Counted from the stretch's first letter, positions 1 through 64,000 are shown. The stretch: 64,000 bases of DNA from Luteirhabdus salina (GCA_025384855.1 JALAHT010000001.1:372001-436000); one strand, 5' to 3'. A program made the numbers and translations. The notes: generated from the sequence alone by a model not told the origin.

Positions 1-1050
1 CAACAATTGGCAACTTATCATAGAAAGTGGTTGAGAATCCCCATTGTATCACTGACCGGCAGTAATGGAAAAACAACGACTAAGGAACTGATCAGTGCTG
101 TACTTTCGAAGAAATTTAACACGACGGCAACCAAGGGTAATCTAAATAATCATATTGGCGTCCCGCTTACCTTACTCTCAATGACAAGAGACTCTGAAAT
201 GGGTATCGTTGAAATGGGCGCCAACCATCAAAAGGAAATTGAAAAACTATGCGATATTGCGTTTCCCGATTTTGGCTATATCACCAACTTTGGCAAAGCA
301 CATTTAGAGGGCTTCGGAGGAGTTGAAGGAGTTGTTAAAGGGAAGTCGGAACTATACCAACATCTTCAGAAGCATGGGAAAAAAGTTTTTGTAAACGGCA
401 ACGACTCCAAACAGCTTTCCTTAACGAAACAGATGGACCGGATTGTCTTTGGAAGAAACGAAGACTCTGTCGCCCCTATTTTAGTTGAAGAAAACAATCT
501 TGGACTAAAATTGAAAGTCGATGACACAGAAATACAGAGCCGTTTGGTGGGACGTTATAACTTTGGGAATATTTCAGCGGCAATCGCCATTGGCAATTAT
601 TTTGAAGTGCCCCTAGAGGCTATTAAGGATGCTATTGAAGGATATGTTCCTTCGAACAACCGTTCACAATTAATGGAAAAAAGCGGCCATACTATTTTAT
701 TGGATGCCTATAATGCCAATCCAACGAGCATGCTCGCTGCTTTAGAGAATGTTTTTAGCAAACAACGCAATAATTTGGTCCTACTGCTAGGCGATATGTT
801 TGAACTTGGGAGCGATGCTGAAAAGGAGCATCGAGTAATCACCAACTTTCTTGAAAACAAAACCAAAGCGAAGATCTTTTTAGTAGGCGAAGACTTTTAT
901 AAGACAAGCTCGGATGCTTCACATATAGAAAAATTCAGAAGCTTTGAAGATGTAAAGCAGGTGTTTCCGAAATCGCTCCCTAACCACTCTTTCATCTTGA
1001 TAAAAGGCTCGAGAGGAATGGCATTGGAACGTATACTTGAATTTATTTGA
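1..1050 (+). CDS. murF: UDP-N-acetylmuramoyl-tripeptide--D-alanyl-D-alanine ligase, 5'-truncated
   Basis: The reading frame is open from the first base, so the N-terminus lies outside the window; the TTG at position 7 is internal. MurF is the cytoplasmic ATP-dependent Mur ligase that adds D-Ala-D-Ala to UDP-MurNAc-tripeptide in peptidoglycan precursor synthesis. The visible part has the P-loop GSNGKTTTK, the EMGANHQKEI segment, the ligase-domain stretch LLDAYNANPTSM and the C-terminal domain with LGDMFELG. About 349 residues remain of a family that is usually near 430. The stop is followed at once by a hairpin belonging to the tRNA unit on the other strand, which may also end this transcript. 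Confidence 0.95.
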   Translation, partial: QQLATYHRKWLRIPIVSLTGSNGKTTTKELISAVLSKKFNTTATKGNLNNHIGVPLTLLSMTRDSEMGIVEMGANHQKEIEKLCDIAFPDFGYITNFGKAHLEGFGGVEGVVKGKSELYQHLQKHGKKVFVNGNDSKQLSLTKQMDRIVFGRNEDSVAPILVEENNLGLKLKVDDTEIQSRLVGRYNFGNISAAIAIGNYFEVPLEAIKDAIEGYVPSNNRSQLMEKSGHTILLDAYNANPTSMLAALENVFSKQRNNLVLLLGDMFELGSDAEKEHRVITNFLENKTKAKIFLVGEDFYKTSSDASHIEKFRSFEDVKQVFPKSLPNHSFILIKGSRGMALERILEFI

Positions 1051-1051
1051 T

Positions 1052-1081
1052 AAAAAAATCCCGAGTCCATTGACTCGGGAT
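1052..1081 (-). terminator. Rho-independent terminator of tRNA-Val(GAC)
   Basis: A 10-bp perfect stem (ATCCCGAGTC/GACTCGGGAT, 4-nt loop, 1058-1081) is followed on the minus strand by a run of seven Ts. It lies just downstream of the minus-strand tRNA gene. Nearly the same hairpin follows the second tRNA-Val gene. Confidence 0.85.
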
Positions 1082-1095
1082 TAATGCCTTTAAAG

Positions 1096-1170
1096 TGGGT
1101 CATACTGGATTCGAACCAGTGACTTCTACCCTGTCAAGGTAACACTCTGAACCAACTGAGTTAATGACCC
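1096..1170 (-). tRNA. tRNA-Val (anticodon GAC)
   Basis: The minus strand folds into a full cloverleaf: acceptor GGGTCAT/ATGACCC, D arm ACTC-GAGT, anticodon stem TTACC/GGTAG with loop TTGACAG, and T arm ACTGG-TTCGAAT-CCAGT. Loop positions 34-36 are GAC, which reads the valine codons GTC and GTT. The discriminator is A and CCA is not encoded. Confidence 0.93.
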
Positions 1171-1243
1171 AAGTGCCGACAAAAATACTATTTTTTGGAA
1201 TGGCAATAAAGCTTTAAGGGAAGTTATGGAAAAGAAAAATACA

Positions 1244-1440
1244 GGGATTACTCCCGCCATCCCAGGGCGAGACCGCTCTTGCAAATACAAATCCCCGCTT
1301 GCTTCGCAAACAGTATTTTTTTATCCCGACTCCTTTCAAAAAGGGATTACTCCCGTGATCCCACGGCGAGACCGCTCTTGCAAATACAAATCCCCGCTTG
1401 CTTCGCAAACAGTATTTTTTTATCCCGACTCCTTTCAAAA
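1244..1440. repeat. 99-bp tandem duplication between two tRNA-Val genes
   Basis: Two adjacent copies (1244-1342 and 1343-1440) differ at only a few bases near CCCGCCATCCCAGGG versus CCCGTGATCCCACGG; even those changes keep a short inverted repeat. Because the period is a multiple of three, spurious ORFs run through both strands. No gene is evident. It looks like a recent duplication of an intergenic spacer. Confidence 0.9.
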
Positions 1441-1463
1441 ACGAGTTTTTGACGTTACGGAAT

Positions 1464-1492
1464 AAAAAAATCCCGAGTCAATGACTCGGGAT
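1464..1492 (-). terminator. Rho-independent terminator of tRNA-Val(TAC)
   Basis: The stem ATCCCGAGTC/GACTCGGGAT (1470-1492) has a 3-nt loop and is followed on the minus strand by seven Ts. It matches the terminator after the GAC tRNA except in the loop. Confidence 0.85.
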
Positions 1493-1504
1493 TTGTGCTT
1501 GAAG

Positions 1505-1579
1505 TGGGCGCGAAGGGATTCGAACCCCTGACCCCTTGGGTGTAAACCAAGTGCTCTGAACCAACTGAGCTACGCGCCC
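1505..1579 (-). tRNA. tRNA-Val (anticodon TAC)
   Basis: On the minus strand the cloverleaf is complete: acceptor GGGCGCG/CGCGCCC, D arm GCTC-GAGC, anticodon stem CTTGG/CCAAG with loop TTTACAC, and T arm AGGGG-TTCGAAT-CCCTT. Anticodon TAC reads GTA and GTG valine codons. The discriminator is A and CCA is not encoded. It sits upstream of tRNA-Val(GAC), each gene with its own terminator. Confidence 0.95.
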
Positions 1580-1632
1580 TAAACTATTTCATGCAACTTC
1601 CTTTTATTGATAGCGTGTAGCGAAGTTGCCTG

Positions 1633-1708
1633 TCCCGATCCCTATCGGGAAGCTACGCGCCCTACTTTTATAGGCAGGCCTGTCTGCCGGAGCACCATAC
1701 TATGGTGC
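1633..1708. repeat. Cluster of intergenic palindromes
   Basis: The 290-bp gap before the PBP gene holds three inverted repeats: TCCCGAT-ccct-ATCGGGA (1633-1650), GGCAG-N6-CTGCC (1673-1688) and GCACCATA-c-TATGGTGC (1692-1708). A 13-bp copy of the tRNA-Val(TAC) 5' end (AGCTACGCGCCCT) lies between the first two, at 1650-1662. They resemble interspersed REP-like palindromes. I see no gene here. Confidence 0.7.
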
Positions 1709-1868
1709 GTAGGCGGGTGCAAATATAAAACAGTTTTCTGTTAGCACAAACAATTACTTCAAAAAAATACAGAAAATTTTAAGTCTCCAATTTCCAGTCG
1801 TCTTCCCATAAAGTTTCGTTAAAGAGACAATCTACCCCTACCCTTTCCGTTTCCTTTGTGAACAGTCT

Positions 1869-4124
1869 ATGAAACGATTCTTCAACAAAGAAAAAATAAA
1901 AAAATGGGGCCTGCGGATGGCCAAGGCTATTGCCATTGGACTGGGTATTTTAGGATTGTTTATAGTGTCCGTTTATTTTGGTGCCTGGGGACCTATCCCC
2001 AACAAATCAGCGCTTCAAGAACTTTCCCAGCAGAAAGCATCGGAGATTTATGATCGTAATGGCGACCTTATCGGAAAATTCTATTTGGCCAACCGCCAGC
2101 CGATCCCTCTAGAGCAAGTCCCCCAACATGCTATCGATGCCCTTATCGCGACCGAAGATGCACGCTTTTATAACCATAGTGGTATCGATGCCAGAAGTCT
2201 ATTCCGTGTTTTCTTTAAAACGATTTTACTTCAGGATGCATCGAGTGGTGGGGGAAGTACACTCACCCAACAACTCGCAAAAAATCTTTTCCAACGGAAG
2301 AATTATAGCTTCATGACACTTCCCGTAGTGAAGGTAAAGGAAATGATTACCGCTAAACGACTTGAACGCCTCTATTCAAAAAAAGAAATCCTAGAGCTCT
2401 ATCTGAATACCGTCCCTTTCAGCGGAAACACCTACGGTATTGAAAGTGCCTCCCTTAAATTCTTCAACAAAAAAGCAAAAGACCTTAGCCTTACCGAAGC
2501 GGCTACGCTTATCGGTGGACTAAAAGCTACGTATACCTACAATCCATATCGCTTTCCCGAACGTAGCCAAAACAGAAGGAATGTGGTCTTATTCCAAATG
2601 AACAAGTATGGTTATCTGAAGGATTCCGCTTTTGAAACAGCTAAAAAAGATTCACTTGAACTCGACTTTGGTCGTTATGACGAACAAAAGGGACTCGCTC
2701 CCTATTTCCGGGAAACACTGCGACAAAAGATGTTGAAGTGGTGTGAAGAACATTCAACTAAGAAAAATCAGTTAAATCTGTACACCAGCGGACTAAAAAT
2801 CTATACCACCCTCGATAAAGGCCTTCAGGAATATGCAGAGTCGGCTACCTTGGAGCATTTACAAAACCTTCAGCAACAGTTCGAAAAAGAGTATGGCGAT
2901 AATGGCCCATGGGAAAATGAAAAAATTCTCACCTCCACCCTGAAGAAATTGCCTTCTTACAGAAGATTAAAAGCAAAAGAACTTTCGGAAGAAGCAATCA
3001 TCGATTCCCTTTCACAAAAGAAGAAGATGCAGTGGTTCACCTATGACGGATACGAAGAAGTAGAAGCAAGCACCATCGATAGTCTAAAGCATTATCTAAA
3101 ATACTTGAGTACCGGGATGCTATCCATCGACCCTTCCTCGGGAGCCGTACGGACGTGGGTTGGGGGCATCGACTTTGAGCACTTTAAATATGACCATATT
3201 TCGAAAAGCAAACGGCAGGTAGGCTCCACATTTAAACCAATCGTTTATACCGCGGCATTGGAACAGGGTATCGAACCCTGTGACTATTTTTCGGCCCGTG
3301 AGGTAACATATGCCAATATGAAGGGTTGGTCGCCTTCAAATTCAGGTGACGTAGATGAAGAATACATGAACTACAATATGGAAACCGCCTTGAGCAAATC
3401 CATTAATACGGTTTCGGTGAAGGTTTTGGAAGCAGCAGGAATCGGAAATACAATCGCACTGGCTGAAAAACTCGGAATTAATAGTGAATTGCCCGCCGTT
3501 CCGTCCCTAGCGTTAGGAACAGCCGAGGTAACAATCCCTGAAATGGCAGGCGCCTATGCTGCTTTTGTCAATAAAAGCATACCTGTTACCCCTCATTACT
3601 TACTAAAGGTGGAGAATGATACAGGTGAAGTCCTAGAGAAATTCGAAACCCCAGAGCCGAAGGAAGAAGCTTTCTCTGCCACCACGAGACAAGTGATGTT
3701 GGAAATGATGCAATCGGTAGTAAACAAGGGAACAGCGCAACGATTGCGCAGCACCTATGGCTTACGAAATGAAATTGCTGGGAAAACCGGCACTACCCAA
3801 TCGAATAAGGATGCTTGGTTTGTTGGGATTACACCAAAGCTAATTGCAGTAACATGGGTTGGGCATGACGACCATCGTATCGGATTTCGAACGACTGCTA
3901 CAGGTCAAGGGGCCAATGCCGCCTTGCCTATTTTCGCAAAGTGGTATCAGCAACTCAATAAAGATAAAGCATACACATCGATAACGAATGCAAGATTTGA
4001 AAATCCGAGTAGTGAAGTTCAAGGACTTTTGGATTGTGAACCGACAAAACGCGATGGTTTCTTTAAACGGTTGTTTACGAATCCTGATAAAAAGAAAAAG
4101 CGGGATTTTAAATCGAAAGACTAA
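1869..4124 (+). CDS. Class A penicillin-binding protein (PBP1A-type transglycosylase/transpeptidase)
   Basis: A bifunctional peptidoglycan synthase of 751 residues, normal for class A PBPs. One N-terminal membrane anchor (about 19-40) precedes a GT51 glycosyltransferase domain with the EDARFYNHSGID motif (catalytic Glu96) and GGSTLTQQLAKN (128-139). The transpeptidase domain has the SxxK motif in GSTFKP (about 453), the SxN motif in SKSINT (about 510) and KTGTTQ (about 639). It polymerises glycan strands and cross-links stem peptides on the periplasmic face of the inner membrane. The C-terminal tail is Lys/Arg-rich. It converges with folC with no intergenic base. Confidence 0.95.
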   Translation: MKRFFNKEKIKKWGLRMAKAIAIGLGILGLFIVSVYFGAWGPIPNKSALQELSQQKASEIYDRNGDLIGKFYLANRQPIPLEQVPQHAIDALIATEDARFYNHSGIDARSLFRVFFKTILLQDASSGGGSTLTQQLAKNLFQRKNYSFMTLPVVKVKEMITAKRLERLYSKKEILELYLNTVPFSGNTYGIESASLKFFNKKAKDLSLTEAATLIGGLKATYTYNPYRFPERSQNRRNVVLFQMNKYGYLKDSAFETAKKDSLELDFGRYDEQKGLAPYFRETLRQKMLKWCEEHSTKKNQLNLYTSGLKIYTTLDKGLQEYAESATLEHLQNLQQQFEKEYGDNGPWENEKILTSTLKKLPSYRRLKAKELSEEAIIDSLSQKKKMQWFTYDGYEEVEASTIDSLKHYLKYLSTGMLSIDPSSGAVRTWVGGIDFEHFKYDHISKSKRQVGSTFKPIVYTAALEQGIEPCDYFSAREVTYANMKGWSPSNSGDVDEEYMNYNMETALSKSINTVSVKVLEAAGIGNTIALAEKLGINSELPAVPSLALGTAEVTIPEMAGAYAAFVNKSIPVTPHYLLKVENDTGEVLEKFETPEPKEEAFSATTRQVMLEMMQSVVNKGTAQRLRSTYGLRNEIAGKTGTTQSNKDAWFVGITPKLIAVTWVGHDDHRIGFRTTATGQGANAALPIFAKWYQQLNKDKAYTSITNARFENPSSEVQGLLDCEPTKRDGFFKRLFTNPDKKKKRDFKSKD

Positions 4125-5351
4125 TTACACTACTTCAGCAACTACGAAGGTACTGCCGCCAACAAAAATTAGATCGGTTTCCTCCGCTTGATTTTTTGCA
4201 TGACGCAATGCTTCGGAAACGGAAGCAAATGATTCCCCTATTAGCCCATATTCCGTAGCTTTTTCGGCTAATATTTTTTCGTCCAAACCTCTGGGAACAT
4301 CCGGTCGACAAAAATAATAGTTCGCGTTCTTGGGAAACAAAGGCAAAATAGCATCCAGATCTTTATCGGTTACCGAACCCAATACAATATGAAGCTGATT
4401 GTATTTTTGCTCCTGAAGCTGTTTTATTACATAGGCTAAGCCTTCCTTGTTGTGCGCCGTATCGCAAATGACTGTTGGGTTTTGGTGAAGCACTTGCCAA
4501 CGCCCCAGAAGTCCCGTGTTGGGAACGACTTTTTTAAAGCCTTCTACGATATGTTCTTCTGAAATAGTCCAGTCATTCTGTTGAAAAATGCCTAATGCTA
4601 CACGCGCGGTTCGTTTATTCTTTCGTTGGTATATCCCTACCAAATCACAATCGTATTCGGGAATCTCTTCAGTTTCGGCAAAGATGATGGGAGCACTTCT
4701 TTTTGACGCTATTTTCTGAAAGACTTGTTTGGTTTCTGAAACGGTCTCTCCAATCACCACTGGCACCTTCTTTTTGATGATCCCCCCTTTCTCTCCTGCT
4801 ATTTCGGCTAACGTGTTTCCGAGAAATGCCGTATGATCAAAACCGATATTGGTTATAACAGATACTTCAGGTATTATCACATTTGTACTATCCAAGCGAC
4901 CGCCCATTCCTACTTCCACCACTGCGATATCGACCTTTTCATTTCTGAAATAATCGAATGCCAACCCGACTGTCATTTCAAAAAAGGAAAGTGAATTGGC
5001 TTCAAAAAACGCTTTGTTATGTTGAATAAAGGCAGTGACGGCTTCTTTTGAAATCATGTTTCCATTCACCTTTATGCGTTCGCGAAAGTCCTTTAGGTGT
5101 GGTGACGTGTACAATCCGACCGTATAGCCAGCTTCCTGAAGCACTGACGCGAGCATATGACTTATAGAACCCTTCCCGTTGGTACCAGCTACATGAATAC
5201 TTTTGAAGCCATTTTCAGGGTGATTCAAGTGTTGCATCAATAACTGGGTATTCGACAAATCGGCTTTGTAGGCGGTTTTGCCGACACGTTGATACATAGG
5301 AAGTTGTGCAAACAACCAGGATAAAGTTTCTTCGTAGGTGATAATCGACAA
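4125..5351 (-). CDS. folC: Folylpolyglutamate synthase / dihydrofolate synthase
   Basis: This Mur-ligase-family enzyme glutamylates dihydropteroate or folates in the cytoplasm. It has the ATP-binding loop HVAGTNGKGS, the family segment GLYTSPHLKDFRERI, the VEVGMGGRLDSTN motif and a C-terminal domain with CDTAHNKEG. The open frame extends to 5492, but that would overlap the next gene by 88 bases. Homology to the usual N-terminus (TYEETLSWLFAQLPMYQRVG) favours the TTG at 5351, giving 408 residues; the exact start is uncertain. Confidence 0.9.
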   Translation of the reverse strand: MSIITYEETLSWLFAQLPMYQRVGKTAYKADLSNTQLLMQHLNHPENGFKSIHVAGTNGKGSISHMLASVLQEAGYTVGLYTSPHLKDFRERIKVNGNMISKEAVTAFIQHNKAFFEANSLSFFEMTVGLAFDYFRNEKVDIAVVEVGMGGRLDSTNVIIPEVSVITNIGFDHTAFLGNTLAEIAGEKGGIIKKKVPVVIGETVSETKQVFQKIASKRSAPIIFAETEEIPEYDCDLVGIYQRKNKRTARVALGIFQQNDWTISEEHIVEGFKKVVPNTGLLGRWQVLHQNPTVICDTAHNKEGLAYVIKQLQEQKYNQLHIVLGSVTDKDLDAILPLFPKNANYYFCRPDVPRGLDEKILAEKATEYGLIGESFASVSEALRHAKNQAEETDLIFVGGSTFVVAEVV

Positions 5352-5404
5352 ATTAAGTGATGTAAAAATACAGCTTTCAAGAGCGCGTTGCCAAGAAATT
5401 TCAG

Positions 5405-6100
5405 TTATAGATAGCGTTGAAATTTGCTTTTTACAATGCTTTTGATATGAATTAAATATAACACGAAATAAAACTGGGCAAGGACTTCGCAAATATTTAC
5501 TAATGCTAACAAAATTGTGGCTTTAAAAACCAGTTCATAAATTAAATAGCCCATACAGACAAACATATACCCTGCTCCCGTAATAAACAGGTAAACGTTT
5601 TTGGGATGAACGTTGAAAATCGTAACATAAAAGCATGCAATAACGAAGAGACTAAAAGCCGCCATTCCCGCTATATCCAAAAAGGTATCGTCCATTGGCG
5701 CAATGGTAAGCGTATACACCGAAACTATTACATATGCCAATCCGATGGCACTTAATAAAAGTGTAAACACATCGACGCGACTCCATTCGGCTTTCATAAA
5801 CCGAAGCATTGGTCGAAGCAGTGCAATTCCCGTAATAAAACTGATGATAAATAAAGGAATAATTATATAGTAGTATCCGACAAAATCCTTTGCCACAAAG
5901 TATTCGGCCACCATTAAGCACCCTAAAAAAAGGAAAAGAAAAAAATTGAAGCGTTTGATACTTAACGTGTAAAACAGAAATAGGAATACATGAAAGAATG
6001 GTTTGATATATGCCGTATCCTCATTGGAAATAGTTATAGATACCAGAATGGAAGCCACTCCGGCGACAAGCGCCAATATCTTCAGAATTTTCGGTAACAC
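5405..6100 (-). CDS. Polytopic membrane protein of unknown function
   Basis: A 231-residue protein with about seven or eight hydrophobic helices spread over its whole length and a short basic tail (KSKFQRYL). The layout recalls small YhhN-like integral membrane proteins, but I see no diagnostic motif and do not assign it. It lies upstream of folC on the same strand, and the two may be cotranscribed. Confidence 0.7.
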   Translation of the reverse strand: MLPKILKILALVAGVASILVSITISNEDTAYIKPFFHVFLFLFYTLSIKRFNFFLFLFLGCLMVAEYFVAKDFVGYYYIIIPLFIISFITGIALLRPMLRFMKAEWSRVDVFTLLLSAIGLAYVIVSVYTLTIAPMDDTFLDIAGMAAFSLFVIACFYVTIFNVHPKNVYLFITGAGYMFVCMGYLIYELVFKATILLALVNICEVLAQFYFVLYLIHIKSIVKSKFQRYL

Positions 6101-6188
6101 AGTTAGTTGAAAAGGACAAATGGGGAATCAGTGTCCATAAAAGTTGTAGTTAATGTACTACATTTTTTTGAAAAAACACAAAAGACTG

Positions 6189-7007
6189 TTATTCAGAAAG
6201 TTTGAATCGATAAATAATTTTTCCAATCTGTTTGGCAGGCGCATTCGAATCGGCGTTGAAACGGGTTGCCAAGGCAGCTCTTTTTGCAGGTTCCAATAAA
6301 CAAGAAGAATTGTTGGTGGTACCGCGAACGCCTGGCATTGCTTTTATCACTTTTCCAGAGCGGTCTACCTCGATGCTTACGACTACGGTTCCGGCTTCGT
6401 TACAATCTTGCTGGAACTTTTCCTTGTTCAAGGCCTTTCGTCCGCCAAGTAAATAATTTCCATCGCCATCCAATCCTTTACCTGTGCCGTAATAGCTTTT
6501 TGCATTCGGGTCGCCACTTGGGTCGCCCTTATCGCCGCTAGTGTTATCATTTCCTTCGCTACCTTGGGCAGTTCCATCGCTTTTTGGAGCATTTATCAGG
6601 CTGGAAAGCGCATCGGTAGTCGATTTATCTGGCTTTGGATCTGGTTTTTTAGGTGTTTCCTTCGGTTTTTCCTCAACGGGTGTTTCCTTCTGCTCGACCT
6701 TCTTTTCCTCTTTTTTGATGACAGGCGCTTCTTCCGAATCTTGGGTGACCACTTCTTCCTTGATCTCCGTCTTCGGTTGTGGTGTGGGCGGTGGTGTAGT
6801 TTCGGTTGGTGCCGATTTGATGGCTTCCGTAGGTTGAATGTTTCCGCTACCCGTATCCATCGTACCGAAATTCACAGCAATACCATCTTCTGGTGGTGGA
6901 TCGAGGTAGGTTAATCCCACGTAAAATAGCAAGATAAGAATGATGACGTGCAGGACTACCGTGATCGCCATACTTTTCTTTTTATGTTTTGTGTCTAATA
7001 ATGACAT
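6189..7007 (-). CDS. tonB: TonB-family energy transducer
   Basis: A 272-residue periplasm-spanning protein. A single N-terminal membrane helix (about 14-34) is followed by a long Pro/Glu/Lys-rich linker (about 55-140) with TPPPTPQPK and repeated KEEKK/PKP runs, a Gly/Asp/Ser-rich stretch, and a C-terminal TonB/TolA-like domain (about 195-272, VVVSIEVDRSGKVIKA...). It should pass proton-motive-force energy from ExbB/ExbD to outer-membrane receptors. It is last in the exbB-exbD-tonB order, separated from exbD by 157 bases containing hairpins that could lower its expression. Confidence 0.88.
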   Translation of the reverse strand: MSLLDTKHKKKSMAITVVLHVIILILLFYVGLTYLDPPPEDGIAVNFGTMDTGSGNIQPTEAIKSAPTETTPPPTPQPKTEIKEEVVTQDSEEAPVIKKEEKKVEQKETPVEEKPKETPKKPDPKPDKSTTDALSSLINAPKSDGTAQGSEGNDNTSGDKGDPSGDPNAKSYYGTGKGLDGDGNYLLGGRKALNKEKFQQDCNEAGTVVVSIEVDRSGKVIKAMPGVRGTTNNSSCLLEPAKRAALATRFNADSNAPAKQIGKIIYRFKLSE

Positions 7008-7064
7008 GTTGTGAGATTAATATATTTCTTTTTCGCGTTAAGGATTGAGGCTTTGTTGAAGCTC

Positions 7065-7132
7065 TTCCCGCTACGGCGGGAAAGCGACTGCCGAAAGCCT
7101 GACGCCAACAGGCAGGTTTCCCTGACCTGTTG
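7065..7132. repeat. Palindromes in the tonB-exbD gap
   Basis: Two inverted repeats sit between exbD and tonB: TTCCCGC-tacg-GCGGGAA (7065-7082), and a longer stem pairing CCAACAGG-CAGG with CCTG-A-CCTGTTGG (7105-7132, one bulge). They are GC-rich and extragenic like other REP-type palindromes in the window, and lack the T-run of a classic terminator on the operon strand. Confidence 0.7.
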
Positions 7133-7164
7133 GGGGAACGCCCAACTTCTTTAGCGCAACCTCC

Positions 7165-7557
7165 TTAATTTGGTCGTACTGCCAATACCACCTTATAATC
7201 GTTTTTGTTGGCCACGTCCATCACGAAAACGGCATCCTCGATGGGTACGCCTTCTTCTGCTCGCAGGATGATGGTCGGTTCTTGTTGTCCGCTTAGCACT
7301 GCCTTCAATTCGTTTTCCAGACTGTATTCACTAACGCGTTCCTTATTGACGTAATAGGCACCATCGCTCGTAATACTTACCGATGCCTTTTGTTGGTTGG
7401 TCGATTTTCCTTTTGCCTTTGGAAGGATAAGATCCAAGGCGTCGGGCGTAATCGCGGGTGATGTTAACAAAAAGAACACCAAAAGCAGGAACACGATATC
7501 GGTCATGGAGCTCATGCTGAACTCTGGACTAATTTTATTTCTTCCGCGTAAGTTCAT
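7165..7557 (-). CDS. exbD: Biopolymer transporter ExbD
   Basis: A 130-residue ExbD/TolR protein: short cytoplasmic N-terminus, one transmembrane helix (about 18-34) carrying the conserved proton-path aspartate (Asp20 in SMTDIVFLLLVFFLL), then a periplasmic domain. With ExbB it forms the proton-driven motor that energises TonB. Its ATG lies one base after the exbB stop codon, consistent with translational coupling. Confidence 0.93.
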   Translation of the reverse strand: MNLRGRNKISPEFSMSSMTDIVFLLLVFFLLTSPAITPDALDLILPKAKGKSTNQQKASVSITSDGAYYVNKERVSEYSLENELKAVLSGQQEPTIILRAEEGVPIEDAVFVMDVANKNDYKVVLAVRPN

Positions 7558-7558
7558 A

Positions 7559-8260
7559 TTAGGCTGGTTCGTTCAAAAGGTCCAAGAAATCGACTGCCGT
7601 GGCTTCCATTTGGTGGACTACTTTATCGGTTCGTACCACAAGATGGTTATACCCCATATAGGCAATAATACCGACGATAAGTCCCGCCACTGTGGTTGTC
7701 ATGGCCGTATAAATACCTTCTGCCAAGGCACCCATTTCTGCTTGTCCGCTACTCGTTGCCAATTGGTGAAATGCCAGGACCATACCGATGACGGTTCCGA
7801 GGAACCCAATCATGGGTGCAGCTCCAGCGATTGTAGCTAGAATACTAACATTCTTTTCCAATTTATATACTTCCAATCGACCGGCATTTTCGATGGCGGT
7901 ATTGATATCTTCCAATGGATTTCCGATGCGGGTGATTCCCTTTTCAGTTAAGCGAGATACAGGTGAATTTTGTTGCGCACACAGCATTTTGGCGCCTTGG
8001 ATATTTCCGTTAGCCACATGGTCCCGTATCTGGTTCATAAAGTTGCTGTCCATCTGTGAAGCCGCCTTGATGGCGAACAATCGCTCGAAATAGATATACA
8101 CCGCAACAAATAATAAGATAAATAATACGCCGATAATGACTTGGGCAGCGACGCCACCGTTCATAATCAGTTCGAGGACCGATAAGGTTTTTTCGGTTGT
8201 TTCAGGCTCTAAATTTTGCGCCGCTTCCTCGGCGACCTCCTGTAACGATAGGTTTAGCAT
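7559..8260 (-). CDS. exbB: MotA/TolQ/ExbB proton channel protein
   Basis: A 233-residue ExbB-family protein with three membrane helices: about 34-62, then two closely spaced helices after a cytoplasmic loop (ILATIAGAAPMIGFLGTVIGM and TTTVAGLIVGIIAYMGY). The GFLGTVIGM stretch is the family signature. It pairs with exbD just downstream and supplies the stator of the TonB motor. Confidence 0.93.
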   Translation of the reverse strand: MLNLSLQEVAEEAAQNLEPETTEKTLSVLELIMNGGVAAQVIIGVLFILLFVAVYIYFERLFAIKAASQMDSNFMNQIRDHVANGNIQGAKMLCAQQNSPVSRLTEKGITRIGNPLEDINTAIENAGRLEVYKLEKNVSILATIAGAAPMIGFLGTVIGMVLAFHQLATSSGQAEMGALAEGIYTAMTTTVAGLIVGIIAYMGYNHLVVRTDKVVHQMEATAVDFLDLLNEPA

Positions 8261-8368
8261 AAAGTAAGGTTTAGGATCAAGTCGGCTTTAGCAGACTCCA
8301 TTTTTTCCATTGAACAGGTGCTATAGTACCCATTCGGTTTGAATAACGATGAAAACGAATAGAAATTG

Positions 8369-9748
8369 TTAGGCATTGTGAAACAATACGCGTTCGAACA
8401 GCAAGAAAACTCCTGCTCCCGCGGCGAAGCCGATAAAGGCCAACCAAGCGATTTTCTTTAAGTACCAGATAAAGTCGATACGCTCCATTCCCATGGCGGC
8501 AACCCCAGCTGCCGAACCGATGATAAGCATACTTCCTCCGGTACCGGCCGAATAGGCAATAAAGTGCCACAACACGGAATCGGTCGGACTGTCGTACATT
8601 CCCATCGACGCTGCTACCAAGGGTACGTTATCGATGATTGCGGAGAATACACCTAAGAGCATAACTACTACATCCTGGTTCGGAATGGTCGCTTGAAGCA
8701 CCTCAGCCAAATAGCGAAGTGTTCCGACTTCTTCTCCGTTCACTACTCCATAAACCAAGCTTTCCAGTCCGGCTACAGCCATCAGGATTCCTAAGAAAAA
8801 TAGGATACTTGAGATTTCGATTCGCGATAAGGCTTTATGAGCAGAATAGAGATGTCTGCGTTCTTTACTGAAGTCTTCCTCTGGATGGATATATTCGGAA
8901 ACCAACCAAACAACTCCTAATGCGAGCATCATCCCCATATAGGGAGGTAAGTGCGTGATAGTTTTGAAAACAGGCACCGAAACGATCATTCCCAATCCTA
9001 AAAAGAGCATTGTTTTACTACTTAACAGGCGCTCGGCTACGGTATCTTCGGTAGCATCTACTTCAATTTCTCCGCGGAAGGGCGATAGGTAACTTGCGAT
9101 CAAGAAAGGAATCACAAAACATACAATCGATGGCAATACAACGAATTCTATCAATCCAAGGGCTGTCACCTTCTCTGCAATCCATAACATGGTCGTTGTA
9201 ACATCGCCGATCGGTGACCATGCACCACCCGCATTGGCTGCGATAACTACCATAGCCGCATACCAGAGGCGATCTTCACGTTTGTGAATCAGTTTACGAA
9301 GTAAGGTTACCAATACAATGGTTGCGGTAAGGTTATCGATAATGGCCGATAAGATAAAGGCTAGAATTCCGATGATCCATAAAAGCTTGCGCTTACTACG
9401 TGTCTTTACAGCCCCTTTTAGAATTTCAAAACCACGGTGAAGGTCGATAATCTCTACAATGGTCATTGCCCCGATAAGGAAAATCAAGATTTCTGCTGTC
9501 TTCCCTAGGTGATGGAGCAAGGTATTTTTAAAGCCTTCTTCGGCGGTATCGCCACCGGTCAGGTAATTATAGGCATGTTCGTGCGTATCGATAACATCGA
9601 ACCAACCGGCATGAAACCCTATAGCCAATGTTGCCCAAATAAGGGCTGCCATAATTAACGCTGGTACTGTTTTATCTAACCGAAGGGGATGTTCAAGTGT
9701 AATGGACAGGTATCCAATTACAAATATTAAAATGATGATTGACTCCAT
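8369..9748 (-). CDS. nhaD: Sodium:proton antiporter, NhaD family
   Basis: A 459-residue ion-transporter-superfamily protein with about 12 hydrophobic segments. NhaD-type features include the IDNLTATIV segment, the NAGGAWSPIGDVTTTMLW motif in the first half and IIDNVPLVAASMGMY in the second half. NhaD exports Na+ or Li+ in exchange for protons, which fits a marine organism. It follows the glutamate-dehydrogenase-like gene with an 18-base gap, so the two may be one transcript. Confidence 0.9.
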   Translation of the reverse strand: MESIIILIFVIGYLSITLEHPLRLDKTVPALIMAALIWATLAIGFHAGWFDVIDTHEHAYNYLTGGDTAEEGFKNTLLHHLGKTAEILIFLIGAMTIVEIIDLHRGFEILKGAVKTRSKRKLLWIIGILAFILSAIIDNLTATIVLVTLLRKLIHKREDRLWYAAMVVIAANAGGAWSPIGDVTTTMLWIAEKVTALGLIEFVVLPSIVCFVIPFLIASYLSPFRGEIEVDATEDTVAERLLSSKTMLFLGLGMIVSVPVFKTITHLPPYMGMMLALGVVWLVSEYIHPEEDFSKERRHLYSAHKALSRIEISSILFFLGILMAVAGLESLVYGVVNGEEVGTLRYLAEVLQATIPNQDVVVMLLGVFSAIIDNVPLVAASMGMYDSPTDSVLWHFIAYSAGTGGSMLIIGSAAGVAAMGMERIDFIWYLKKIAWLAFIGFAAGAGVFLLFERVLFHNA

Positions 9749-9766
9749 AATATGGCACTTGTTTTT

Positions 9767-10993
9767 TTACAACAATTGGTTTAGCGCTATTTCAAACGCT
9801 GTCTTACTTATATTCGTTTTATCACTATTGTTATCGAACGTATTCTGAATAGCATTCTTTATAGTCATTGAGGTGTCGTTGAAAATCGCCTCATCGGTCA
9901 TCTGCACCTTGCGTTCCATAAAATACGCAAACACACGTGCCATTCCGCAGTTACTAATGAAGTCTGGAATTAAGCTAACACGTTCATCGGTATATTCCAT
10001 AATCGGTCCGAAGAAGATTTCAGAATCGGCGAAAGGCACATTTGCCCCACAGCTGATGACTTCCAAACCGGTATCGATTAATTGTGAAATCTGTTCTTTC
10101 GTAATAAGTCGGGATGCGGCACAGGGCATAAAGATTTCTGCTTCAAGGTTCCAGATGCGTTCGTTCATTTCAGCAAAAGGAATCATATCTTCAGATCGTA
10201 AAGTATTTCCTTTCTTATTGAGAAAGAATTTCTTCATATCCTCAAAAGTGTAGCCCTCTTCATTAATCACACCACCTTCACGGTCGATAATCCCAACGAT
10301 TTTGGCACCCATTTGCGAAAGGTAATAGGCAGCTGCAGCGCCCACATTCCCAAAGCCTTGCACGATGGCACGTTTTCCTTCTACATTTCCACCGTATGTT
10401 TCATAATAATGACGCACGGCTTCCGCAACACCGTAACCTGTAATCATATCAGCAACAGTATATCTTCTCGAAACATCTGGAGAAAACTCTGAATTCTCAA
10501 GCACCTTAATTACGCCTTGACGTAATTGACCGATACGATTAATCTTATCGGCTTCCGTAGGTGTGAAATGTCCATTAAAAACCCCTTCCTGTGGATGCCA
10601 GACACCGCTTTCCTCGGTAATTGGAATTACTTCGTGAATTTCATCTACGTTTAGGTCGCCTCCCGTTCCGTAATACGACTTCAACAATGGTGAAACCGCT
10701 TTATACCAGCGTTCCAATACGCCTTTTTTGCGCGGATCGGCAGGATCGAAATTGATTCCAGATTTTGCACCTCCAATGGGCGGACCCGAAACGGTAAATT
10801 TTACTTCCATGGTTTTGGCCAACGATAATACTTCGTTTTGGTCCAAGCCCGGTCGCATACGCGTTCCACCTCCAGCGGCACCGCCACGAAGGGAGTTTAT
10901 AACCGTCCAGCCTTCGGCTTCGGTCTCTGGGTCATTCCAATGGAAAACAATTTCGGGAGCTTTTTCTTCGTACTTTTTGAGTAGTTCTTTCAT
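9767..10993 (-). CDS. Glu/Leu/Phe/Val dehydrogenase
   Basis: A 408-residue NAD(P)-dependent amino acid dehydrogenase. The N-terminal dimerisation/catalytic domain has GPPIGGAKSGINFDP, with the catalytic-site Lys, and YYGTGGDLNVDE; the C-terminal Rossmann domain has GFGNVGAAAAYYLSQ. It interconverts an amino acid and its 2-oxoacid plus ammonia; glutamate versus branched-chain specificity cannot be read safely. The ATG at 10993 follows an in-frame TTG and is the better start. Confidence 0.9.
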   Translation of the reverse strand: MKELLKKYEEKAPEIVFHWNDPETEAEGWTVINSLRGGAAGGGTRMRPGLDQNEVLSLAKTMEVKFTVSGPPIGGAKSGINFDPADPRKKGVLERWYKAVSPLLKSYYGTGGDLNVDEIHEVIPITEESGVWHPQEGVFNGHFTPTEADKINRIGQLRQGVIKVLENSEFSPDVSRRYTVADMITGYGVAEAVRHYYETYGGNVEGKRAIVQGFGNVGAAAAYYLSQMGAKIVGIIDREGGVINEEGYTFEDMKKFFLNKKGNTLRSEDMIPFAEMNERIWNLEAEIFMPCAASRLITKEQISQLIDTGLEVISCGANVPFADSEIFFGPIMEYTDERVSLIPDFISNCGMARVFAYFMERKVQMTDEAIFNDTSMTIKNAIQNTFDNNSDKTNISKTAFEIALNQLL

Positions 10994-11091
10994 CAATCAG
11001 CTTGAGGTTAGCATGCTTTTTAATCGTAGTTTCTGAAGCATCTCGACAAATATAAAAAATTGAAAAGGGGTTTGCTCGAATTTACGTTTAT

Positions 11092-12156
11092 TTAACGAAG
11101 AAATACCCTTCCGCTGGTATGATCGTACTTCGCGCCCGTAACACTCGAGAGGCAATTCACCTCTTCCCTCAGCCGAAGTACTCCCAATAACCCAAACACC
11201 AAGGCTTCTTTAAACTCCAACAAGATCGTATCGGGGATATGGATGCGAAACTTTTTCTCACCGTTTAATGAAGCGATCAAAAAGTCGTTGTAAGCTCCGC
11301 CTCCCGTAATGAAGACCGAAGCATTCTCTTCAAACTGCAGTACCAGCTGTTGGGCGATGTGTTGGGTGAAGGTAGCAAGCTTGTCATATATTGAGATATC
11401 CGATTCCTTCAATAACGGCCATATATGTTCCTTCACCCATTCCAGTCCGAGCGATTTCGGCGCTGTTTCACTGTAAAAATCTAAATCATTGAGCTTTCTC
11501 AAAAGGGAATCATCCACCTTTCCTTCGGAAGCCAATTTCCCTTTATCGTCATATGACTGCCCCAACTTTTCCGCCAGTTTATTCAATACAATATTGACGG
11601 GGCAAATGTCGTACGCTATACGGCGGCCGTCTTTATCGAAAGAGCAATTCGCGAAACCACCAAGGTTTAGGCAATAGTCGTATTCTGCAAATAACAACTT
11701 ATCGCCGATGGGCACCAAGGGCGCGCCTTGTCCGCCCAACGCAACATCGCATACCCGAAAATCGCATACGACCGTTTGATCTAATGTTTCGGAAAGCAAC
11801 GGTAAATTTCCTATTTGCAAGGTAACTCCTTTATGAGGTTGGTGAAGAATGGTATGCCCATGACTACAAACCGCATCCAAGCCGGAAATAGCATTTTTGT
11901 TGAGGAAAGCTGAGATCGTTTCACCTAAATACGCAGTATAGTCCACATCCAACTGTTGTAGGTCGTTTTCTTCAAGATTTACACCCTCGGAAAGCCGTTG
12001 CTTCCAATCATCAGAATACGGAATGGTGGTCGTTTCTCCAAATCGAAATTGCCACTGATTCGCATCGGAAATACTGAAATAGCATTCTGCCAAGTCGATA
12101 CCATCCAGCGACGTACCACTCATTATGCCAAGTACGTGATATTCCTTCTTTCGCAT
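11092..12156 (-). CDS. anmK: Anhydro-N-acetylmuramic acid kinase
   Basis: A 354-residue sugar kinase of the ASKHA fold that phosphorylates and opens 1,6-anhydro-MurNAc in cell-wall recycling. The N-terminus carries the family motif GIMSGTSLDGIDLA; VCSHGHTILHQP, LNLGGFANCSF and FITGGGAYNDFL follow in the expected order. Length is typical. It runs divergently from the acyl-CoA dehydrogenase. Confidence 0.93.
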   Translation of the reverse strand: MRKKEYHVLGIMSGTSLDGIDLAECYFSISDANQWQFRFGETTTIPYSDDWKQRLSEGVNLEENDLQQLDVDYTAYLGETISAFLNKNAISGLDAVCSHGHTILHQPHKGVTLQIGNLPLLSETLDQTVVCDFRVCDVALGGQGAPLVPIGDKLLFAEYDYCLNLGGFANCSFDKDGRRIAYDICPVNIVLNKLAEKLGQSYDDKGKLASEGKVDDSLLRKLNDLDFYSETAPKSLGLEWVKEHIWPLLKESDISIYDKLATFTQHIAQQLVLQFEENASVFITGGGAYNDFLIASLNGEKKFRIHIPDTILLEFKEALVFGLLGVLRLREEVNCLSSVTGAKYDHTSGRVFLR

Positions 12157-12194
12157 GGTTCAAAATTACGGAAAACAGTTTTAGAAACAGAGGG

Positions 12195-12226
12195 TTGGGA
12201 AATATGTGCGATAAGCAGTACCTTTG
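12195..12226 (+). promoter_or_regulatory. Bacteroidota -33/-7 promoter of the acyl-CoA dehydrogenase gene
   Basis: TTG (12195-12197) is followed after 21 bases by an exact TAccTTTG -7 box (12219-12226). Transcription should begin near 12233, about 34 bases before the chosen ATG, which excludes a start codon at 12195. Confidence 0.75.
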
Positions 12227-12266
12227 CAGACCTTTATATCAAAAAAACATATTAATACATACGATT

Positions 12267-13409
12267 ATGGATTTCAGTCTTTCAGAAGAACACCTCATGA
12301 TTCGCGATGCGGCCCGCGATTTTGCCAATAACGAATTGAAACCGGGCGTCATTGAGCGCGATATCAAACAAGAATTCCCTACCGAACAGGTGAAGAAAAT
12401 GGGAGAACTCGGTTTCCTAGGCATGATGGTCGACCCAAAATACGGTGGTGGCGGTATGGATACCGTAAGCTATGTGTTAGCGATGGAAGAACTGAGCAAA
12501 ATCGATGCGTCAAGCTCTGTAATCGTTTCGGTGAACAATTCCTTGGTGTGCTGGGGACTTGAAACCTACGGTAGTGAAGAACAAAAACAGAAATATCTTA
12601 CGAAGTTAGCTACTGGTGAAAGCATCGGTGCTTTCTGCTTAAGTGAACCGGAAGCGGGAAGTGATGCTACGTCGCAACGCACCACGGCTATCGACAAAGG
12701 CGACCACTATCTTCTGAATGGTACCAAAAACTGGATTACCAATGGCGGTAGTGCCGATTACTACTTGGTAATTGCTCAAACCGATAAAGAAAAAGGACAT
12801 AAGGGAATCAATGCCTTTATTGTAGAAAAAAGCTGGGACGGATTCGAAGTAGGTCCGAAAGAGGACAAATTAGGGATTCGCGGAAGCGACACCCATACCC
12901 TAAACTTCAACGATGTTAAGGTTCCAAAGGAAAACCGAATCGGGGAAGATGGCTTCGGATTTAAATTCGCGATGAAAACCTTAAGTGGCGGACGAATTGG
13001 AATTGCCGCCCAAGCCTTGGGAATTGCCGCAGGAGCCTATGACCTGGCGCGCGACTATTCTAAAATCAGAAAAGCATTCGGCACCGAAATCTGTAACCAT
13101 CAAGCCATTGCCTTTAAGTTGGCCGATATGCATACCGAAATCGAAGCAGCGCGTCACTTGGTGATGAAAGCGGCTTGGGACAAAGACCAAGGCAATAATT
13201 ACGATATGAGCGGTGCCATGGCGAAATTGTACGCGAGTAAGGTAGCCATGGATGTTACCGTTGAAGCGGTTCAGGTACACGGTGGAAATGGTTATGTAAA
13301 GGAATACCATGTAGAGCGCTTGATGCGAGATGCAAAGATCACCCAGATCTATGAAGGAACGTCAGAAATCCAAAAAATCGTGATTTCGAGAGGCTTGCTT
13401 AGAGACTAA
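12267..13409 (+). CDS. Acyl-CoA dehydrogenase (short-chain/butyryl-CoA type)
   Basis: A 380-residue FAD enzyme, normal for the family, that introduces the alpha-beta double bond in acyl-CoA during beta-oxidation or branched-chain amino acid breakdown. Signature 1 (GAFCLSEPEAGSDATS) and signature 2 near the C-terminus (the catalytic-base region QIYEGTSEIQKIVISR) are intact. The frame opens at 12195, but the promoter lies there and family N-termini begin MDFSLSEEHLM, so the ATG at 12267 is chosen. A strong terminator follows. Confidence 0.95.
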   Translation: MDFSLSEEHLMIRDAARDFANNELKPGVIERDIKQEFPTEQVKKMGELGFLGMMVDPKYGGGGMDTVSYVLAMEELSKIDASSSVIVSVNNSLVCWGLETYGSEEQKQKYLTKLATGESIGAFCLSEPEAGSDATSQRTTAIDKGDHYLLNGTKNWITNGGSADYYLVIAQTDKEKGHKGINAFIVEKSWDGFEVGPKEDKLGIRGSDTHTLNFNDVKVPKENRIGEDGFGFKFAMKTLSGGRIGIAAQALGIAAGAYDLARDYSKIRKAFGTEICNHQAIAFKLADMHTEIEAARHLVMKAAWDKDQGNNYDMSGAMAKLYASKVAMDVTVEAVQVHGGNGYVKEYHVERLMRDAKITQIYEGTSEIQKIVISRGLLRD

Positions 13410-13432
13410 ACAATGTACGCTTATTGAATATG

Positions 13433-13462
13433 AACCCGACTATTTTTTGGTCGGGTTTTTTT
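13433..13462 (+). terminator. Rho-independent terminator of the acyl-CoA dehydrogenase gene
   Basis: Stem AACCCGAC/GTCGGGTT with a T-rich loop is followed by five Ts, 24 bases after the stop codon. Confidence 0.88.
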
Positions 13463-13472
13463 ATGGGCGGGC

Positions 13473-13610
13473 CTGGGCTTTCGCCCAGACCGCGTTTTCC
13501 GCTTGTACGCCGCCAAGCCAGCATCCAAATGGCTTGGCGGGGTATCGCTGCAACCGCTCCCGCATGGGATGCCGAATCGAGTGGATGCCGAATCAAGTTC
13601 GGCATGGAAA
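13473..13610. repeat. Array of REP-like palindromes (left side of the GIY-YIG gene)
   Basis: GC-rich intergenic DNA with three inverted repeats: CTGGGC-tttc-GCCCAG (13473-13488), an 11-bp perfect stem CCGCCAAGCCA/TGGCTTGGCGG (13510-13540), and ATGCCGAA-tcaag-TTCGGCAT (13585-13605). The last sits in a 43-bp block (13568-13610) that recurs in direct orientation at 14029-14070, on the other side of the GIY-YIG gene. Plus-strand ORFs across here run through palindromes and do not look like genes. Confidence 0.8.
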
Positions 13611-13664
13611 GGTCTGTATATTTATGTTGCCGCCTTTGCTGTTCCGAATGCTGCCGACTTTGTC

Positions 13665-13685
13665 GTTCCGAACTTGATTCGGAAC
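13665..13685. repeat. Palindrome immediately 3' of the GIY-YIG gene
   Basis: GTTCCGAA-cttga-TTCGGAAC is an 8-bp stem starting seven bases past the stop of the minus-strand nuclease gene. Its loop is the reverse complement of the TCAAG loop in the flanking palindromes, so it is a related palindrome in inverted orientation. Confidence 0.8.
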
Positions 13686-13691
13686 CTTACT

Positions 13692-13994
13692 TTAATCATA
13701 CCAATCCGCAGCCAAATCTTCCCATTCCGGGTTGTCCTCCTCAATTAACGCTATTTTCCAGTGACGATGCCAATTCTTGAGCTGCTTTTCCCTTCGAATA
13801 GCATCCCAGACATATTTGTAAAACTCTGCATATACTAGCCTATGCAGATTATATCGTTTTGAAAACCCTTCATTAAAACCAGTTTTGTGTTCGAACACTC
13901 TGCGTTTGATATTGTTCGTCATTCCGATATAAATGGTTCCGTTCTTTCGATTTGCAAGAATGTAGACATAGAATTGGTAGTTACGGAATGACAT
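13692..13994 (-). CDS. Stand-alone GIY-YIG endonuclease-domain protein
   Basis: A 100-residue protein made almost entirely of one GIY-YIG domain: YVYIL and YIGMT supply the two motif halves, followed by NIKRRVFEHK (conserved Arg), LVYAEFY, and AIRREKQLKNW typical of the small Bacteroidota members. Such proteins are predicted metal-dependent nucleases; the substrate is unknown. The gene is enclosed by palindromes: related stems lie 7 bases past its stop and about 50 bases before its start. That resembles REP sequences flanking a REP-associated nuclease gene, but here with a GIY-YIG rather than a Y1 transposase. The nuclease role is family knowledge; the palindrome link is inference. Confidence 0.85.
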   Translation of the reverse strand: MSFRNYQFYVYILANRKNGTIYIGMTNNIKRRVFEHKTGFNEGFSKRYNLHRLVYAEFYKYVWDAIRREKQLKNWHRHWKIALIEEDNPEWEDLAADWYD

Positions 13995-14028
13995 ACACTA
14001 TATCATTTTACATCAATGTTAAATAGTA

Positions 14029-14070
14029 GATGCCGAATCAATGGATGCCGAATCAAGTTCGGCATGGAAA
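14029..14070. repeat. Right copy of the GIY-YIG-flanking repeat
   Basis: A 42-bp near-identical copy of 13568-13610, holding the stem ATGCCGAA/TTCGGCAT (14045-14065) preceded by an extra half-unit GATGCCGAATCAATG. The rest of the 170-base gap shows nothing else. Confidence 0.85.
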
Positions 14071-14164
14071 AAATATTGTTCCATTTAAATGTAAAAGCAT
14101 AACATTAAGAATGCAAAAGAAGCCTCCTCCACTTCATGAATTACGGCTGTCGATTCATGAATTT

Positions 14165-16081
14165 CTATAAGAAGAAATTCCATACCAAACCAAAGCGTAT
14201 AATGGCATCGCGATAGGGATAGCCCGGGGCAGAAAAGTATTCGTTACGACTGCTGAAAAGCTGATTGACGTGTTCGTATTTTAAATAAACACGTGTCTGA
14301 CGTACCTTGGCATTAAAAAAAATATCGAACAAAGGGAACCCACCCAATTTTTGATCGTTTTGCACGTAGAATTCTGCTAACACAGGGTCGTAAGCATTCA
14401 TATTATACTCCGAAAACCATTTGAAATTGATTCCTGTTTGTAGAAAGAGTGCTTTCTTAAACCAATGATCCTCGTAAAACAAGGATTGCCGCGTGACAAT
14501 CTGAGGGACATTAAAAATATCCTCCCCTCCTACTTCCTGTTGGAAGGCAATAGTATTTGCCAAGGCAAAAACCCCATATCGAAAGGTTTTCTCGGCTTTT
14601 ACCTTCAAATAATTGATCCGTTCAGAAGCTTGCTGAGGGGTTGGCGTTAACCCGTCTTCAGGTACTGCGAAATAGGCATAGTCATCAATCCCTGTATAGC
14701 TGACCTTCGCCTTTCCCCATTTTTCAGAATAGAGTTCGAAGGCCAACTCCTGAGTCTTAACATTATCGAAGTTGGTTTGCCAATTATAGTTTTCGTAATC
14801 GTTTTGGTATAGCAAAAAGTTATAGTTTGGTGCTGCAGAATGAATGCGTGCGCTTGCCTTCACCCCTAAATCATGCGTAAAGTCGAAAGAGACCGATCCT
14901 TCCAAAAAATTACCGGCGAAATCGCCCGAAAGATTAATTCCTCCTCGACCGGAAAGCTCAAAACCACGATAGCGCTTTTGGTAACCTGCTGTAAACTGTA
15001 CCAAATCTGCCTGAATACGATTCGAAATGCGGCCCTCATCCAAAATCAATATGGAATTGTAACCATAATTCAAGTTGGTATAGCCCAACGAAGCATCTAT
15101 TTTTCCAAACAAATGATGGTCCCATCTTGCATATGCTTGCGCATTAAACTCTTCTAAGGTCGTTCGCGTGCGTAGGTTTTCGTTTTCATAGGAAGGACCA
15201 AAACCCTCAAAAGGCGTATCCTGAGAGTAACGGTAGTAGCGGTCTTCGAACTTCAACTGATTTCCAATGGCCAGAATAGAATGCGCCACACTATCTCGCT
15301 GCGAAATCAATTCGTATTCATGGTCCATGTAATAACGTTGCCCTTCAATCTTATTCTCTGCATCCTCGAAATTTACATCCAATCGACCACGATCTTCGAA
15401 TTCTGGGTCATCGTTCACAAATAGCGGAATGGAGGTAGGCGCTAAGCCCCCGTTTTCTTCATTTAGAATATCCTGCGCGGTAAAATGCGTACGAATTTTA
15501 TATCGGTTGTCTTTCGTATGGTAATTGGCGGTGAATCTAAAATTTCCCGTACTCGTTAGAATACTTTGGTAAATACCCAAAGAACGAACCCCTTTGTACG
15601 CTACACTAAAATTAAATTGCGGCGAGGTGTTCACCGTAAAAAAAGCATCCAATTGCTGCCCTTGCTCAAAAGCTGTCTTAAAATATAGCTCGGTAAGCGG
15701 TGTGGGCACGTTGTAATATGAAATTTCCTCTGTATCCATATAATTGAAGTGATGCGACTGTGCCACGAAGTTTGGCAATAAGTTAGTATCGTCAAAATTG
15801 TACACCAACGTATTGTAAGCTTGTCCGACATTGCTAAACGGTAATAAATCGAAGTGGTCGCGACGCAAATAATTGAATTTATACTCCTTTTGAATGCTTA
15901 GCGAGGTGTCTACAAAAGTGGTATCACGATCATACGAAATGATTTTATAATACTCAATCGGCGGTTTCTCCATCGGCGGATTCGGACTCGTATCCGATTG
16001 ATTATTCCCTAGAGGAAGGGTTTGCGATAGCATCGAAAACGGTAGCAACAGTAATAATAAGCGAAAAATATGGGTACTCAT
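14165..16081 (-). CDS. Putative porin (Porin_10 type outer-membrane barrel)
   Basis: A 638-residue secreted protein: signal peptide (MSTHIFRLLLLLLPFSMLSQ), a Pro/Asn-rich linker, then many alternating hydrophobic/polar beta-strands ending in an aromatic terminus (GLVWNFFL) as in outer-membrane barrels. The segment FDLLPFSNVGQAYNTLVY is characteristic of the Bacteroidota Porin_10 family. The ATG at 16081 is preferred to an in-frame TTG three codons upstream because it starts directly at the signal peptide. Substrate unknown. Confidence 0.85.
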   Translation of the reverse strand: MSTHIFRLLLLLLPFSMLSQTLPLGNNQSDTSPNPPMEKPPIEYYKIISYDRDTTFVDTSLSIQKEYKFNYLRRDHFDLLPFSNVGQAYNTLVYNFDDTNLLPNFVAQSHHFNYMDTEEISYYNVPTPLTELYFKTAFEQGQQLDAFFTVNTSPQFNFSVAYKGVRSLGIYQSILTSTGNFRFTANYHTKDNRYKIRTHFTAQDILNEENGGLAPTSIPLFVNDDPEFEDRGRLDVNFEDAENKIEGQRYYMDHEYELISQRDSVAHSILAIGNQLKFEDRYYRYSQDTPFEGFGPSYENENLRTRTTLEEFNAQAYARWDHHLFGKIDASLGYTNLNYGYNSILILDEGRISNRIQADLVQFTAGYQKRYRGFELSGRGGINLSGDFAGNFLEGSVSFDFTHDLGVKASARIHSAAPNYNFLLYQNDYENYNWQTNFDNVKTQELAFELYSEKWGKAKVSYTGIDDYAYFAVPEDGLTPTPQQASERINYLKVKAEKTFRYGVFALANTIAFQQEVGGEDIFNVPQIVTRQSLFYEDHWFKKALFLQTGINFKWFSEYNMNAYDPVLAEFYVQNDQKLGGFPLFDIFFNAKVRQTRVYLKYEHVNQLFSSRNEYFSAPGYPYRDAIIRFGLVWNFFL

Positions 16082-16161
16082 GTATCGCAATCAATTTTGG
16101 CAAAGGTAACGGTTTTTGCGTTCTTACATTAACTTGATGCATAACGGGATTTTTTGAAAGA

Positions 16162-16290
16162 TGTTGGGTGTTGGGTGTTGGGTGTTGGGTAAAAATAAAA
16201 GAATTCTACGTACACAATCTATACTCTATACTCTATTTTCTTTGCTCCTTTGCTCCTTTACCACTTTGTCACTTTGCCTCTTTGCTACCT
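16162..16290. repeat. Heptamer tandem repeat followed by a TTTGCTCC-type array
   Basis: Four perfect copies of TGTTGGG (16162-16189) are followed by a pyrimidine-rich run of degenerate 8-9 base units such as TTTGCTCC, TTTGTCAC and TTTGCCTC (about 16240-16290). The rnhB promoter lies just downstream. The same two-part structure precedes the gene at 40952. Confidence 0.8.
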
Positions 16291-16309
16291 TAGAATTTGG
16301 AATTTGAGA

Positions 16310-16342
16310 TTTGTAATTTACCCAAGGCTATTTGTATTTTTG
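16310..16342 (+). promoter_or_regulatory. -33/-7 promoter of rnhB
   Basis: TTTG (16310-16313), 21 bases, then an exact TAttTTTG (16335-16342). The -7 box ends only four bases before the rnhB ATG, so the mRNA would be leaderless or nearly so. Confidence 0.7.
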
Positions 16343-16346
16343 CCTC

Positions 16347-16955
16347 ATGTTGAAGTTGAAGATCAACGATCATCTTTTGGAGTGTGGAACCGATGAAGCG
16401 GGAAGAGGATGCTTGGCAGGCCCTGTTACTGCTGCTGCCGTTATATTGCCTGATCATTTTAGTCATCCCTACCTTACTGACAGCAAACAGCTCACTGAAG
16501 TAAAACGCTTGGCATTGCGGGAAATCATTCTTTCGGAAGCAATCTGCTATAGCATTCAACATGTGATGATGGATGAAATCGATAAGATCAACATTTTAAA
16601 CGCTTCCATTTTGGCTATGCACCGCTGCATCGAGGACCTCTCCTATCCACCACAGTTTATCGCCATCGACGGAAATCGTTTTAAACCCTTCAAAAAAACA
16701 CCGTTTGAATGCGTCATTAAAGGCGATGGCAAATATCTTCATATTGCTGCTGCATCCATCTTGGCAAAGACCGAACGGGATGCCTATATGAAAAACCTTC
16801 ATTTAGAGTTTCCTGAATATGGTTGGGATTCAAACAAAGGCTATCCTACCAAAACACATAGGGCTGCCATTCGTGAATTCGGTCCAACACCCTACCATCG
16901 AAAAAGCTTTCGCTTGTTGCCAGAACAATTGAAAATACCACTCGAAAACTGTTGA
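16347..16955 (+). CDS. rnhB: Ribonuclease HII
   Basis: A 202-residue RNase HII that cleaves RNA in RNA-DNA hybrids and removes misincorporated ribonucleotides in the cytoplasm. The N-terminal motif GTDEAGRGCLAGPV holds the first catalytic Asp-Glu pair; LTDSKQLTEVKR and the later AASILAKTERDAYM are the other family landmarks. The frame could open at a TTG at 16332, but that codon lies within the promoter, so the ATG at 16347 is used. Confidence 0.95.
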   Translation: MLKLKINDHLLECGTDEAGRGCLAGPVTAAAVILPDHFSHPYLTDSKQLTEVKRLALREIILSEAICYSIQHVMMDEIDKINILNASILAMHRCIEDLSYPPQFIAIDGNRFKPFKKTPFECVIKGDGKYLHIAAASILAKTERDAYMKNLHLEFPEYGWDSNKGYPTKTHRAAIREFGPTPYHRKSFRLLPEQLKIPLENC

Positions 16956-17020
16956 AAACACGTCAATAAACTGTTTTCAAACCCCTACCAATTCGCTTCA
17001 ATCTATCGTATTTTTGAGGC

Positions 17021-19465
17021 ATGAACCGAAACCTCACATTTTTAGTCGGTCTGCTTTTGCTGTGGAGACTCATTGCCTGCGATTCCACCATAGAAAAAAA
17101 AGCACCCTTGGAGCACTTCATTCCTTCCGATTCTGAATTGGTGGTAAAGATCACTGACTTCAACACCTTAAAGGCAGATTTATCCAATAACGAGGTATTA
17201 CAAAAATTTGTAAGCGAAAGCGATATCGAATTCCTTCAGAAAGAGAATCCGTTTTACAATCAGCTTCATCCAAAAGGAAGCAGCATCATAAGTTTCACTA
17301 AAAGAAATGATAGTGTAACCGACATCACCTTTGTTTCCCATTTGGACAGCAGTTTATTTCAACTTGATAATATCAAGGATCGATCTGTGGAAACCTTGGT
17401 AATCGATTCGGACACGTTGCGGCGTATTGTTCTTCAGAATAAAACCATGACCGCTACTCGCAAAGACAGTGTGTTTATCGTCAGTAGCTCACAAAAAATC
17501 GTTCAAGACTTACTAACTTTTAAAAATGACGCTTCCCCTTCATTCCAAAAAGCCTATCAGGTGATGCAATCGGCAGAAGTTATGCTGTTGAACCCAAAAC
17601 CGAAATGGCGTCAGAATGATACATTGTCCTTTACTCTTGCCTCACAATTGGCCTTAGACCTAAAGCTTTCGCCATCATCAATTCAAGCCAATGGCATCGT
17701 ATTGAAGTCGACCGACAGCACCGAATTGCTTTCCATTTTTGAAGGTCAGTTTCCCCAATCGAATGAAATCGCTCAAGTAGTCCCAACCTCAGCACGATCG
17801 GTATTTTCGTTTGGCTATAGCGATGCGTCACGACTGCTTCAACAATTGGCAAAATTTAGAGGCGATTCCACCGCTACAACACCTTCACCCATATTGGAAT
17901 CGCTAAAGGAAATTGCCGATATTTCACTACCGGAAGGTCACGCAATCGCCATGCACAGCATTGACCCTTCCCTCACGGAAGAAGCCTTGGCACCTTTTAT
18001 TTCAGAGATTGAAAGCTTCCGAAATACAACGCTATACAGTTTCGATCAACCACAGTTTTTTAAGGAAACTTTTCAACCTTTGCTTACGGTAGAGGCCTCT
18101 ATTTTATTTCAATTGGAAGACTTTTTTCTCTTAGCAGAGAACCAAGCTGTAGCCGAATCGGTTATTACGGCCTATACGAATGAAGCCTGTGTAAATAGCA
18201 TGCCATATTACGAACAAGCATCGAAACAGCTAAGCTCGGCAACCACCTTGGCATGGATGCGGTTTCAAGAGCAAGCCCCGAGTTTGTTCATGAATTTACT
18301 ATCCGATTCTTTTGCTGAAAAAATGCAAAATGGCTCCTTCTCCAGCTATCCTTTTGCCATGCTTCAGTTTAGTAACGACCGTGATTTTGCACATGTGAAC
18401 TTGGTATGTTCAGAAGTGAAGTCTTCACAGCAGATAGCTTCAACAGGGGTAAGCGAACGCTTTAATGTTGCGTTGGACAAAACAGTATTAAACGGCCCCT
18501 ATTTCTTCAGCAACCATCGTACAAACGGATTGGATGTGGTGGTTCAGGATATTGGAAATACGCTGTACTTAATTTCCGAAGAAGGTAAAATCCTTTGGAC
18601 AAAACAACTGGAAGGGCCGATACTGGGGGAAATTGAAGAAGTCGACATCTTGCGAAATGGCAAAAAGCAGCTCGCCTTCGCCACTTCACATAAAGTATAC
18701 GTATTAGACCGAACAGGAAGGCCTGTAGCACCATTCCCTATGAGCTTTCGGGATGAAATTACGCAACCGCTATCGGTATTCGACTATGACAATAATCGGA
18801 ACTATCGGTTTGTAGTGACGCAGGGACGAGAATTGTTTATGTACAACCAGAAAGGACAGTCGGTCAACGGGTTTACTTTCGATAAAGCGTCATCAGAAGT
18901 CGTGCTACCACCACAACATATTCGGATGGGCAACAAGGATTATATAATTGTGGCAGAAAAGAATGGGAAGCTCAATATTCTTCACCGAACCGGAAAGACA
19001 CGTGTTACCGTAAAAGAGAAGTTTGAATTTTCAGATATTCCTATAGCAGAGGAAGGAACTTCATTTGTCGTTATCACAAAAGACAATACCAAGGTTTCTA
19101 TCTCGCAGAGCGGAACGGTTGAGCGCCAGCCATTAAACGTTTCCAACAGCTATCATTTTGCCGTGCAAGGCGCTATAAAAGCTACCTTGGACGATAATCT
19201 GCTTCGCATTAATGGAAAACTGATTGAATTGCCGTTTGGAATTTATACCGCACCAAAATTATATCGTATCGGTCGTGAAACCTATGTAACGGTGACGGAA
19301 ACACAGGAGAAACGAACCCATGTTTTTACGCGTTTAGGCGAAAGCGTTTCAAACTTCCCGGTATATGGAACAAGTGAAGCCGAAATTGCAAGTCCGAGTA
19401 ACAGTTCACGAAAATACCTAACCGTTCGCGGCGACGAAAATCACGTTTTGCTGTATTCTTTTTAG
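17021..19465 (+). CDS. Large lipoprotein with a C-terminal propeller-like half
   Basis: An 814-residue protein with a signal peptide ending in a lipobox (RLIAC, Cys20), so it is probably membrane-anchored outside the cytoplasm. The N-terminal half has the PSDSELVVKITDFNTL style of DUF3352-like Bacteroidota proteins. From about residue 495 there are repeated beta-strand units (GNTLYLISEEGKILWTKQL, HKVYVLDRTGRPVAPFPM, RELFMYNQKGQSVNGF) like blades of a PQQ/WD-type propeller. The function is not known. It follows rnhB by 65 bases and its stop overlaps the stop of the convergent rhodanese gene. Confidence 0.75.
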   Translation: MNRNLTFLVGLLLLWRLIACDSTIEKKAPLEHFIPSDSELVVKITDFNTLKADLSNNEVLQKFVSESDIEFLQKENPFYNQLHPKGSSIISFTKRNDSVTDITFVSHLDSSLFQLDNIKDRSVETLVIDSDTLRRIVLQNKTMTATRKDSVFIVSSSQKIVQDLLTFKNDASPSFQKAYQVMQSAEVMLLNPKPKWRQNDTLSFTLASQLALDLKLSPSSIQANGIVLKSTDSTELLSIFEGQFPQSNEIAQVVPTSARSVFSFGYSDASRLLQQLAKFRGDSTATTPSPILESLKEIADISLPEGHAIAMHSIDPSLTEEALAPFISEIESFRNTTLYSFDQPQFFKETFQPLLTVEASILFQLEDFFLLAENQAVAESVITAYTNEACVNSMPYYEQASKQLSSATTLAWMRFQEQAPSLFMNLLSDSFAEKMQNGSFSSYPFAMLQFSNDRDFAHVNLVCSEVKSSQQIASTGVSERFNVALDKTVLNGPYFFSNHRTNGLDVVVQDIGNTLYLISEEGKILWTKQLEGPILGEIEEVDILRNGKKQLAFATSHKVYVLDRTGRPVAPFPMSFRDEITQPLSVFDYDNNRNYRFVVTQGRELFMYNQKGQSVNGFTFDKASSEVVLPPQHIRMGNKDYIIVAEKNGKLNILHRTGKTRVTVKEKFEFSDIPIAEEGTSFVVITKDNTKVSISQSGTVERQPLNVSNSYHFAVQGAIKATLDDNLLRINGKLIELPFGIYTAPKLYRIGRETYVTVTETQEKRTHVFTRLGESVSNFPVYGTSEAEIASPSNSSRKYLTVRGDENHVLLYSF

Positions 19466-19773
19466 GAATCTAGTTTCTTATAAAGGGAATGCCAGCCACC
19501 GCCATTCATAACCTCGATATTATGTTTGCGGAGAATGGCCGCTGCACTTCCGCTTCGCACGCCACTCGCGCAACAGGTAATAATCGGCTTATCCCATTTT
19601 TTTATTTGGGCAGCCTTAGAAGTAATCTGCTGCAATGGAATATGCTTAGAACCAGGAATGGCACCGCTATCATATTCGGCTTTTGAGCGCACATCGACGA
19701 TAATGGCATCGCGCTCTTGAAAGTCTTTAATCTTTTTTGTTTTATCTCCGAAGAGGAAGTTCAGCAATCCCAT
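19462..19773 (-). CDS. Rhodanese-like domain protein
   Basis: A 103-residue single-domain rhodanese. It has the DAIIVDVRSKAEYDSGAIPGSKHIPL core and a six-residue active-site loop starting at the nucleophilic Cys (C-A-S-G-V-R, in TCCASGVRSGSAA), typical of sulfur-transfer members. The ATG at 19773 (MGLLNFLFGDKTKK) is chosen over one six codons upstream because it matches common family starts. Its last codons overlap the 3' end of the convergent lipoprotein gene by four bases. Confidence 0.88.
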   Translation of the reverse strand: MGLLNFLFGDKTKKIKDFQERDAIIVDVRSKAEYDSGAIPGSKHIPLQQITSKAAQIKKWDKPIITCCASGVRSGSAAAILRKHNIEVMNGGGWHSLYKKLDS

Positions 19774-19933
19774 AAAAATCTGTTTTTGCAATTCTATTAG
19801 TGCGTAACGGTGCCTCTAAAATACGATTATCCTCACTTTTGGAAAAGCATTTCCGCCTACAGTTAAAACAGGAAACCTATTCAACTCATATTCATAATAT
19901 TATCTATATTTATAATGACAAACCTTTTTCAGT

Positions 19934-22876
19934 GTGAAATCGCTACTTTATATCTGTTGCCTTTTTGTGGGCTTTTCACTAAGTTCACAGGCTCAAAACA
20001 GCACGTTAAAAACACAGGATTCACTGCTATTATCTTCGTATAAACAGAAAATTGCGCAATATGTAAATCCCCTTCCCGACAGTGCCCTTTACTACGCTCG
20101 CAACTATAAATCGGTTGCAAAAGACCTCGATTATGATATTGGAATCGCCGATGGCGATTATCTTTTGGGCGCCTGTTATAAACGCATTGAAAAGATAGAT
20201 AGCGCTGTTTTTTATTTTCAAAAATCGCGACGGCTCTCGCAGAAAATTCAATATGATTTGGGACAAGGTAGGGCCTTAAACAATTTATCGCGGACCTATT
20301 ATGTAATTGGTAAAATGGATAGTTCTATCGTTTCGGCTAAAGAAGCGATAGAGAGTGTCATCCCAATCGAGGATCCCAGCGCAAAACTCATACTAGCAGA
20401 TTCCTATATAGCCTTATCGACAGCCTATGCTCGAAAAAATATGATGAAAGAGGCGATTGAGCCACTATTGTTAGCCGATTCGCTTCATCGTAAATCACCG
20501 TTACGCCCCGATATCATTGCCGCTGCCTATCAAGCCTTGGGCAGTATCTACTTAGATTTGGAAGAATACGATTCTGCCGTCACCCAATTTGAAAAAGCCA
20601 ACAGTGAATTTTCAAAATTACCGGAAACGGTTGTTCCATTTTATCTGAATACCACCAATGTTTTTATGGGAAAAGCATATTTGGAAAATGACCAGCTTTC
20701 CAAAGCCGATAGCTTACTGAGGCAGACTTATTCTTACTTTACCCAAGCGGAGGATTTTCGCCTTGTTGCCGAAATAGCAACGTATTTAGGACAACTCGCC
20801 TTAAAGAAAAACGATCCTATTCAAGCAAATACTTTTTATGAAGAAAGCTATAAGCTACATAAGGCCAATGGTAGGCCTTACGAAGCGGGATTGGCCGCAA
20901 TCGAATTGGCAAACTTATCGCTTTCCAAAAATCAACCGGATAAAGCATTACAGTTTCTCAACGATGCCGAAACACTGAATGCAGAAGCGCAGAACAGTCG
21001 CTTACGTCAAGACATTCTCTTTAGTAAAGCGGAAGTATATAGTTTGAAAGGAAATTATAAGCTCGCATTTAATCTTAGTCGTCGTGCCAAAAAACTACAG
21101 GATTCCCTTCAAAACGTTCAAAATGCAGCCCAAATTAAAGAAATTGAAGCCTTATATGAAACTGAAAGTCGGGATCGAGAAATTGCATTGCTTACTTCCC
21201 AGAATGAACTGGCTGCCCAGCAAAAAAAGAATCAGCGCAATTTATTTGCAGCAGGTTTGGGCGTTACAACGCTGGCAGGTTTGTTTTTCTTCTTTCAATA
21301 TCGCAATCGACAGAAAACCACTCGCAAGTTGAAGGAGCTGGATCGCGCGAAGTCTACGTTCTTTGCTAATATCTCTCATGAATTTCGCACACCGTTGACG
21401 CTTATTAAAGGCCCTTTAGAAGATCAATTGGAACGGCAACAGCAACAGGATGCTTCACGGAAAAACCTTTTGAATGCGCATCGCAGTGCTGAACGGTTGG
21501 AGCGATTGGTAGAACAGTTATTGGCTTTGTCTAAGCTCGAGAGTGGGACGTTCAGTCTTCATGTTCAACCCGATAGCTTATATCGCTTTTTGAATGTTCA
21601 AGTGGAAGCGTTTCATTTTCTGGCAGCTGAACAAAACATCACCATCACGACCGATTTCAATCTAAATGAAGAAGAGGTTGATTGGTTTGATCGTGATGTT
21701 CTGGAAAAAATTTGTGTTAATCTGCTTGGAAATGCTTGCAAGTACACTCCGGAGAAACATTCCGTTCTGGTTGAAGCTGCAGTCGAAAAGGGATTTCTGC
21801 AACTTTCCGTTCAGAATACGGGAGCACACTTTAACGAACAACAACAGGCGAAGGTCTTTGACCGATTTTACCAAGTTGAACAGCACGGCAGCGGTTCCGG
21901 AATCGGCTTAGCCCTTACCAAGGAACTGGTCGAATTACACAAGGGCACTATTCATGTTGTTAGTGAAGCGAACGAAATTACGTTCCGAGTAGCACTTCCT
22001 GTAACACAATCCTATTTTTCAGAAAAAGAACAATTACATGAGCAATGGCATCTTTCTGATGATACAGAAATTATCCAACCTGAAATCGTTCCAGAAGTAG
22101 AAGAATTTTTATCAGAAGATGCCCCAGTTCTTTTGATTGTAGAGGATGCCAGGGATGTTCGTGAATACATTGCGACTATTTTTGAAAGCTCCTACAAAGT
22201 CATTACAGCAGAACAAGGCGAGGAAGGCTTCACGATGGCGAAAGAAGTGGTTCCCGACATCATTATTAGCGATGTCATGATGCCAATTTCAGATGGCTTC
22301 GAATTTACCCATAAATGCAAATCGCATCAGCTTACATCACACATCCCCATACTTCTTTTAACAGCAAAAGGCAAAACAGCCGATCAAATCGAAGGCTTGG
22401 AAAAAGGTGCCGATGCCTATGTAAAAAAACCCTTTAGTCCGAAACTTTTGAAAGCAAGAGTGGATAACCTTCTGGAAAACCGTCGAAAGCTCCATGAGCG
22501 TTTTTCCCAAGAATTGATTCTGGTTCCAAAAGAAATAAAAGTTTCATCTCAAGAAGAGAAATTTTTAAAACGGTTACAGGAGGTATTGGACAATCATGTA
22601 ACCGATCCTGATTTTACCGCTACAAAATTTAGCGAACAGATGGGAATGAGCCGAATGCAGCTTCATAGAAAGCTGAAAGGCATCATAGGAGTTAGCAGTA
22701 CGGAGCTACTAAAAGACCAACGCTTAAAACTTGCCAAAAATCTTCTCAAGGACAACAAAGCCTCTATTTCAGAAATTGGATATATGGTAGGCTTTAACGA
22801 TCCCTCCTATTTTAGTAAGTGTTTTAAACAGGAGTTCGGCTGCGCTCCTTCAGAATTTATAGTAACTAATTCATAA
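19934..22876 (+). CDS. Hybrid two-component regulator (TPR sensor, histidine kinase, receiver, AraC output)
   Basis: A 980-residue one-protein signalling system starting at GTG with a signal peptide (SLLYICCLFVGFSLSSQAQ). Order: periplasmic TPR repeats (about 40-410), membrane helix (about 436-455), HisKA with phospho-His in FFANISHEFRTPLTLI (about 482), HATPase with NLLGNACKYTP and GSGIGLALTK, a receiver domain with phospho-Asp in IIISDVMMPISDG (about 779), and an AraC helix-turn-helix (about 875-980, ISEIGYMVGFNDPSYFSKCF). Such hybrids usually control neighbouring genes; the co-directional envelope gene set downstream is the likely target, though I see no operator. Confidence 0.93.
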   Translation: MKSLLYICCLFVGFSLSSQAQNSTLKTQDSLLLSSYKQKIAQYVNPLPDSALYYARNYKSVAKDLDYDIGIADGDYLLGACYKRIEKIDSAVFYFQKSRRLSQKIQYDLGQGRALNNLSRTYYVIGKMDSSIVSAKEAIESVIPIEDPSAKLILADSYIALSTAYARKNMMKEAIEPLLLADSLHRKSPLRPDIIAAAYQALGSIYLDLEEYDSAVTQFEKANSEFSKLPETVVPFYLNTTNVFMGKAYLENDQLSKADSLLRQTYSYFTQAEDFRLVAEIATYLGQLALKKNDPIQANTFYEESYKLHKANGRPYEAGLAAIELANLSLSKNQPDKALQFLNDAETLNAEAQNSRLRQDILFSKAEVYSLKGNYKLAFNLSRRAKKLQDSLQNVQNAAQIKEIEALYETESRDREIALLTSQNELAAQQKKNQRNLFAAGLGVTTLAGLFFFFQYRNRQKTTRKLKELDRAKSTFFANISHEFRTPLTLIKGPLEDQLERQQQQDASRKNLLNAHRSAERLERLVEQLLALSKLESGTFSLHVQPDSLYRFLNVQVEAFHFLAAEQNITITTDFNLNEEEVDWFDRDVLEKICVNLLGNACKYTPEKHSVLVEAAVEKGFLQLSVQNTGAHFNEQQQAKVFDRFYQVEQHGSGSGIGLALTKELVELHKGTIHVVSEANEITFRVALPVTQSYFSEKEQLHEQWHLSDDTEIIQPEIVPEVEEFLSEDAPVLLIVEDARDVREYIATIFESSYKVITAEQGEEGFTMAKEVVPDIIISDVMMPISDGFEFTHKCKSHQLTSHIPILLLTAKGKTADQIEGLEKGADAYVKKPFSPKLLKARVDNLLENRRKLHERFSQELILVPKEIKVSSQEEKFLKRLQEVLDNHVTDPDFTATKFSEQMGMSRMQLHRKLKGIIGVSSTELLKDQRLKLAKNLLKDNKASISEIGYMVGFNDPSYFSKCFKQEFGCAPSEFIVTNS

Positions 22877-23144
22877 CAATTACCCTGTTTACAAGCCTTT
22901 GTTACAGATGTCGTAGTGTTTGTTACATCCTTACCAGCCGCATATATACTTCCCCAATACATTTGAGAAGCATTAATGATATGTTCGTTTTATGCATAGT
23001 TTTTTACTCCCTGCATATTGAATGCCTTGTTGCGATCAAAAGTAATTAGGGATACTTCAAAAGTGCTACTATCCATGAGAGAATAGGGGGATTGTTTTCT
23101 TTTCCTTGTCCAGATGATAGTAAATTTTCGAACTCCCCACTTTT

Positions 23145-23306
23145 ATGAAGAAGCAAGAAACAATTTATGAAGCAAAGCTTCCATGGGTTCCAAGTCAGCA
23201 TATTTATTTGGATACCAAAAATTTAAAAAAGGGGTCGTATACGCTTCACATAAAACATGGAAATAAGATCATTAAACAAACGCATTTTCAAATTAAAGAA
23301 ACATGA
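23145..23306 (+). CDS. Small 53-residue ORF translationally coupled to the next gene
   Basis: Not recognised. It begins MKKQETIYEAKLPWVPSQ and ends with a beta-rich segment (KKGSYTLHIKHGNKIIKQ) like the last strands of a larger surface-protein domain. Its TGA overlaps the next ATG (ATGA), a classic coupling arrangement. There is no signal peptide. It could be a genuine small gene or the remnant 3' end of a larger one; no upstream continuation was evident. The 268 bases between the AraC hybrid gene and this ORF hold no other clear feature. Confidence 0.5.
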   Translation: MKKQETIYEAKLPWVPSQHIYLDTKNLKKGSYTLHIKHGNKIIKQTHFQIKET

Positions 23307-24616
23307 AAACAGCACTTTTTACACTTCTTTTTGTCAGCTGCCTATGCTTTAGCGCAATGGCGCAACCTTTTACCCTAGACAAGGAATTAAAGCCATTCTT
23401 ATTGGAGCTGAAAGCCAATGAAAACGGTAAGGGAAAACTTGTTATTACCAATGCCGATTTGGACTCAGAAACCCTTTATTATTATGTAAAAGGGCATACC
23501 ATGTTTGAATTCGTGGATGTATACGTTTTTAGCAACTACAATAATGCCTCCTTTACGGTAGAATTGGTCGATAGCAATTGGAAGGATGTCGTTTTCTCCG
23601 AAAATACCGCAACCGCAGAAGAAGGAATCGTGAATTTTAAATTTAGGGATTACGGCGATTTTGGTATCAAAATTATACCTGACAACGAGGCCGCTAATAT
23701 TACGATTGCCGCCAGTACCACCGAACCCTCCAAGACATATCTCCCGTCGCCGTTTGTAAAAATGAAGGAGTCGGAAGCAGCGGTTGCCAATACCGCCGGT
23801 ATGGCGTCGCAACCTCCAGGCGCTACAGGCGAAAGTACACCGATGTGGATGTATATTGCCTTGGGAGTAGCAGGGCTACTCATAGCACTCTTAGTAGGCG
23901 TATTACTAGGTAGGCGAAAAAAGACCGTTTCCTTACTGCTACTCTTGTTATGGGGAGGGTATTCAATAGCTCAACAACATGGCGGGATGGTTTGGCACGA
24001 TGAAGATGCATATGAGGATTGGTTGAACATGGAGCGACCAAGCAATAGCAATATTCCGAACCCCATAGGAATGGGACAGCGCTGGGATAAATTCGAGGAT
24101 GATGTCAACAGCAATACCAATAAGGCTGTCGGAATGTACACGATAGCTACGTCTATGTATGATAAATATCAAGGGTTGACCGATTGCTTAAGCAATACCC
24201 CTCCACCTGGTGCCCCAAGTATTCCGAGTTTTTGCGAAACCCAACAATGCAAGGATTGCTTTGTGGATGCGCGAAACCTGTTACAAGAGAATCGCTATAC
24301 ATTCGAGCAGCTTAAAACCATTTACAGTTGTACGTCCGATTTTGCCAACACAGCCATTGCTTTTGGAAATAGTTTTTCAACGCTTCCTGGCGGGAGTGGA
24401 ATAGGATGGAGTTTTCAACGAATTAAGATTGAGAAGTCGCTAAAGAACCTGAAAAAGTCTTATGACAAAAAGTATAACGAACTCCTTTCCTCGCAGTTTG
24501 ACATTCTTATGATGCTGAATGATTGTGAAGCGCAACACGGCATTCCCGACTGGTATGATCGTTTTGGACATTTGCTGCACGAGTATACTTCCATGGCCTA
24601 TAAAAGACCCAACTAA
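23303..24616 (+). CDS. Envelope protein with two membrane helices in the middle
   Basis: Not recognised. The 437-residue protein has a signal peptide ending SAMAQ, a beta-rich extracytoplasmic domain (about 21-175), a membrane helix (about 180-202, MYIALGVAGLLIALLVGVLLG), a four-residue basic turn (RRKK), and a second hydrophobic segment (about 207-222) ending SIAQQ that itself looks like a signal peptide. The C-terminal 215 residues contain clustered cysteines (CETQQCKDC). Either it is a helical-hairpin membrane protein with both domains outside, or two secreted proteins fused in frame. It lies within a tight run of envelope genes (next ATG one base after its stop). Confidence 0.75.
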   Translation: MKTALFTLLFVSCLCFSAMAQPFTLDKELKPFLLELKANENGKGKLVITNADLDSETLYYYVKGHTMFEFVDVYVFSNYNNASFTVELVDSNWKDVVFSENTATAEEGIVNFKFRDYGDFGIKIIPDNEAANITIAASTTEPSKTYLPSPFVKMKESEAAVANTAGMASQPPGATGESTPMWMYIALGVAGLLIALLVGVLLGRRKKTVSLLLLLLWGGYSIAQQHGGMVWHDEDAYEDWLNMERPSNSNIPNPIGMGQRWDKFEDDVNSNTNKAVGMYTIATSMYDKYQGLTDCLSNTPPPGAPSIPSFCETQQCKDCFVDARNLLQENRYTFEQLKTIYSCTSDFANTAIAFGNSFSTLPGGSGIGWSFQRIKIEKSLKNLKKSYDKKYNELLSSQFDILMMLNDCEAQHGIPDWYDRFGHLLHEYTSMAYKRPN

Positions 24617-24617
24617 G

Positions 24618-26375
24618 ATGAAGCCAATTTCAATAATTATCGTATTTGGGATGCTCCTATTCCATAGCTGTAAAGAGGCAACTGAAACCGAAATCGCAAC
24701 ACCAGAAACAACCGTATCTGAAGCTTCGGAAGAGGAGGATATCGACCTTTTTTCAGAAGTTGATGAAGCAGGTTGGGAAATGAGTGCGGAAGCAGAAGAA
24801 GGCCTGCAGGCATTCGAAAAATTTCTTGAAAGTACGGAAACGTTTGCCATCGAAATGGAATACGAAGCCCTATTGAAAAAACATGGCTTGCAGCGGGAGG
24901 AAATCGACTTTGTCCAAAAGAAAATTGCTCACAACCGAAACGGCGCTTCGGAGGAATTGACCGCAGCTTTTAAGACGAAAATGGAAGAAGCGGGTGTTTC
25001 CCTAACCCTTGAAGAGGCTGAAGCATTGATTGAAGCAAGTGAAGCGAGCAACCGGCAAGCATTAACCTCAAAATACAACACCTTGCAATCTCGAGGGAAA
25101 ATTAATGAAGCCTTGCAAAAATTAGGAACACGTGAGCAAGGCTTTTTGGAGGAAAACCTCAGCACCTATAACCGCAACGATAATAAGAAACGGCTTACGA
25201 CACTTTCAAAATTAGCGAAGAGTACTTCAGAAACAGAAACCCGTGCAGTACTGATGGACTATTACCAAATTTCCGAAAAGGAGGTTCGGTTATTGGAATC
25301 TATTCCATCATTCTTCAACAAAATCCCTTCAGAAAAAGCAGCAAAAAGTGCCAACGAATACCAATTTCCAAAAGAAATTAAAGACCATTTGAATAGCGGC
25401 CAAGCAACAGAACCATTTCAAACATTAGTTACCGAGGCTTTGGAACAAAAAAGAGCCTTGGCTAATAAATTCATCGAAGAAGCTTCAAAAGCTCGAAAGC
25501 GTTTCTATCGTGAGAATCCTGAGTGGGACAATGCCAGTAACTCGGTAGACAACACTTATATAGATGAACGAGGGAACTTTATTTTTCTACCCATTGGCGA
25601 TCGCTCATTTGCCGATGTCATTGCTTCACAAGCAATAGGTAAAGGTGGGGCCCATCCTGAAGGTGCTTTAGGGGTGCCTGATATGTCTATTAAACGTTTT
25701 CACGAAGTAGATCCAAATATCTGCAATCTTGGATTATCAGGAAGCATTACCCTCAAATTCATCGATAATACGCTTACCGATGTAAATGGACCTGATTTAT
25801 ATGTTTTTGAAATGGGTGCTATTGAACCTACGAAATTGGAAATTTCAAAAACTGGCAATGAATGGATAGAAGTCGGCAAAATAGAGGGAGGAACCGCGAG
25901 TGTGGACATTGGACCTTATGTTTCAAAAGGTGACACGTTTCAATACGTTCGACTTACGGACCTAAAAACCCCTAGTGGTATTCCCGGGGCCGATATTGAT
26001 GCGGTAGCCGCCATCGGTAGCGCTATGCTTTTATCGGTAAACAGTTCGGTATTATTCGATTCTGGGTCCTATGCGCTTCGGGATTCCGCTGTAAGTGCTC
26101 TTTCAGAACTTTCGGAGACCATTCAGCAATTTCCAAAGGGGATGGTGGAAGTGCAAGGTCATACCGATAGCGATGGTAGTGCAGAACAAAACAAGACCCT
26201 ATCCTTAAAACGCGCACAGGCCGTTGCCCAAGTTTTAAAAACGCAATTATCCGATGGTTTCACCATAACATCAAAAGGGTTTGGTGAAACGAATCCGATA
26301 GTAGAAAACAATTCCCCAGAAAACAAACAAATTAATAGAAGAGTTGAAATTCTTATTTCACCTAAAAACCATTAA
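24618..26375 (+). CDS. OmpA-family lipoprotein
   Basis: A 585-residue lipoprotein with lipobox (LLFHSC), an acidic linker, a long helical region (about 45-320), a conserved beta domain (GAHPEGALGVPDM ... GPDLYVFEMG ... GADIDAVAAIGSAM) shared with Bacteroidota surface proteins, and a C-terminal OmpA domain (about 475-585) with VLFDSGSYALRDSA, VEVQGHTDSDGSAEQNKTLS and NRRVEILI. OmpA domains bind peptidoglycan, so it probably tethers envelope layers. The ATG at 24618 fits the lipoprotein signal and lies one base past the preceding stop; the in-frame extension to 24519 overlaps that gene. Confidence 0.88.
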   Translation: MKPISIIIVFGMLLFHSCKEATETEIATPETTVSEASEEEDIDLFSEVDEAGWEMSAEAEEGLQAFEKFLESTETFAIEMEYEALLKKHGLQREEIDFVQKKIAHNRNGASEELTAAFKTKMEEAGVSLTLEEAEALIEASEASNRQALTSKYNTLQSRGKINEALQKLGTREQGFLEENLSTYNRNDNKKRLTTLSKLAKSTSETETRAVLMDYYQISEKEVRLLESIPSFFNKIPSEKAAKSANEYQFPKEIKDHLNSGQATEPFQTLVTEALEQKRALANKFIEEASKARKRFYRENPEWDNASNSVDNTYIDERGNFIFLPIGDRSFADVIASQAIGKGGAHPEGALGVPDMSIKRFHEVDPNICNLGLSGSITLKFIDNTLTDVNGPDLYVFEMGAIEPTKLEISKTGNEWIEVGKIEGGTASVDIGPYVSKGDTFQYVRLTDLKTPSGIPGADIDAVAAIGSAMLLSVNSSVLFDSGSYALRDSAVSALSELSETIQQFPKGMVEVQGHTDSDGSAEQNKTLSLKRAQAVAQVLKTQLSDGFTITSKGFGETNPIVENNSPENKQINRRVEILISPKNH

Positions 26376-26387
26376 AATCAATTTATT

Positions 26388-27062
26388 ATGAAATCGACCT
26401 GCATGTTAACCGTATTTTTTCTTATCATTTTCGCTACCGCCTCAGCGCAAGAATGTAGCGACTTTTATCCTTTCGAGGAAGGCACCTCCTTTCAAATTAC
26501 CAGTTATTCGAGAAAAGGGAAGACGGCTGCCGTGACAGATTATACCATAACCGAAACGAGCGCTTCATCGGCTACGGTGAAGAGTACCTTAAAAGATGAC
26601 AAAGGTGAAGTACTGAGCGATGGTGAATTTGTAATCCATTGCAAGAACAATGGTGTTTCGATGGATGTTAAATCGCTTCTGAACCCACAGCTCTTCGATC
26701 AATTCAAGGATTTCAAAACCGATATTTCTGGAACTGACATCATAATTCCGAACGATCTTTCCGTAGGAATGACCTTACCCGACGCTACCATGAATATGGC
26801 AGTCGATATGGGCGGGATTTCTATGAAGATGGACGTATCCCTTACCGATCGAAAAGTAATCGGGGAAGAGTCGGTAACGACTCCAGCCGGAACATTCGAC
26901 TGTTATGTTATTAGCTATACCTCCAACATCAAAATGGGCATGAATCGTACCGGTACTGCCAAACAATGGTTTGCAAAGGGCGTGGGTATGGTAAAACAAG
27001 AGGATTATAATAAGAAGGGAAAAATTACCAGCAGTAGCGAACTGACCAAATTTAGCAGGTAG
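26388..27062 (+). CDS. Secreted TapB/DUF3108-like protein
   Basis: A 224-residue secreted protein with a clear signal peptide (MLTVFFLIIFATASAQ) followed by a mature domain that starts with CSDFYPFEEGTSFQITSY and ends with AKQWFAKGVGMVKQEDY. This FYPFxxG...VTTPAGTFDCY...WFxxGVGMVK pattern is seen in secreted TapB/DUF3108-like proteins of Bacteroidota; the molecular role is unknown. It is 12 bases downstream of the OmpA lipoprotein gene, so probably in the same operon. Confidence 0.8.
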   Translation: MKSTCMLTVFFLIIFATASAQECSDFYPFEEGTSFQITSYSRKGKTAAVTDYTITETSASSATVKSTLKDDKGEVLSDGEFVIHCKNNGVSMDVKSLLNPQLFDQFKDFKTDISGTDIIIPNDLSVGMTLPDATMNMAVDMGGISMKMDVSLTDRKVIGEESVTTPAGTFDCYVISYTSNIKMGMNRTGTAKQWFAKGVGMVKQEDYNKKGKITSSSELTKFSR

Positions 27063-27225
27063 TAAACAGTCATTTCGAACAGAAAACTAAATTATTTTGC
27101 CCTTTTAGCTACCTACATAGCCGGTTTACTTCTCTTCGCACTAGTCGATGAACTATCCATGTGTTTTTGAAGAAAGTTGAAGGATAACCTACTTATGCTA
27201 TTTGTACTATCTAAATTTAAATAGC

Positions 27226-27918
27226 ATGAAAAATAACATTTTACTTTTAGCAACACTATTCATTGCGTTTGAAATGAGCGCACAAGTGGGAATCAATACT
27301 TCCAATCCTCAGACTACACTCGATGTTAATGGCGATTTGCGGGTACGGACAGTCCAGGATAATTCAGCTACTAGCGACCAATATTTAGTAGTGGATACAG
27401 ATGGATATGTACGGAAAACAACCTTCGATTTAAGCGGAACATTTATAACAGAGTTCATGGGTTATTCGACTAATAATGACACTTCCGTTTCTGATACCTC
27501 CATCATATCAAGAATAAACAGTATTACTGCTTCTTTTAATACTGGAAATTTTAATGCCTCTACCAGCGTCTTCACACCTCCTATTGACGGTATATATAGA
27601 ATTACCATGACAATTACAGCTCGAAGAGTAGGATCCCTTATTCCGCAACCCTATTACACTTTCGGACTTGCGAGGTCAACTGGTGCTGGGGAAAATATCG
27701 GACAATGGGTAGCACGCTTTTCTTTAACAGGTAGAATAATTTCTGAATCATATAATATAGTAGGTCATACAGCAACTTTTACTACTGCCGTAAATCTATT
27801 AGCATCTGAAACCTATTACTTCGGTCACGCTGCAGATACTAGAATTTTAGCTTTTCCTAATGATGGTAACGGAGGTGGTCCAGGAACGTATTATGCTATT
27901 GAAAGATTGGTGCAATAG
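27226..27918 (+). CDS. Secreted C1q/TNF-like surface protein
   Basis: A 230-residue secreted protein. After the signal peptide (NNILLLATLFIAFEMSAQ) comes VGINTSNPQTTLDVNGDLRV, the standard opening of Bacteroidota tail-fibre-like surface proteins, and then a beta-jelly-roll resembling C1q/TNF domains (YRITMTITARRVG ... YYFGHAADTRI). These usually form trimers at the cell surface. The ATG at 27226 is preferred over 27202 because it starts at the signal peptide. Phage origin is not supported by any neighbour. Confidence 0.75.
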   Translation: MKNNILLLATLFIAFEMSAQVGINTSNPQTTLDVNGDLRVRTVQDNSATSDQYLVVDTDGYVRKTTFDLSGTFITEFMGYSTNNDTSVSDTSIISRINSITASFNTGNFNASTSVFTPPIDGIYRITMTITARRVGSLIPQPYYTFGLARSTGAGENIGQWVARFSLTGRIISESYNIVGHTATFTTAVNLLASETYYFGHAADTRILAFPNDGNGGGPGTYYAIERLVQ

Positions 27919-28014
27919 TTTATCAAGTACGGAGCCCAACTTCTCGAAAGAGCATGAGTTGCTTTGTCATGATTGAATGGTTATTGTGGGAATCCTATGC
28001 TGAAAAGACATTTA

Positions 28015-29781
28015 TCATTTCTCCAATAGTAATAATCCATCATCGATAAGATGGGCCTTTTTAGGAAACTTCTTTTTTAATGCTAGTAAATGTTGTTGAA
28101 CAGCTTTACTAAGATCATTTTCTCGAGTGGCAATCAATTCAAAAATCTCCAGCGGAAGCAACCAATCGGAAGGATGGTTTTGTTGAAGTTCTTGAAATAT
28201 TGTTTTTACTTCTGAAAGTAGCTTCTCTTCTGAAACCTTCTCACTCTTCTCTCTTAGCACACGAACTGAAGCATATAAACGAATCAAGGATGCTTCTTTT
28301 TCTGAACGCTTTGGCTTGACGGTTTCGGTGGTACTCGGATTGTGCAAGGCGGTTGGAAAACTGAGGTAATCGGCAGCTCCAGCAAAGGCTGAAACAATCT
28401 CCTTCCCCACTGCCATATCGAAATCGCCCTCTTGTGGCGAAAATAACACCTCATCGCCATACTTCACCATACAGTCTGTAAATTGAATAAGCATCAATTC
28501 CCCACGAATATTCCGCATCCCCGTCACGTTCATCCCTTCCACGGTAATGCCGCTCTCAAATTCGAACGCAATCGGCTTTCCATCATAAAAATTATATGCC
28601 TGCAAATCGCGAGGCCCCATATTTTCAATGGCCAGGTTGATTTTCTTCAATTTCCCCAAAGGTGACCGAAATCCATTTTCATGTCTTTTAATACCATGCC
28701 CGATAACCTCTTTCTCACGATACGCAAGTGCTGTGGGACCTTCGGTTTCGAAATACACTACCTCGTTGTCTTCATTTTGAATCATCCTAGTGAAAACCCC
28801 GCTTACCTGAAGACCGGTACTTAATTCGATCGTTCCGATTTGCTTGGAACCAATCAATTTCTTCAATCCTCGCCACCCTCCTTTTCGTAAGGCCATGGTA
28901 TTCGCAAACTCTTCCAAAACTTCTTGTAGGTAGGCGAAATCGGGCGTTACAAATAATTGTGGTTGCGGCTTTGTAATGTCGAAATCCTGATAGGCCGCAT
29001 CGATGGAATAGGGAACCTTTTTTACCTCATCTTTCATACACCAAGTACTTTCCCCAATAGAAGACAGTAGTCCAGCACCGTAAATTTTTGGAGCATCAAG
29101 CGTTCCAACCAAACCATATTCTACCGTCCACCAATGCAGGTTTCGAATCAATGCTATTTCTGAAGGTTCGGTTTCTTTCTGCTGCAATTGCTCCACTTTT
29201 TGCTCGGCAGCATCAATTTCTTCTTCGGAAGTACCTTCCGCTTCCTTCAGAATAGAAAGTTCTCGAACGGCTTCGTACAATTCAATATCATGGGCACTGG
29301 AGATAGCTTTGGCGCCCACCTCTCCAAACCGACGAAGATATTCTGCATAATCTGGACTTGCGATGATAGGAGCGTGTCCCGCACCTTCATGAATAATATC
29401 GGGAGCGGGTGTGTATTCAATGTTTTCCAACTGACGGATGTCACTAGCAATAACCAACACCTTATACGCTTGAAATTCCATGAAAGCGTTCGGTGGAATA
29501 AACCCATCGACCGCAACCGCCGCCCAACCGATTTCCTTTAAAATACGGTTCATGCCATACATACTTGGAATTTCATCGATTGAAATTCCAGTCTTTCGCA
29601 ACCCTTCCACATAGCTATCGTGGGCTACCTTGCTAAGGTAATCGACATTCTTACGCATCACATACCGCCAAACCGCTTGATTTATCGGCGTATACTGCTC
29701 ATATTCTTGAGGCTTGATATACTGCTTTAAATGTGGCGGTAGCCGTTCTAAAAGTTCGTTCGATTCGATGCGTGTTTCCAT
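28015..29781 (-). CDS. Aromatic amino acid hydroxylase with a long C-terminal extension
   Basis: A 588-residue protein. The first half is a non-haem iron, pterin-dependent hydroxylase like phenylalanine 4-monooxygenase: iron ligands in DIIHEGAGHAPII and the Glu in WWTVEYGLVG, with IYGAGLLSSIGES after. The C-terminal half (about 300 residues) is not part of classical bacterial PheH, which is under 300 residues in total; it contains a beta-rich region (GIKRHENGFRSPLGKL) and a helical tail. Substrate (Phe, Tyr or Trp) cannot be read. The ATG at 29781 gives the usual start METRIESNELLERLP. Divergent from the TetR gene. Confidence 0.88.
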   Translation of the reverse strand: METRIESNELLERLPPHLKQYIKPQEYEQYTPINQAVWRYVMRKNVDYLSKVAHDSYVEGLRKTGISIDEIPSMYGMNRILKEIGWAAVAVDGFIPPNAFMEFQAYKVLVIASDIRQLENIEYTPAPDIIHEGAGHAPIIASPDYAEYLRRFGEVGAKAISSAHDIELYEAVRELSILKEAEGTSEEEIDAAEQKVEQLQQKETEPSEIALIRNLHWWTVEYGLVGTLDAPKIYGAGLLSSIGESTWCMKDEVKKVPYSIDAAYQDFDITKPQPQLFVTPDFAYLQEVLEEFANTMALRKGGWRGLKKLIGSKQIGTIELSTGLQVSGVFTRMIQNEDNEVVYFETEGPTALAYREKEVIGHGIKRHENGFRSPLGKLKKINLAIENMGPRDLQAYNFYDGKPIAFEFESGITVEGMNVTGMRNIRGELMLIQFTDCMVKYGDEVLFSPQEGDFDMAVGKEIVSAFAGAADYLSFPTALHNPSTTETVKPKRSEKEASLIRLYASVRVLREKSEKVSEEKLLSEVKTIFQELQQNHPSDWLLPLEIFELIATRENDLSKAVQQHLLALKKKFPKKAHLIDDGLLLLEK

Positions 29782-29853
29782 AGCTACCAAAAGTAGCACA
29801 GCCTTTTGGGCTTTACAAGGGCTAAAAAGCATTATTTTGTACCTTGCAATCAA

Positions 29854-30429
29854 ATGAAAATCTCCACCCGAAAAGAGGAAATTATAGCAGTGGCCTCCCA
29901 CCTATTCAAGGAAAAAGGGTATACGGCCGTTACCATGCGCGACATTGCCTATGCCATGGATATGAAGGCCGCTAGCCTGTATAATCATATTTCGGGAAAG
30001 CAGGAATTGCTTCACTCCTTGGTGATGCGCGTTGCCCATGCCTTTACCGATGGCATGGAAGAAGTGCGAAATAGCTCGATATCGCCACTTTCAAAAATTA
30101 CCCGAATAATTGAAATCCACATAGACATTACCGTAGCCCATCCCGATGCGCTGGCCACTATGAACAACGATTGGATGCATTTGGAAGAAGAAGCATTACA
30201 GCAGTTTGTCGCGATGCGCGACGCCTATGAAGAGAATTTTAGAACGATCTTGAAAGAGGGGATGAATAAGGGTGAACTTAAAAACCGACATCCAGAAGTG
30301 ATGCTGTTTTCAATACTTTCAACCCTGCGAACACTCTATCTTTGGTACCAAAAACGTGGTAAGGTAGATGAAAACGTATTGAAACGCGATATGACCGAAG
30401 TATTGCTGAAGGGAATCGTAAAACGATAA
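29854..30429 (+). CDS. TetR/AcrR family transcriptional regulator
   Basis: A 191-residue repressor-type protein with an N-terminal TetR helix-turn-helix (KEEIIAVASHLFKEKGYTAVTMRDIAYAMDMKAASLYNHI) and a helical C-terminal ligand domain. It is divergent from the aromatic amino acid hydroxylase with 72 bases between the start codons, so control of that gene is plausible but not shown. The ATG at 29854 fits the family N-terminus; the longer frame from 29806 would run into the hydroxylase promoter. Confidence 0.9.
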   Translation: MKISTRKEEIIAVASHLFKEKGYTAVTMRDIAYAMDMKAASLYNHISGKQELLHSLVMRVAHAFTDGMEEVRNSSISPLSKITRIIEIHIDITVAHPDALATMNNDWMHLEEEALQQFVAMRDAYEENFRTILKEGMNKGELKNRHPEVMLFSILSTLRTLYLWYQKRGKVDENVLKRDMTEVLLKGIVKR

Positions 30430-30456
30430 GACGACCTTCAACCGTTCCCAATTTGC

Positions 30457-30464
30457 TATTTTTG
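30457..30464 (+). promoter_or_regulatory. -7 box of the SpoU methyltransferase gene
   Basis: Exact TAttTTTG ending four bases before the ATG, predicting a leaderless transcript, as at rnhB. I see no clear -33 TTG at standard spacing. Confidence 0.6.
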
Positions 30465-30468
30465 CAGC

Positions 30469-30930
30469 ATGCAACCCGACAATTTTACGACTGAATTTTT
30501 TGGTATCGGTATTCAAAATGGTAAGACACCCGAAAACCTAGGTGTGTTGTGGCGAACGGCACAAAATATGGGCGCCAGCTTTATCTTCACCATAGGCAAT
30601 CGATATGCCAATCAAGCCTGCGACACCCATAATTCGGTAAAGTCGATGCCCTATTTTCACTATAAAACCTTCGATGATTTCTACAACCACCTTCCTAAAG
30701 GGGTTCGCATTGTTGGGGTTGAAAAAACGGAAGATGCAATTCCGTTGGAGCATTTTGAACACCCAAAGCGCTGTGTGTATTTACTAGGGGCTGAAGACCA
30801 TGGCCTATCGAATCAAGCTATCGAAAAATCACATTTTTTGGTACAGTTTGAAAGTAAATATAGTTTGAATGTAGCCGTTGCCGGAAGCATTGTGCTATAC
30901 GATAGAAGCAGACAGAAACCTCGTCAGTGA
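30469..30930 (+). CDS. SpoU/TrmH-family RNA 2'-O-methyltransferase
   Basis: A 153-residue SPOUT methyltransferase that should transfer a methyl group from SAM to a ribose of tRNA or rRNA. SpoU motifs are present: ENLGVLWRTAQNMG (motif 1), YLLGAEDHGLS (motif 2) and SLNVAVAGSIVLYDR (motif 3), which form the trefoil knot. It lacks the N-terminal RNA-binding extension, as in TrmL/LasT-like short members. It abuts the stop of the convergent CHAT gene without a gap. Confidence 0.9.
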   Translation: MQPDNFTTEFFGIGIQNGKTPENLGVLWRTAQNMGASFIFTIGNRYANQACDTHNSVKSMPYFHYKTFDDFYNHLPKGVRIVGVEKTEDAIPLEHFEHPKRCVYLLGAEDHGLSNQAIEKSHFLVQFESKYSLNVAVAGSIVLYDRSRQKPRQ

Positions 30931-33531
30931 TCACCTTCGGAATAAGCATACGGCAGCAAAACCAATCGGTAGGAGTCCTAAGAACCACCAATACGAAAAG
31001 GAAGAGGATGAATTTGGTTTTTGGACATCCCCAAAATAAGAAAAGGCCGCCCAATAGTAGGGTGACTTTTTAGGGTTTGAAATATTCCCGTCTTCAAGGT
31101 ATGCCCGTTTCGCTTCACTATTAGCAGTGAAGGCGGAATGGTGCTCAGAAAATTTTTTATAAAAATTTTCCATTCCTTTAGCCGTGGCAAGATCGTTTAC
31201 CTTCCAAAGGGTGACGACCACATTTTTGGCTCCGGCGTATTGAAATCCTCTCGCTAAGTTAATCGGGCCTTCCCCTTTGTATAACGCACCCACTCCCGTT
31301 TCGCAGGCGCTAAGCACTACCAATTCCGTCTTCAAATTGAGACTGTACAGTTCCTGTAGCTGAAGCGATTCGTCGTAAAATTCAATACGCGCTGGATGGG
31401 AGGCCGTTCCGCCGTAGGCGTGACTAGAAATATGAATGCCTGAAAACTTTGGAAGTTGATCGAGAAAATCCTGTCTAGTTGCGGCTTCATTTATCAACAC
31501 CTTAGCATCCACGGCATTTTGAAACGCCTTCGCCTCTTTTTTTGAAAAGAACAACTCGTTAGGCGTTCCCTCAAAAACAGGGAATACTCCCAACATATGG
31601 ATTTCTTCATTCGAAATGGTTTCCTTTGAATAGTGCATATATTGTGAAAATGAAGAAGCATAGGCGGTGTTGTACGATGTCACCAAAAATGGCATCTCCT
31701 CAAACTGGTTGGAAGCGGAAGGCTTCGTCAACAGCGCATCGAAAGGAACAAAGCTTAAAATCCCATCTGGAACAAGGACTAAATTTGAAAATTCACTTTG
31801 TTTTGAAAGTTGAAGTTTTTGAAAAAGATCGAAAGCCAGTTTCTTGTATCGGGAAACATTATTAGTAACCGTTTCAGGAGCGTCGAATAGTGAAACAAAT
31901 TCTTGAATCTTCTCGTGAAACCCATTTTGAAGTGAAACTCGGTTCCATTGAAAGGAATCGCTTGTCAGTTCAAATACATACATATATTCTTCACCATAGA
32001 AAAATTCATAGGCGATCGCCTCATCTTTGACTAAGCGTTGCTGTACTTCAGCCAGAGAGAATAATTTATCATTCGTACTATACTTTTGGTTAATAGCTTT
32101 ACGAGCTTCCTTTAGTTGAATGGTCAGGCTACTTATTTGCGCATTTAGCGAAGTAATTTGATCGACCTTGTTGTTTCTTTGTGCATCCACCAACTCTCTC
32201 ACCATAGTTTCATAGCGGAACGTTAGTTCACGCTCCTTCTCCAAGAGCGTATCGCTAGGATACTTCGCGCGCAATTTCTGTTTCGTCAGCGATTTAGAGA
32301 GCACCAAAGCCTTGCTCGCATCGGCCCATTGCAGCGCTTTTTCGAAAAAATCTTTATTCTTCGTTTCAGAATAGGCATTGTAATAAAGTTGAAGCACCTT
32401 TTCAGTCCGTTTACGCGCATCGGAAAGTTGAAGAATTTGGGTCTGTTGTGCCGTATATTCAGTATGTAACAGGCGTGAAACATTTTGGCTTCTTTCGTAA
32501 TACGCTATCGCTTTTTCTGGGTTTTCAGTTGCGTTTAGATCACCAAATTGATCGAAAATTCCAATCAAGGAGGTTTCACTATAGAGCCAGTCAATAGCAG
32601 GCAAAGAATCATCAGATTGAGGCAGCAGAAGCTTCAAGGCAGCCTTGAGCTCCTGCGCTGCTTGCCTTTTCTTATTGATCAACCGATAGACATCTGCCTT
32701 TTCCAAATAAAGCCGAGCTAGGTCCCTCGCTGAAGTATTGTCTTGTTGGAAAAGCATTTCTTCTGCCCTGTTTAGTAGTGAAATAGCTTCCGAATAGTTT
32801 TTACGCACTACCTGTACTTGTGCATTAAGTTTTAATTCTGAAACCGTCGGCTCCTGAAATTCTTGTTGCAACTGCTGAAGAATAGTGGCTGTCGTATCCA
32901 CCTTTTTCTGCGCCATATAACTCACCGCTGCATTATTCATTAGTGTTCGACGCTGTGAAGCTGTCAGTGCTTCGACATCGAGAGCATTTGAAAGTAAGTC
33001 GGTAGTAAGCTTGAAGTAGCCGGAAGCATTATATACAGTCGATAAATTCAAAATTCCCGCTACTTTTTGAAAGGAAGCGCCCTTTTCTTCAGCCAAATCG
33101 ATATAGGTCTTTATAGTACTTTCCGCACTGTTGAAAGCGCCTACCTTCGTATATAAATTACCGAGGGGCTGTAAACAATAGGCAATGATGTCGTACCCTT
33201 TCAGGTTTCGATTTTTAAATAGTTTCCATGCCTGTTCGTACTGCTGAATAGCCTCCGAAAGCTTCCCAAAACGTTCGAAATAATAACCTTCATTACAAAG
33301 AAGAATCACGTACGCCAAGGCTTCATCATTTGACGAAATTTGCTTCGACATCGCTTCTTCTTCACTTTTAAGATTTTGAAGATAGGTAAGGGAAGGATTC
33401 GCTACCAAGCTATCCACTTTTTGATAGAGTTGCTCCTCCAATTGCTGCGAAAACCCTTCACTCCAGAAAAGAAACACCGCTAAAAGCAATAGTGTAGGTA
33501 AAATACACTTCCTAAAACTTCCAAATAGCAT
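30931..33531 (-). CDS. Membrane-anchored extracytoplasmic TPR-CHAT protein
   Basis: An 866-residue protein with a signal peptide (LPTLLLLAVFLFWSEGFSQQ), about 12 TPR-like helical repeats (about 50-430), a coiled coil (about 440-500) and a C-terminal CHAT domain. CHAT is a caspase-like cysteine protease fold; the catalytic pair appears intact as His in GIHISSHAYGG (about 703) and Cys in VVLSACETGVGALYKGEGP (about 742). A C-terminal membrane helix with a basic end (WWFLGLLPIGFAAVCLFRR) would anchor it with the domain outside the cytoplasm. The start at 33531 overlaps the upstream gene by 20 bases (coupling). Protease activity and substrate are inference. Confidence 0.88.
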   Translation of the reverse strand: MLFGSFRKCILPTLLLLAVFLFWSEGFSQQLEEQLYQKVDSLVANPSLTYLQNLKSEEEAMSKQISSNDEALAYVILLCNEGYYFERFGKLSEAIQQYEQAWKLFKNRNLKGYDIIAYCLQPLGNLYTKVGAFNSAESTIKTYIDLAEEKGASFQKVAGILNLSTVYNASGYFKLTTDLLSNALDVEALTASQRRTLMNNAAVSYMAQKKVDTTATILQQLQQEFQEPTVSELKLNAQVQVVRKNYSEAISLLNRAEEMLFQQDNTSARDLARLYLEKADVYRLINKKRQAAQELKAALKLLLPQSDDSLPAIDWLYSETSLIGIFDQFGDLNATENPEKAIAYYERSQNVSRLLHTEYTAQQTQILQLSDARKRTEKVLQLYYNAYSETKNKDFFEKALQWADASKALVLSKSLTKQKLRAKYPSDTLLEKERELTFRYETMVRELVDAQRNNKVDQITSLNAQISSLTIQLKEARKAINQKYSTNDKLFSLAEVQQRLVKDEAIAYEFFYGEEYMYVFELTSDSFQWNRVSLQNGFHEKIQEFVSLFDAPETVTNNVSRYKKLAFDLFQKLQLSKQSEFSNLVLVPDGILSFVPFDALLTKPSASNQFEEMPFLVTSYNTAYASSFSQYMHYSKETISNEEIHMLGVFPVFEGTPNELFFSKKEAKAFQNAVDAKVLINEAATRQDFLDQLPKFSGIHISSHAYGGTASHPARIEFYDESLQLQELYSLNLKTELVVLSACETGVGALYKGEGPINLARGFQYAGAKNVVVTLWKVNDLATAKGMENFYKKFSEHHSAFTANSEAKRAYLEDGNISNPKKSPYYWAAFSYFGDVQKPNSSSSFSYWWFLGLLPIGFAAVCLFRR

Positions 33532-35467
33532 ACAGCTGTAGTTGTTGATGTGGCTCGTTGAAGTAATAGATATAGCGCGCTCCGATACTCGGACCAATCC
33601 TTACAAATCCAGCATTGGCGCCTACAAATACGCCGGGCTGGAAGTTAACGAAACTACAATCTTTCTTGAGTTCCATCGAAATATCTTGCGTCTCATCGCG
33701 TATGACGACATTTTCGTTAGGAATTTCTAAGAAATATTCGCCCATAGTATTGGTTTCGGTTGTTTCGGAAAGATCGACTTTCAACTGGGCGCCACCGGCA
33801 ACTGCCAGATAGTTATTTAGATTGTATCGATACGAGATGGGGACCAGATAGGCCGAAATATTCTGTACCTCCTTCGATTGGGTAAACTCGTAGGTATTGG
33901 TGAAGGCTTCATTAACCACTTCACTTTCAGAAAAGATTGAAAGTTCATCGAAAGAACCTGCCCCAACCATCAATTCGGCTTGCCAATAGCCACGATACGA
34001 TTTAAAAGGCGAAACGGTAACCCCAGCAAAATATTCCTGTTCTTCGGTTTCAAAAGTGTAGTGATAACCTGCTTTGGCACCAATGGAAAGGCCCGGTTTA
34101 AAGCGTGTGGTCGCGTAATTGGTAATAATCGGTTCGTTCTTGTCGAAGTAGATCGCTGTCCGGCTTTTCGTTTTCGTCTTGTGAAAATCCTTATTTAACG
34201 CAATTCTATACTTCACGAAACCCTTGGTAGAATCGTATTCCTTTACATTTTTCTGCTCGCTTCCGGGTAGGTAGATATTTTTAAATGTGAAAACAGCTTT
34301 GTTCTCCGCAAAGGTGGTATCCAAACAGCTATACTGTACCTCTCGCTCATCGGGACAGATGGGGCATTCGGGATATTGGTCGACTACCTCGATGGTCTTG
34401 GGATTAAACATTTCCGGAATATCGGTATCCAGTTTAATCGTACTGGCGGGACCTTCACCATTATTCTGAAACTTGATTTTGAAGAGAAACTTCTTAAACC
34501 GAACCAGGCGATAGTTCATAATCGTGGCGTTGGAGGCCATTTTGTTTGGGTCGTGACTGGTTACGACTTCCATTTCCGTCTCTTTCACATTGTGATTGGG
34601 GTAATCGTCATCTGGCACGTAAATACTGCGCACCTTAACGATGGCACTTGTATCTTTCAACATTTCGGGCGTTGCCTGTACGGTGAAGAAGATATTGCGC
34701 TGTTCGTTCGGTTGCATCTTATCGAAACTAAAGGCTTCGTAATTTTTATATTCTTCCTGTGATTCTTCCAAGGTGGCTGGTAAATTGACGCGTTCTGTCG
34801 AATCCTTCAAAATTTTGCGTTGGTTGAAGGTTTCCAGGGAAGCATAGTCAGAACCATCATCTGTTTTCTGAAACTGAACTGCCAGCGGTTCGACAAGTTG
34901 CTTTTCGCCATGATAGGTCCGAATGTCCGAAATCTGAAAGTGATCGGTTTTATATTTCCTTTCGTTGAAGAAAAGGTAGAGCTTTCCACGGGTTTCATAG
35001 GCTTTCGGATTTTTATATCGCATGACAAGTACGATTTCCTCACCTGGTACCGGATCGCGGTTTCGCTTTATATCTAAGGTATTCTCCATCGAAGCTTCCT
35101 CTTGATAATCGTCTGTAACGTCCGATACCGATACCTTTTCAGGTCTCGTGGCTGGTGGTTTCCCATTGTCATAATGATTGGTCACCCAAAGTCGGGCTTC
35201 ATATTCACCTTTCTCCTTATAGGAATGCTTGGGTTCTTTTTCGGTACTGTAGCGACCATCGCCAAACTCCCAATAGTAAGAATAATATGCTTTGGGAGCG
35301 CCAGCCATTTGGTTTAGTGGTGGAGTTTGTGGTGAAAACTGCACTTCATTGCCCATTACATCATAACCGATGACAGCCGTTCGTGTTTGAAGGCTATCGG
35401 CGACCGTTTGTGCTATCCCAAAAAGCGGAAATAATAGTACGCAGTAAATGAGAACCCTTTTTTCCAT
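33512..35467 (-). CDS. PKD-domain protein with a C-terminal outer-membrane barrel
   Basis: A 651-residue secreted protein. The signal peptide is MEKRVLIYCVLLFPLFGIAQ. It is followed by a PKD domain (about 55-115, YYWEFGDGRYSTEKEPKHSY), a central beta region with a DUF11-like segment (KFQNNGEGPASTIKLD) and a conserved CPICP cluster, and a C-terminal region (about 470-651) of alternating strands (SIGAKAGYHYTF ... GPSIGARYIYYF) ending in WKF, as in PorT-like barrels. So it probably displays PKD and adhesion-like domains from the outer membrane. The ATG lies one base past the previous stop. Confidence 0.85.
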   Translation of the reverse strand: MEKRVLIYCVLLFPLFGIAQTVADSLQTRTAVIGYDVMGNEVQFSPQTPPLNQMAGAPKAYYSYYWEFGDGRYSTEKEPKHSYKEKGEYEARLWVTNHYDNGKPPATRPEKVSVSDVTDDYQEEASMENTLDIKRNRDPVPGEEIVLVMRYKNPKAYETRGKLYLFFNERKYKTDHFQISDIRTYHGEKQLVEPLAVQFQKTDDGSDYASLETFNQRKILKDSTERVNLPATLEESQEEYKNYEAFSFDKMQPNEQRNIFFTVQATPEMLKDTSAIVKVRSIYVPDDDYPNHNVKETEMEVVTSHDPNKMASNATIMNYRLVRFKKFLFKIKFQNNGEGPASTIKLDTDIPEMFNPKTIEVVDQYPECPICPDEREVQYSCLDTTFAENKAVFTFKNIYLPGSEQKNVKEYDSTKGFVKYRIALNKDFHKTKTKSRTAIYFDKNEPIITNYATTRFKPGLSIGAKAGYHYTFETEEQEYFAGVTVSPFKSYRGYWQAELMVGAGSFDELSIFSESEVVNEAFTNTYEFTQSKEVQNISAYLVPISYRYNLNNYLAVAGGAQLKVDLSETTETNTMGEYFLEIPNENVVIRDETQDISMELKKDCSFVNFQPGVFVGANAGFVRIGPSIGARYIYYFNEPHQQLQLYAIWKF

Positions 35468-35468
35468 G

Positions 35469-36413
35469 TTATGGTAGTTCATTTATTAATTGGCGAAAAG
35501 CTGAAGGCGAGGCAAGCTCCGTTTCTTGAACCGTAAAAATGACCTGTTGGTTCTCCTCTATGATGAGTTCTCGAATGGCATATCGGAAATCGCCATCCTC
35601 TTCAGAAATAAAAATGATATACCCTGCTAAGCCAACTGGAAATTCACCATAGAGATAGCCCAAACTATTGGGTTCTCCCTGTAGCGCTAGATAGACATTG
35701 CTGTTTTCTTGTGAAAATTCCTGAGGTAGAAATACCTCAATTACGGTTTTTGGATCTGGAAAATTTGCAAAGCGATCGCAATTGAACCATCCCAAAGAAT
35801 TGAAAAGTGTGATATAGGCCGGATTTCCGACAGGATCTTCACCTAAAAAGAACTCACCGTTCTGAGGTGTCCAAACCACGTCACCATTGGCATTTTCTTC
35901 ACCCGTAAAAGCTGTCATTTCGGGGTCTTCGCCTCCCGTAAGGTCTGCAGGTACCGTAAGCAAGGTTTCACATTCCAATGTAAGTGGATTTCCATCCTGA
36001 AAGGCTTCAAAATAAAACATCCCGCCCGAAATTAGCAATTCGAGATTTCCGTTGGCATCAACTCCTACGGTACTGGCATTGGCAGCGAGCATTTCACCTC
36101 GATTGAAAAATTCGGTTACTTCGAACGTAATATCTCCTTCCACCGGAGCTCCGTTGAAGCTTAGACACTGTGCTGCCACATTTATAAACACACCGTTTTC
36201 CGTTTCTATGGTAAATGGTTCAGAAGCATTCACTACGAATTGTTGTGTAAGACTTTCGAAGGAGGCTTGCTGTAGCTGTTCGAACTCTTGTGGCGTTGGT
36301 GCCTCAAATGCTTCGGCTTCGGTAACGAACATCTCCTCCTCGCAATCCGAACAGGAAACACAAAACATCAGGGTACTAACTAAAAGGATAAATGATAGGC
36401 TCAGCGTCTTCAT
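35469..36413 (-). CDS. Surface lipoprotein, paralogue of the adjacent lipoprotein
   Basis: A 314-residue lipoprotein (lipobox FCVSC) with an acidic N-terminal linker. The mature domain (FINVAAQCLSFNGAPVEGDI, EVTEFFNRGEMLAANASTVGV, LLTVPADLTGGEDPEMTAF, LGWFNCDRFANFPDPKT) matches the next gene upstream domain by domain, so the two are tandem paralogues. The fold looks ZU5-like or immunoglobulin-like, but this is a guess; the function is unknown. The in-frame ATG at 36479 would precede the signal peptide by 22 residues, so 36413 is used. Confidence 0.82.
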   Translation of the reverse strand: MKTLSLSFILLVSTLMFCVSCSDCEEEMFVTEAEAFEAPTPQEFEQLQQASFESLTQQFVVNASEPFTIETENGVFINVAAQCLSFNGAPVEGDITFEVTEFFNRGEMLAANASTVGVDANGNLELLISGGMFYFEAFQDGNPLTLECETLLTVPADLTGGEDPEMTAFTGEENANGDVVWTPQNGEFFLGEDPVGNPAYITLFNSLGWFNCDRFANFPDPKTVIEVFLPQEFSQENSNVYLALQGEPNSLGYLYGEFPVGLAGYIIFISEEDGDFRYAIRELIIEENQQVIFTVQETELASPSAFRQLINELP

Positions 36414-36550
36414 AGCTGAAATGGTTTTGGTTGTCAGTAACATATTGGCATTGTTAAAGTTCCGAATAATTTTCGACATAGCAGTAATGAGTTCGAGCGC
36501 CGCTCCACAAAAGTGGTAACGACGCTCTTCCTCAACCTCTGGGGCAACTT

Positions 36551-37543
36551 TTATGGCAGGGCTTGAATGGCAGCCACCATTTCGGCCCTAGTTCCTGTTT
36601 CGGTTTCTTCGTAGCTAAAAACATACACATCGTTTTCAGCAACGGTTACCCCTTGAATCGCCCATCGGTACTCATCATTCTCTTCTGTTACGAAGATCAC
36701 GTGCATTTCCAATCCGACAGGAATTTGTCCGTAATGTTCCGAAAACAACCCTGTGTTTTCGTCGTAGGTATCCAATTGTGCCAAGGCATTTTCTTCACCG
36801 TCATACGAAAGGTATACACCACTATTGGTATTATCGTACCCTTCAGGAACATCTACTTTAAGGGTCGTCTTCGGACGTGGATCGTTATAGAATCGATCTA
36901 CGTTTGTCCATCCAAACTCATCGAAGTACGCATAGTATTGGTTTCCTTCGGCGAAGACACCTTCTTCTCCATTGGCGCCTGCATCGTTTTCTCTCCATTC
37001 TACATCACCGTCTTCATTTACGGTTCCATCCCACAAGATCATTGATGGATCTGGTCCACCGGTCAGATCTGCTGGAATAAGAAGGGTCATATTACAAGTG
37101 CTTTGGATCGATTCACCATTTTGCTTGACATCGATATAAAAGGCTCCACCGGTAAGCAGGAGGTTCTTATCGCCGTTAGGCATTACTCCCATGGTCGATT
37201 TATTGGCCGTTAACATGGTTTCGCGGTCGAATACCTCCACAAATTCAACGGTGGCAGGTCCAGTGGCTGGTTCCCCATTAGTAAACAGGCAGTTTCCATT
37301 GATGTTTACTTGCACCCCTTTCGGAGAGATAAAGGAAATTCCATCCTCCGCATCAAAATCGACTCGAAGGGTAATATCCTCTAAGGCCTCATCCTTAAGG
37401 TTGTTGTAGTCTTCACGACTTGGCGCGATATAGGGAACGCCATCGTCGGTTGGGATTCCATCGGAATCGTCATTTACTTGACAAGAAGTAAAAGAAAGTG
37501 CAGTTGCAAAAAGGGCTGTAAAAATTAGTTTTGAAGTTTTCAT
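36551..37543 (-). CDS. Surface lipoprotein, first gene of the CHAT operon
   Basis: A 330-residue lipoprotein with signal peptide and lipobox (LSFTSC), a Ser/Asp/Gly-rich linker and the same domain as its downstream paralogue: VQVNINGNCLFTNGEPATG, VEVFDRETMLTANKSTMGV, MTLLIPADLTGGPDPSMIL, EFGWTNVDRFYNDPRPKT. It is the first gene of the four-gene minus-strand operon (137 bases to the next gene) and diverges from the ECF sigma factor gene. Function unknown. Confidence 0.85.
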   Translation of the reverse strand: MKTSKLIFTALFATALSFTSCQVNDDSDGIPTDDGVPYIAPSREDYNNLKDEALEDITLRVDFDAEDGISFISPKGVQVNINGNCLFTNGEPATGPATVEFVEVFDRETMLTANKSTMGVMPNGDKNLLLTGGAFYIDVKQNGESIQSTCNMTLLIPADLTGGPDPSMILWDGTVNEDGDVEWRENDAGANGEEGVFAEGNQYYAYFDEFGWTNVDRFYNDPRPKTTLKVDVPEGYDNTNSGVYLSYDGEENALAQLDTYDENTGLFSEHYGQIPVGLEMHVIFVTEENDEYRWAIQGVTVAENDVYVFSYEETETGTRAEMVAAIQALP

Positions 37544-37581
37544 GATTTCTAAATTTTAAATGAAACATTTTTCGTTGTTCG

Positions 37582-37615
37582 CCCTTATATCCATTTCACC
37601 TGAAAAGTGTTACCC
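37582..37615 (-). promoter_or_regulatory. Candidate ECF-sigma-dependent promoter of the CHAT operon
   Basis: On the minus strand GGGTAACA (37608-37615) is followed after 16 bases by GATATAAGGG (37582-37591), about 39 bases before the first lipoprotein ATG. It lacks the housekeeping TAnnTTTG box. A GTAAC -35 element is typical of ECF promoters in general; assigning it to the neighbouring sigma factor is inference. Confidence 0.45.
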
Positions 37616-37752
37616 ATAATTTTTGAATTATTTTTTTAAACATTTCTCAGACCTTACCATTACTGATATTAGCGTTATTTTTATTTTTTTAAAACAGAAA
37701 GGAAATCTCCTTTTGAAGTTAATTTTCTACCTTTAAGTGAAACTAGCTGCCT

Positions 37753-38331
37753 TTGCAAAACAAGAATGTTCATAGTGACCAACGCTACGTCGACGGGCTT
37801 GCCCAAAATGATACGGCCATTATTAATGCTATCTATAAAAACTTCGTTCCGAAAGTGATCGGGTATATCCGTAAGAACAGCGGATCGGAAGCCCAAGCCC
37901 AGGATTTGATTCAAGAGGTGTTAATGGTAATCTACGACCAAGCCCACCAACAGGATTTAAAATTAACGTGTCCGTTCGATGCGTACTTCTTTCTATTGTG
38001 TAAGCGAAAATGGTTCAATCAATTGAAAAAGAAACGGCTTCAGAAGGTAACAATCAACGAGGAAATTGTATCTGAACATAAAGAAGCCGATCAGTTTGCC
38101 TTCGAAACCGCAATTTTTGAAGAAAAGCAATCGCTATTTAACGATATGTTCAAAAAACTGGGCAAAGCGTGCCAGGATTTATTAAAGGTGGTTTTCGAAC
38201 TGGATGATATGAAGAAAACCGCTGAAAAGTTGGATATTTCCTATGCTTACGCCCGAAAAAAGAAATCGTTATGTATCGGTCAGCTAACCGAATTGATCCA
38301 AGCTTCACCTAAATACGAACAATTAAAATAG
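37753..38331 (+). CDS. ECF-type RNA polymerase sigma-70 factor
   Basis: A 192-residue sigma factor with region 2 (YKNFVPKVIGYIRKNSGSEAQAQDLIQEVLMVIYDQ) and region 4 (LLKVVFELDDMKKTAEKLDISYAYARKKKSLCIGQL), whose helix-turn-helix reads the -35 element. No ATG is available near the N-terminus; TTG at 37753 is the only reasonable start because an in-frame stop lies at 37744. It is followed seven bases later by the TPR membrane protein and diverges from the CHAT operon, which it probably controls. Confidence 0.9.
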   Translation: MQNKNVHSDQRYVDGLAQNDTAIINAIYKNFVPKVIGYIRKNSGSEAQAQDLIQEVLMVIYDQAHQQDLKLTCPFDAYFFLLCKRKWFNQLKKKRLQKVTINEEIVSEHKEADQFAFETAIFEEKQSLFNDMFKKLGKACQDLLKVVFELDDMKKTAEKLDISYAYARKKKSLCIGQLTELIQASPKYEQLK

Positions 38332-38338
38332 CCCGAGG

Positions 38339-39079
38339 ATGGACGCTGACACCTATTTATTATTTGAAGACTATTTGGACGGAAGGCTCTCCGATGAAGA
38401 AAAGCGAATGTTTGAAGCCCGGTTGACTTCTGATGCCGAATTCCAGAATTCCTTTACGACTTATAAGAAATTGAACGCCTTTGGTAAACACACCATCGGA
38501 AAGGCCAAGGAACGTGAAGCCTTCCGACAGAACCTAGCAAAAGTTGCTAATGATTACGCTCGTAATAAACCCACAACAATTTCAAAAATCCGTCAGCTTC
38601 GCCCATGGCAATACGCCGCGGCCGCAACGGTATTGGTCTTGATTGCAATTTCCTATTTCCAGTTTTTTGCCATCCCAACGTACGATGATTATCGTGAATT
38701 TTCACCTATTAGTATTAGTGTTCGCGGTACCGAAAGCACGTCAGAATTGCTACAGCAAGCACAAAGTGCTTATAACAACGAAAATTTTGAGGCCGCAGCC
38801 GTAGCCTTCACCCGACTTCGTAATGCAGGGGAAGGTTCGCCAGAGATTCTATTATATAATGCGATTGCTTTAACGGAAAGCGACGAAGAGGAAACAGCTG
38901 CCGAATTGTATGAAGAATTAATGAACGGCGACTCTGTGTACGCCGAAGAAGCGATATGGTATGCCGCCTTAAACCGCTTGAAACAAGAAAAACATAGCTT
39001 GGCAAAAGAACTGTTCAAAAAAGTACCGAGTACTTCACCTCATTATCGGAAAGCACAAAAGCTTCAGAAAAAGCTATAA
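38339..39079 (+). CDS. TPR membrane protein, probable anti-sigma factor
   Basis: A 246-residue protein. The N-terminus (YLLFEDYLDGRLSDEEKRMFEARLTSDAEFQ) resembles the cytoplasmic helical part of Bacteroidota anti-sigma proteins. A single membrane helix follows (about 96-114, YAAAATVLVLIAISYFQFF), then an extracytoplasmic TPR-like domain (about 135-246). Its position directly after the sigma gene and this topology suggest that it holds the sigma factor at the membrane and senses a periplasmic signal. The anti-sigma role is inference. Confidence 0.85.
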   Translation: MDADTYLLFEDYLDGRLSDEEKRMFEARLTSDAEFQNSFTTYKKLNAFGKHTIGKAKEREAFRQNLAKVANDYARNKPTTISKIRQLRPWQYAAAATVLVLIAISYFQFFAIPTYDDYREFSPISISVRGTESTSELLQQAQSAYNNENFEAAAVAFTRLRNAGEGSPEILLYNAIALTESDEEETAAELYEELMNGDSVYAEEAIWYAALNRLKQEKHSLAKELFKKVPSTSPHYRKAQKLQKKL

Positions 39080-39113
39080 AAAAATCACCATCATACTACT
39101 ACAATGGTGATTT
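39077..39113 (-). terminator. Terminator of the SYLF gene, possibly bidirectional
   Basis: Stem AAATCACCAT/ATGGTGATTT (39082-39113), with at least seven Ts after it on the minus strand. It lies between two convergent genes and may also end the sigma-factor operon. Confidence 0.8.
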
Positions 39114-39135
39114 AATATCTGCTATGTTCTAAAAA

Positions 39136-39672
39136 TTACATCTCAGATATTGGTGTAAAATCGAATTCTTGTCCACCAACTGAGGCTTCAAGACTTAATC
39201 CTGCTTTTGGCAAAACAAAAACCTTCACGCCATTTTCATAAATGGATTCTTTTGCAGCACCCTCTTCAATTAGTACAGCTGATGCTTTTGCAGAAAGGCT
39301 GAATTCATCGTCCTTAAACTCGTCATATTCAGCTTCATTTTTAAAGAAAATGATTTCGCTATAGGCTTCACCACCTACCTGTGCTCCAACATCTACTTTT
39401 GTCATATCCGCCATACAAATTGCACGGCCACTTTCATAAACCACACCATTTCCAGATGCTCCGCCTACTACAAGTGCTCCTTCTCCGACATTTGGAAAAA
39501 TTACATACGCTTCAGCATGTGAAAAATGTTCTTTGATGTCTGGATCTTTTTCCATGAATGCAGCTTTTGCTTTTTCAGCATCTTTCATCAATTTTTTGTC
39601 TTCTTTTGACTGTGCGAATACTGTTACACTAAATAGTATTGTAAGTATTGTTATCAATTGTATCCTCTTCAT
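39136..39672 (-). CDS. SYLF/YSC84-domain secreted protein
   Basis: A 178-residue protein with a signal peptide (RIQLITILTILFSVTVFAQ) and a SYLF (YSC84, lipid-binding) domain: AYVIFPNVGEGALVVGGASGNG, GRAICMADMTKVDVGAQVGGEAYSEI and VFVLPKAGLSLEASVGGQEF. It probably acts in the periplasm or outer membrane; the role in bacteria is unclear. In-frame ATGs at 39678, 39696 and 39774 are possible, but 39672 begins directly at the signal peptide. Confidence 0.85.
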   Translation of the reverse strand: MKRIQLITILTILFSVTVFAQSKEDKKLMKDAEKAKAAFMEKDPDIKEHFSHAEAYVIFPNVGEGALVVGGASGNGVVYESGRAICMADMTKVDVGAQVGGEAYSEIIFFKNEAEYDEFKDDEFSLSAKASAVLIEEGAAKESIYENGVKVFVLPKAGLSLEASVGGQEFDFTPISEM

Positions 39673-39830
39673 AATCATTTTTTTTGTTAGGTTCATATCA
39701 AGTTCAACATCAAGATACCTATCAGATATCGCTTGATACGTTAAGAGGCTGTTACAATAAATTAAAGGTATCATAAGGCAATCGCTATGGCCGCGTGTGA
39801 TTCTTGAAATACCATTGCATAATTTTGATG

Positions 39831-39838
39831 TACCTTTG
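39831..39838 (+). promoter_or_regulatory. -7 box of era
   Basis: Exact TAccTTTG, ending 16 bases before the era ATG. The nearest upstream TTG is 24 bases away, slightly long for a -33 element. Confidence 0.55.
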
Positions 39839-39854
39839 TAAAAAATAGCATTGA

Positions 39855-40736
39855 ATGGCGCATAAAGCAGGTTTTGTAAATATCATTGGAAATCCCAATG
39901 TAGGGAAAAGCACATTAATGAACGCCTTTGTTGGCGAGCGTTTATCGATTATTACCAACAAATCGCAAACCACACGTCATCGGATACTCGGCATTGTTAA
40001 CGGGGACGATTTTCAGGTGCTATTTAGCGACACACCTGGTATTATCAAACCCGCTTATGAACTTCAGGAGAGTATGATGGATTTCGTGAAATCTGCCTTC
40101 GAGGATGCCGACATCTTGCTTTATATTGTGGAGTTAGGTGAAAAAGACTTGAAGGATGAAGCATTCTTCAACAAAATCACCCATACGAAAATACCGGTAT
40201 TATTACTGCTGAATAAAATTGATAAGGGCGATGAAGCCCAGTTGATGGAAGCATTGAAAGTTTGGGAAGAGAAAGTTCCGAATGCAGAAATTTTTGCCAT
40301 TTCAGCCTTAGAAAACTTTGGAGTGAAAGAAGTATTTCAACGAATATTGGAACTGCTTCCGGAAAACCCGCCCTTCTATCCCAAAGATCAGCTTACCGAT
40401 AAGCCCGAACGTTTCTTTGTAAATGAAATCCTTCGTGAAAAGATCTTGATGCACTATAAGAAGGAAATCCCGTATTCTGTGGAAATCGAGACCGAAGAGT
40501 TTTTTGAAGAGGATGAAATCATTCGGATCCGAGCGATTATAATGATCGAGCGTGAAAGTCAGAAAGGAATTATTATTGGTCACAAAGGTTCGGCGTTAAA
40601 ACGTGTTGGTGTTGAAGCGCGTAAAGACCTTGAGGCCTTCTTCGGAAAGCAGGTACACCTGGAAACCTATGTAAAGGTGAACAAAAACTGGCGAAGCGAC
40701 GAAAAGCAGCTGCGACGGTTTGGGTATAATAAATAG
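39855..40736 (+). CDS. era: GTPase Era
   Basis: A 293-residue GTPase that binds 16S rRNA and helps mature the 30S subunit. G1 GNPNVGKST, G2 SQTTRH, G3 DTPGI, G4 NKID and G5 SAL are in order, and the C-terminal KH RNA-binding domain has IIGHKGSALKRVGVEARKDLE. The stop codon overlaps the first base of a heptamer tandem repeat. Confidence 0.96.
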   Translation: MAHKAGFVNIIGNPNVGKSTLMNAFVGERLSIITNKSQTTRHRILGIVNGDDFQVLFSDTPGIIKPAYELQESMMDFVKSAFEDADILLYIVELGEKDLKDEAFFNKITHTKIPVLLLLNKIDKGDEAQLMEALKVWEEKVPNAEIFAISALENFGVKEVFQRILELLPENPPFYPKDQLTDKPERFFVNEILREKILMHYKKEIPYSVEIETEEFFEEDEIIRIRAIIMIERESQKGIIIGHKGSALKRVGVEARKDLEAFFGKQVHLETYVKVNKNWRSDEKQLRRFGYNK

Positions 40737-40794
40737 CTGTAGGCTGTAGGCTGTAGGCTGTAGGCTGTAGGCTGTAGGCTGTAGGCTGTAGGCT
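40736..40794. repeat. (GCTGTAG)n heptanucleotide tandem repeat
   Basis: 59 bases, just over eight perfect copies of GCTGTAG, beginning on the last base of the era stop codon. On the minus strand it encodes repeated PTAYSLQ, but no gene supports that frame. Copy number should vary by slippage. Confidence 0.95.
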
Positions 40795-40860
40795 AAAATA
40801 TTAAAATTATTTTCCTCCCATAATTCCGAATTCGGCATTCATACTTGCACCTTCCCTACC

Positions 40861-40917
40861 CTCTGCTCCTTTGTCTCTTTGCTACTTTGCTCCTTTGCTC
40901 CTTTGCTCCTTTGCTAA
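40861..40917. repeat. TTTGCTCC-type octamer array
   Basis: Degenerate units (TTTGTCTC, TTTGCTAC, then several TTTGCTCC) over about 57 bases, before the gene at 40952. A heptamer repeat precedes it, as at 16162-16290. A short palindrome CCGAATTCGG lies between, at about 40828. Confidence 0.8.
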
Positions 40918-40951
40918 TTTATCACTCTAAATTTTGCCGTATCTTTAGAAA

Positions 40952-41503
40952 ATGACAGCGCTCACAAAGCTTTTTATCAAAACGTTTCTTTTAACGGGGA
41001 TCCCCTTTGCAATTGGTATGATGGGCCTCCACCTAATCGGTGGCGAAGCGTTGCGCATTGAAAAATTTATCATCTATACTACACTTTTCGGGGGCATAAT
41101 GGCGCTTAGTTTAATTGCAATCCTAAAGTATCACTTACGAAAAATAGGCATTCAAAAGATAACGCAAAAGCATTTGGGTGTGCACCAAAAGCGAACTATT
41201 ATTTCTACGCTATCAATAGAAGAATTACTTCAAATGCTAAAAGATGATCCTGTATTTCAACTAATGGTTCGAAAGGAAATAGAAAACGGGATTTTATTGC
41301 AAACAACCATGACCATGAAATCGTGGGGTGAAGAAATCAGAATACAAATCGTAGGCGATAGAGGTTCTTCCTACCAATATGAAATTTCTAGCCGGCCAAG
41401 ATTAAAGACAACGCTCATCGATTATGGAAAAAATTTGCAAAACATACGCCGGATGGAAGCTATGTTAACAGGTACTATGGAAATTCAAGAGCCCACCATC
41501 TAG
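40952..41503 (+). CDS. Membrane protein of unknown function
   Basis: Not recognised. A 183-residue protein with two N-terminal membrane helices (about 10-30 and 38-60) and a mixed cytoplasmic domain with SIEELLQMLKDDPVFQ and a beta-rich stretch (WGEEIRIQIVGDRGSSYQYEISS). Domain shape and size parallel the convergent gene at 41500, and the two overlap by four bases at their 3' ends; a shared role is possible but unproven. Confidence 0.65.
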   Translation: MTALTKLFIKTFLLTGIPFAIGMMGLHLIGGEALRIEKFIIYTTLFGGIMALSLIAILKYHLRKIGIQKITQKHLGVHQKRTIISTLSIEELLQMLKDDPVFQLMVRKEIENGILLQTTMTMKSWGEEIRIQIVGDRGSSYQYEISSRPRLKTTLIDYGKNLQNIRRMEAMLTGTMEIQEPTI

Positions 41504-41994
41504 ATTTGTAGCGTGTCCTTCATAAAAAGATGAAGCGCAATCATTTCCTTCCGTCCAGCTTTTTTCCCCATTCGCCCTACGAAATACAATACAAACCAAC
41601 CGATAAGCAATAATCCCATAGCCAGCACTTGTACGGCATAAGGCTCTTTAAGCGAAGCGTTACTGTACGCCCACACAGCAAATCCTAGAAAAGCGGTTCC
41701 TACCAAAAAATGTAAAAACATAAATAAGGTCCAGACTCTAGGATTCGGACCAAACGTTCCGAAAAGCATACAGCTCCCGTCTTCGCGTTCCAATAATTCA
41801 AGATGCAATTGGGGTGACCAAATATGCTGTTCGGCTCTAGGGATTTTCAAAAAGATATGTTCATCGACCAAACTGACAACAATACTGTTTTGAAGCTCTT
41901 TTTGCTTTTGAAATGCTTCTAAAATTGAAGCCATAGTCCGTTGCAGTTCCATTTGGAACCGAGGACGCAATACGACTTCATTTGAAAGTTTCAT
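41500..41994 (-). CDS. Membrane protein of unknown function
   Basis: Not recognised. A 164-residue protein with a soluble N-terminal half (about 1-85), two membrane helices (about 88-108 and 119-140) and a basic loop (GRMGKKAGRKE) before a short tail. No motif identifies a family. Convergent with and overlapping the gene at 40952. Confidence 0.65.
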   Translation of the reverse strand: MKLSNEVVLRPRFQMELQRTMASILEAFQKQKELQNSIVVSLVDEHIFLKIPRAEQHIWSPQLHLELLEREDGSCMLFGTFGPNPRVWTLFMFLHFLVGTAFLGFAVWAYSNASLKEPYAVQVLAMGLLLIGWFVLYFVGRMGKKAGRKEMIALHLFMKDTLQI

Positions 41995-42072
41995 TAACTC
42001 ACTAATTTATATATGAAAGTACTATTTTTTTTGAAATGATATGCGAACTCGAATACTTCCAACTAATTCAAC

Positions 42073-42080
42073 TATTTTTG
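42073..42080 (+). promoter_or_regulatory. -7 box of der
   Basis: Exact TAttTTTG, ending 19 bases before the der ATG. No convincing -33 element. Confidence 0.55.
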
Positions 42081-42099
42081 CAGCAGTAAAGTAGACACC

Positions 42100-43401
42100 A
42101 TGAGTATTGTTGCCGTAGTAGGAAGACCTAATGTAGGAAAATCGACGTTTTTTAATCGCTTGATCAAGCGACGCGAAGCTATAACAGATGCAGTAAGCGG
42201 TGTAACCCGCGATCGTCACTATGGCAAAAGCGATTGGAACGGGAAGGAGTTTTCACTTATCGATACCGGTGGTTATGTGAAAGGAAGTGACGATGTCTTC
42301 GAAGCGGAAATCGATAAGCAGGTAGAACTGGCCATCGATGAAGCGGATGCTATCGTATTCATGGTAGATGTTGAAAGCGGTATTACCGGCATGGACGAGG
42401 AAGTTGCCAAGTTGCTTCGGAAGTCGAATAAGCCTTTCTTTTTAGCGGTGAACAAGGTCGACAATGCCAAACGACATGCCGACGCAGTTGAATTCTATTC
42501 GCTTGGCGTTGAAAAATACTATACTATTTCGAGCATCAACGGTAGTGGTACAGGCGAATTGTTGGATGATGTCGTCGCTAGTCTGCCCGAGGAACCCGAA
42601 GAGGAGGAAACCGAATTGCCACGATTTGCTGTGGTCGGTCGACCGAATGCGGGAAAATCATCCTTTATCAACACCCTGATTGGGGAAGAGCGTTTCGTCG
42701 TAACCGATATTGCCGGAACTACAAGAGACAGTATCGATACGAAATACAATCGCTTCGGATTTGAGTTCAATTTGGTGGATACAGCAGGAATCCGAAAAAA
42801 GAGTAAGGTGAAGGAAGACCTGGAATTTTACTCGGTGATGCGAAGTGTTCGCGCTATTGAGCATTGCGATGTGGTTATTTTAGTATTCGATTCCACCAGA
42901 GGGTTCGACGGACAGGTACAGAATATTTTTTGGCTCGCGCAGCGAAACAATAAAGGTATCGTAATCTTAGCGAATAAGTGGGATTTGGTTGAAAAAGATA
43001 ACAAGACCACCAAGCAAATGGAAGCGTATATTCGTCAGCAATGTGAACCTTTTGTTGATGTGCCAATTGTCTTTATTTCTGCATTGACGAAGCAACGTAT
43101 TTTTAAAGCCATAGAAACGGCGGTTAAGGTGTATGAAAACAGAACACGTAAGGTGAAGACGAGTAAGTTAAATGATTTAATGCTTCCCATTATACAAGCG
43201 ACACCGCCTCCTGCGACCAAAGGAAAATATGTTAAAATCAAATTCTGTACACAATTACCGACGCCTTATCCTAGTTTTGCATTTTTTGCAAACCTCCCAC
43301 AATATGTAAAGGATCCGTACAAGCGTTTCTTAGAAAATCAATTGCGTCAACATTTCGATTTTACTGGGGTTCCGGTGAAGATTTATATCCGAAAAAAATA
43401 G
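42100..43401 (+). CDS. der: GTPase Der (EngA)
   Basis: A 433-residue double-GTPase needed for 50S subunit maturation. The first GTPase domain has [18 protein letters not shown] and NKVD; the second has [19 protein letters not shown] and NKWD. A KH-like C-terminal domain ([19 protein letters not shown]) follows. Length and order match the family exactly. Confidence 0.96.
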
Positions 43402-43557
43402 GTGTCCTTTGCGTAGAATACATCAAACAGCTTAAGTAGGAAGCAATCAATTCCCATTCCCGAAGGTTTGGAATAAAATTCAATCGCAAATCGGATATCT
43501 TTCAATCTAAAATCCAATTACCAGCCTCCTGATGCACCCCAACTGATGGAACGGAAA

Positions 43558-43601
43558 GTTCTGCAAATTTTGTATCATCCAACCTGCAAAATTTGCAGAA
43601 C
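43558..43601. repeat. Perfect 15-bp inverted repeat in repeat unit 1
   Basis: Arms GTTCTGCAAATTTTG (43558-43572) and CAAAATTTGCAGAAC (43587-43601) with a 14-base loop. Flanks ACGGAAA and AACCACCACCAT are shared with the hairpin at 43718. Confidence 0.95.
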
Positions 43602-43717
43602 AACCACCACCATATCCGGAGGTTTTGGAATAAAATTCAATCCGAAATCGTCTATCTTTCAATCTAAAATCGAACTACCAGCCTCCTGAAGTACCAATAA
43701 GGAATTGCCACGGAAAG

Positions 43718-43762
43718 GTTTTCCTCAATTTTGTACTTTCCAGTTTACAAAATTGAGAAAAC
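43718..43762. repeat. Inverted repeat in repeat unit 2, covarying with unit 1
   Basis: Arm 43718-43734 (GTTTTCCTCAATTTTGT) pairs with 43747-43762 (ACAAAATTGAGAAAAC) with a single bulged C and a 12-base loop. Most differences from the hairpin at 43558 occur in both arms, so pairing is preserved. Confidence 0.92.
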
Positions 43763-43835
43763 AACCACCACCATTCCCGGAGGTTTTGGAATAAAATTCA
43801 ATCCAAAATCGTATATCCTTCAATCTAAAATCCAA

Positions 43836-44630
43836 TTACCAGCCTCCTGAAGCACCACCACCACCAAAACCTCCTCCACCGAAGCCGCCGCCGAAACCGC
43901 CACCACCTCCAAAGCTACCACCACCGCCACCGAATCCTCCGGTGCGACCCATGTTGCTCAGAATAATGACGTCCCATATACTTCCACCGCGACCACCATT
44001 CCCACCGCGATTGTTTTTATTACCACGGGCAATAAGAATGATGATTACTATAAAAATGAGAAGCGCTACAATCCAGCTATTATCGCCCTTCTTCGAAAAG
44101 TCACGATCTTCATTAAACTCTCCATTCAGTGCTGCAAAAATAGCATCAGCTCCTTTGTCGAGACCTTCATAGTAGCTCCCCTTTTTAAATTCGGGAATCA
44201 TGATGCGATTGATAATTCGTTCCGCCATGATATCGGTAATCCTGTATTCTATCCCGTAACCAGTATTGATATCAATTCGACGGTCATCCCTAGCTAACAA
44301 AATCAAAATTCCGTTATCCTCATCGGCTTGACCGATGCCCCATTTTTGTCCCCACTTCGCACCTAACAACGAAATATCTTCCCCTTGGGTAGAAGCAATA
44401 ATAGCAACTACGATTTGGGTCGATGTGCTATCGGCATATCGCAACAGTTTATTCTCTAGAGATGCAGCTTGCTGAGAAGTTAATAAGTCGATGTAATCGT
44501 AAAGGGAGGTCTGTTCCGATTGCTTACTTGGTTTTGGAGGAATGTCGAATTGCGCAAGTGTAGCATAAGAGCCTAGCAAAAAGAAAGCAACAAGTACTAA
44601 GGGTCGATATGCTTGCTGAAGAAAATGCAT
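43836..44630 (-). CDS. TPM-domain (YgcG-type) membrane protein with a Gly-rich tail
   Basis: A 264-residue protein: signal peptide (LVLVAFFLLGSYATLAQ), TPM domain (about 40-170, YDYIDLLTSQQAASLENKL and DNGILILLARDDRRIDINTGYG), a membrane helix (about 188-203, ALLIFIVIIILIARG) and a tail with many Gly/Phe residues ending GGGGASGGW. TPM domains accompany LemA proteins in envelope homeostasis and photosystem-related functions; the biochemical role here is unknown. Its ATG overlaps the previous TAA (TAATG), so translation is coupled. The 3' end is the parent of the tandem copies downstream. Confidence 0.88.
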   Translation of the reverse strand: MHFLQQAYRPLVLVAFFLLGSYATLAQFDIPPKPSKQSEQTSLYDYIDLLTSQQAASLENKLLRYADSTSTQIVVAIIASTQGEDISLLGAKWGQKWGIGQADEDNGILILLARDDRRIDINTGYGIEYRITDIMAERIINRIMIPEFKKGSYYEGLDKGADAIFAALNGEFNEDRDFSKKGDNSWIVALLIFIVIIILIARGNKNNRGGNGGRGGSIWDVIILSNMGRTGGFGGGGGSFGGGGGFGGGFGGGGFGGGGASGGW

Positions 44631-45067
44631 TAGCCTACTGAAATATCATCAGGCAATTCATTCTTGTCGTTCTTCTTATAAGGAAAGTGTCGCTTCAACT
44701 GTTCTCCCGCCATCAAAATACCCTCAACCAAGCCTTGTTTCGTGTCACCATTTTTGAAATGTTGGATGATAATGTCTCTCGTACTATCCCAAAAATTCAC
44801 TTCCACTACATCGTTAATGCCGCTATCGCCCAGAATAACCAGCATTCGATCCTCTACAGCCACATAAATCAATACGCCATTACTGTTTTTGGTATTGTCC
44901 ATATGCAGATAATGAAACACCTCTTCCGCCCGATCGTATGCGTCTATTTCGGCGTGTGCTTCTAAATGCACCCGTATTTCACCACTGGTATTGCTTTCGG
45001 CTTTACGGATGGCTTCAACAATTTCGGCTTCTTCACTGGCCGTAAGGAAATCTTCAACTTTTGACAT
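44630..45067 (-). CDS. Soluble TPM-domain protein
   Basis: A 145-residue protein consisting of one TPM domain (LTASEEAEIVEAIRKAESNTSGEIRVHL, NSNGVLIYVAVEDRMLVILGDSGIND) without signal peptide or membrane helix, unlike its downstream partner. The LemA/TPM/TPM set is a common Bacteroidota operon. Confidence 0.88.
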   Translation of the reverse strand: MSKVEDFLTASEEAEIVEAIRKAESNTSGEIRVHLEAHAEIDAYDRAEEVFHYLHMDNTKNSNGVLIYVAVEDRMLVILGDSGINDVVEVNFWDSTRDIIIQHFKNGDTKQGLVEGILMAGEQLKRHFPYKKNDKNELPDDISVG

Positions 45068-45088
45068 ACATTATTATTATTTCAATAC

Positions 45089-45691
45089 TTAACTTCCGAA
45101 GTCGAATTCTACTTCAGGGGCATCTTCACTTCCTTCATCTGCTTCAAAATATGCCTTACGTTCAAAGCCAAGGATACTCGCTGCAATATTTGTAGGGATT
45201 TGACGTACTTCACTGTTAAAAGTACGGGCCTGCTCATTATATCGGTTTCGCTCTACATTAATGCGGTTTTCCGTACGTTCCAGCGAATTGATCAATTCTT
45301 TAAAATTTTCATTCGCCTTTAAGTCAGGATAGCGCTCAAATACCGCTAATAAACGTGCCAAAGCACCCGTTAAGTTACTTTGCACCTCTTGAAATTGTTG
45401 CAATTGCTCAGGAGTAATATTGGTAGGATCAATGGTTACAGACGTAGCTTTACTTCGAGCTTCCGTAACCCTAATCAATGTTTCCTGTTCAAATTCGGCA
45501 TAGCCTTTTGCAGTACTCACAATATTTGGAATAAGATCGGCCCGACGTTGATAGGCACTCTCCACATTTGCCCATTGCGCCGTAACACTTTCCTCCATAG
45601 GTACCAATCGGTTATTAACACTAACAAACCATATTCCACCAATCGCAATCAAGCCAATGATTACGATAAGTGCGATAATCCCTTTTTTCAT
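45089..45691 (-). CDS. lemA: LemA family protein
   Basis: A 200-residue LemA protein: one N-terminal membrane helix (about 4-24, short cytoplasmic end), then helical repeats with the family segments VTAQWANVESAYQRRADLIPNIV, VTEARSKA and RLLAVFERYPDLKANENF. It is probably membrane-anchored with its domain outside. It lies in the M23-MerR-LemA-TPM-TPM operon. Confidence 0.93.
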   Translation of the reverse strand: MKKGIIALIVIIGLIAIGGIWFVSVNNRLVPMEESVTAQWANVESAYQRRADLIPNIVSTAKGYAEFEQETLIRVTEARSKATSVTIDPTNITPEQLQQFQEVQSNLTGALARLLAVFERYPDLKANENFKELINSLERTENRINVERNRYNEQARTFNSEVRQIPTNIAASILGFERKAYFEADEGSEDAPEVEFDFGS

Positions 45692-45702
45692 GAATGTTGA
45701 CT

Positions 45703-46032
45703 TTAAAGTTGGTCTTTAATTTTTAGTAGTTCCGCTTTAATCGATTCTAATTTACGGATAATTTCAAAATTGCTGAGGGTGTCTTTCTTGTTTTCCTTGA
45801 GATGAATCTTGGCGCCTTCCAAGGTAAACCCACGCTCCTTCACCAAGTGGTAGATAAACTCAAGATTTTTTATGTCCTCTGGCGTAAATTTTCGGTTTCC
45901 CTTGGCATTTTTCTTGGGTTGAAGTATGTCGAATTCTTTTTCCCAAAACCGAATAAGCGATGCATTCACCCCAAAGGCGTCTGCAACCTCTCCAATGCCA
46001 TAATATCGTTTTTCTGGAAGTTCTACGTGCAT
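45703..46032 (-). CDS. MerR family transcriptional regulator
   Basis: A 109-residue MerR-type protein with an N-terminal winged helix (YYGIGEVADAFGVNASLIRFWEKEFDILQPKKNAKGNRKF) and a short helical tail. There are no Cys or metal-site residues, and it is short, so it is an unclassified MerR-like DNA-binding protein, probably a local regulator. Its ATG overlaps the stop of the M23 gene (TAATG coupling). Confidence 0.9.
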   Translation of the reverse strand: MHVELPEKRYYGIGEVADAFGVNASLIRFWEKEFDILQPKKNAKGNRKFTPEDIKNLEFIYHLVKERGFTLEGAKIHLKENKKDTLSNFEIIRKLESIKAELLKIKDQL

Positions 46033-47009
46033 TAGTCAAGCGATTGGTTTTCCTGTTGAGCTTTTTTCTGCATTTCGGCAAATTCCTCAGGCGTTAAGTT
46101 TCCGTAGTAGAAATTAATCGGATTGATGCGTTCGCCATCCTTAAACACTTCATAGTGCAAATGCGGTGCCTCGCTCCTACCGGTGCTTCCCACGAAGCCA
46201 ATTAGGTCGCCACGCTTCACACGCTGTCCGCGACGAACATTGTATTTATACAAGTGGGCATATAAACTTTCATAACCATAGCCATGATCGATACGAATGT
46301 GATTTCCATAGCCACTAGCCGTATTGTCGGCGCGACTCACGACCCCATCACCTGAAGCAAATACAGGCGTTCCGCGAGGAGAGGTAAAATCCATTCCGTA
46401 GTGAAACTTTCTAGCTTTGGTAAACGGATCGGTTCTGTAGCCGTATCCCGAAGCCATACGGGTTAAGTCTTCATTCTTTACAGGTTGTATGGCAGGGATG
46501 GCCGCCAACAATTTTTCCTTTTCCTCGGCCAAACTAGCGATTTCATCCAAAGACTTCGATTGAACCACAATTTGCTTCGTCAGTACATCCAATCGTTTGC
46601 TGGTGTTGATAATCAAGTTACTGTTATCGAAGCCTTCCAATTCGCGATAGCGATTAACCCCTCCAAAACCAGCTCTTCGCTGTTCTTCAGGAATGGGATT
46701 GGCTTCAAAATAAACACGGTAAAGATTATTATCGCGATCGGCTACTTCGGCTAAGACGGCTTCGGCCTCGTTCATCTTTTTATTGAGCAGTTCGTACTGT
46801 AGCTCCATATTGGCGAGCTCGCGTTTCAGGGCCTTCTCTTTTGGTGTTTCCACATAGGGTAAGTTAATGTAAATAAGAAACACCACGAAGCCACTAAGAA
46901 TTACCCCAACCAAACTCAACACAAAGATCCCTAACTTTCTACCTTTTTTTTGTTCGATTTTCCGGTAGGAAAGTGTTTCGCTATCGTAGTAATATTTAAC
47001 CTTAGACAT
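46032..47009 (-). CDS. M23 family metallopeptidase (membrane-anchored)
   Basis: A 325-residue peptidoglycan-hydrolase-type protein: one N-terminal membrane helix (about 28-48), a periplasmic coiled coil (about 57-185), and a LytM/M23 domain (about 200-300) with the zinc-binding motifs HYGMDFTSPRGTPVFA (His-x3-Asp) and HLHYEVF (HxH), plus HIRIDHGYGYESLYAHL. It probably cleaves stem-peptide cross-links or activates amidases during cell division. First gene of its operon. Confidence 0.92.
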   Translation of the reverse strand: MSKVKYYYDSETLSYRKIEQKKGRKLGIFVLSLVGVILSGFVVFLIYINLPYVETPKEKALKRELANMELQYELLNKKMNEAEAVLAEVADRDNNLYRVYFEANPIPEEQRRAGFGGVNRYRELEGFDNSNLIINTSKRLDVLTKQIVVQSKSLDEIASLAEEKEKLLAAIPAIQPVKNEDLTRMASGYGYRTDPFTKARKFHYGMDFTSPRGTPVFASGDGVVSRADNTASGYGNHIRIDHGYGYESLYAHLYKYNVRRGQRVKRGDLIGFVGSTGRSEAPHLHYEVFKDGERINPINFYYGNLTPEEFAEMQKKAQQENQSLD

Positions 47010-47024
47010 ACGCTAAAAAAATCC

Positions 47025-47032
47025 TATTTTTG
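47025..47032 (+). promoter_or_regulatory. -7 box upstream of alaS
   Basis: Exact TAttTTTG. Transcription would begin near 47039, leaving a 90-base leader before alaS. That leader opens with a 22-codon ORF (ATG 47039) and contains GGTAAC repeated with an 11-base period. Confidence 0.5.
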
Positions 47033-47129
47033 CGGTTGATGGGCAGTGGTAACCTTTTGGTAACGCTTTACAAATATAGAAATTGTTTTGGTAGTGCACT
47101 TCCCTAACTAATCCGATGAATATTCTTAG

Positions 47130-49742
47130 ATGAAATCCAAGCAGATACGTTCCCAATTTTTAGAATTTTTCAAGTCGAAACAGCATAAAGTCGTGCCTTC
47201 GGCACCCATGGTCATTAAAAATGATCCGACCCTGATGTTTACGAACGCAGGGATGAACCAATTCAAGGAATACTTCCTCGGGAATACCGAACCTAAAAAC
47301 ACACGTGTAGCCGATACCCAAAAATGTCTTCGCGTAAGCGGAAAACATAACGACTTAGAAGAAGTAGGGAAAGATACCTACCACCATACCATGTTCGAAA
47401 TGCTGGGGAACTGGAGCTTTGGCGACTACTTCAAGAAAGAAGCGATCGACTGGGCGTGGGAACTGCTTACTGATGTATACGGCATCGACAAATACACCTT
47501 GTATGTGACCATCTTTGAAGGAGATAAAGCCGACGGACTAGACCGCGATACCGAAGCCTTCAATTATTGGAAACAGCATATTGCCGAAGATCGCATTTTG
47601 AATGGCGACAAAAAAGATAACTTTTGGGAAATGGGCGACCAAGGCCCTTGTGGTCCGTGCAGTGAAGTACACGTCGACCTCCGTTCCGAAGAAGAAAAGA
47701 AACAAACACCCGGTCATGAATTGGTAAACCAAGATCATCCGCAGGTTGTAGAAATCTGGAACTTGGTTTTTATGCAATTCAACCGAAAAGCTGATGGCAG
47801 CCTTAAAAAATTACCTGCGCAACATGTGGATACCGGAATGGGCTTCGAGCGCTTGGCCATGGTACTTCAAGGCAAGAAAAGCAATTACGACACCGATGTA
47901 TTCACGCCACTAATTCGTGAAATCGAAGCGATTACCAACTCAAAATATGGCACCTCTGAAGAAACCGATATCGCCATTCGCGTGATTGCCGACCATGTTC
48001 GAGCGGTTGCCTTCAGTATCGCCGATGGACAGTTGCCTTCCAACAATGGTGCAGGATACGTTATCCGACGTATTTTACGTCGAGCGATTCGTTATGGCTT
48101 CACCTTTTTAAACAAAAAGGAACCCTTTATTTATCGCTTGGTCGATACCTTGGTGAAACAAATGGGTGACGCTTTCCCAGAATTGGTTTCAGAACGGAAC
48201 CTTATCTTCAATGTCATTCGTGAAGAAGAACAATCTTTCCTGCGAACACTCGATCAAGGCTTGGTATTGCTGGAAAATATCATCACCAACACCAAAGACA
48301 AAACCGTTTCCGGAAAGAAAGCGTTTGAACTATACGATACCTACGGTTTCCCAATCGACTTAACCGCATTGATTCTTCGAGAACGCGGTTATGAACTGGA
48401 TTCTGAAGGGTTTGAAAAGGAACTGCAAAAGCAGAAAGACCGTTCACGCCAAGCTACCAAAGTTGAAACAAGCGATTGGGTTGTATTGGATGACGATGCT
48501 GAAGAAGAGTTTGTAGGCTACGATTTATTGCAAACGCAGGTTAAAATTACCCGCTATCGCAAGGTTGAAAGCAAGAAGGAAGGTGAAATCTATCAACTGG
48601 TCTTCAACTTAACGCCTTTTTATGCTGAAGGTGGTGGACAGGTTGGCGACAAAGGCTATCTAGAAGCACCAAATGGTGAAGTCGTTTATATTATCGATAC
48701 CAAACGAGAGAACAACCTCATCGTTCACTATGCGAAAAATTTACCGCGCAATCCTGAAGGAACATTTCAGGCAGTTGTAGATGTTCGGTACCGGACGCGC
48801 ACTGCTGCCAATCATACCGCTACGCACTTGCTTCACCAAGCGCTACGAAATGTGTTGGGTGAACATGTGGCACAAAAGGGATCGATGGTGCATAGCCGAA
48901 ACCTACGGTTCGACTTTTCGCACTTTAGTAAGGTAAGCGACGAAGAGCTGCGCGAGGTTGAAGACTTTGTAAATGCTCGAATCCGGGAAGGAATTCCATT
49001 GGAGGAAAACCGAAACATCCCGTATCAGGATGCGATTGACCAAGGTGCGATTGCGCTGTTTGGCGAAAAGTATGGCGATAGTGTACGAACCATCAAGTTT
49101 GGAAAGTCGATGGAACTTTGTGGCGGAACGCACTTACCGAACACTGAACAGATTTGGCACTTTATTATTACTTCTGAAAGCTCAGTGGCTTCCGGTATTC
49201 GTAGGATTGAAGCGATTACGGGTGAAGCTGCCAAACAATATTTTATCGATCGAAGTGAAGCCTATTCGAAAGTAACACAAGTACTGAATAACGCCAAAGA
49301 CCCGGTGAAGGCAGTTGAAAGCCTTCAGGAAGAGAACCAACAGCTTCAGAAAGAAATTGAAGGCTTAAAAAAGGACAAGGCCAAAAATCTGAAAGGTGAC
49401 CTCAAGTCGGAGTTTAGCGACGTGAACAGCATTCAATTCTTGGCTAAAAAAGTGGATTTGGACGCTGCGGGCATGAAGGATTTGGCGTATGAAATGGGAA
49501 GTGAAATGGAAAATGCCTTTATCCTATTTGGTGCTGACAATGATGGCAAAGCGCTGCTTACTTGCTATATCTCGAAGGAACTGGCAAAAGAACGCGAGCT
49601 GAATGCTGGAACGATTGTTCGTGAGTTAGGAAAACACATTCAAGGTGGTGGTGGCGGTCAGCCGTTCTTTGCAACGGCAGGTGGTAAAAATCCAGAGGGA
49701 ATCGAAAACGCCTTGCAAGCCGCTAAAAGTTATATCGAATAA
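47130..49742 (+). CDS. alaS: Alanyl-tRNA synthetase
   Basis: An 870-residue class II synthetase of full length. Catalytic core with [15 protein letters not shown] and [24 protein letters not shown], the tRNA-recognition region (about 250-440), an editing domain with [12 protein letters not shown] and CGGTHL (zinc/editing site), and the C-terminal C-Ala domain preceded by a coiled coil. The C-terminus contains the expected [17 protein letters not shown]. The GSCFA gene starts two bases after its stop. Confidence 0.96.
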
Positions 49743-49744
49743 GA

Positions 49745-50692
49745 TTGGACTTACAAACCCAAATACCCATTACGCCCGAACGCAATCAAATAGATTACGA
49801 TTCGAAGTTGCTGTTAATGGGGTCTTGTTTTACTGAGAATATCGGTGATAAACTCTCTTATTTTAAGTTTCAATCGCTTCAGAACCCAATGGGCATTCTG
49901 TTTCAACCCTTGGCGATTGAAAAATTGATCACGCGTGCAATCAACCAAGAACAGTTCTCAGAAGAAGACCTATTCCAACAAGACGGAAGTTGGCGCTGCT
50001 TTGACGTGCATTCTTCACTAGCAAAAGAAAGTAAAGAAACGTCTCTTTCAACCCTAAACCAAGGACTTCAGCAATTAGGTGAACGATTGACGTCTGCTTC
50101 ACATATTATTTTGAGCTTAGGAACCGCTTGGGCCTATCGCTATGTTGAATCGGACGAATTTGTAGCCAACTGCCATAAAGTTCCGCAGAAAAAATTTTTA
50201 AAAGAATTATTGCCTGTTGAAGCTATTTCTGCTTCCCTTGAAAATATTGTTGCCTTGGTCCGAGATGTGAATCCAGAGGTGACATTCATTTTTACCGTTT
50301 CTCCTGTTCGCCATATAAAGGATGGTATAGTTGAAAACATGCGGAGCAAGTCGCATATAATCGCTGCGGTGCACGAAGTCGTGGAACCCAGAAAACAGCT
50401 TCACTATTTTCCTTCCTATGAAATTATGATGGATGAGCTGCGCGACTATCGCTTTTATGAGCGCGATATGCTTCACCCAAATAGCTTGGCTATCGACATC
50501 ATTTGGAAAAAATTCAACCAGGCTTGGATGGCTTCAACAACCTACGACCTTCAAAAGGAAATCGGAAACATTCAACAAGGATTACAGCATCGACCTTTTC
50601 ACCCGAATAGTGAAGGGCACCAAGCATTTCAACAAAAACTGCAACAAAAAATCGACTCCCTTCAACAAAAATTACCCCACCTCAGGTTCTAA
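49745..50692 (+). CDS. GSCFA-domain protein
   Basis: A 315-residue protein beginning with TTG; its diagnostic motif is MGSCFTENIGDKLSYFKF, which gives the GSCFA family its name and resembles the SGNH/GDSL-hydrolase block I. Later segments (SLGTAWAY, TVSPVRHIKDGIVENMRSK, DMLHPNSLAIDIIWKKF) fit SGNH blocks, the last with the catalytic Asp/His region. Activity has not been established for the family. It is coupled to alaS, a common arrangement in flavobacteria. Confidence 0.88.
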   Translation: MDLQTQIPITPERNQIDYDSKLLLMGSCFTENIGDKLSYFKFQSLQNPMGILFQPLAIEKLITRAINQEQFSEEDLFQQDGSWRCFDVHSSLAKESKETSLSTLNQGLQQLGERLTSASHIILSLGTAWAYRYVESDEFVANCHKVPQKKFLKELLPVEAISASLENIVALVRDVNPEVTFIFTVSPVRHIKDGIVENMRSKSHIIAAVHEVVEPRKQLHYFPSYEIMMDELRDYRFYERDMLHPNSLAIDIIWKKFNQAWMASTTYDLQKEIGNIQQGLQHRPFHPNSEGHQAFQQKLQQKIDSLQQKLPHLRF

Positions 50693-50766
50693 AACCTTTT
50701 TAGGACATATTCCTCATCCCTACTTCATTGCATATAGCGTATAGCGTAACGCTTACAGCTCCACAT

Positions 50767-50814
50767 ATACGTCAATTGTCGTATTGAACAACGCTCCTGA
50801 TAGTTTCAATTTTG
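50767..50814 (+). promoter_or_regulatory. Operator-promoter of the outer-membrane gene (box 1)
   Basis: Inverted repeat ATACG-tcaattgt-CGTAT (50767-50784) overlaps the -33 TTG (50784-50786). After exactly 20 bases comes a -7 box CAatTTTG (50807-50814). The same arrangement recurs at 51362, 52219 and 56242. Confidence 0.75.
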
Positions 50815-50836
50815 TGACCTAACCAAATTAACTATT

Positions 50837-51361
50837 ATGAGAACATTTTTAATTGCGCTTTTGGCGCTTTGTGCATTTCAAACCTCCAACGCTCAAATTG
50901 AGGAAGGCAACATTTTAGTTTCCTTAGGAGTGGGATTAAGTCCAACATTTTATTCCGGTAATGGCTACGAATCTTCCACCCCACCTATTGAAGTAGCAGG
51001 CGAATATGCCTTTACCGAGGATATCACGGGCGGAATCTTTGCCGGATACGCTAGTGCTGAGTTCAGAAACTCAGGATTTGGATACGATTACACCTATACG
51101 TTATTTGGAGCCGTGGGGAACTACCATTTCGTGAATGAAGAAAGCTTTAATGTGTATGCTGGAGCAAAACTAGGATACGTTAGTATTTCTTCTGAGTCGG
51201 TAGGTACCAATAACGGCTTCAACTTTAGCGCCGAGGCCTCTGGCTTGCTATATGGTGGTCAATTAGGTGCGCGCTATTGGTTTAGTGACGCGATAGCCGT
51301 AAATGCGGAATTGGGATATGGAGTATCCATCTTCAAAGCTGGTGTTTCCTTCAAATTCTAG
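50837..51361 (+). CDS. Small outer-membrane beta-barrel protein
   Basis: A 174-residue secreted protein: signal peptide (LIALLALCAFQTSNAQ) then about eight amphipathic strands with aromatic ends (VEVAGEYAF, GGIFAGYASAEF, YNVYAGAKLGYVSI, ... GVSIFKAGVSFKF) and terminal Phe, typical of OmpW/OmpX-like barrels. It is preceded by an operator-promoter shared with the next genes, so it is probably a target of the downstream two-component system. Confidence 0.88.
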   Translation: MRTFLIALLALCAFQTSNAQIEEGNILVSLGVGLSPTFYSGNGYESSTPPIEVAGEYAFTEDITGGIFAGYASAEFRNSGFGYDYTYTLFGAVGNYHFVNEESFNVYAGAKLGYVSISSESVGTNNGFNFSAEASGLLYGGQLGARYWFSDAIAVNAELGYGVSIFKAGVSFKF

Positions 51362-51410
51362 AATACGGCAAATGTCGTATTGAACTCGATGCGTTCATTT
51401 CACACCTTTG
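51362..51410 (+). promoter_or_regulatory. Operator-promoter of the lipoprotein gene (box 2)
   Basis: AATACG-gcaaatgt-CGTATT (51362-51381), the most perfect copy, overlaps the -33 TTG (51380-51382). The -7 box CAccTTTG (51403-51410) follows after exactly 20 bases. Confidence 0.78.
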
Positions 51411-51464
51411 AAAAATAACCAAAACCATCTTCCCTAATGGGAGGAAGTAAAAACCAAAACAATT

Positions 51465-51986
51465 ATGAAGACTTTACAAAAAGCACTTTTAGTATTATTT
51501 ATGGCGGCAGCAGTAGTTGCATGCAAAAAAGATGATGACGGAGGCGACGATCCCTCTGGCGGAACTGGATCATTCACTGCCAAGGTAGACGGTAACACCT
51601 TTACGGGCATCGAAGGAACCGTTGTGGCTCAAGTAACCAGCAATGGTGGTGGCGAAGTCTTAGCAATTAGTGGAGGGACAAACGCTTCAGAGAACCTTCA
51701 AATGATTGTTCAAGGTTTCGATGGCGAAGGCTCCTATAATCTAAACTTTACAAGTATCGGTACATATAGTTATTTACCAGATCCGAGCAACCCAGATCCT
51801 AATACAGTAGTTGTTTACACTACCGTTGGAGATGCCCAGAGCAATAATGGTGAAGTGAATGTATCTAGCTACGATGGCACGACTATTAAAGGAACGTTTA
51901 GCTTTACGGGTTTCAACCTAGATGATAATGCTGATACTGTTTCCGTAACAGAAGGGGAATTTAATATTGAGGTCACCAATAACTAA
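51465..51986 (+). CDS. Small lipoprotein of unknown function
   Basis: A 173-residue lipoprotein: lipobox AAVVAC then a Lys/Asp/Gly-rich tether (KKDDDGGDDPSGGTG) and a beta-sandwich-like domain (SFTAKVDGNTFTGIEGTVVAQ ... TTIKGTFSFTGFNLD) of the kind found in many Bacteroidota DUF6252-like lipoproteins. Function unknown. It shares its promoter architecture with the genes on either side. Confidence 0.8.
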   Translation: MKTLQKALLVLFMAAAVVACKKDDDGGDDPSGGTGSFTAKVDGNTFTGIEGTVVAQVTSNGGGEVLAISGGTNASENLQMIVQGFDGEGSYNLNFTSIGTYSYLPDPSNPDPNTVVVYTTVGDAQSNNGEVNVSSYDGTTIKGTFSFTGFNLDDNADTVSVTEGEFNIEVTNN

Positions 51987-52040
51987 CCAACTAATTCTTC
52001 CATTATGAGAAATCTCAAGTGTTGAGGTTTTTACGTGGAG

Positions 52041-52076
52041 CCGGGAATGGAACATCGTTCTGTTTCCGGTTTTTTT
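52041..52076 (+). terminator. Terminator after the lipoprotein gene
   Basis: CCGG-gaatg-GAAC-atc-GTTC-tgttt-CCGG stem followed by seven Ts (52070-52076). This separates the lipoprotein gene from the propeller gene. Confidence 0.85.
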
Positions 52077-52093
52077 GCTTTAGGAATTTGAAA

Positions 52094-52172
52094 GGTGGCT
52101 GAGGTTCTCGAAGCCACCTGAAATATCGGATACCTAACTACCTTTATGGTGCCTTCGAGAGCCTCAGGCACC
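52094..52172. repeat. Pair of inverted-orientation palindromes with compensatory changes
   Basis: GGTGGCT-gaggttctcga-AGCCACC (52094-52118) and GGTGCCT-tcgagagcctc-AGGCACC (52148-52172). The second is an inverted copy of the first, and the stem change at position five is compensated in the opposite arm. REP/BIME-like. Together with the terminator these fill most of the 307-base gap. Confidence 0.85.
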
Positions 52173-52218
52173 AAAGCGTTCTAACTACTATCGACTAAAG
52201 ACAAATGACTTACAAAAG

Positions 52219-52266
52219 ATACGTCAATTGCCCTATTGAATTCGCATGCCAATTCCTTCACCTTTA
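52219..52266 (+). promoter_or_regulatory. Operator-promoter of the propeller gene (box 3)
   Basis: ATACG-tcaattgc-CCTAT (52219-52236), -33 TTG (52236-52238), exactly 20 bases, then CAccTTTA (52259-52266). Right arm and -7 box each have one deviation from box 2. Confidence 0.72.
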
Positions 52267-52293
52267 CATCATAACAACTAAGTACCCACGATT

Positions 52294-54156
52294 ATGAAAA
52301 CTTCAATTTTTACATCACTCTTGCTAAGTATGTTTCTGCTTAGCACCACAGTGTTCGGTCAAAAAGCCGAGCAGCCCGATTTTCGATATGATGTCGGAGC
52401 AAAAATCAACGAAATGACCCTTACCGAGGGCGGTACCATGGTCGTCGCTACCAACGACGGACTTGTAGGTATAAAACCGGGCAGCAACGAATTGCTCTTC
52501 AACTTCACCGATTATGGTCGCGTGAAGCCCGAAGAACTGTTTTATGTTCCACAAGCACCGTATGTAATTGTTGGTCAGACCGGTTTTGCCAATATGTCGA
52601 CCAAAAAAGCAGTTATCGATTATATCAGCGGTAAAAAATTATTCAGTACCGAAGATAACGGCTGGAAACAAGTTATGACCTGCGATGTTATCATGCCGCA
52701 AAATAAATTGGTGGTGAGCGGCCAGCGTCGTGCCGACGAAAAATATGCGTCGCAAGTAGCCGTATACGATCTTACTACTGGAGGTGAAGATTATCGCTTC
52801 AATTTAGTGGACCCAGGAAAAGTGACCATGAGAAATTATATGGTAAGCGGACGACCCCTATTGATGAAGGATAAATTACTTATTCCAACCAGCCAAGGGA
52901 TTATCGCCAAGTCGAAAACCGGTGAAACGCTTTGGGACAATGACCTTAAAAACATCGATTGGATGGTGGCAAATGAAGACGAGTCTGATATTTATGCGTT
53001 CGAAACAAACGACACCAATAAATGGACAAAGATCTATAAAGTTAGCCCGCAGGGACAGGAAGTTTGGAGCGACGATGCTAAGGTGAAAGGGGTCGTAACA
53101 AATTTTGAAATATTGCCACAAGGATTGGCCGTTGTAAGCAACACCTATAACCAAGGAAAAGGAATCTTGGCCGGAGCATCCGAGTCGAAAATCGCCATGT
53201 TAAGTGCTACCAATGGTGAAGATTTATGGGATAAGGCACCAAAAACGAAAGGCTATGTGCAGCATTTCTATATCATGGAGGATGGTATTCTCTTCGGAAT
53301 TCAAGAAGGCGGTATCAATAAAATCTCCTACGATGGAAAAACGCTATTTAAAAAGCCTTTGAAAACGGGTGAAAATATTCTTACCATGGCCGAAACGCCG
53401 CAAGGACTTATCTATATCACTTCCGAAGATGCTAATATTGTTAATTTGACAAATGGCGAACAGGTGTGGAAGAAGCCTTTAAAATATAAACGTGCCGATG
53501 CTATTAGCTCTACCTACGACAGCAAGAATAGCCGGTATCTAATTAGTGCCGATGACGAGCTATTTGCGGTAGATGCGAATTCAGGTGAAGTGTCTACCCT
53601 TGCCGAAAGCAAGTTCGAAGGAAAGGAAGATCCGAGCCATGTTGAAGTCAGAAATGATGGTATTTTACTGACCAGCGACCAGAACATGATGTTGTTGGAT
53701 TGGGATGGAAATGCAAAATGGCACGAATACTATCGTGCACCAGGTAAAAGCGCATTCGGAGCTATTTTATCAGGGGTTATGGCGGTAGCGACAGCGGCGA
53801 CGGCTATGGCTGCGTACAATGCCGCTAACCAAAATAGAAACAAATTAGGCGCCTATACCGATAGAGGTGAACGCTATGCCGATTTAGGCGACGGAATGGC
53901 AATGGCATCCGGTGCTTCGGTCGCGGAAATGCTCCGAAGGTTTAAAGCCACTGCCGCAACAGCGGATGCTCAGTTTGTCCTTACAAAATTAGATGATGGC
54001 GTGGGCTTGGTAAAGTTGAATAAGGACTCTGGTGCTATGGAAAAGGAAATTATACTGAAAGATAAAAAACCAGAATATCAAGTAGATGAAATTGCAGGAG
54101 TCCTTTACTATAAAGCCGACAACAATTCCATTTTTGCATATGATCTAACCAAATAA
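52294..54156 (+). CDS. Secreted propeller-type protein (PQQ-like repeats)
   Basis: A 620-residue secreted protein: signal peptide (LLLSMFLLSTTVFGQ) and repeated beta-blade units (MVVATNDGLVGIKPGSNELLF, QGIIAKSKTGETLWDNDL, SKIAMLSATNGEDLWDKAP, GINKISYDGKTLFKKPL, ANIVNLTNGEQVWKKPLKYK), as in PQQ/BamB-like propellers. Near residue 490-510 an Ala-rich hydrophobic stretch (GAILSGVMAVATAATAMAAYNAA) interrupts the propeller and could be a membrane-inserting hairpin. Function unknown; its promoter has box 3. Confidence 0.82.
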   Translation: MKTSIFTSLLLSMFLLSTTVFGQKAEQPDFRYDVGAKINEMTLTEGGTMVVATNDGLVGIKPGSNELLFNFTDYGRVKPEELFYVPQAPYVIVGQTGFANMSTKKAVIDYISGKKLFSTEDNGWKQVMTCDVIMPQNKLVVSGQRRADEKYASQVAVYDLTTGGEDYRFNLVDPGKVTMRNYMVSGRPLLMKDKLLIPTSQGIIAKSKTGETLWDNDLKNIDWMVANEDESDIYAFETNDTNKWTKIYKVSPQGQEVWSDDAKVKGVVTNFEILPQGLAVVSNTYNQGKGILAGASESKIAMLSATNGEDLWDKAPKTKGYVQHFYIMEDGILFGIQEGGINKISYDGKTLFKKPLKTGENILTMAETPQGLIYITSEDANIVNLTNGEQVWKKPLKYKRADAISSTYDSKNSRYLISADDELFAVDANSGEVSTLAESKFEGKEDPSHVEVRNDGILLTSDQNMMLLDWDGNAKWHEYYRAPGKSAFGAILSGVMAVATAATAMAAYNAANQNRNKLGAYTDRGERYADLGDGMAMASGASVAEMLRRFKATAATADAQFVLTKLDDGVGLVKLNKDSGAMEKEIILKDKKPEYQVDEIAGVLYYKADNNSIFAYDLTK

Positions 54157-54207
54157 AGACTAAACTTTGTTTAGCAGCCAATGGTATTGAGGAGTGTCAT
54201 TGGTTTG

Positions 54208-54247
54208 CAAAACCCCAATCGATTTACGAGCGGGGTTTTGATTTTTT
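54208..54247 (+). terminator. Terminator after the propeller gene
   Basis: Stem CAAAACCCC/GGGGTTTTG (54208-54240) followed by ATTTTTT. It separates the propeller gene from the sensor kinase gene. Confidence 0.88.
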
Positions 54248-54277
54248 AGTATTTTGGTAGCAACTAACCAACTGATT

Positions 54278-56242
54278 ATGAAATATAAACTTTTGCTCTG
54301 CACCCTAGTGCTGGCAACTTTTTTTGCTCAAGCACAATCCGTTCAACAGCAGATCGACAGTCTGATGCAATTAGCTGAAAAAAGTAACGACTCGGCGAAG
54401 CTTCGCATCTATAACCGTGTCAGTTTTTATTATATCTTCAACAATAAACCGAAGGCACAGGAACTACTAACAAAAGGCTTACGCCTTTCCAAAGAGCGGG
54501 ATGTACCTTTTTCAGAAACCGAAATAACCAACACCTACGGAATCCTTATGGATGTTTCGGGTAAAGCGGATTCGGCCCGCTTCTATTTTGAAAAGGCATT
54601 AGACCTAAGTAATGCTAGAAAGTACGATAACATCAAAGTGATGGCCATAAATAATCTCGGGATGTATCATTGGAATAGAGGCGAGTACGATACGGCGTTG
54701 GACTATTTTTTCCAGGCATTGGATTTTAGCCGGAGTGAAGAAGGCGATTGGGGAAATGACGCCGTTTACCTAAACAACATCGGTCTCATTTATCAGGAAA
54801 TGGGACAGTGGGATAAGGCGCTGGAATATCATAATGAGTCGTATGAGTACCGAAAGAAAAACAATGTTATAAATGAAATTCCTATTTCCCTAAATAACAT
54901 GGCCATCGTGTATAAGGAGAAAGACGATTTAACACTTGCTGAAAAAACGGCCAAAGAAGCCATTGAGGCAGCTGAATTCGCCAATGAAACCCAAACGGTC
55001 TATAATGCTATGAATACGTTGGCGAACGTGTATGTGAAAAAGGAAGAAGCCAATAAAGCAATTCCATTGTTAGAGGAGATCATTTCTGGTAGAAATAAAA
55101 CCAACATCGACCGGAGGAGCAATTTGTCTGCTATTTCAACTATCATAAATCTTTATAACCAAAATGGAAATTTGGAAGCTGCTCGCAGCTATGTGAAACA
55201 AGGAGAAGCATTGTTACAGGAGTTTTCCCTTACCGGAAATGCCGTTGCTGGTTTTTATCGAGATGCTGCGGAAACGAATTACAGAAGCAGCAACATCAAC
55301 GCTGGGAACGAGTATTTGGAGCGCTACGAATCGCTTCGCGATAGTATTTATTCTTCTGAAAGTGCCGAAAAACTAGCCGCACTGGAAACAAAATACAACG
55401 TTGCCGAGAAGGAACGCGATTTGGCCCAAACCAGAGCAAATCTAGCGGAGAAAGATCTCGAAGTGCGACGAAAAAACACCCTATTGTACGGAAGTTTTGG
55501 CTTAGCATTACTATTGGCCCTTATTGGCTATTTGGTCTATAGCCAACAAAAGCTGAAGAACCGACAGCTTCAGAAGGAAAGCGAATTACGATCGGCTCTC
55601 GCTCGAATTGAAACGCAAAATAAACTTCAGGAACAACGGTTACGCATTTCACGCGATCTTCACGATAACATCGGTTCGCAATTAACCTTTATCATTTCCT
55701 CCATCGATAATTTAAAATATGGATTGAAGGATGCGTCAAAACCTGTATTGGAGAAACTTAGCGGAATCAGTCAGTTTACTACTCAAACTATTTATGAGCT
55801 TCGCGATACGATATGGGCGATGAATAAAGAGAAAATTACAGCCGAGGACCTGCAAGGACGTATCAGCAACTTTATGGAGAAGGCGAGAGTTGCTTCAGAA
55901 GATGTGAATTTCAACTTCAATATTTCAGAAGAGATTGCTACCGAAACCACTTTTTCATCGGTTCAGGGTATGAACGTCTATCGCATTATTCAGGAAAGCG
56001 TTAACAATGCGTTGAAATATGCCGAAGCCAACAATATCAACGTTCACATCACTTCAGAGAATAAAAGCATTGTAACAAAAATTGAAGATGACGGAAAGGG
56101 ATTCTCTCCTGCAGAAGTAGTAGGTGGCAACGGCCTGAACAATATCAAAAAACGCGCTCATGATCTTGGTGGCGAAGCGACTGTTTCTTCTTCACCAAAA
56201 ACCGGAACAAAAGTAGAAGTCACTTTCCCGAAACCTGAATAA
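54278..56242 (+). CDS. TPR sensor histidine kinase (NarX/DesK class)
   Basis: A 654-residue kinase: signal peptide (LLLCTLVLATFFAQAQ), periplasmic TPR repeats (about 25-370), a coiled coil (about 370-400), a membrane helix (about 405-425), a second coiled coil, HisKA_3 with phospho-His in LRISRDLHDNIGSQLTFI (His462) and HATPase_c (NVYRIIQESVNNALKYA; DDGKGFSP; GLNNIKKRA). The partner is the LuxR-type regulator at 56575. The ATG at 54278 starts the signal peptide. No box-type operator precedes it. Confidence 0.93.
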   Translation: MKYKLLLCTLVLATFFAQAQSVQQQIDSLMQLAEKSNDSAKLRIYNRVSFYYIFNNKPKAQELLTKGLRLSKERDVPFSETEITNTYGILMDVSGKADSARFYFEKALDLSNARKYDNIKVMAINNLGMYHWNRGEYDTALDYFFQALDFSRSEEGDWGNDAVYLNNIGLIYQEMGQWDKALEYHNESYEYRKKNNVINEIPISLNNMAIVYKEKDDLTLAEKTAKEAIEAAEFANETQTVYNAMNTLANVYVKKEEANKAIPLLEEIISGRNKTNIDRRSNLSAISTIINLYNQNGNLEAARSYVKQGEALLQEFSLTGNAVAGFYRDAAETNYRSSNINAGNEYLERYESLRDSIYSSESAEKLAALETKYNVAEKERDLAQTRANLAEKDLEVRRKNTLLYGSFGLALLLALIGYLVYSQQKLKNRQLQKESELRSALARIETQNKLQEQRLRISRDLHDNIGSQLTFIISSIDNLKYGLKDASKPVLEKLSGISQFTTQTIYELRDTIWAMNKEKITAEDLQGRISNFMEKARVASEDVNFNFNISEEIATETTFSSVQGMNVYRIIQESVNNALKYAEANNINVHITSENKSIVTKIEDDGKGFSPAEVVGGNGLNNIKKRAHDLGGEATVSSSPKTGTKVEVTFPKPE

Positions 56243-56289
56243 TACGTCAGTTGCCCTATGGGATTCCAAAACCGTTTGCCTTATCTTTC
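56242..56289 (+). promoter_or_regulatory. Operator-promoter of the small protein and response regulator (box 4)
   Basis: ATACG-tcagttgc-CCTAT (56242-56259) lies directly after the kinase stop; the -33 position holds TGG (56259-56261), and 20 bases later is TAtcTTTC (56282-56289). The placement puts the transcription start near 56296, so the small ORF is most likely translated from the ATG at 56306. Confidence 0.62.
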
Positions 56290-56305
56290 AGAATTAAAAA
56301 GAAAA

Positions 56306-56563
56306 ATGCCGGGTCTTTATATCATAACTGCCTTCGTACTAATAAGCATAAGTTGCTTGGCATTTTTTCGTTGGAAAAAGGAAGCTATGGAAAAACAACA
56401 TCTACGTGTATTGATAAACCTTGCAGATAATTTCAATGAACACCAAGCACAGATCCACAAACGACAAACATCATTGCATCGCTACGATTTTTTACGGTAT
56501 AACCTGAGTGAAGCAATAGTGAAACAACCCAAAATAATTCTTGATAGCACCTCCAATACTTAA
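56306..56563 (+). CDS. Small single-pass membrane protein between kinase and regulator
   Basis: Not recognised. The 85-residue form starts at 56306 (MPGLYIITAFVLISISCLAFF) with one membrane helix (about 4-21), a basic segment and a helical tail. An in-frame ATG at 56258 gives 101 residues but lies inside the operator, so I prefer 56306. A small membrane protein between a kinase and its regulator could tune signalling, but this is speculation. Confidence 0.65.
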   Translation: MPGLYIITAFVLISISCLAFFRWKKEAMEKQHLRVLINLADNFNEHQAQIHKRQTSLHRYDFLRYNLSEAIVKQPKIILDSTSNT

Positions 56564-56574
56564 AGCGACTTCCT

Positions 56575-57228
56575 ATGCAGCCATTGAAAATTGCCATTAC
56601 CGACGACAACAGCTTTTTGATAAATGCAATCAAGGAGAAGCTTTCTTTTTTCGAGGACATTCACCTGAAGTGTACGGCAATAAATGGTAGCGACTTGTTG
56701 ACGCAATTGGAAAAAAGCCACAATGTAGATGTTATTTTGATGGACATCGAAATGCCCGTCCTGAACGGTATTGAAACTACCCAGATGGTGAAACAAAAAT
56801 ATCCACATATCAAAATCATAATGTTGACAGCCTTCGATAATGACGAACATATTTTTAATGCGATAAAAGCGGGTGCCGATGGCTATTTGTTGAAGGAAAT
56901 TCAACCTGATGAATTGTATAAAGGAATACAGGAAACCATGAATGGCGGGGCTGCGATGAATCCATCCATAGCCCTTAAGACCTTACGACTACTTCGTAAT
57001 CCGACGGCCGTTGAAAACCAATCCGATAAAGAAGAAATCACCTTATCTAAACGTGAAGTAGAGGTGTTGGAGCAGATTAGCAAAGGGCTTTCGTACACCG
57101 CTATTGCCGATAACCTATTTATTTCTCCCAGTACGGTTCGAAAACACATCGAAAACATCTATAAAAAGCTTCAGGTTCACAGCAAGATTGAAGCTGTGCA
57201 AAAAGCCAAACGCCATAATATCATCTAA
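56575..57228 (+). CDS. LuxR/NarL-family response regulator
   Basis: A 217-residue regulator with a receiver domain (phospho-acceptor Asp57 in ILMDIEMPVLNG; Lys in LLKEI) and a C-terminal LuxR helix-turn-helix (LSKREVEVLEQISKGLSYTAIADNLFISPSTVRKHI). It pairs with the kinase at 54278. NarL-type regulators bind inverted-repeat sites, so the ATACG-N8-CSTAT boxes upstream of three neighbouring genes and this one are the leading candidate targets. The box upstream suggests autoregulation. Confidence 0.93.
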   Translation: MQPLKIAITDDNSFLINAIKEKLSFFEDIHLKCTAINGSDLLTQLEKSHNVDVILMDIEMPVLNGIETTQMVKQKYPHIKIIMLTAFDNDEHIFNAIKAGADGYLLKEIQPDELYKGIQETMNGGAAMNPSIALKTLRLLRNPTAVENQSDKEEITLSKREVEVLEQISKGLSYTAIADNLFISPSTVRKHIENIYKKLQVHSKIEAVQKAKRHNII

Positions 57229-57231
57229 GCA

Positions 57232-58887
57232 CTATTCGGAGTAGGCTTCCGGTATTTTCCGAACTGGAAATACCATTTCAAATGCGTATCCAAGTTGAAG
57301 CAGCTTCACTTCTGAAAATGGCTCACTGATAAAGGTAATATTTATGGGTTCTCCATTTTCTTTATAGCCCATCGGAAGGGTTAGGCATGGGTGATGTGCC
57401 ACCGCAGCGTAGGCACTATGATAATTGTTGATGGAAAGAATAGCATCGAGATTATGTTTTTCCATCGGTTCTTCAAAGTAGCGGGTTCCATTCTTCTGAA
57501 GCTCGCTGCGAAGTTTTTTGAAGTCTTCAACAGAAGTGCTATCGGCCATGATGCCATCAAAGATTCCTTGATTGTACGGCATTCGTTTCACACTATCCGC
57601 TTGATTGAAGTCCATGATATCCAGAAGATTTTTCACACTATTTTCTGAAGACCGTTCCGCTAAATACTTCGGCAGATCTTCCTTCATTTCAAGATTCAAA
57701 AGCGTTAGAAATCCGTTTAGTGATACCTCCGGCGGATCGAAAGGCACAATCTCAGCACCTTCTTTTTCAAGTTTTTTAATGGTTTCCGCATAAATAGAAT
57801 CCTGCATCAAGCTATTGAGAGCACCCAACCGCTTTCCTTCGAGGCTTCCTTCTTTAATTGTTTGGACATAACTTCCTTCCCTTGAAACCGTAACTGTATC
57901 GGAAGCATCCTTTCCCGACATGGCTTCTAACAAAATAGCGGCATCCATTACCGATTTCGCCATCGGTCCAGGCGTGTCTAACGTATGTGAAATGGGAATA
58001 ATTCCCGTTCTGCTCAACACCCCAACCGTCGGCTTTAATCCAACCAGGGAATTTTGTGACGAGGGTGAAATAATACTCCCTGCCGTTTCGGTGCCCACAG
58101 CTGCTACCGCATAATTGGCTGCGGTTGCGGTTCCGCTTCCCGCACTACTTCCTCCGGTTTCAAATTCTTTTCGACCGTACGGATTTAGGGTCTGTCCGCC
58201 TACAGCGCTATAGCCCAACGGGCATCCTTGACAGAAATAATACGCCCATTCACTTAAATTCACCTTTCCTAGAATGATAGCTCCTTCTTTTCGCAACTGC
58301 TGTACGATAAAAGCATCTTTTGGAGGTTGGTTCTCCTCTAGCACCTTCGCTCCCGCCGTGGTTTTCATATCCTTGGTATCGATATTGTCCTTTAGAAGAA
58401 TTGGCATTCCGTAGAGCGTGTTGGATGCATTCCTTTTATTATTATCTCGTTCTTGAGCCAACGCTACTGCATTTGGATTTAATGCGATAATGGTGTGAAG
58501 TGATTTTTCTGCGTCCAATTCATAGTTGTAGATACGTTTCAAGTAGAAAAGCGTAAGTTCCTCATAAGTGATTTTTCCTTCCGAAATATGCTGTTGAAGC
58601 GTTTCGATATCCTGTTCCAATACGAGGGGCCTCATTTCGGCGTAACGTTCTTCTGAAAAATTGGAAACTTTTTCATACAAGGGTTGAAACACTTCATTCT
58701 TATCCTGATACACAGATTGAATTACCTTAAACCGCATCCGCTCGGTTTCATGTTCCTGCTGTTGGGCGATTTCATCTGTTTCATCATAGGCGTTCCACAG
58801 TACAATTTCTTCAGTTTCAGGTTCTGTTTCGGTTTTACAACCTATTAGTAAAAGGCTGACTAAAAGGAAATGAAGAATCGTTCGCAT
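57232..58887 (-). CDS. Secreted amidase-signature-family lipoprotein
   Basis: A 551-residue amidase with a lipoprotein signal (LLLIGC). The catalytic triad of the amidase-signature family is present: Lys in LLKDNIDTKD, cis-Ser in GGSSAGSGTA, and nucleophilic Ser in GTETAGSIISPSSQ. It probably hydrolyses an amide outside the cytoplasm; the substrate is unknown. It is longer than typical by an N-terminal helical region of about 100 residues. Convergent with the response regulator with a three-base gap. Confidence 0.9.
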   Translation of the reverse strand: MRTILHFLLVSLLLIGCKTETEPETEEIVLWNAYDETDEIAQQQEHETERMRFKVIQSVYQDKNEVFQPLYEKVSNFSEERYAEMRPLVLEQDIETLQQHISEGKITYEELTLFYLKRIYNYELDAEKSLHTIIALNPNAVALAQERDNNKRNASNTLYGMPILLKDNIDTKDMKTTAGAKVLEENQPPKDAFIVQQLRKEGAIILGKVNLSEWAYYFCQGCPLGYSAVGGQTLNPYGRKEFETGGSSAGSGTATAANYAVAAVGTETAGSIISPSSQNSLVGLKPTVGVLSRTGIIPISHTLDTPGPMAKSVMDAAILLEAMSGKDASDTVTVSREGSYVQTIKEGSLEGKRLGALNSLMQDSIYAETIKKLEKEGAEIVPFDPPEVSLNGFLTLLNLEMKEDLPKYLAERSSENSVKNLLDIMDFNQADSVKRMPYNQGIFDGIMADSTSVEDFKKLRSELQKNGTRYFEEPMEKHNLDAILSINNYHSAYAAVAHHPCLTLPMGYKENGEPINITFISEPFSEVKLLQLGYAFEMVFPVRKIPEAYSE

Positions 58888-58911
58888 CGGAAAAAGTTTT
58901 CCATAAAAATA

Positions 58912-58940
58912 AAGAAACCGTACTTATAAAGCACGGTTTC
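58912..58940 (-). terminator. Terminator of metK
   Basis: Stem GAAACCGT/ACGGTTTC (58914-58940), followed on the minus strand by TTTATTTTT. It lies just after the metK stop. Confidence 0.82.
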
Positions 58941-58963
58941 ATAATTCTAGATGACTATTTTTC

Positions 58964-60220
58964 TTATAAATTGAAGGCGTCTCGCACCTGATCTACATAG
59001 TCTAGCTTCTCCCAAGTGAACAATTCCACTTCTCGCTTCACTTCTTCACCACTATAACTTTCAAAAACTTTTGTCACCGTTTCAGGCACACGTCCCATAT
59101 GCCCATAGGCAGCAGTTTCTACATAAATTGGATTTCGAAGTTTTAAGCGCTTTTCAATGGCGGCTGGTCGCATGTCGAAGATTTCAGAAACTTTTTTTGC
59201 TATTTCACCATCGGTCATCTCTACTTTGGAGGTTCCGTGAGTGTTTACAAAAATGGAAGTTGGTTCAACCACGCCTATTGCATAACTTACTTGCACCAAC
59301 ACCTCATCGGCAACACCCGCTGCCACTAAATTCTTTGCGATATGACGTGATGCGTAGGCTGCACTGCGATCTACTTTACTCGGATCTTTTCCGCTAAAAG
59401 CGCCACCGCCATGCGCTCCTTTTCCGCCATAGGTATCCACGATAATTTTTCGACCGGTAAGACCCGTATCACCGTGTGGACCACCGATAACAAACTTTCC
59501 GGTGGGATTCACGTGGTAAATAATATCGTCGTTGAATAATTTCTGAACGTATTCTGGCAACTGCTCACGAACGCGAGGAATCAAGATTTCCTTGACATCC
59601 TTCTTAATTTTTTGCTGCATGGCCTCATCATCCTCATCAAACGGATCGTGTTGGGTAGAAACTACGATGGACACGATACGCTGTGGAACGTTATCATCGC
59701 TATACTCTATGGTTACCTGGCTTTTGGAATCGGGTCGTAGGTACGGGATTATTTTTCCTTCCCGACGCAATTTTGCCAATTCGATTAGGATACTATGCGA
59801 AATCTCCAACGCCAACGGCATATAATGGGTGGTTTCGTTGGTGGCGTAGCCAAACATCATTCCTTGGTCGCCTGCACCCTGCTCCTCTTTGTCGTCGCGA
59901 TCTACCCCTTGATTAATCTCCTGAGATTGTTCGTGTATAAGTGAAATAACCCCACAACTGTCACCGCTAAACTGATAGGCTCCTTTTGTGTACCCGATTT
60001 TATTGATCACTTTTCTAGCGATGTTTTGAACATCCAGATAGGTATCACTTTTTACTTCACCTGCAAGTACGACTTGCCCGGTAGTAACAAGCGTTTCACA
60101 GGCGACCTTTGAATCTGGATCGAAGGCTAGGAAATGGTCTAAAAGAGCGTCGCTAATCTGGTCAGCAACTTTATCGGGATGTCCTTCAGAAACGCTTTCC
60201 GAAGTAAATAAATAAGCCAT
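58964..60220 (-). CDS. metK: S-adenosylmethionine synthetase
   Basis: A 418-residue MetK of normal length, forming SAM from methionine and ATP. Signatures: [19 protein letters not shown] (N-terminal), [11 protein letters not shown] and [19 protein letters not shown] (active-site loops). It precedes the divergent Rrf2/cysH sulfur genes. A 130-base 5' leader precedes it. Confidence 0.97.
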
Positions 60221-60350
60221 AGCATTTTTTTTTGGAGGAAGGTTTACGGTTCGCTTGCAGGCATGTCTTCAAAAGACAACTGTTTTAGCATTTTTGACAC
60301 CCAAAGGGATAAGGGTTGAGGTTGCAAGCAGGTCAAATCTCTCCTCGATT
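60221..60350 (-). promoter_or_regulatory. Structured leader of metK, candidate SAM-responsive riboswitch
   Basis: The predicted transcript starts near 60350. The leader contains, in order, GAGG-N-CCTC pairing across AGAGATTTGACC, GCAACC, an ACCC...GGGT stem, TGCTAAAACAG, and a hairpin GTCTT/AAGAC. GCAACC plus TGCTAAAA recalls SAM-I riboswitch elements, and metK is a common target. I could not check the kink-turn or P1 helix, and the match is incomplete. Confidence 0.35.
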
Positions 60351-60356
60351 TTCGAA

Positions 60357-60364
60357 CAAATATA
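60357..60364 (-). promoter_or_regulatory. -7 box of metK
   Basis: Exact TAtaTTTG on the minus strand, with transcription expected near 60350. The -33 element is not clear. Confidence 0.55.
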
Positions 60365-60408
60365 CCCAATTCGGCAATACTAAAAAAAGAAGTAACTTTA
60401 GCTCCCAA

Positions 60409-60825
60409 ATGATTTCAAGAAAAACAAAATACGGTTTAAAAGCGCTTACTTTTCTAGCAAGAAGAGAAGGAAATGATCCAGTACAGATTTCCGTAATCGC
60501 GGAGTCGGAAAATATCTCGCAGAAGTTTTTGGAAAGCATTTTACTATCGCTTCGTAAAACCGGCTTTTTGCAGTCAAAGAAAGGAAAAGGTGGTGGCTAT
60601 TACTTGTTGAAGAGTGCCGAAAATATCAAAATAGCAGAAGTCTATCGTATCTTGGAAGGTCCCATTGCCTTGGTGCCCTGCGTAAGTTTGAATTTCTACG
60701 AAAAATGTGATGACTGCCCTGATGAAGATGCGTGTACGGTTCGAAAGCTTATGATTAAGGTTCGAGACAATGCCCTTGCTATTTTGGCTAACACCACGCT
60801 TCAAGATCTCATTGATGAGGAGTAA
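60409..60825 (+). CDS. Rrf2 family transcriptional regulator
   Basis: A 138-residue Rrf2/IscR-type winged-helix protein: ISRKTKYGLKALTFLARREG and QKFLESILLSLRKTGFLQSKKGKGGGYYL. A cysteine cluster (C-x8-C-x2-C-x5-C, CVSLNFYEKCDDCPDEDAC) is in the region that binds an Fe-S cluster in IscR, so it may sense Fe-S or sulfur status. The ATG at 60409 is preferred over 60316 because it matches Rrf2 starts. It lies directly upstream of cysH. Confidence 0.92.
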   Translation: MISRKTKYGLKALTFLARREGNDPVQISVIAESENISQKFLESILLSLRKTGFLQSKKGKGGGYYLLKSAENIKIAEVYRILEGPIALVPCVSLNFYEKCDDCPDEDACTVRKLMIKVRDNALAILANTTLQDLIDEE

Positions 60826-60852
60826 CGGTAACCCTACATTAAAAAAATTCCC

Positions 60853-60887
60853 TACTTTTGTAAAGTCTACTAATCCCATAGACTTTA
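60853..60887 (+). promoter_or_regulatory. cysH promoter with palindromic operator
   Basis: -7 box TActTTTG (60853-60860) is followed immediately by the 9-bp perfect inverted repeat TAAAGTCTA-ctaatccca-TAGACTTTA (60861-60887), seven bases before the cysH ATG. It overlaps the expected transcription start, as expected of a repressor site; the upstream Rrf2 protein is the obvious candidate. Confidence 0.65.
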
Positions 60888-60893
60888 AAAACA

Positions 60894-61523
60894 ATGCAAA
60901 TTTCCCCTGAAAAGCTAGCTGTTTTAAATCAAAATCTACGGTACGAATCGCCTTCTGAAATTATTTCATTCGTAATGGAAAAGGCGCAGAAGCCACTGGT
61001 TACGACAAGCTTTGGAACCCACAGTGCAGCCCTTCTTCACGCTGTTACCGATATAAAAGCTAATACGCAAGTTGTTTGGTGCGATACGGGATATAATACA
61101 GCCGCTACCTATTCGCATGCCCAACATCTTATTGAAACCCTTTCCTTAAAAATAGACATTGTTGTACCCGACTTTTCCCGAGGATTTCTAGATTCTTGGC
61201 TAGGGGTACCATTACCGGGGTCGGAGGAACATAAAATATTTTCAGAAATCGTAAAACTTAAGCCTTTTAGGAAAGCGCTTAAACGTCACCAACCCGATGT
61301 ATGGTTCACCAATCTTCGGAAATCGCAAACCGAGCATCGCAAAAATCTAGATGTGCTAACCTATACTTCCGATGGCATTTTAAAGGTTTGTCCTTTCTTT
61401 CATTTCGATGATGCTACTATTGAAGAATACATGGCGTTTCACAACCTCCCTACCGAACCCGATTATGTGGATCCTGTAAAAGCATTTGAAAACAGGGAAT
61501 GCGGCATTCATCTTTCAAATTGA
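60894..61523 (+). CDS. cysH: Phosphoadenylyl-sulfate reductase-type enzyme
   Basis: A 209-residue PAPS/APS reductase in assimilatory sulfate reduction. It has the phosphosulfate loop TTSFGTHSAALLHAV, VVWCDTGYNT, VWFTNLRKSQTEHRKNLDVL and the catalytic C-terminal RECGIHLSN. The CCxxRK motif of [4Fe-4S] APS reductases is absent (TNLRK here), suggesting a cluster-free PAPS-type enzyme. Only cysH is present; no other cys genes are seen. Confidence 0.88.
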   Translation: MQISPEKLAVLNQNLRYESPSEIISFVMEKAQKPLVTTSFGTHSAALLHAVTDIKANTQVVWCDTGYNTAATYSHAQHLIETLSLKIDIVVPDFSRGFLDSWLGVPLPGSEEHKIFSEIVKLKPFRKALKRHQPDVWFTNLRKSQTEHRKNLDVLTYTSDGILKVCPFFHFDDATIEEYMAFHNLPTEPDYVDPVKAFENRECGIHLSN

Positions 61524-61565
61524 AGTTGGTAATAAATAGTATTTTTAACCTTTATTAAGAATACT

Positions 61566-62507
61566 ATGATTCCAACTGAAAAAGAGGTCAAAAAAGCATA
61601 TGATAATGTAAAAAACCATGTGCATCAGACACCAGTGCTTACTTCTACTCTATTAAATGACCTTAGCGGAGCTTCCTTATTTTTTAAATGTGAAAATTTC
61701 CAACGAATGGGCGCCTTCAAAATGCGCGGTGCCACCAATGCCTTGGTTTCCCTTTCAGTAGCACAAAAAGAAAAAGGCGTGGTAACCCATTCCTCAGGAA
61801 ATTTTGCCCAGGCACTGTCATTAGCCGCCAAAACAATTGGAATCCCTGCCTATATCGTAATGCCCTCGAATGCACCTTCCGTAAAAAAAGCAGCCGTCAA
61901 AACCTACGGAGGTCAGATTACGGAATGTGAACCCACACTAAAAGCTAGGGAAGCGGCTGCAAAAAAAATTCAACAGGAAAAACAGGCTACTTTCATACAT
62001 CCTTCAAACGACATGGATGTCATTCTCGGAAATGCTACCTCAGCGTATGAACTGCTTCAAAAACATCCTGATCTAGATGTTATCGTTTCGCCAGTGGGCG
62101 GTGGCGGACTAATCGCAGGAACAGGTCTTGCCGCAAAATATTTTGGAAAGAATTGTGACGTTTGGGGTGCCGAACCCGAAAATGCCGACGATGCGTATCG
62201 ATCTTTGCAGTCGGGTTCTATTGAAACCAATGCTGAAACGGATACGGTTGCCGACGGATTGCGAACGACCTTGGGCCATGTCAATTTTCCTATTATTCAG
62301 GAGACGGTTAAAGGTATCATCCTCGTTTCGGAAGAAGCCATAATCGCAGCCCTTCGTCTTATTTGGGAACGCTTAAAAATTGTGGTCGAACCCTCTTCTG
62401 CCGTTACGTTAGCCGCAATTCTAAAGGAGAAAAAACGCTTTCAGGGGAAAAAAGTTGGGATTATTGTTAGTGGCGGAAATGTGGACTTGAATAATCTTCC
62501 CTTTTAA
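61566..62507 (+). CDS. PLP-dependent threonine/serine dehydratase family protein
   Basis: A 313-residue fold-type II PLP enzyme. The PLP-binding Lys is in NFQRMGAFKMRGATNAL; THSSGNFAQALSLAAK and the phosphate-binding loop SPVGGGGLIAGTGLAAKYF follow. Without an ACT domain it is like catabolic dehydratases or serine racemases. It releases 2-oxoacid and ammonia from Ser/Thr, or racemises Ser. Confidence 0.9.
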   Translation: MIPTEKEVKKAYDNVKNHVHQTPVLTSTLLNDLSGASLFFKCENFQRMGAFKMRGATNALVSLSVAQKEKGVVTHSSGNFAQALSLAAKTIGIPAYIVMPSNAPSVKKAAVKTYGGQITECEPTLKAREAAAKKIQQEKQATFIHPSNDMDVILGNATSAYELLQKHPDLDVIVSPVGGGGLIAGTGLAAKYFGKNCDVWGAEPENADDAYRSLQSGSIETNAETDTVADGLRTTLGHVNFPIIQETVKGIILVSEEAIIAALRLIWERLKIVVEPSSAVTLAAILKEKKRFQGKKVGIIVSGGNVDLNNLPF

Positions 62508-62536
62508 CTCAAAAACTTTCCGTTTCTTTGCCGCTC

Positions 62537-63631
62537 ATGAAACGTCTTGCGTGCCTTTTTGTATTATTATCTTCCTTTTGGGGTTTCTCGCAAGAGCCTT
62601 CACAAAAGGGCCATTTCGTAGATGCCAATTATTTTTACGGCACCATTCTTCGGCATAATAAAGATATTTCGCACCTCATTCTGAATCATCCCCAAGGAGG
62701 TATCGTAGGGTTGAATTTTGAAACCGATGGTAGCGAGCGATGGCATCGAGAATACAACTATCCCGATTGGGGTGTTTCAACCGTTTATCATAATCCAGGC
62801 TATGAAACCTTGGGAAGCAATATCGGATTGTATGGTCATTTCAACTTTTACTTTTTGAAACGACATGTAATGTTTCGTATCGGACAAGGAATTGCCTATG
62901 CTAGCAATCCGTTCGACTTGGAAGAAAACTTCAAGAACAACGCCTACGGAACACGTTTATTGAGTACCACCTATATGATGGTGAACTTCAACAAAAAAAA
63001 CATTTTTAAAAACATAGGAATACAAGGGGGCATTTCATTGGTGCACTACTCCAACGGTAATTTTAAGGCACCAAACAGCAGTACGAATTCCTTCACCTTC
63101 AACCTTGGGGTCAATTATACGTTACAGGAAACCACCCCGTCTACAGCTATTTCAGAAGAAGATAAACGCTTAACGGAACCTATTCACCTTAATTTAGTGC
63201 TGCGAGGAGGCATTAACGAAAGCGATTATGTGGGGCTGGGCCAACATCCGTTTTGGGTAGTGTCTGCTTATGCCGATAAACGCATAAGTTACAAAAGTAG
63301 CATTCATCTTGGTGTAGATGCTTTTTTCGCAACCTTTTTAAAAGAGGAGATAAAATACCTTGCAGCCTCAAATCTGGATCGCTCCCTTAGTGGCGATGAG
63401 GACTACAAGCGCGTGGGCGTATTTATCGGACATCAATTACACTTTGGAAAACTGTCGGTGCCCACGCAATTCGGATATTACCTGTATTACCCGTACGATT
63501 TTGAAGGGCGCACCTACATCAGAGCAGGGTTACAATATCAAATTAGCGATCATTGGTTTGCCAGCACAACCCTTAAATCGCATGGGGCAAAGGTAGAGGG
63601 AGTAGAATTTGGAATTGGCTATAGAATTTAG
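62537..63631 (+). CDS. Acyloxyacyl hydrolase (PagL-like lipid A deacylase)
   Basis: A 364-residue outer-membrane barrel with signal peptide (LFVLLSSFWGFSQ). It has the PagL-type pattern FVDANYFYGTILRHNKD, PDWGVSTVYHNPGYETLGSN and the catalytic-type segment ISLVHYSNGNFKAPNSSTNSF (His/Ser). PagL removes a lipid A acyl chain. The frame could begin at a TTG nine bases upstream, but the ATG at 62537 is preferred. Its stop is followed at once by the next ATG. Confidence 0.85.
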   Translation: MKRLACLFVLLSSFWGFSQEPSQKGHFVDANYFYGTILRHNKDISHLILNHPQGGIVGLNFETDGSERWHREYNYPDWGVSTVYHNPGYETLGSNIGLYGHFNFYFLKRHVMFRIGQGIAYASNPFDLEENFKNNAYGTRLLSTTYMMVNFNKKNIFKNIGIQGGISLVHYSNGNFKAPNSSTNSFTFNLGVNYTLQETTPSTAISEEDKRLTEPIHLNLVLRGGINESDYVGLGQHPFWVVSAYADKRISYKSSIHLGVDAFFATFLKEEIKYLAASNLDRSLSGDEDYKRVGVFIGHQLHFGKLSVPTQFGYYLYYPYDFEGRTYIRAGLQYQISDHWFASTTLKSHGAKVEGVEFGIGYRI

Positions 63632-64000
63632 ATGAAAAAACTTTTTTACATATTCGCATTCGCAACAATACTTTCCTGCAATCAGGAAGACGCTTGGGAC
63701 TGTCTTCAAACAGCTGGAAATATTACGAATGAGGAAATAACCGTTACTAGATTTCATAGCATTCAATTAGAAGGTGACATAAATATGGTCGTTTCCGAAA
63801 GTGATACCCAAGAAGTGCATTTGGAAACAGGTCAAAACTTACGTAGTGATTTTTACGTAGGTGTTGAAAACGGAATCTTGATCGTCAGAAACAATAATCG
63901 TTGTAATCTAAGCAGGGAATACGCAATTTCAACTGTTTTTGTTGCTACGGATACCCTAAATCATATTCGCCATAGTTCGCCTAGGGATATTCGAAGTGAG
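63632..64000 (+). CDS. GIN-domain (DUF2807) lipoprotein, truncated by the window end
   Basis: 123 codons are visible. A lipoprotein signal (lipobox ATILSC) precedes a repeated beta-strand domain of the putative auto-transporter adhesin head family (SIQLEGDINMVVSESDTQEVHLETGQN, ... ILIVRNNNRC), and the frame is open at 64000. Its ATG lies immediately after the PagL stop (no gap), suggesting one transcript. Function unknown. Confidence 0.8.
   Translation, partial: MKKLFYIFAFATILSCNQEDAWDCLQTAGNITNEEITVTRFHSIQLEGDINMVVSESDTQEVHLETGQNLRSDFYVGVENGILIVRNNNRCNLSREYAISTVFVATDTLNHIRHSSPRDIRSE

Follow-up and report, generated by a model that had tools for sequence, protein, structure and literature searches.

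Four operators of fixed promoter geometry at an envelope locus of Luteirhabdus salina and the regulon predicted for a TPR kinase/NarL-type two-component system

We analyzed a window of 64,000 nucleotides from Luteirhabdus salina (GCA_025384855.1 JALAHT010000001.1:372001-436000), in which a group of plus-strand genes encodes envelope proteins and a two-component system; all positions given here are counted from the first nucleotide of this window. The group begins with a 174-residue outer-membrane beta-barrel protein (50837-51361, PF13505) and a 173-residue lipoprotein (51465-51986), which barely passes the cut-off of the Riean_0653 family (NF052634, 57.4 bits for a cut-off of 57). Relatives of this lipoprotein match DUF6252, on which we found no paper in the literature; a fold search with the lipoprotein model found nothing beyond weak similarity to mycobacterial LpqH (E 4e-3, TM below 0.5), which was discarded. 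The next gene (52294-54156) encodes a secreted PQQ/BamB-like propeller protein of 620 residues (PF13360, PQQ_2). It contains an Ala/Gly-rich and hydrophobic insert, AILSGVMAVATAATAMAAYNAAN (window 53750-53850), which is unusual for a soluble propeller.

The signalling genes lie directly downstream. The sensor kinase gene (54278-56242) encodes HisKA_3 (H-box RISRDLHDNIGSQL, kept in the relatives), HATPase_c and TPR domains. Reading the protein sequence by eye, we observed a signal peptide, then the TPR repeats, then a single transmembrane helix, an arrangement that places it among the HisKA_3 kinases with a periplasmic TPR sensor; the repeats should thus be periplasmic, as in FimS. A small single-pass membrane protein of 85 residues follows (56306-56563), with the C-terminal motif QIxxRxxxLxxYxFLxYNLxEALxxQ, and then the response regulator (56575-57228), made of a receiver and a GerE/LuxR (NarL-type) HTH with the recognition helix region SPSTVRKHIENIYKKLQVHSK. 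Both domains of the regulator score well above their cut-offs (PF00072, 86.3 bits for 30.2; PF00196, 69.8 bits for 23.5), as expected of the NarL/FixJ (LuxR-type) family. Overall, the domain search agreed with the identities that the first-pass annotation had proposed for the barrel, the lipoprotein, the propeller, the kinase and the regulator. Elsewhere in the window (19934-22876), a 980-residue hybrid protein joins TPR, HisKA, HATPase, receiver and AraC-type HTH domains, and is a two-component system in one protein.

Inverted repeats had been reported at four promoters of this group, and all four are present, with one start corrected from 51362 to 51363. Operator 1 (ATACGTCAATTGTCGTAT, 50767-50784) lies upstream of the barrel gene and runs into promoter 1 (50784-50814), formed by a -33 TTG (50784-50786), 20 bases and the -7 box CAATTTTG (50807-50814). 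Operator 2 (ATACGGCAAATGTCGTAT, 51363-51380) precedes the lipoprotein gene, with promoter 2 at 51380-51410 (TTG 51380-51382, 20 bases, -7 box CACCTTTG 51403-51410), and operator 3 (ATACGTCAATTGCCCTAT, 52219-52236) precedes the propeller gene, with promoter 3 at 52236-52266 (TTG 52236-52238, 20 bases, -7 box CACCTTTA 52259-52266). Operator 4 (ATACGTCAGTTGCCCTAT, 56242-56259) shares one base with the 3' end of the kinase gene, and promoter 4 (56259-56289) has TGG (56259-56261), 20 bases and the -7 box TATCTTTC (56282-56289). This last site had been assigned to the operon of the response regulator, which holds with the amendment that the 85-residue membrane protein comes first and the regulator second. 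The kinase gene itself has no upstream operator in this genome. All eight elements are on the plus strand.

The spacing of exactly 20 bases between the -33 triplet and the -7 box was found as described at all four promoters. The triplet is TTG at three of them and TGG at promoter 4, and in each case its first base is the last T of the palindrome. The letters conserved among the operators give the core TACGNCANNTGNCSTA, two inverted heptamers set two bases apart (7-2-7), and all strict sites have the NarL-type form TACGNCA-NN-TGNCSTA. In the repeat written as TACGNCA-NN-TGNCGTA, the right half is frequently TGCCCTA or TGCCTTA. The conservation of the central eight bases, also claimed before, is real in all four repeats, because these bases include the inner portion of the palindrome. 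Flavobacterial sigma-A promoters carry TAnnTTTG at -12 to -5, as established in F. psychrophilum (PMC9723704), and, measured in this way, the repeat occupies -52 to -35 and has its centre at about -43.5. The transcription starts predicted from the same -7 element are near 50819 for promoter 1 and near 56294 for promoter 4. The site thus has a class II-type placement, at a fixed place adjoining or overlapping the -35/-33 element. Moreover, the first base of the -7 box is C instead of T at 73 of 114 sites, giving CAnnTTTG in most of them, which fits promoters needing an activator.

We searched the 3.15-Mb genome for the core and found four exact matches, all at the claimed promoters, so that the motif is not randomly distributed. 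Places with one mismatch elsewhere in the genome were at the level of the reversed control, and the combined operator and promoter pattern matched without mismatch only at the four window sites. The looser pattern ATACG-N8-CSTAT is unspecific: allowing up to two mismatches, it matches 117 times in the window, and it gains its specificity from the added CA..TG core. One exact match to the loose pattern inside alaS (48056-48073) has neither this core nor a promoter and was set aside as a chance match.

Conservation was followed in 80 named loci obtained from a regulator scan (Altibacter, Aequorivita, Ulvibacter, Marixanthomonas, Dokdonia and others), where the genes typically run from alaS through GSCFA, the lipoprotein, the propeller, one TPR kinase or two, the small membrane protein and the regulator to metK. 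As had been anticipated for orthologous loci, the strict site and the same spacing are kept in 57 of these 80, mainly before the genes of the DUF6252/Riean_0653 lipoprotein, the PQQ propeller, the small membrane protein and the regulator. Many marine flavobacteria have the operator before these envelope genes. In most of the loci without a strict match, a variant such as ATAAGGCAATTGCCTTAT or ATACGACATATTACGTAT occupies that position upstream of the same genes. About ten loci with the regulator have no recognisable site (L146, L151, L153, L158, L160, L204-L209), and a de novo scan for palindromes of the same geometry in regulator-bearing loci without a strict site returned a single one, which had been seen previously. 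Among 142 unique, slightly looser sites, 107 have the start of TTTG exactly 27 bases past the core, for a background of 0.8% per position. Two full TPR kinases with one regulator are found at L081, L082, L088, L089, L097, L131, L149, L150 and L159; the window has one kinase.

The distribution of the sites follows that of the regulator. The response regulator is present in 76 of 299 genomes of the family, and the composite operator-promoter pattern occurs in 39 of the 299, all of them with the regulator (nominal P 5e-28); the reversed control of this pattern gave zero matches. Across the class, six of 395 genomes, L. salina included, have the composite pattern, and all six have a relative of the regulator, while only 42 of the 395 have one at a comparable level (nominal P 1e-5 without L. 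salina). The relatives in genomes with the composite site are 48-68% identical. Both P values overstate independence, given the kinship of the genomes and the linkage of most sites to the regulator gene; these same loci also served to train the position weight matrix. Singleton sites were found in five genomes without the regulator (E 1e-65), and none of the five has the full promoter geometry.

Most sites lie within about 10 kb of the regulator gene. Since such linkage could account for much of the co-occurrence, the unlinked sites matter most. In Dokdonia sinensis, the contig of the regulator has a site just past this gene; another contig, without the regulator, carries the lipoprotein, a second target, the small protein and the kinase beside alaS, and strict sites precede the first two of these genes. 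In a genome of another family (G142), one site stands immediately before the gene of the regulator (50% identity), and two others are more than 1 Mb from it. One of these two precedes a remote relative of the lipoprotein (HMM E 1e-5) and the other a secreted protein of 310 residues. A 40%-identical relative of the latter, in G113 of a third family, likewise carries the site, yet the regulator match in G113 is a fragment with a different helix. The description of the regulon as self-contained is thus true for L. salina and does not extend to relatives with sites on other contigs or more than 1 Mb off.

Other genomes have the operator before other genes. In G682, three identical sites precede genes for lipoprotein-like, TPR-CHAT-like and secreted proteins near a 68%-identical regulator, and G595 carries a back-to-back pair of sites in the interval that separates the regulator from a divergent operon (L250:8884-16458). 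By eye, the proteins of this divergent operon resemble FHA, Ser/Thr kinase, phosphatase and caspase-like proteins. An operator-bearing target of G682 (L249:10634-13540) encodes a secreted protein of 968 residues whose C-terminal domain is a CHAT protease. At L178, L179, L181 and L182, unlinked operators stand before weakly related secreted repeat proteins, and the same conserved gene of 707 residues adjoins the site at three of the four (L178, L179 and L181).

We then compared the recognition helix with the operator. The helix TVRKHIENIYKKLQVH is nearly invariant among the site-bearing regulators, and its TVRKH part is kept even by those of distant site-bearing genomes. With an SPST-type helix start, 191 of 216 sites have C at operator position 11, and position 13 is unconstrained; with a GT-type start (STGT, SSGT, SVGT or SPGT), one of 11 sites has this C, and all have G at position 13. 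The operator variants for the SPST/STGT comparison are CAATTGCC and CATTTGTC. The covariation between helix start and position 11 is significant (P 2e-8), for 11 GT-type sites that come from few lineages and a matrix trained mostly on the SPST type. It supports a direct reading of the operator by the regulator, and the four repeats are almost certainly the binding site predicted for this protein.

The small membrane protein may be a further part of the system. A reading frame of this kind, listed at 77-118 codons, occurs in 35 sources. It encodes a single hydrophobic helix in the N-terminal part and, in the C-terminal part, a motif of the YNLxEAL type; structure prediction gave one long and one short helix, and the protein has no match in Pfam or NCBIfam. 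Its gene lies near that of the kinase or the regulator (L082, L084, L086, L097, L114, L131, L132 and others), often immediately before it, and has its own site in several loci (L082, L131, L132). Our guess is that this protein of about 80 residues is a candidate third component that modulates the kinase or the regulator.

TPR-kinase/LuxR-type systems are widespread in Bacteroidota. The closest described case is FimS/FimR of Porphyromonas gingivalis, in which the kinase has periplasmic TPR repeats and the response regulator binds its target promoters and activates genes of surface structures (PMC1974823, PMC11053733). The L. salina system shares with it the periplasmic TPR sensor kinase and a regulator predicted to act on surface genes. 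However, its kinase scores 81.7 bits with the FimS model NF053520, far below the cut-off of 600, and no fimbrial gene stands behind any site here, the genes being those of the barrel, the lipoprotein, the propeller and the small protein with the regulator. We found no fixed-geometry operator in the parts of the FimS/FimR literature consulted, and beyond FimS/FimR the literature searched yielded no TPR-kinase/LuxR-type system with a defined operator; searches for the operator sequence or the system returned nothing relevant.

The second likeness is to E. coli NarL, which recognises 7-2-7 repeats, acts as an activator from position -44.5 (PMC7419079) and has a site abutting the -35 region, as observed here. 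The regulator of the window aligns with NarL (1a04) at 107.7 bits, whereas it reaches 136.4 bits with the NarL family model, for a cut-off of 250, and the kinase sensor is made of TPR repeats, in contrast to the nitrate-binding sensor of NarX. The NarL heptamer is TACYYMT, while that of the window is TACGNCA, with G at position 4 in all four sites where NarL has a pyrimidine. LiaS/VraR also pair a HisKA_3 kinase with a NarL-type regulator on envelope genes, and a sequence search of the PDB ranks VraR first, but these systems belong to another phylum, have other targets and lack the TPR sensor (72.6 bits with the LiaS model, for a cut-off of 450). Overall, the system resembles FimS/FimR and the single-site NarL promoters but is neither. 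Regarding the targets, transposon mutants of Riean_0653 in Riemerella anatipestifer, whose family the window lipoprotein barely enters, lose haemolysis although the protein itself is no haemolysin (PMC7881567). The Riemerella pair RAYM_RS09735/40 is an OmpR-type system and was dismissed as unrelated.

Taken together, the comparative evidence supports the reading of the four promoters as an operator regulon. In the mechanism that we propose, the TPR kinase (54278) would sense a periplasmic or envelope signal and phosphorylate the NarL-type regulator (56575), whose phosphorylated dimer would bind the TACGNCA-NN-TGNCGTA repeat beside the -33 element and activate sigma-A promoters with a weak -7 box. 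The barrel, the lipoprotein, the propeller and the operon of the small membrane protein and the regulator would be switched on, the last providing positive feedback. We infer activation because the repeat centre is near the NarL activator position and the -7 box is weak. We give a probability of about 0.86 to the statement that the regulator, once phosphorylated by the TPR kinase, binds these repeats and turns on a set of envelope genes together with its own; this estimate is drawn from sequence comparison.

A regulator that binds the same sites could also repress, its dimer covering the -33 element and blocking RNA polymerase, with the signal relieving or imposing the repression. The repeat does overlap the -33 TTG at every site, but only by its last base; moreover, repressor sites usually vary in place, whereas the fixed centre at -43.5 fits activator positions such as that of NarL, and the frequent C in the -7 box is that of promoters needing help. 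We consider repression unlikely. It is still harder to maintain that another DNA-binding protein reads the repeat and that the regulator is merely its neighbour in a co-inherited locus. The proximity of most sites to the regulator gene would suit such a neighbour, but the unlinked sites of Dokdonia sinensis and G142 persist together with the regulator, every class-wide genome with the composite site has its relative, the operator bases covary with its helix, and the repeat has the NarL-type form.

The constant spacing to the -7 box could instead suggest an extended promoter element of a special sigma factor, with no operator at all. This is highly improbable, as the -7 element is like that of ordinary flavobacterial sigma-A promoters and the 18-bp palindrome is dimer-like and tracks one regulator. 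Chance resemblance, to which the many loose matches in the window might point, has a negligible probability and is refuted by the four exact places of the core in the genome and by the empty reversed control of the composite pattern. Activation by the neighbouring regulator is thus the reading that we retain.

The system is probably class-wide. Tentatively, and at somewhat less than even odds, we picture an ancient Bacteroidia-wide envelope-sensing system built from a periplasmic-TPR kinase or a pair of them, a NarL-type regulator that reads a 7-2-7 code of its own, and a small membrane protein tuning kinase or regulator, in which the operator would have been retained across families and the targets changed (lipoprotein, propeller, MORN, TPR-CHAT, and FHA/kinase/caspase-like operons). 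The two variants of helix and operator offer a natural test of how NarL-type helices read DNA; judging from the deduced regulon, the signal would be one of the envelope. A conserved and unstudied system now has a readable predicted operator and a fixed promoter geometry, which allows target genes to be predicted from the sequences of many species.
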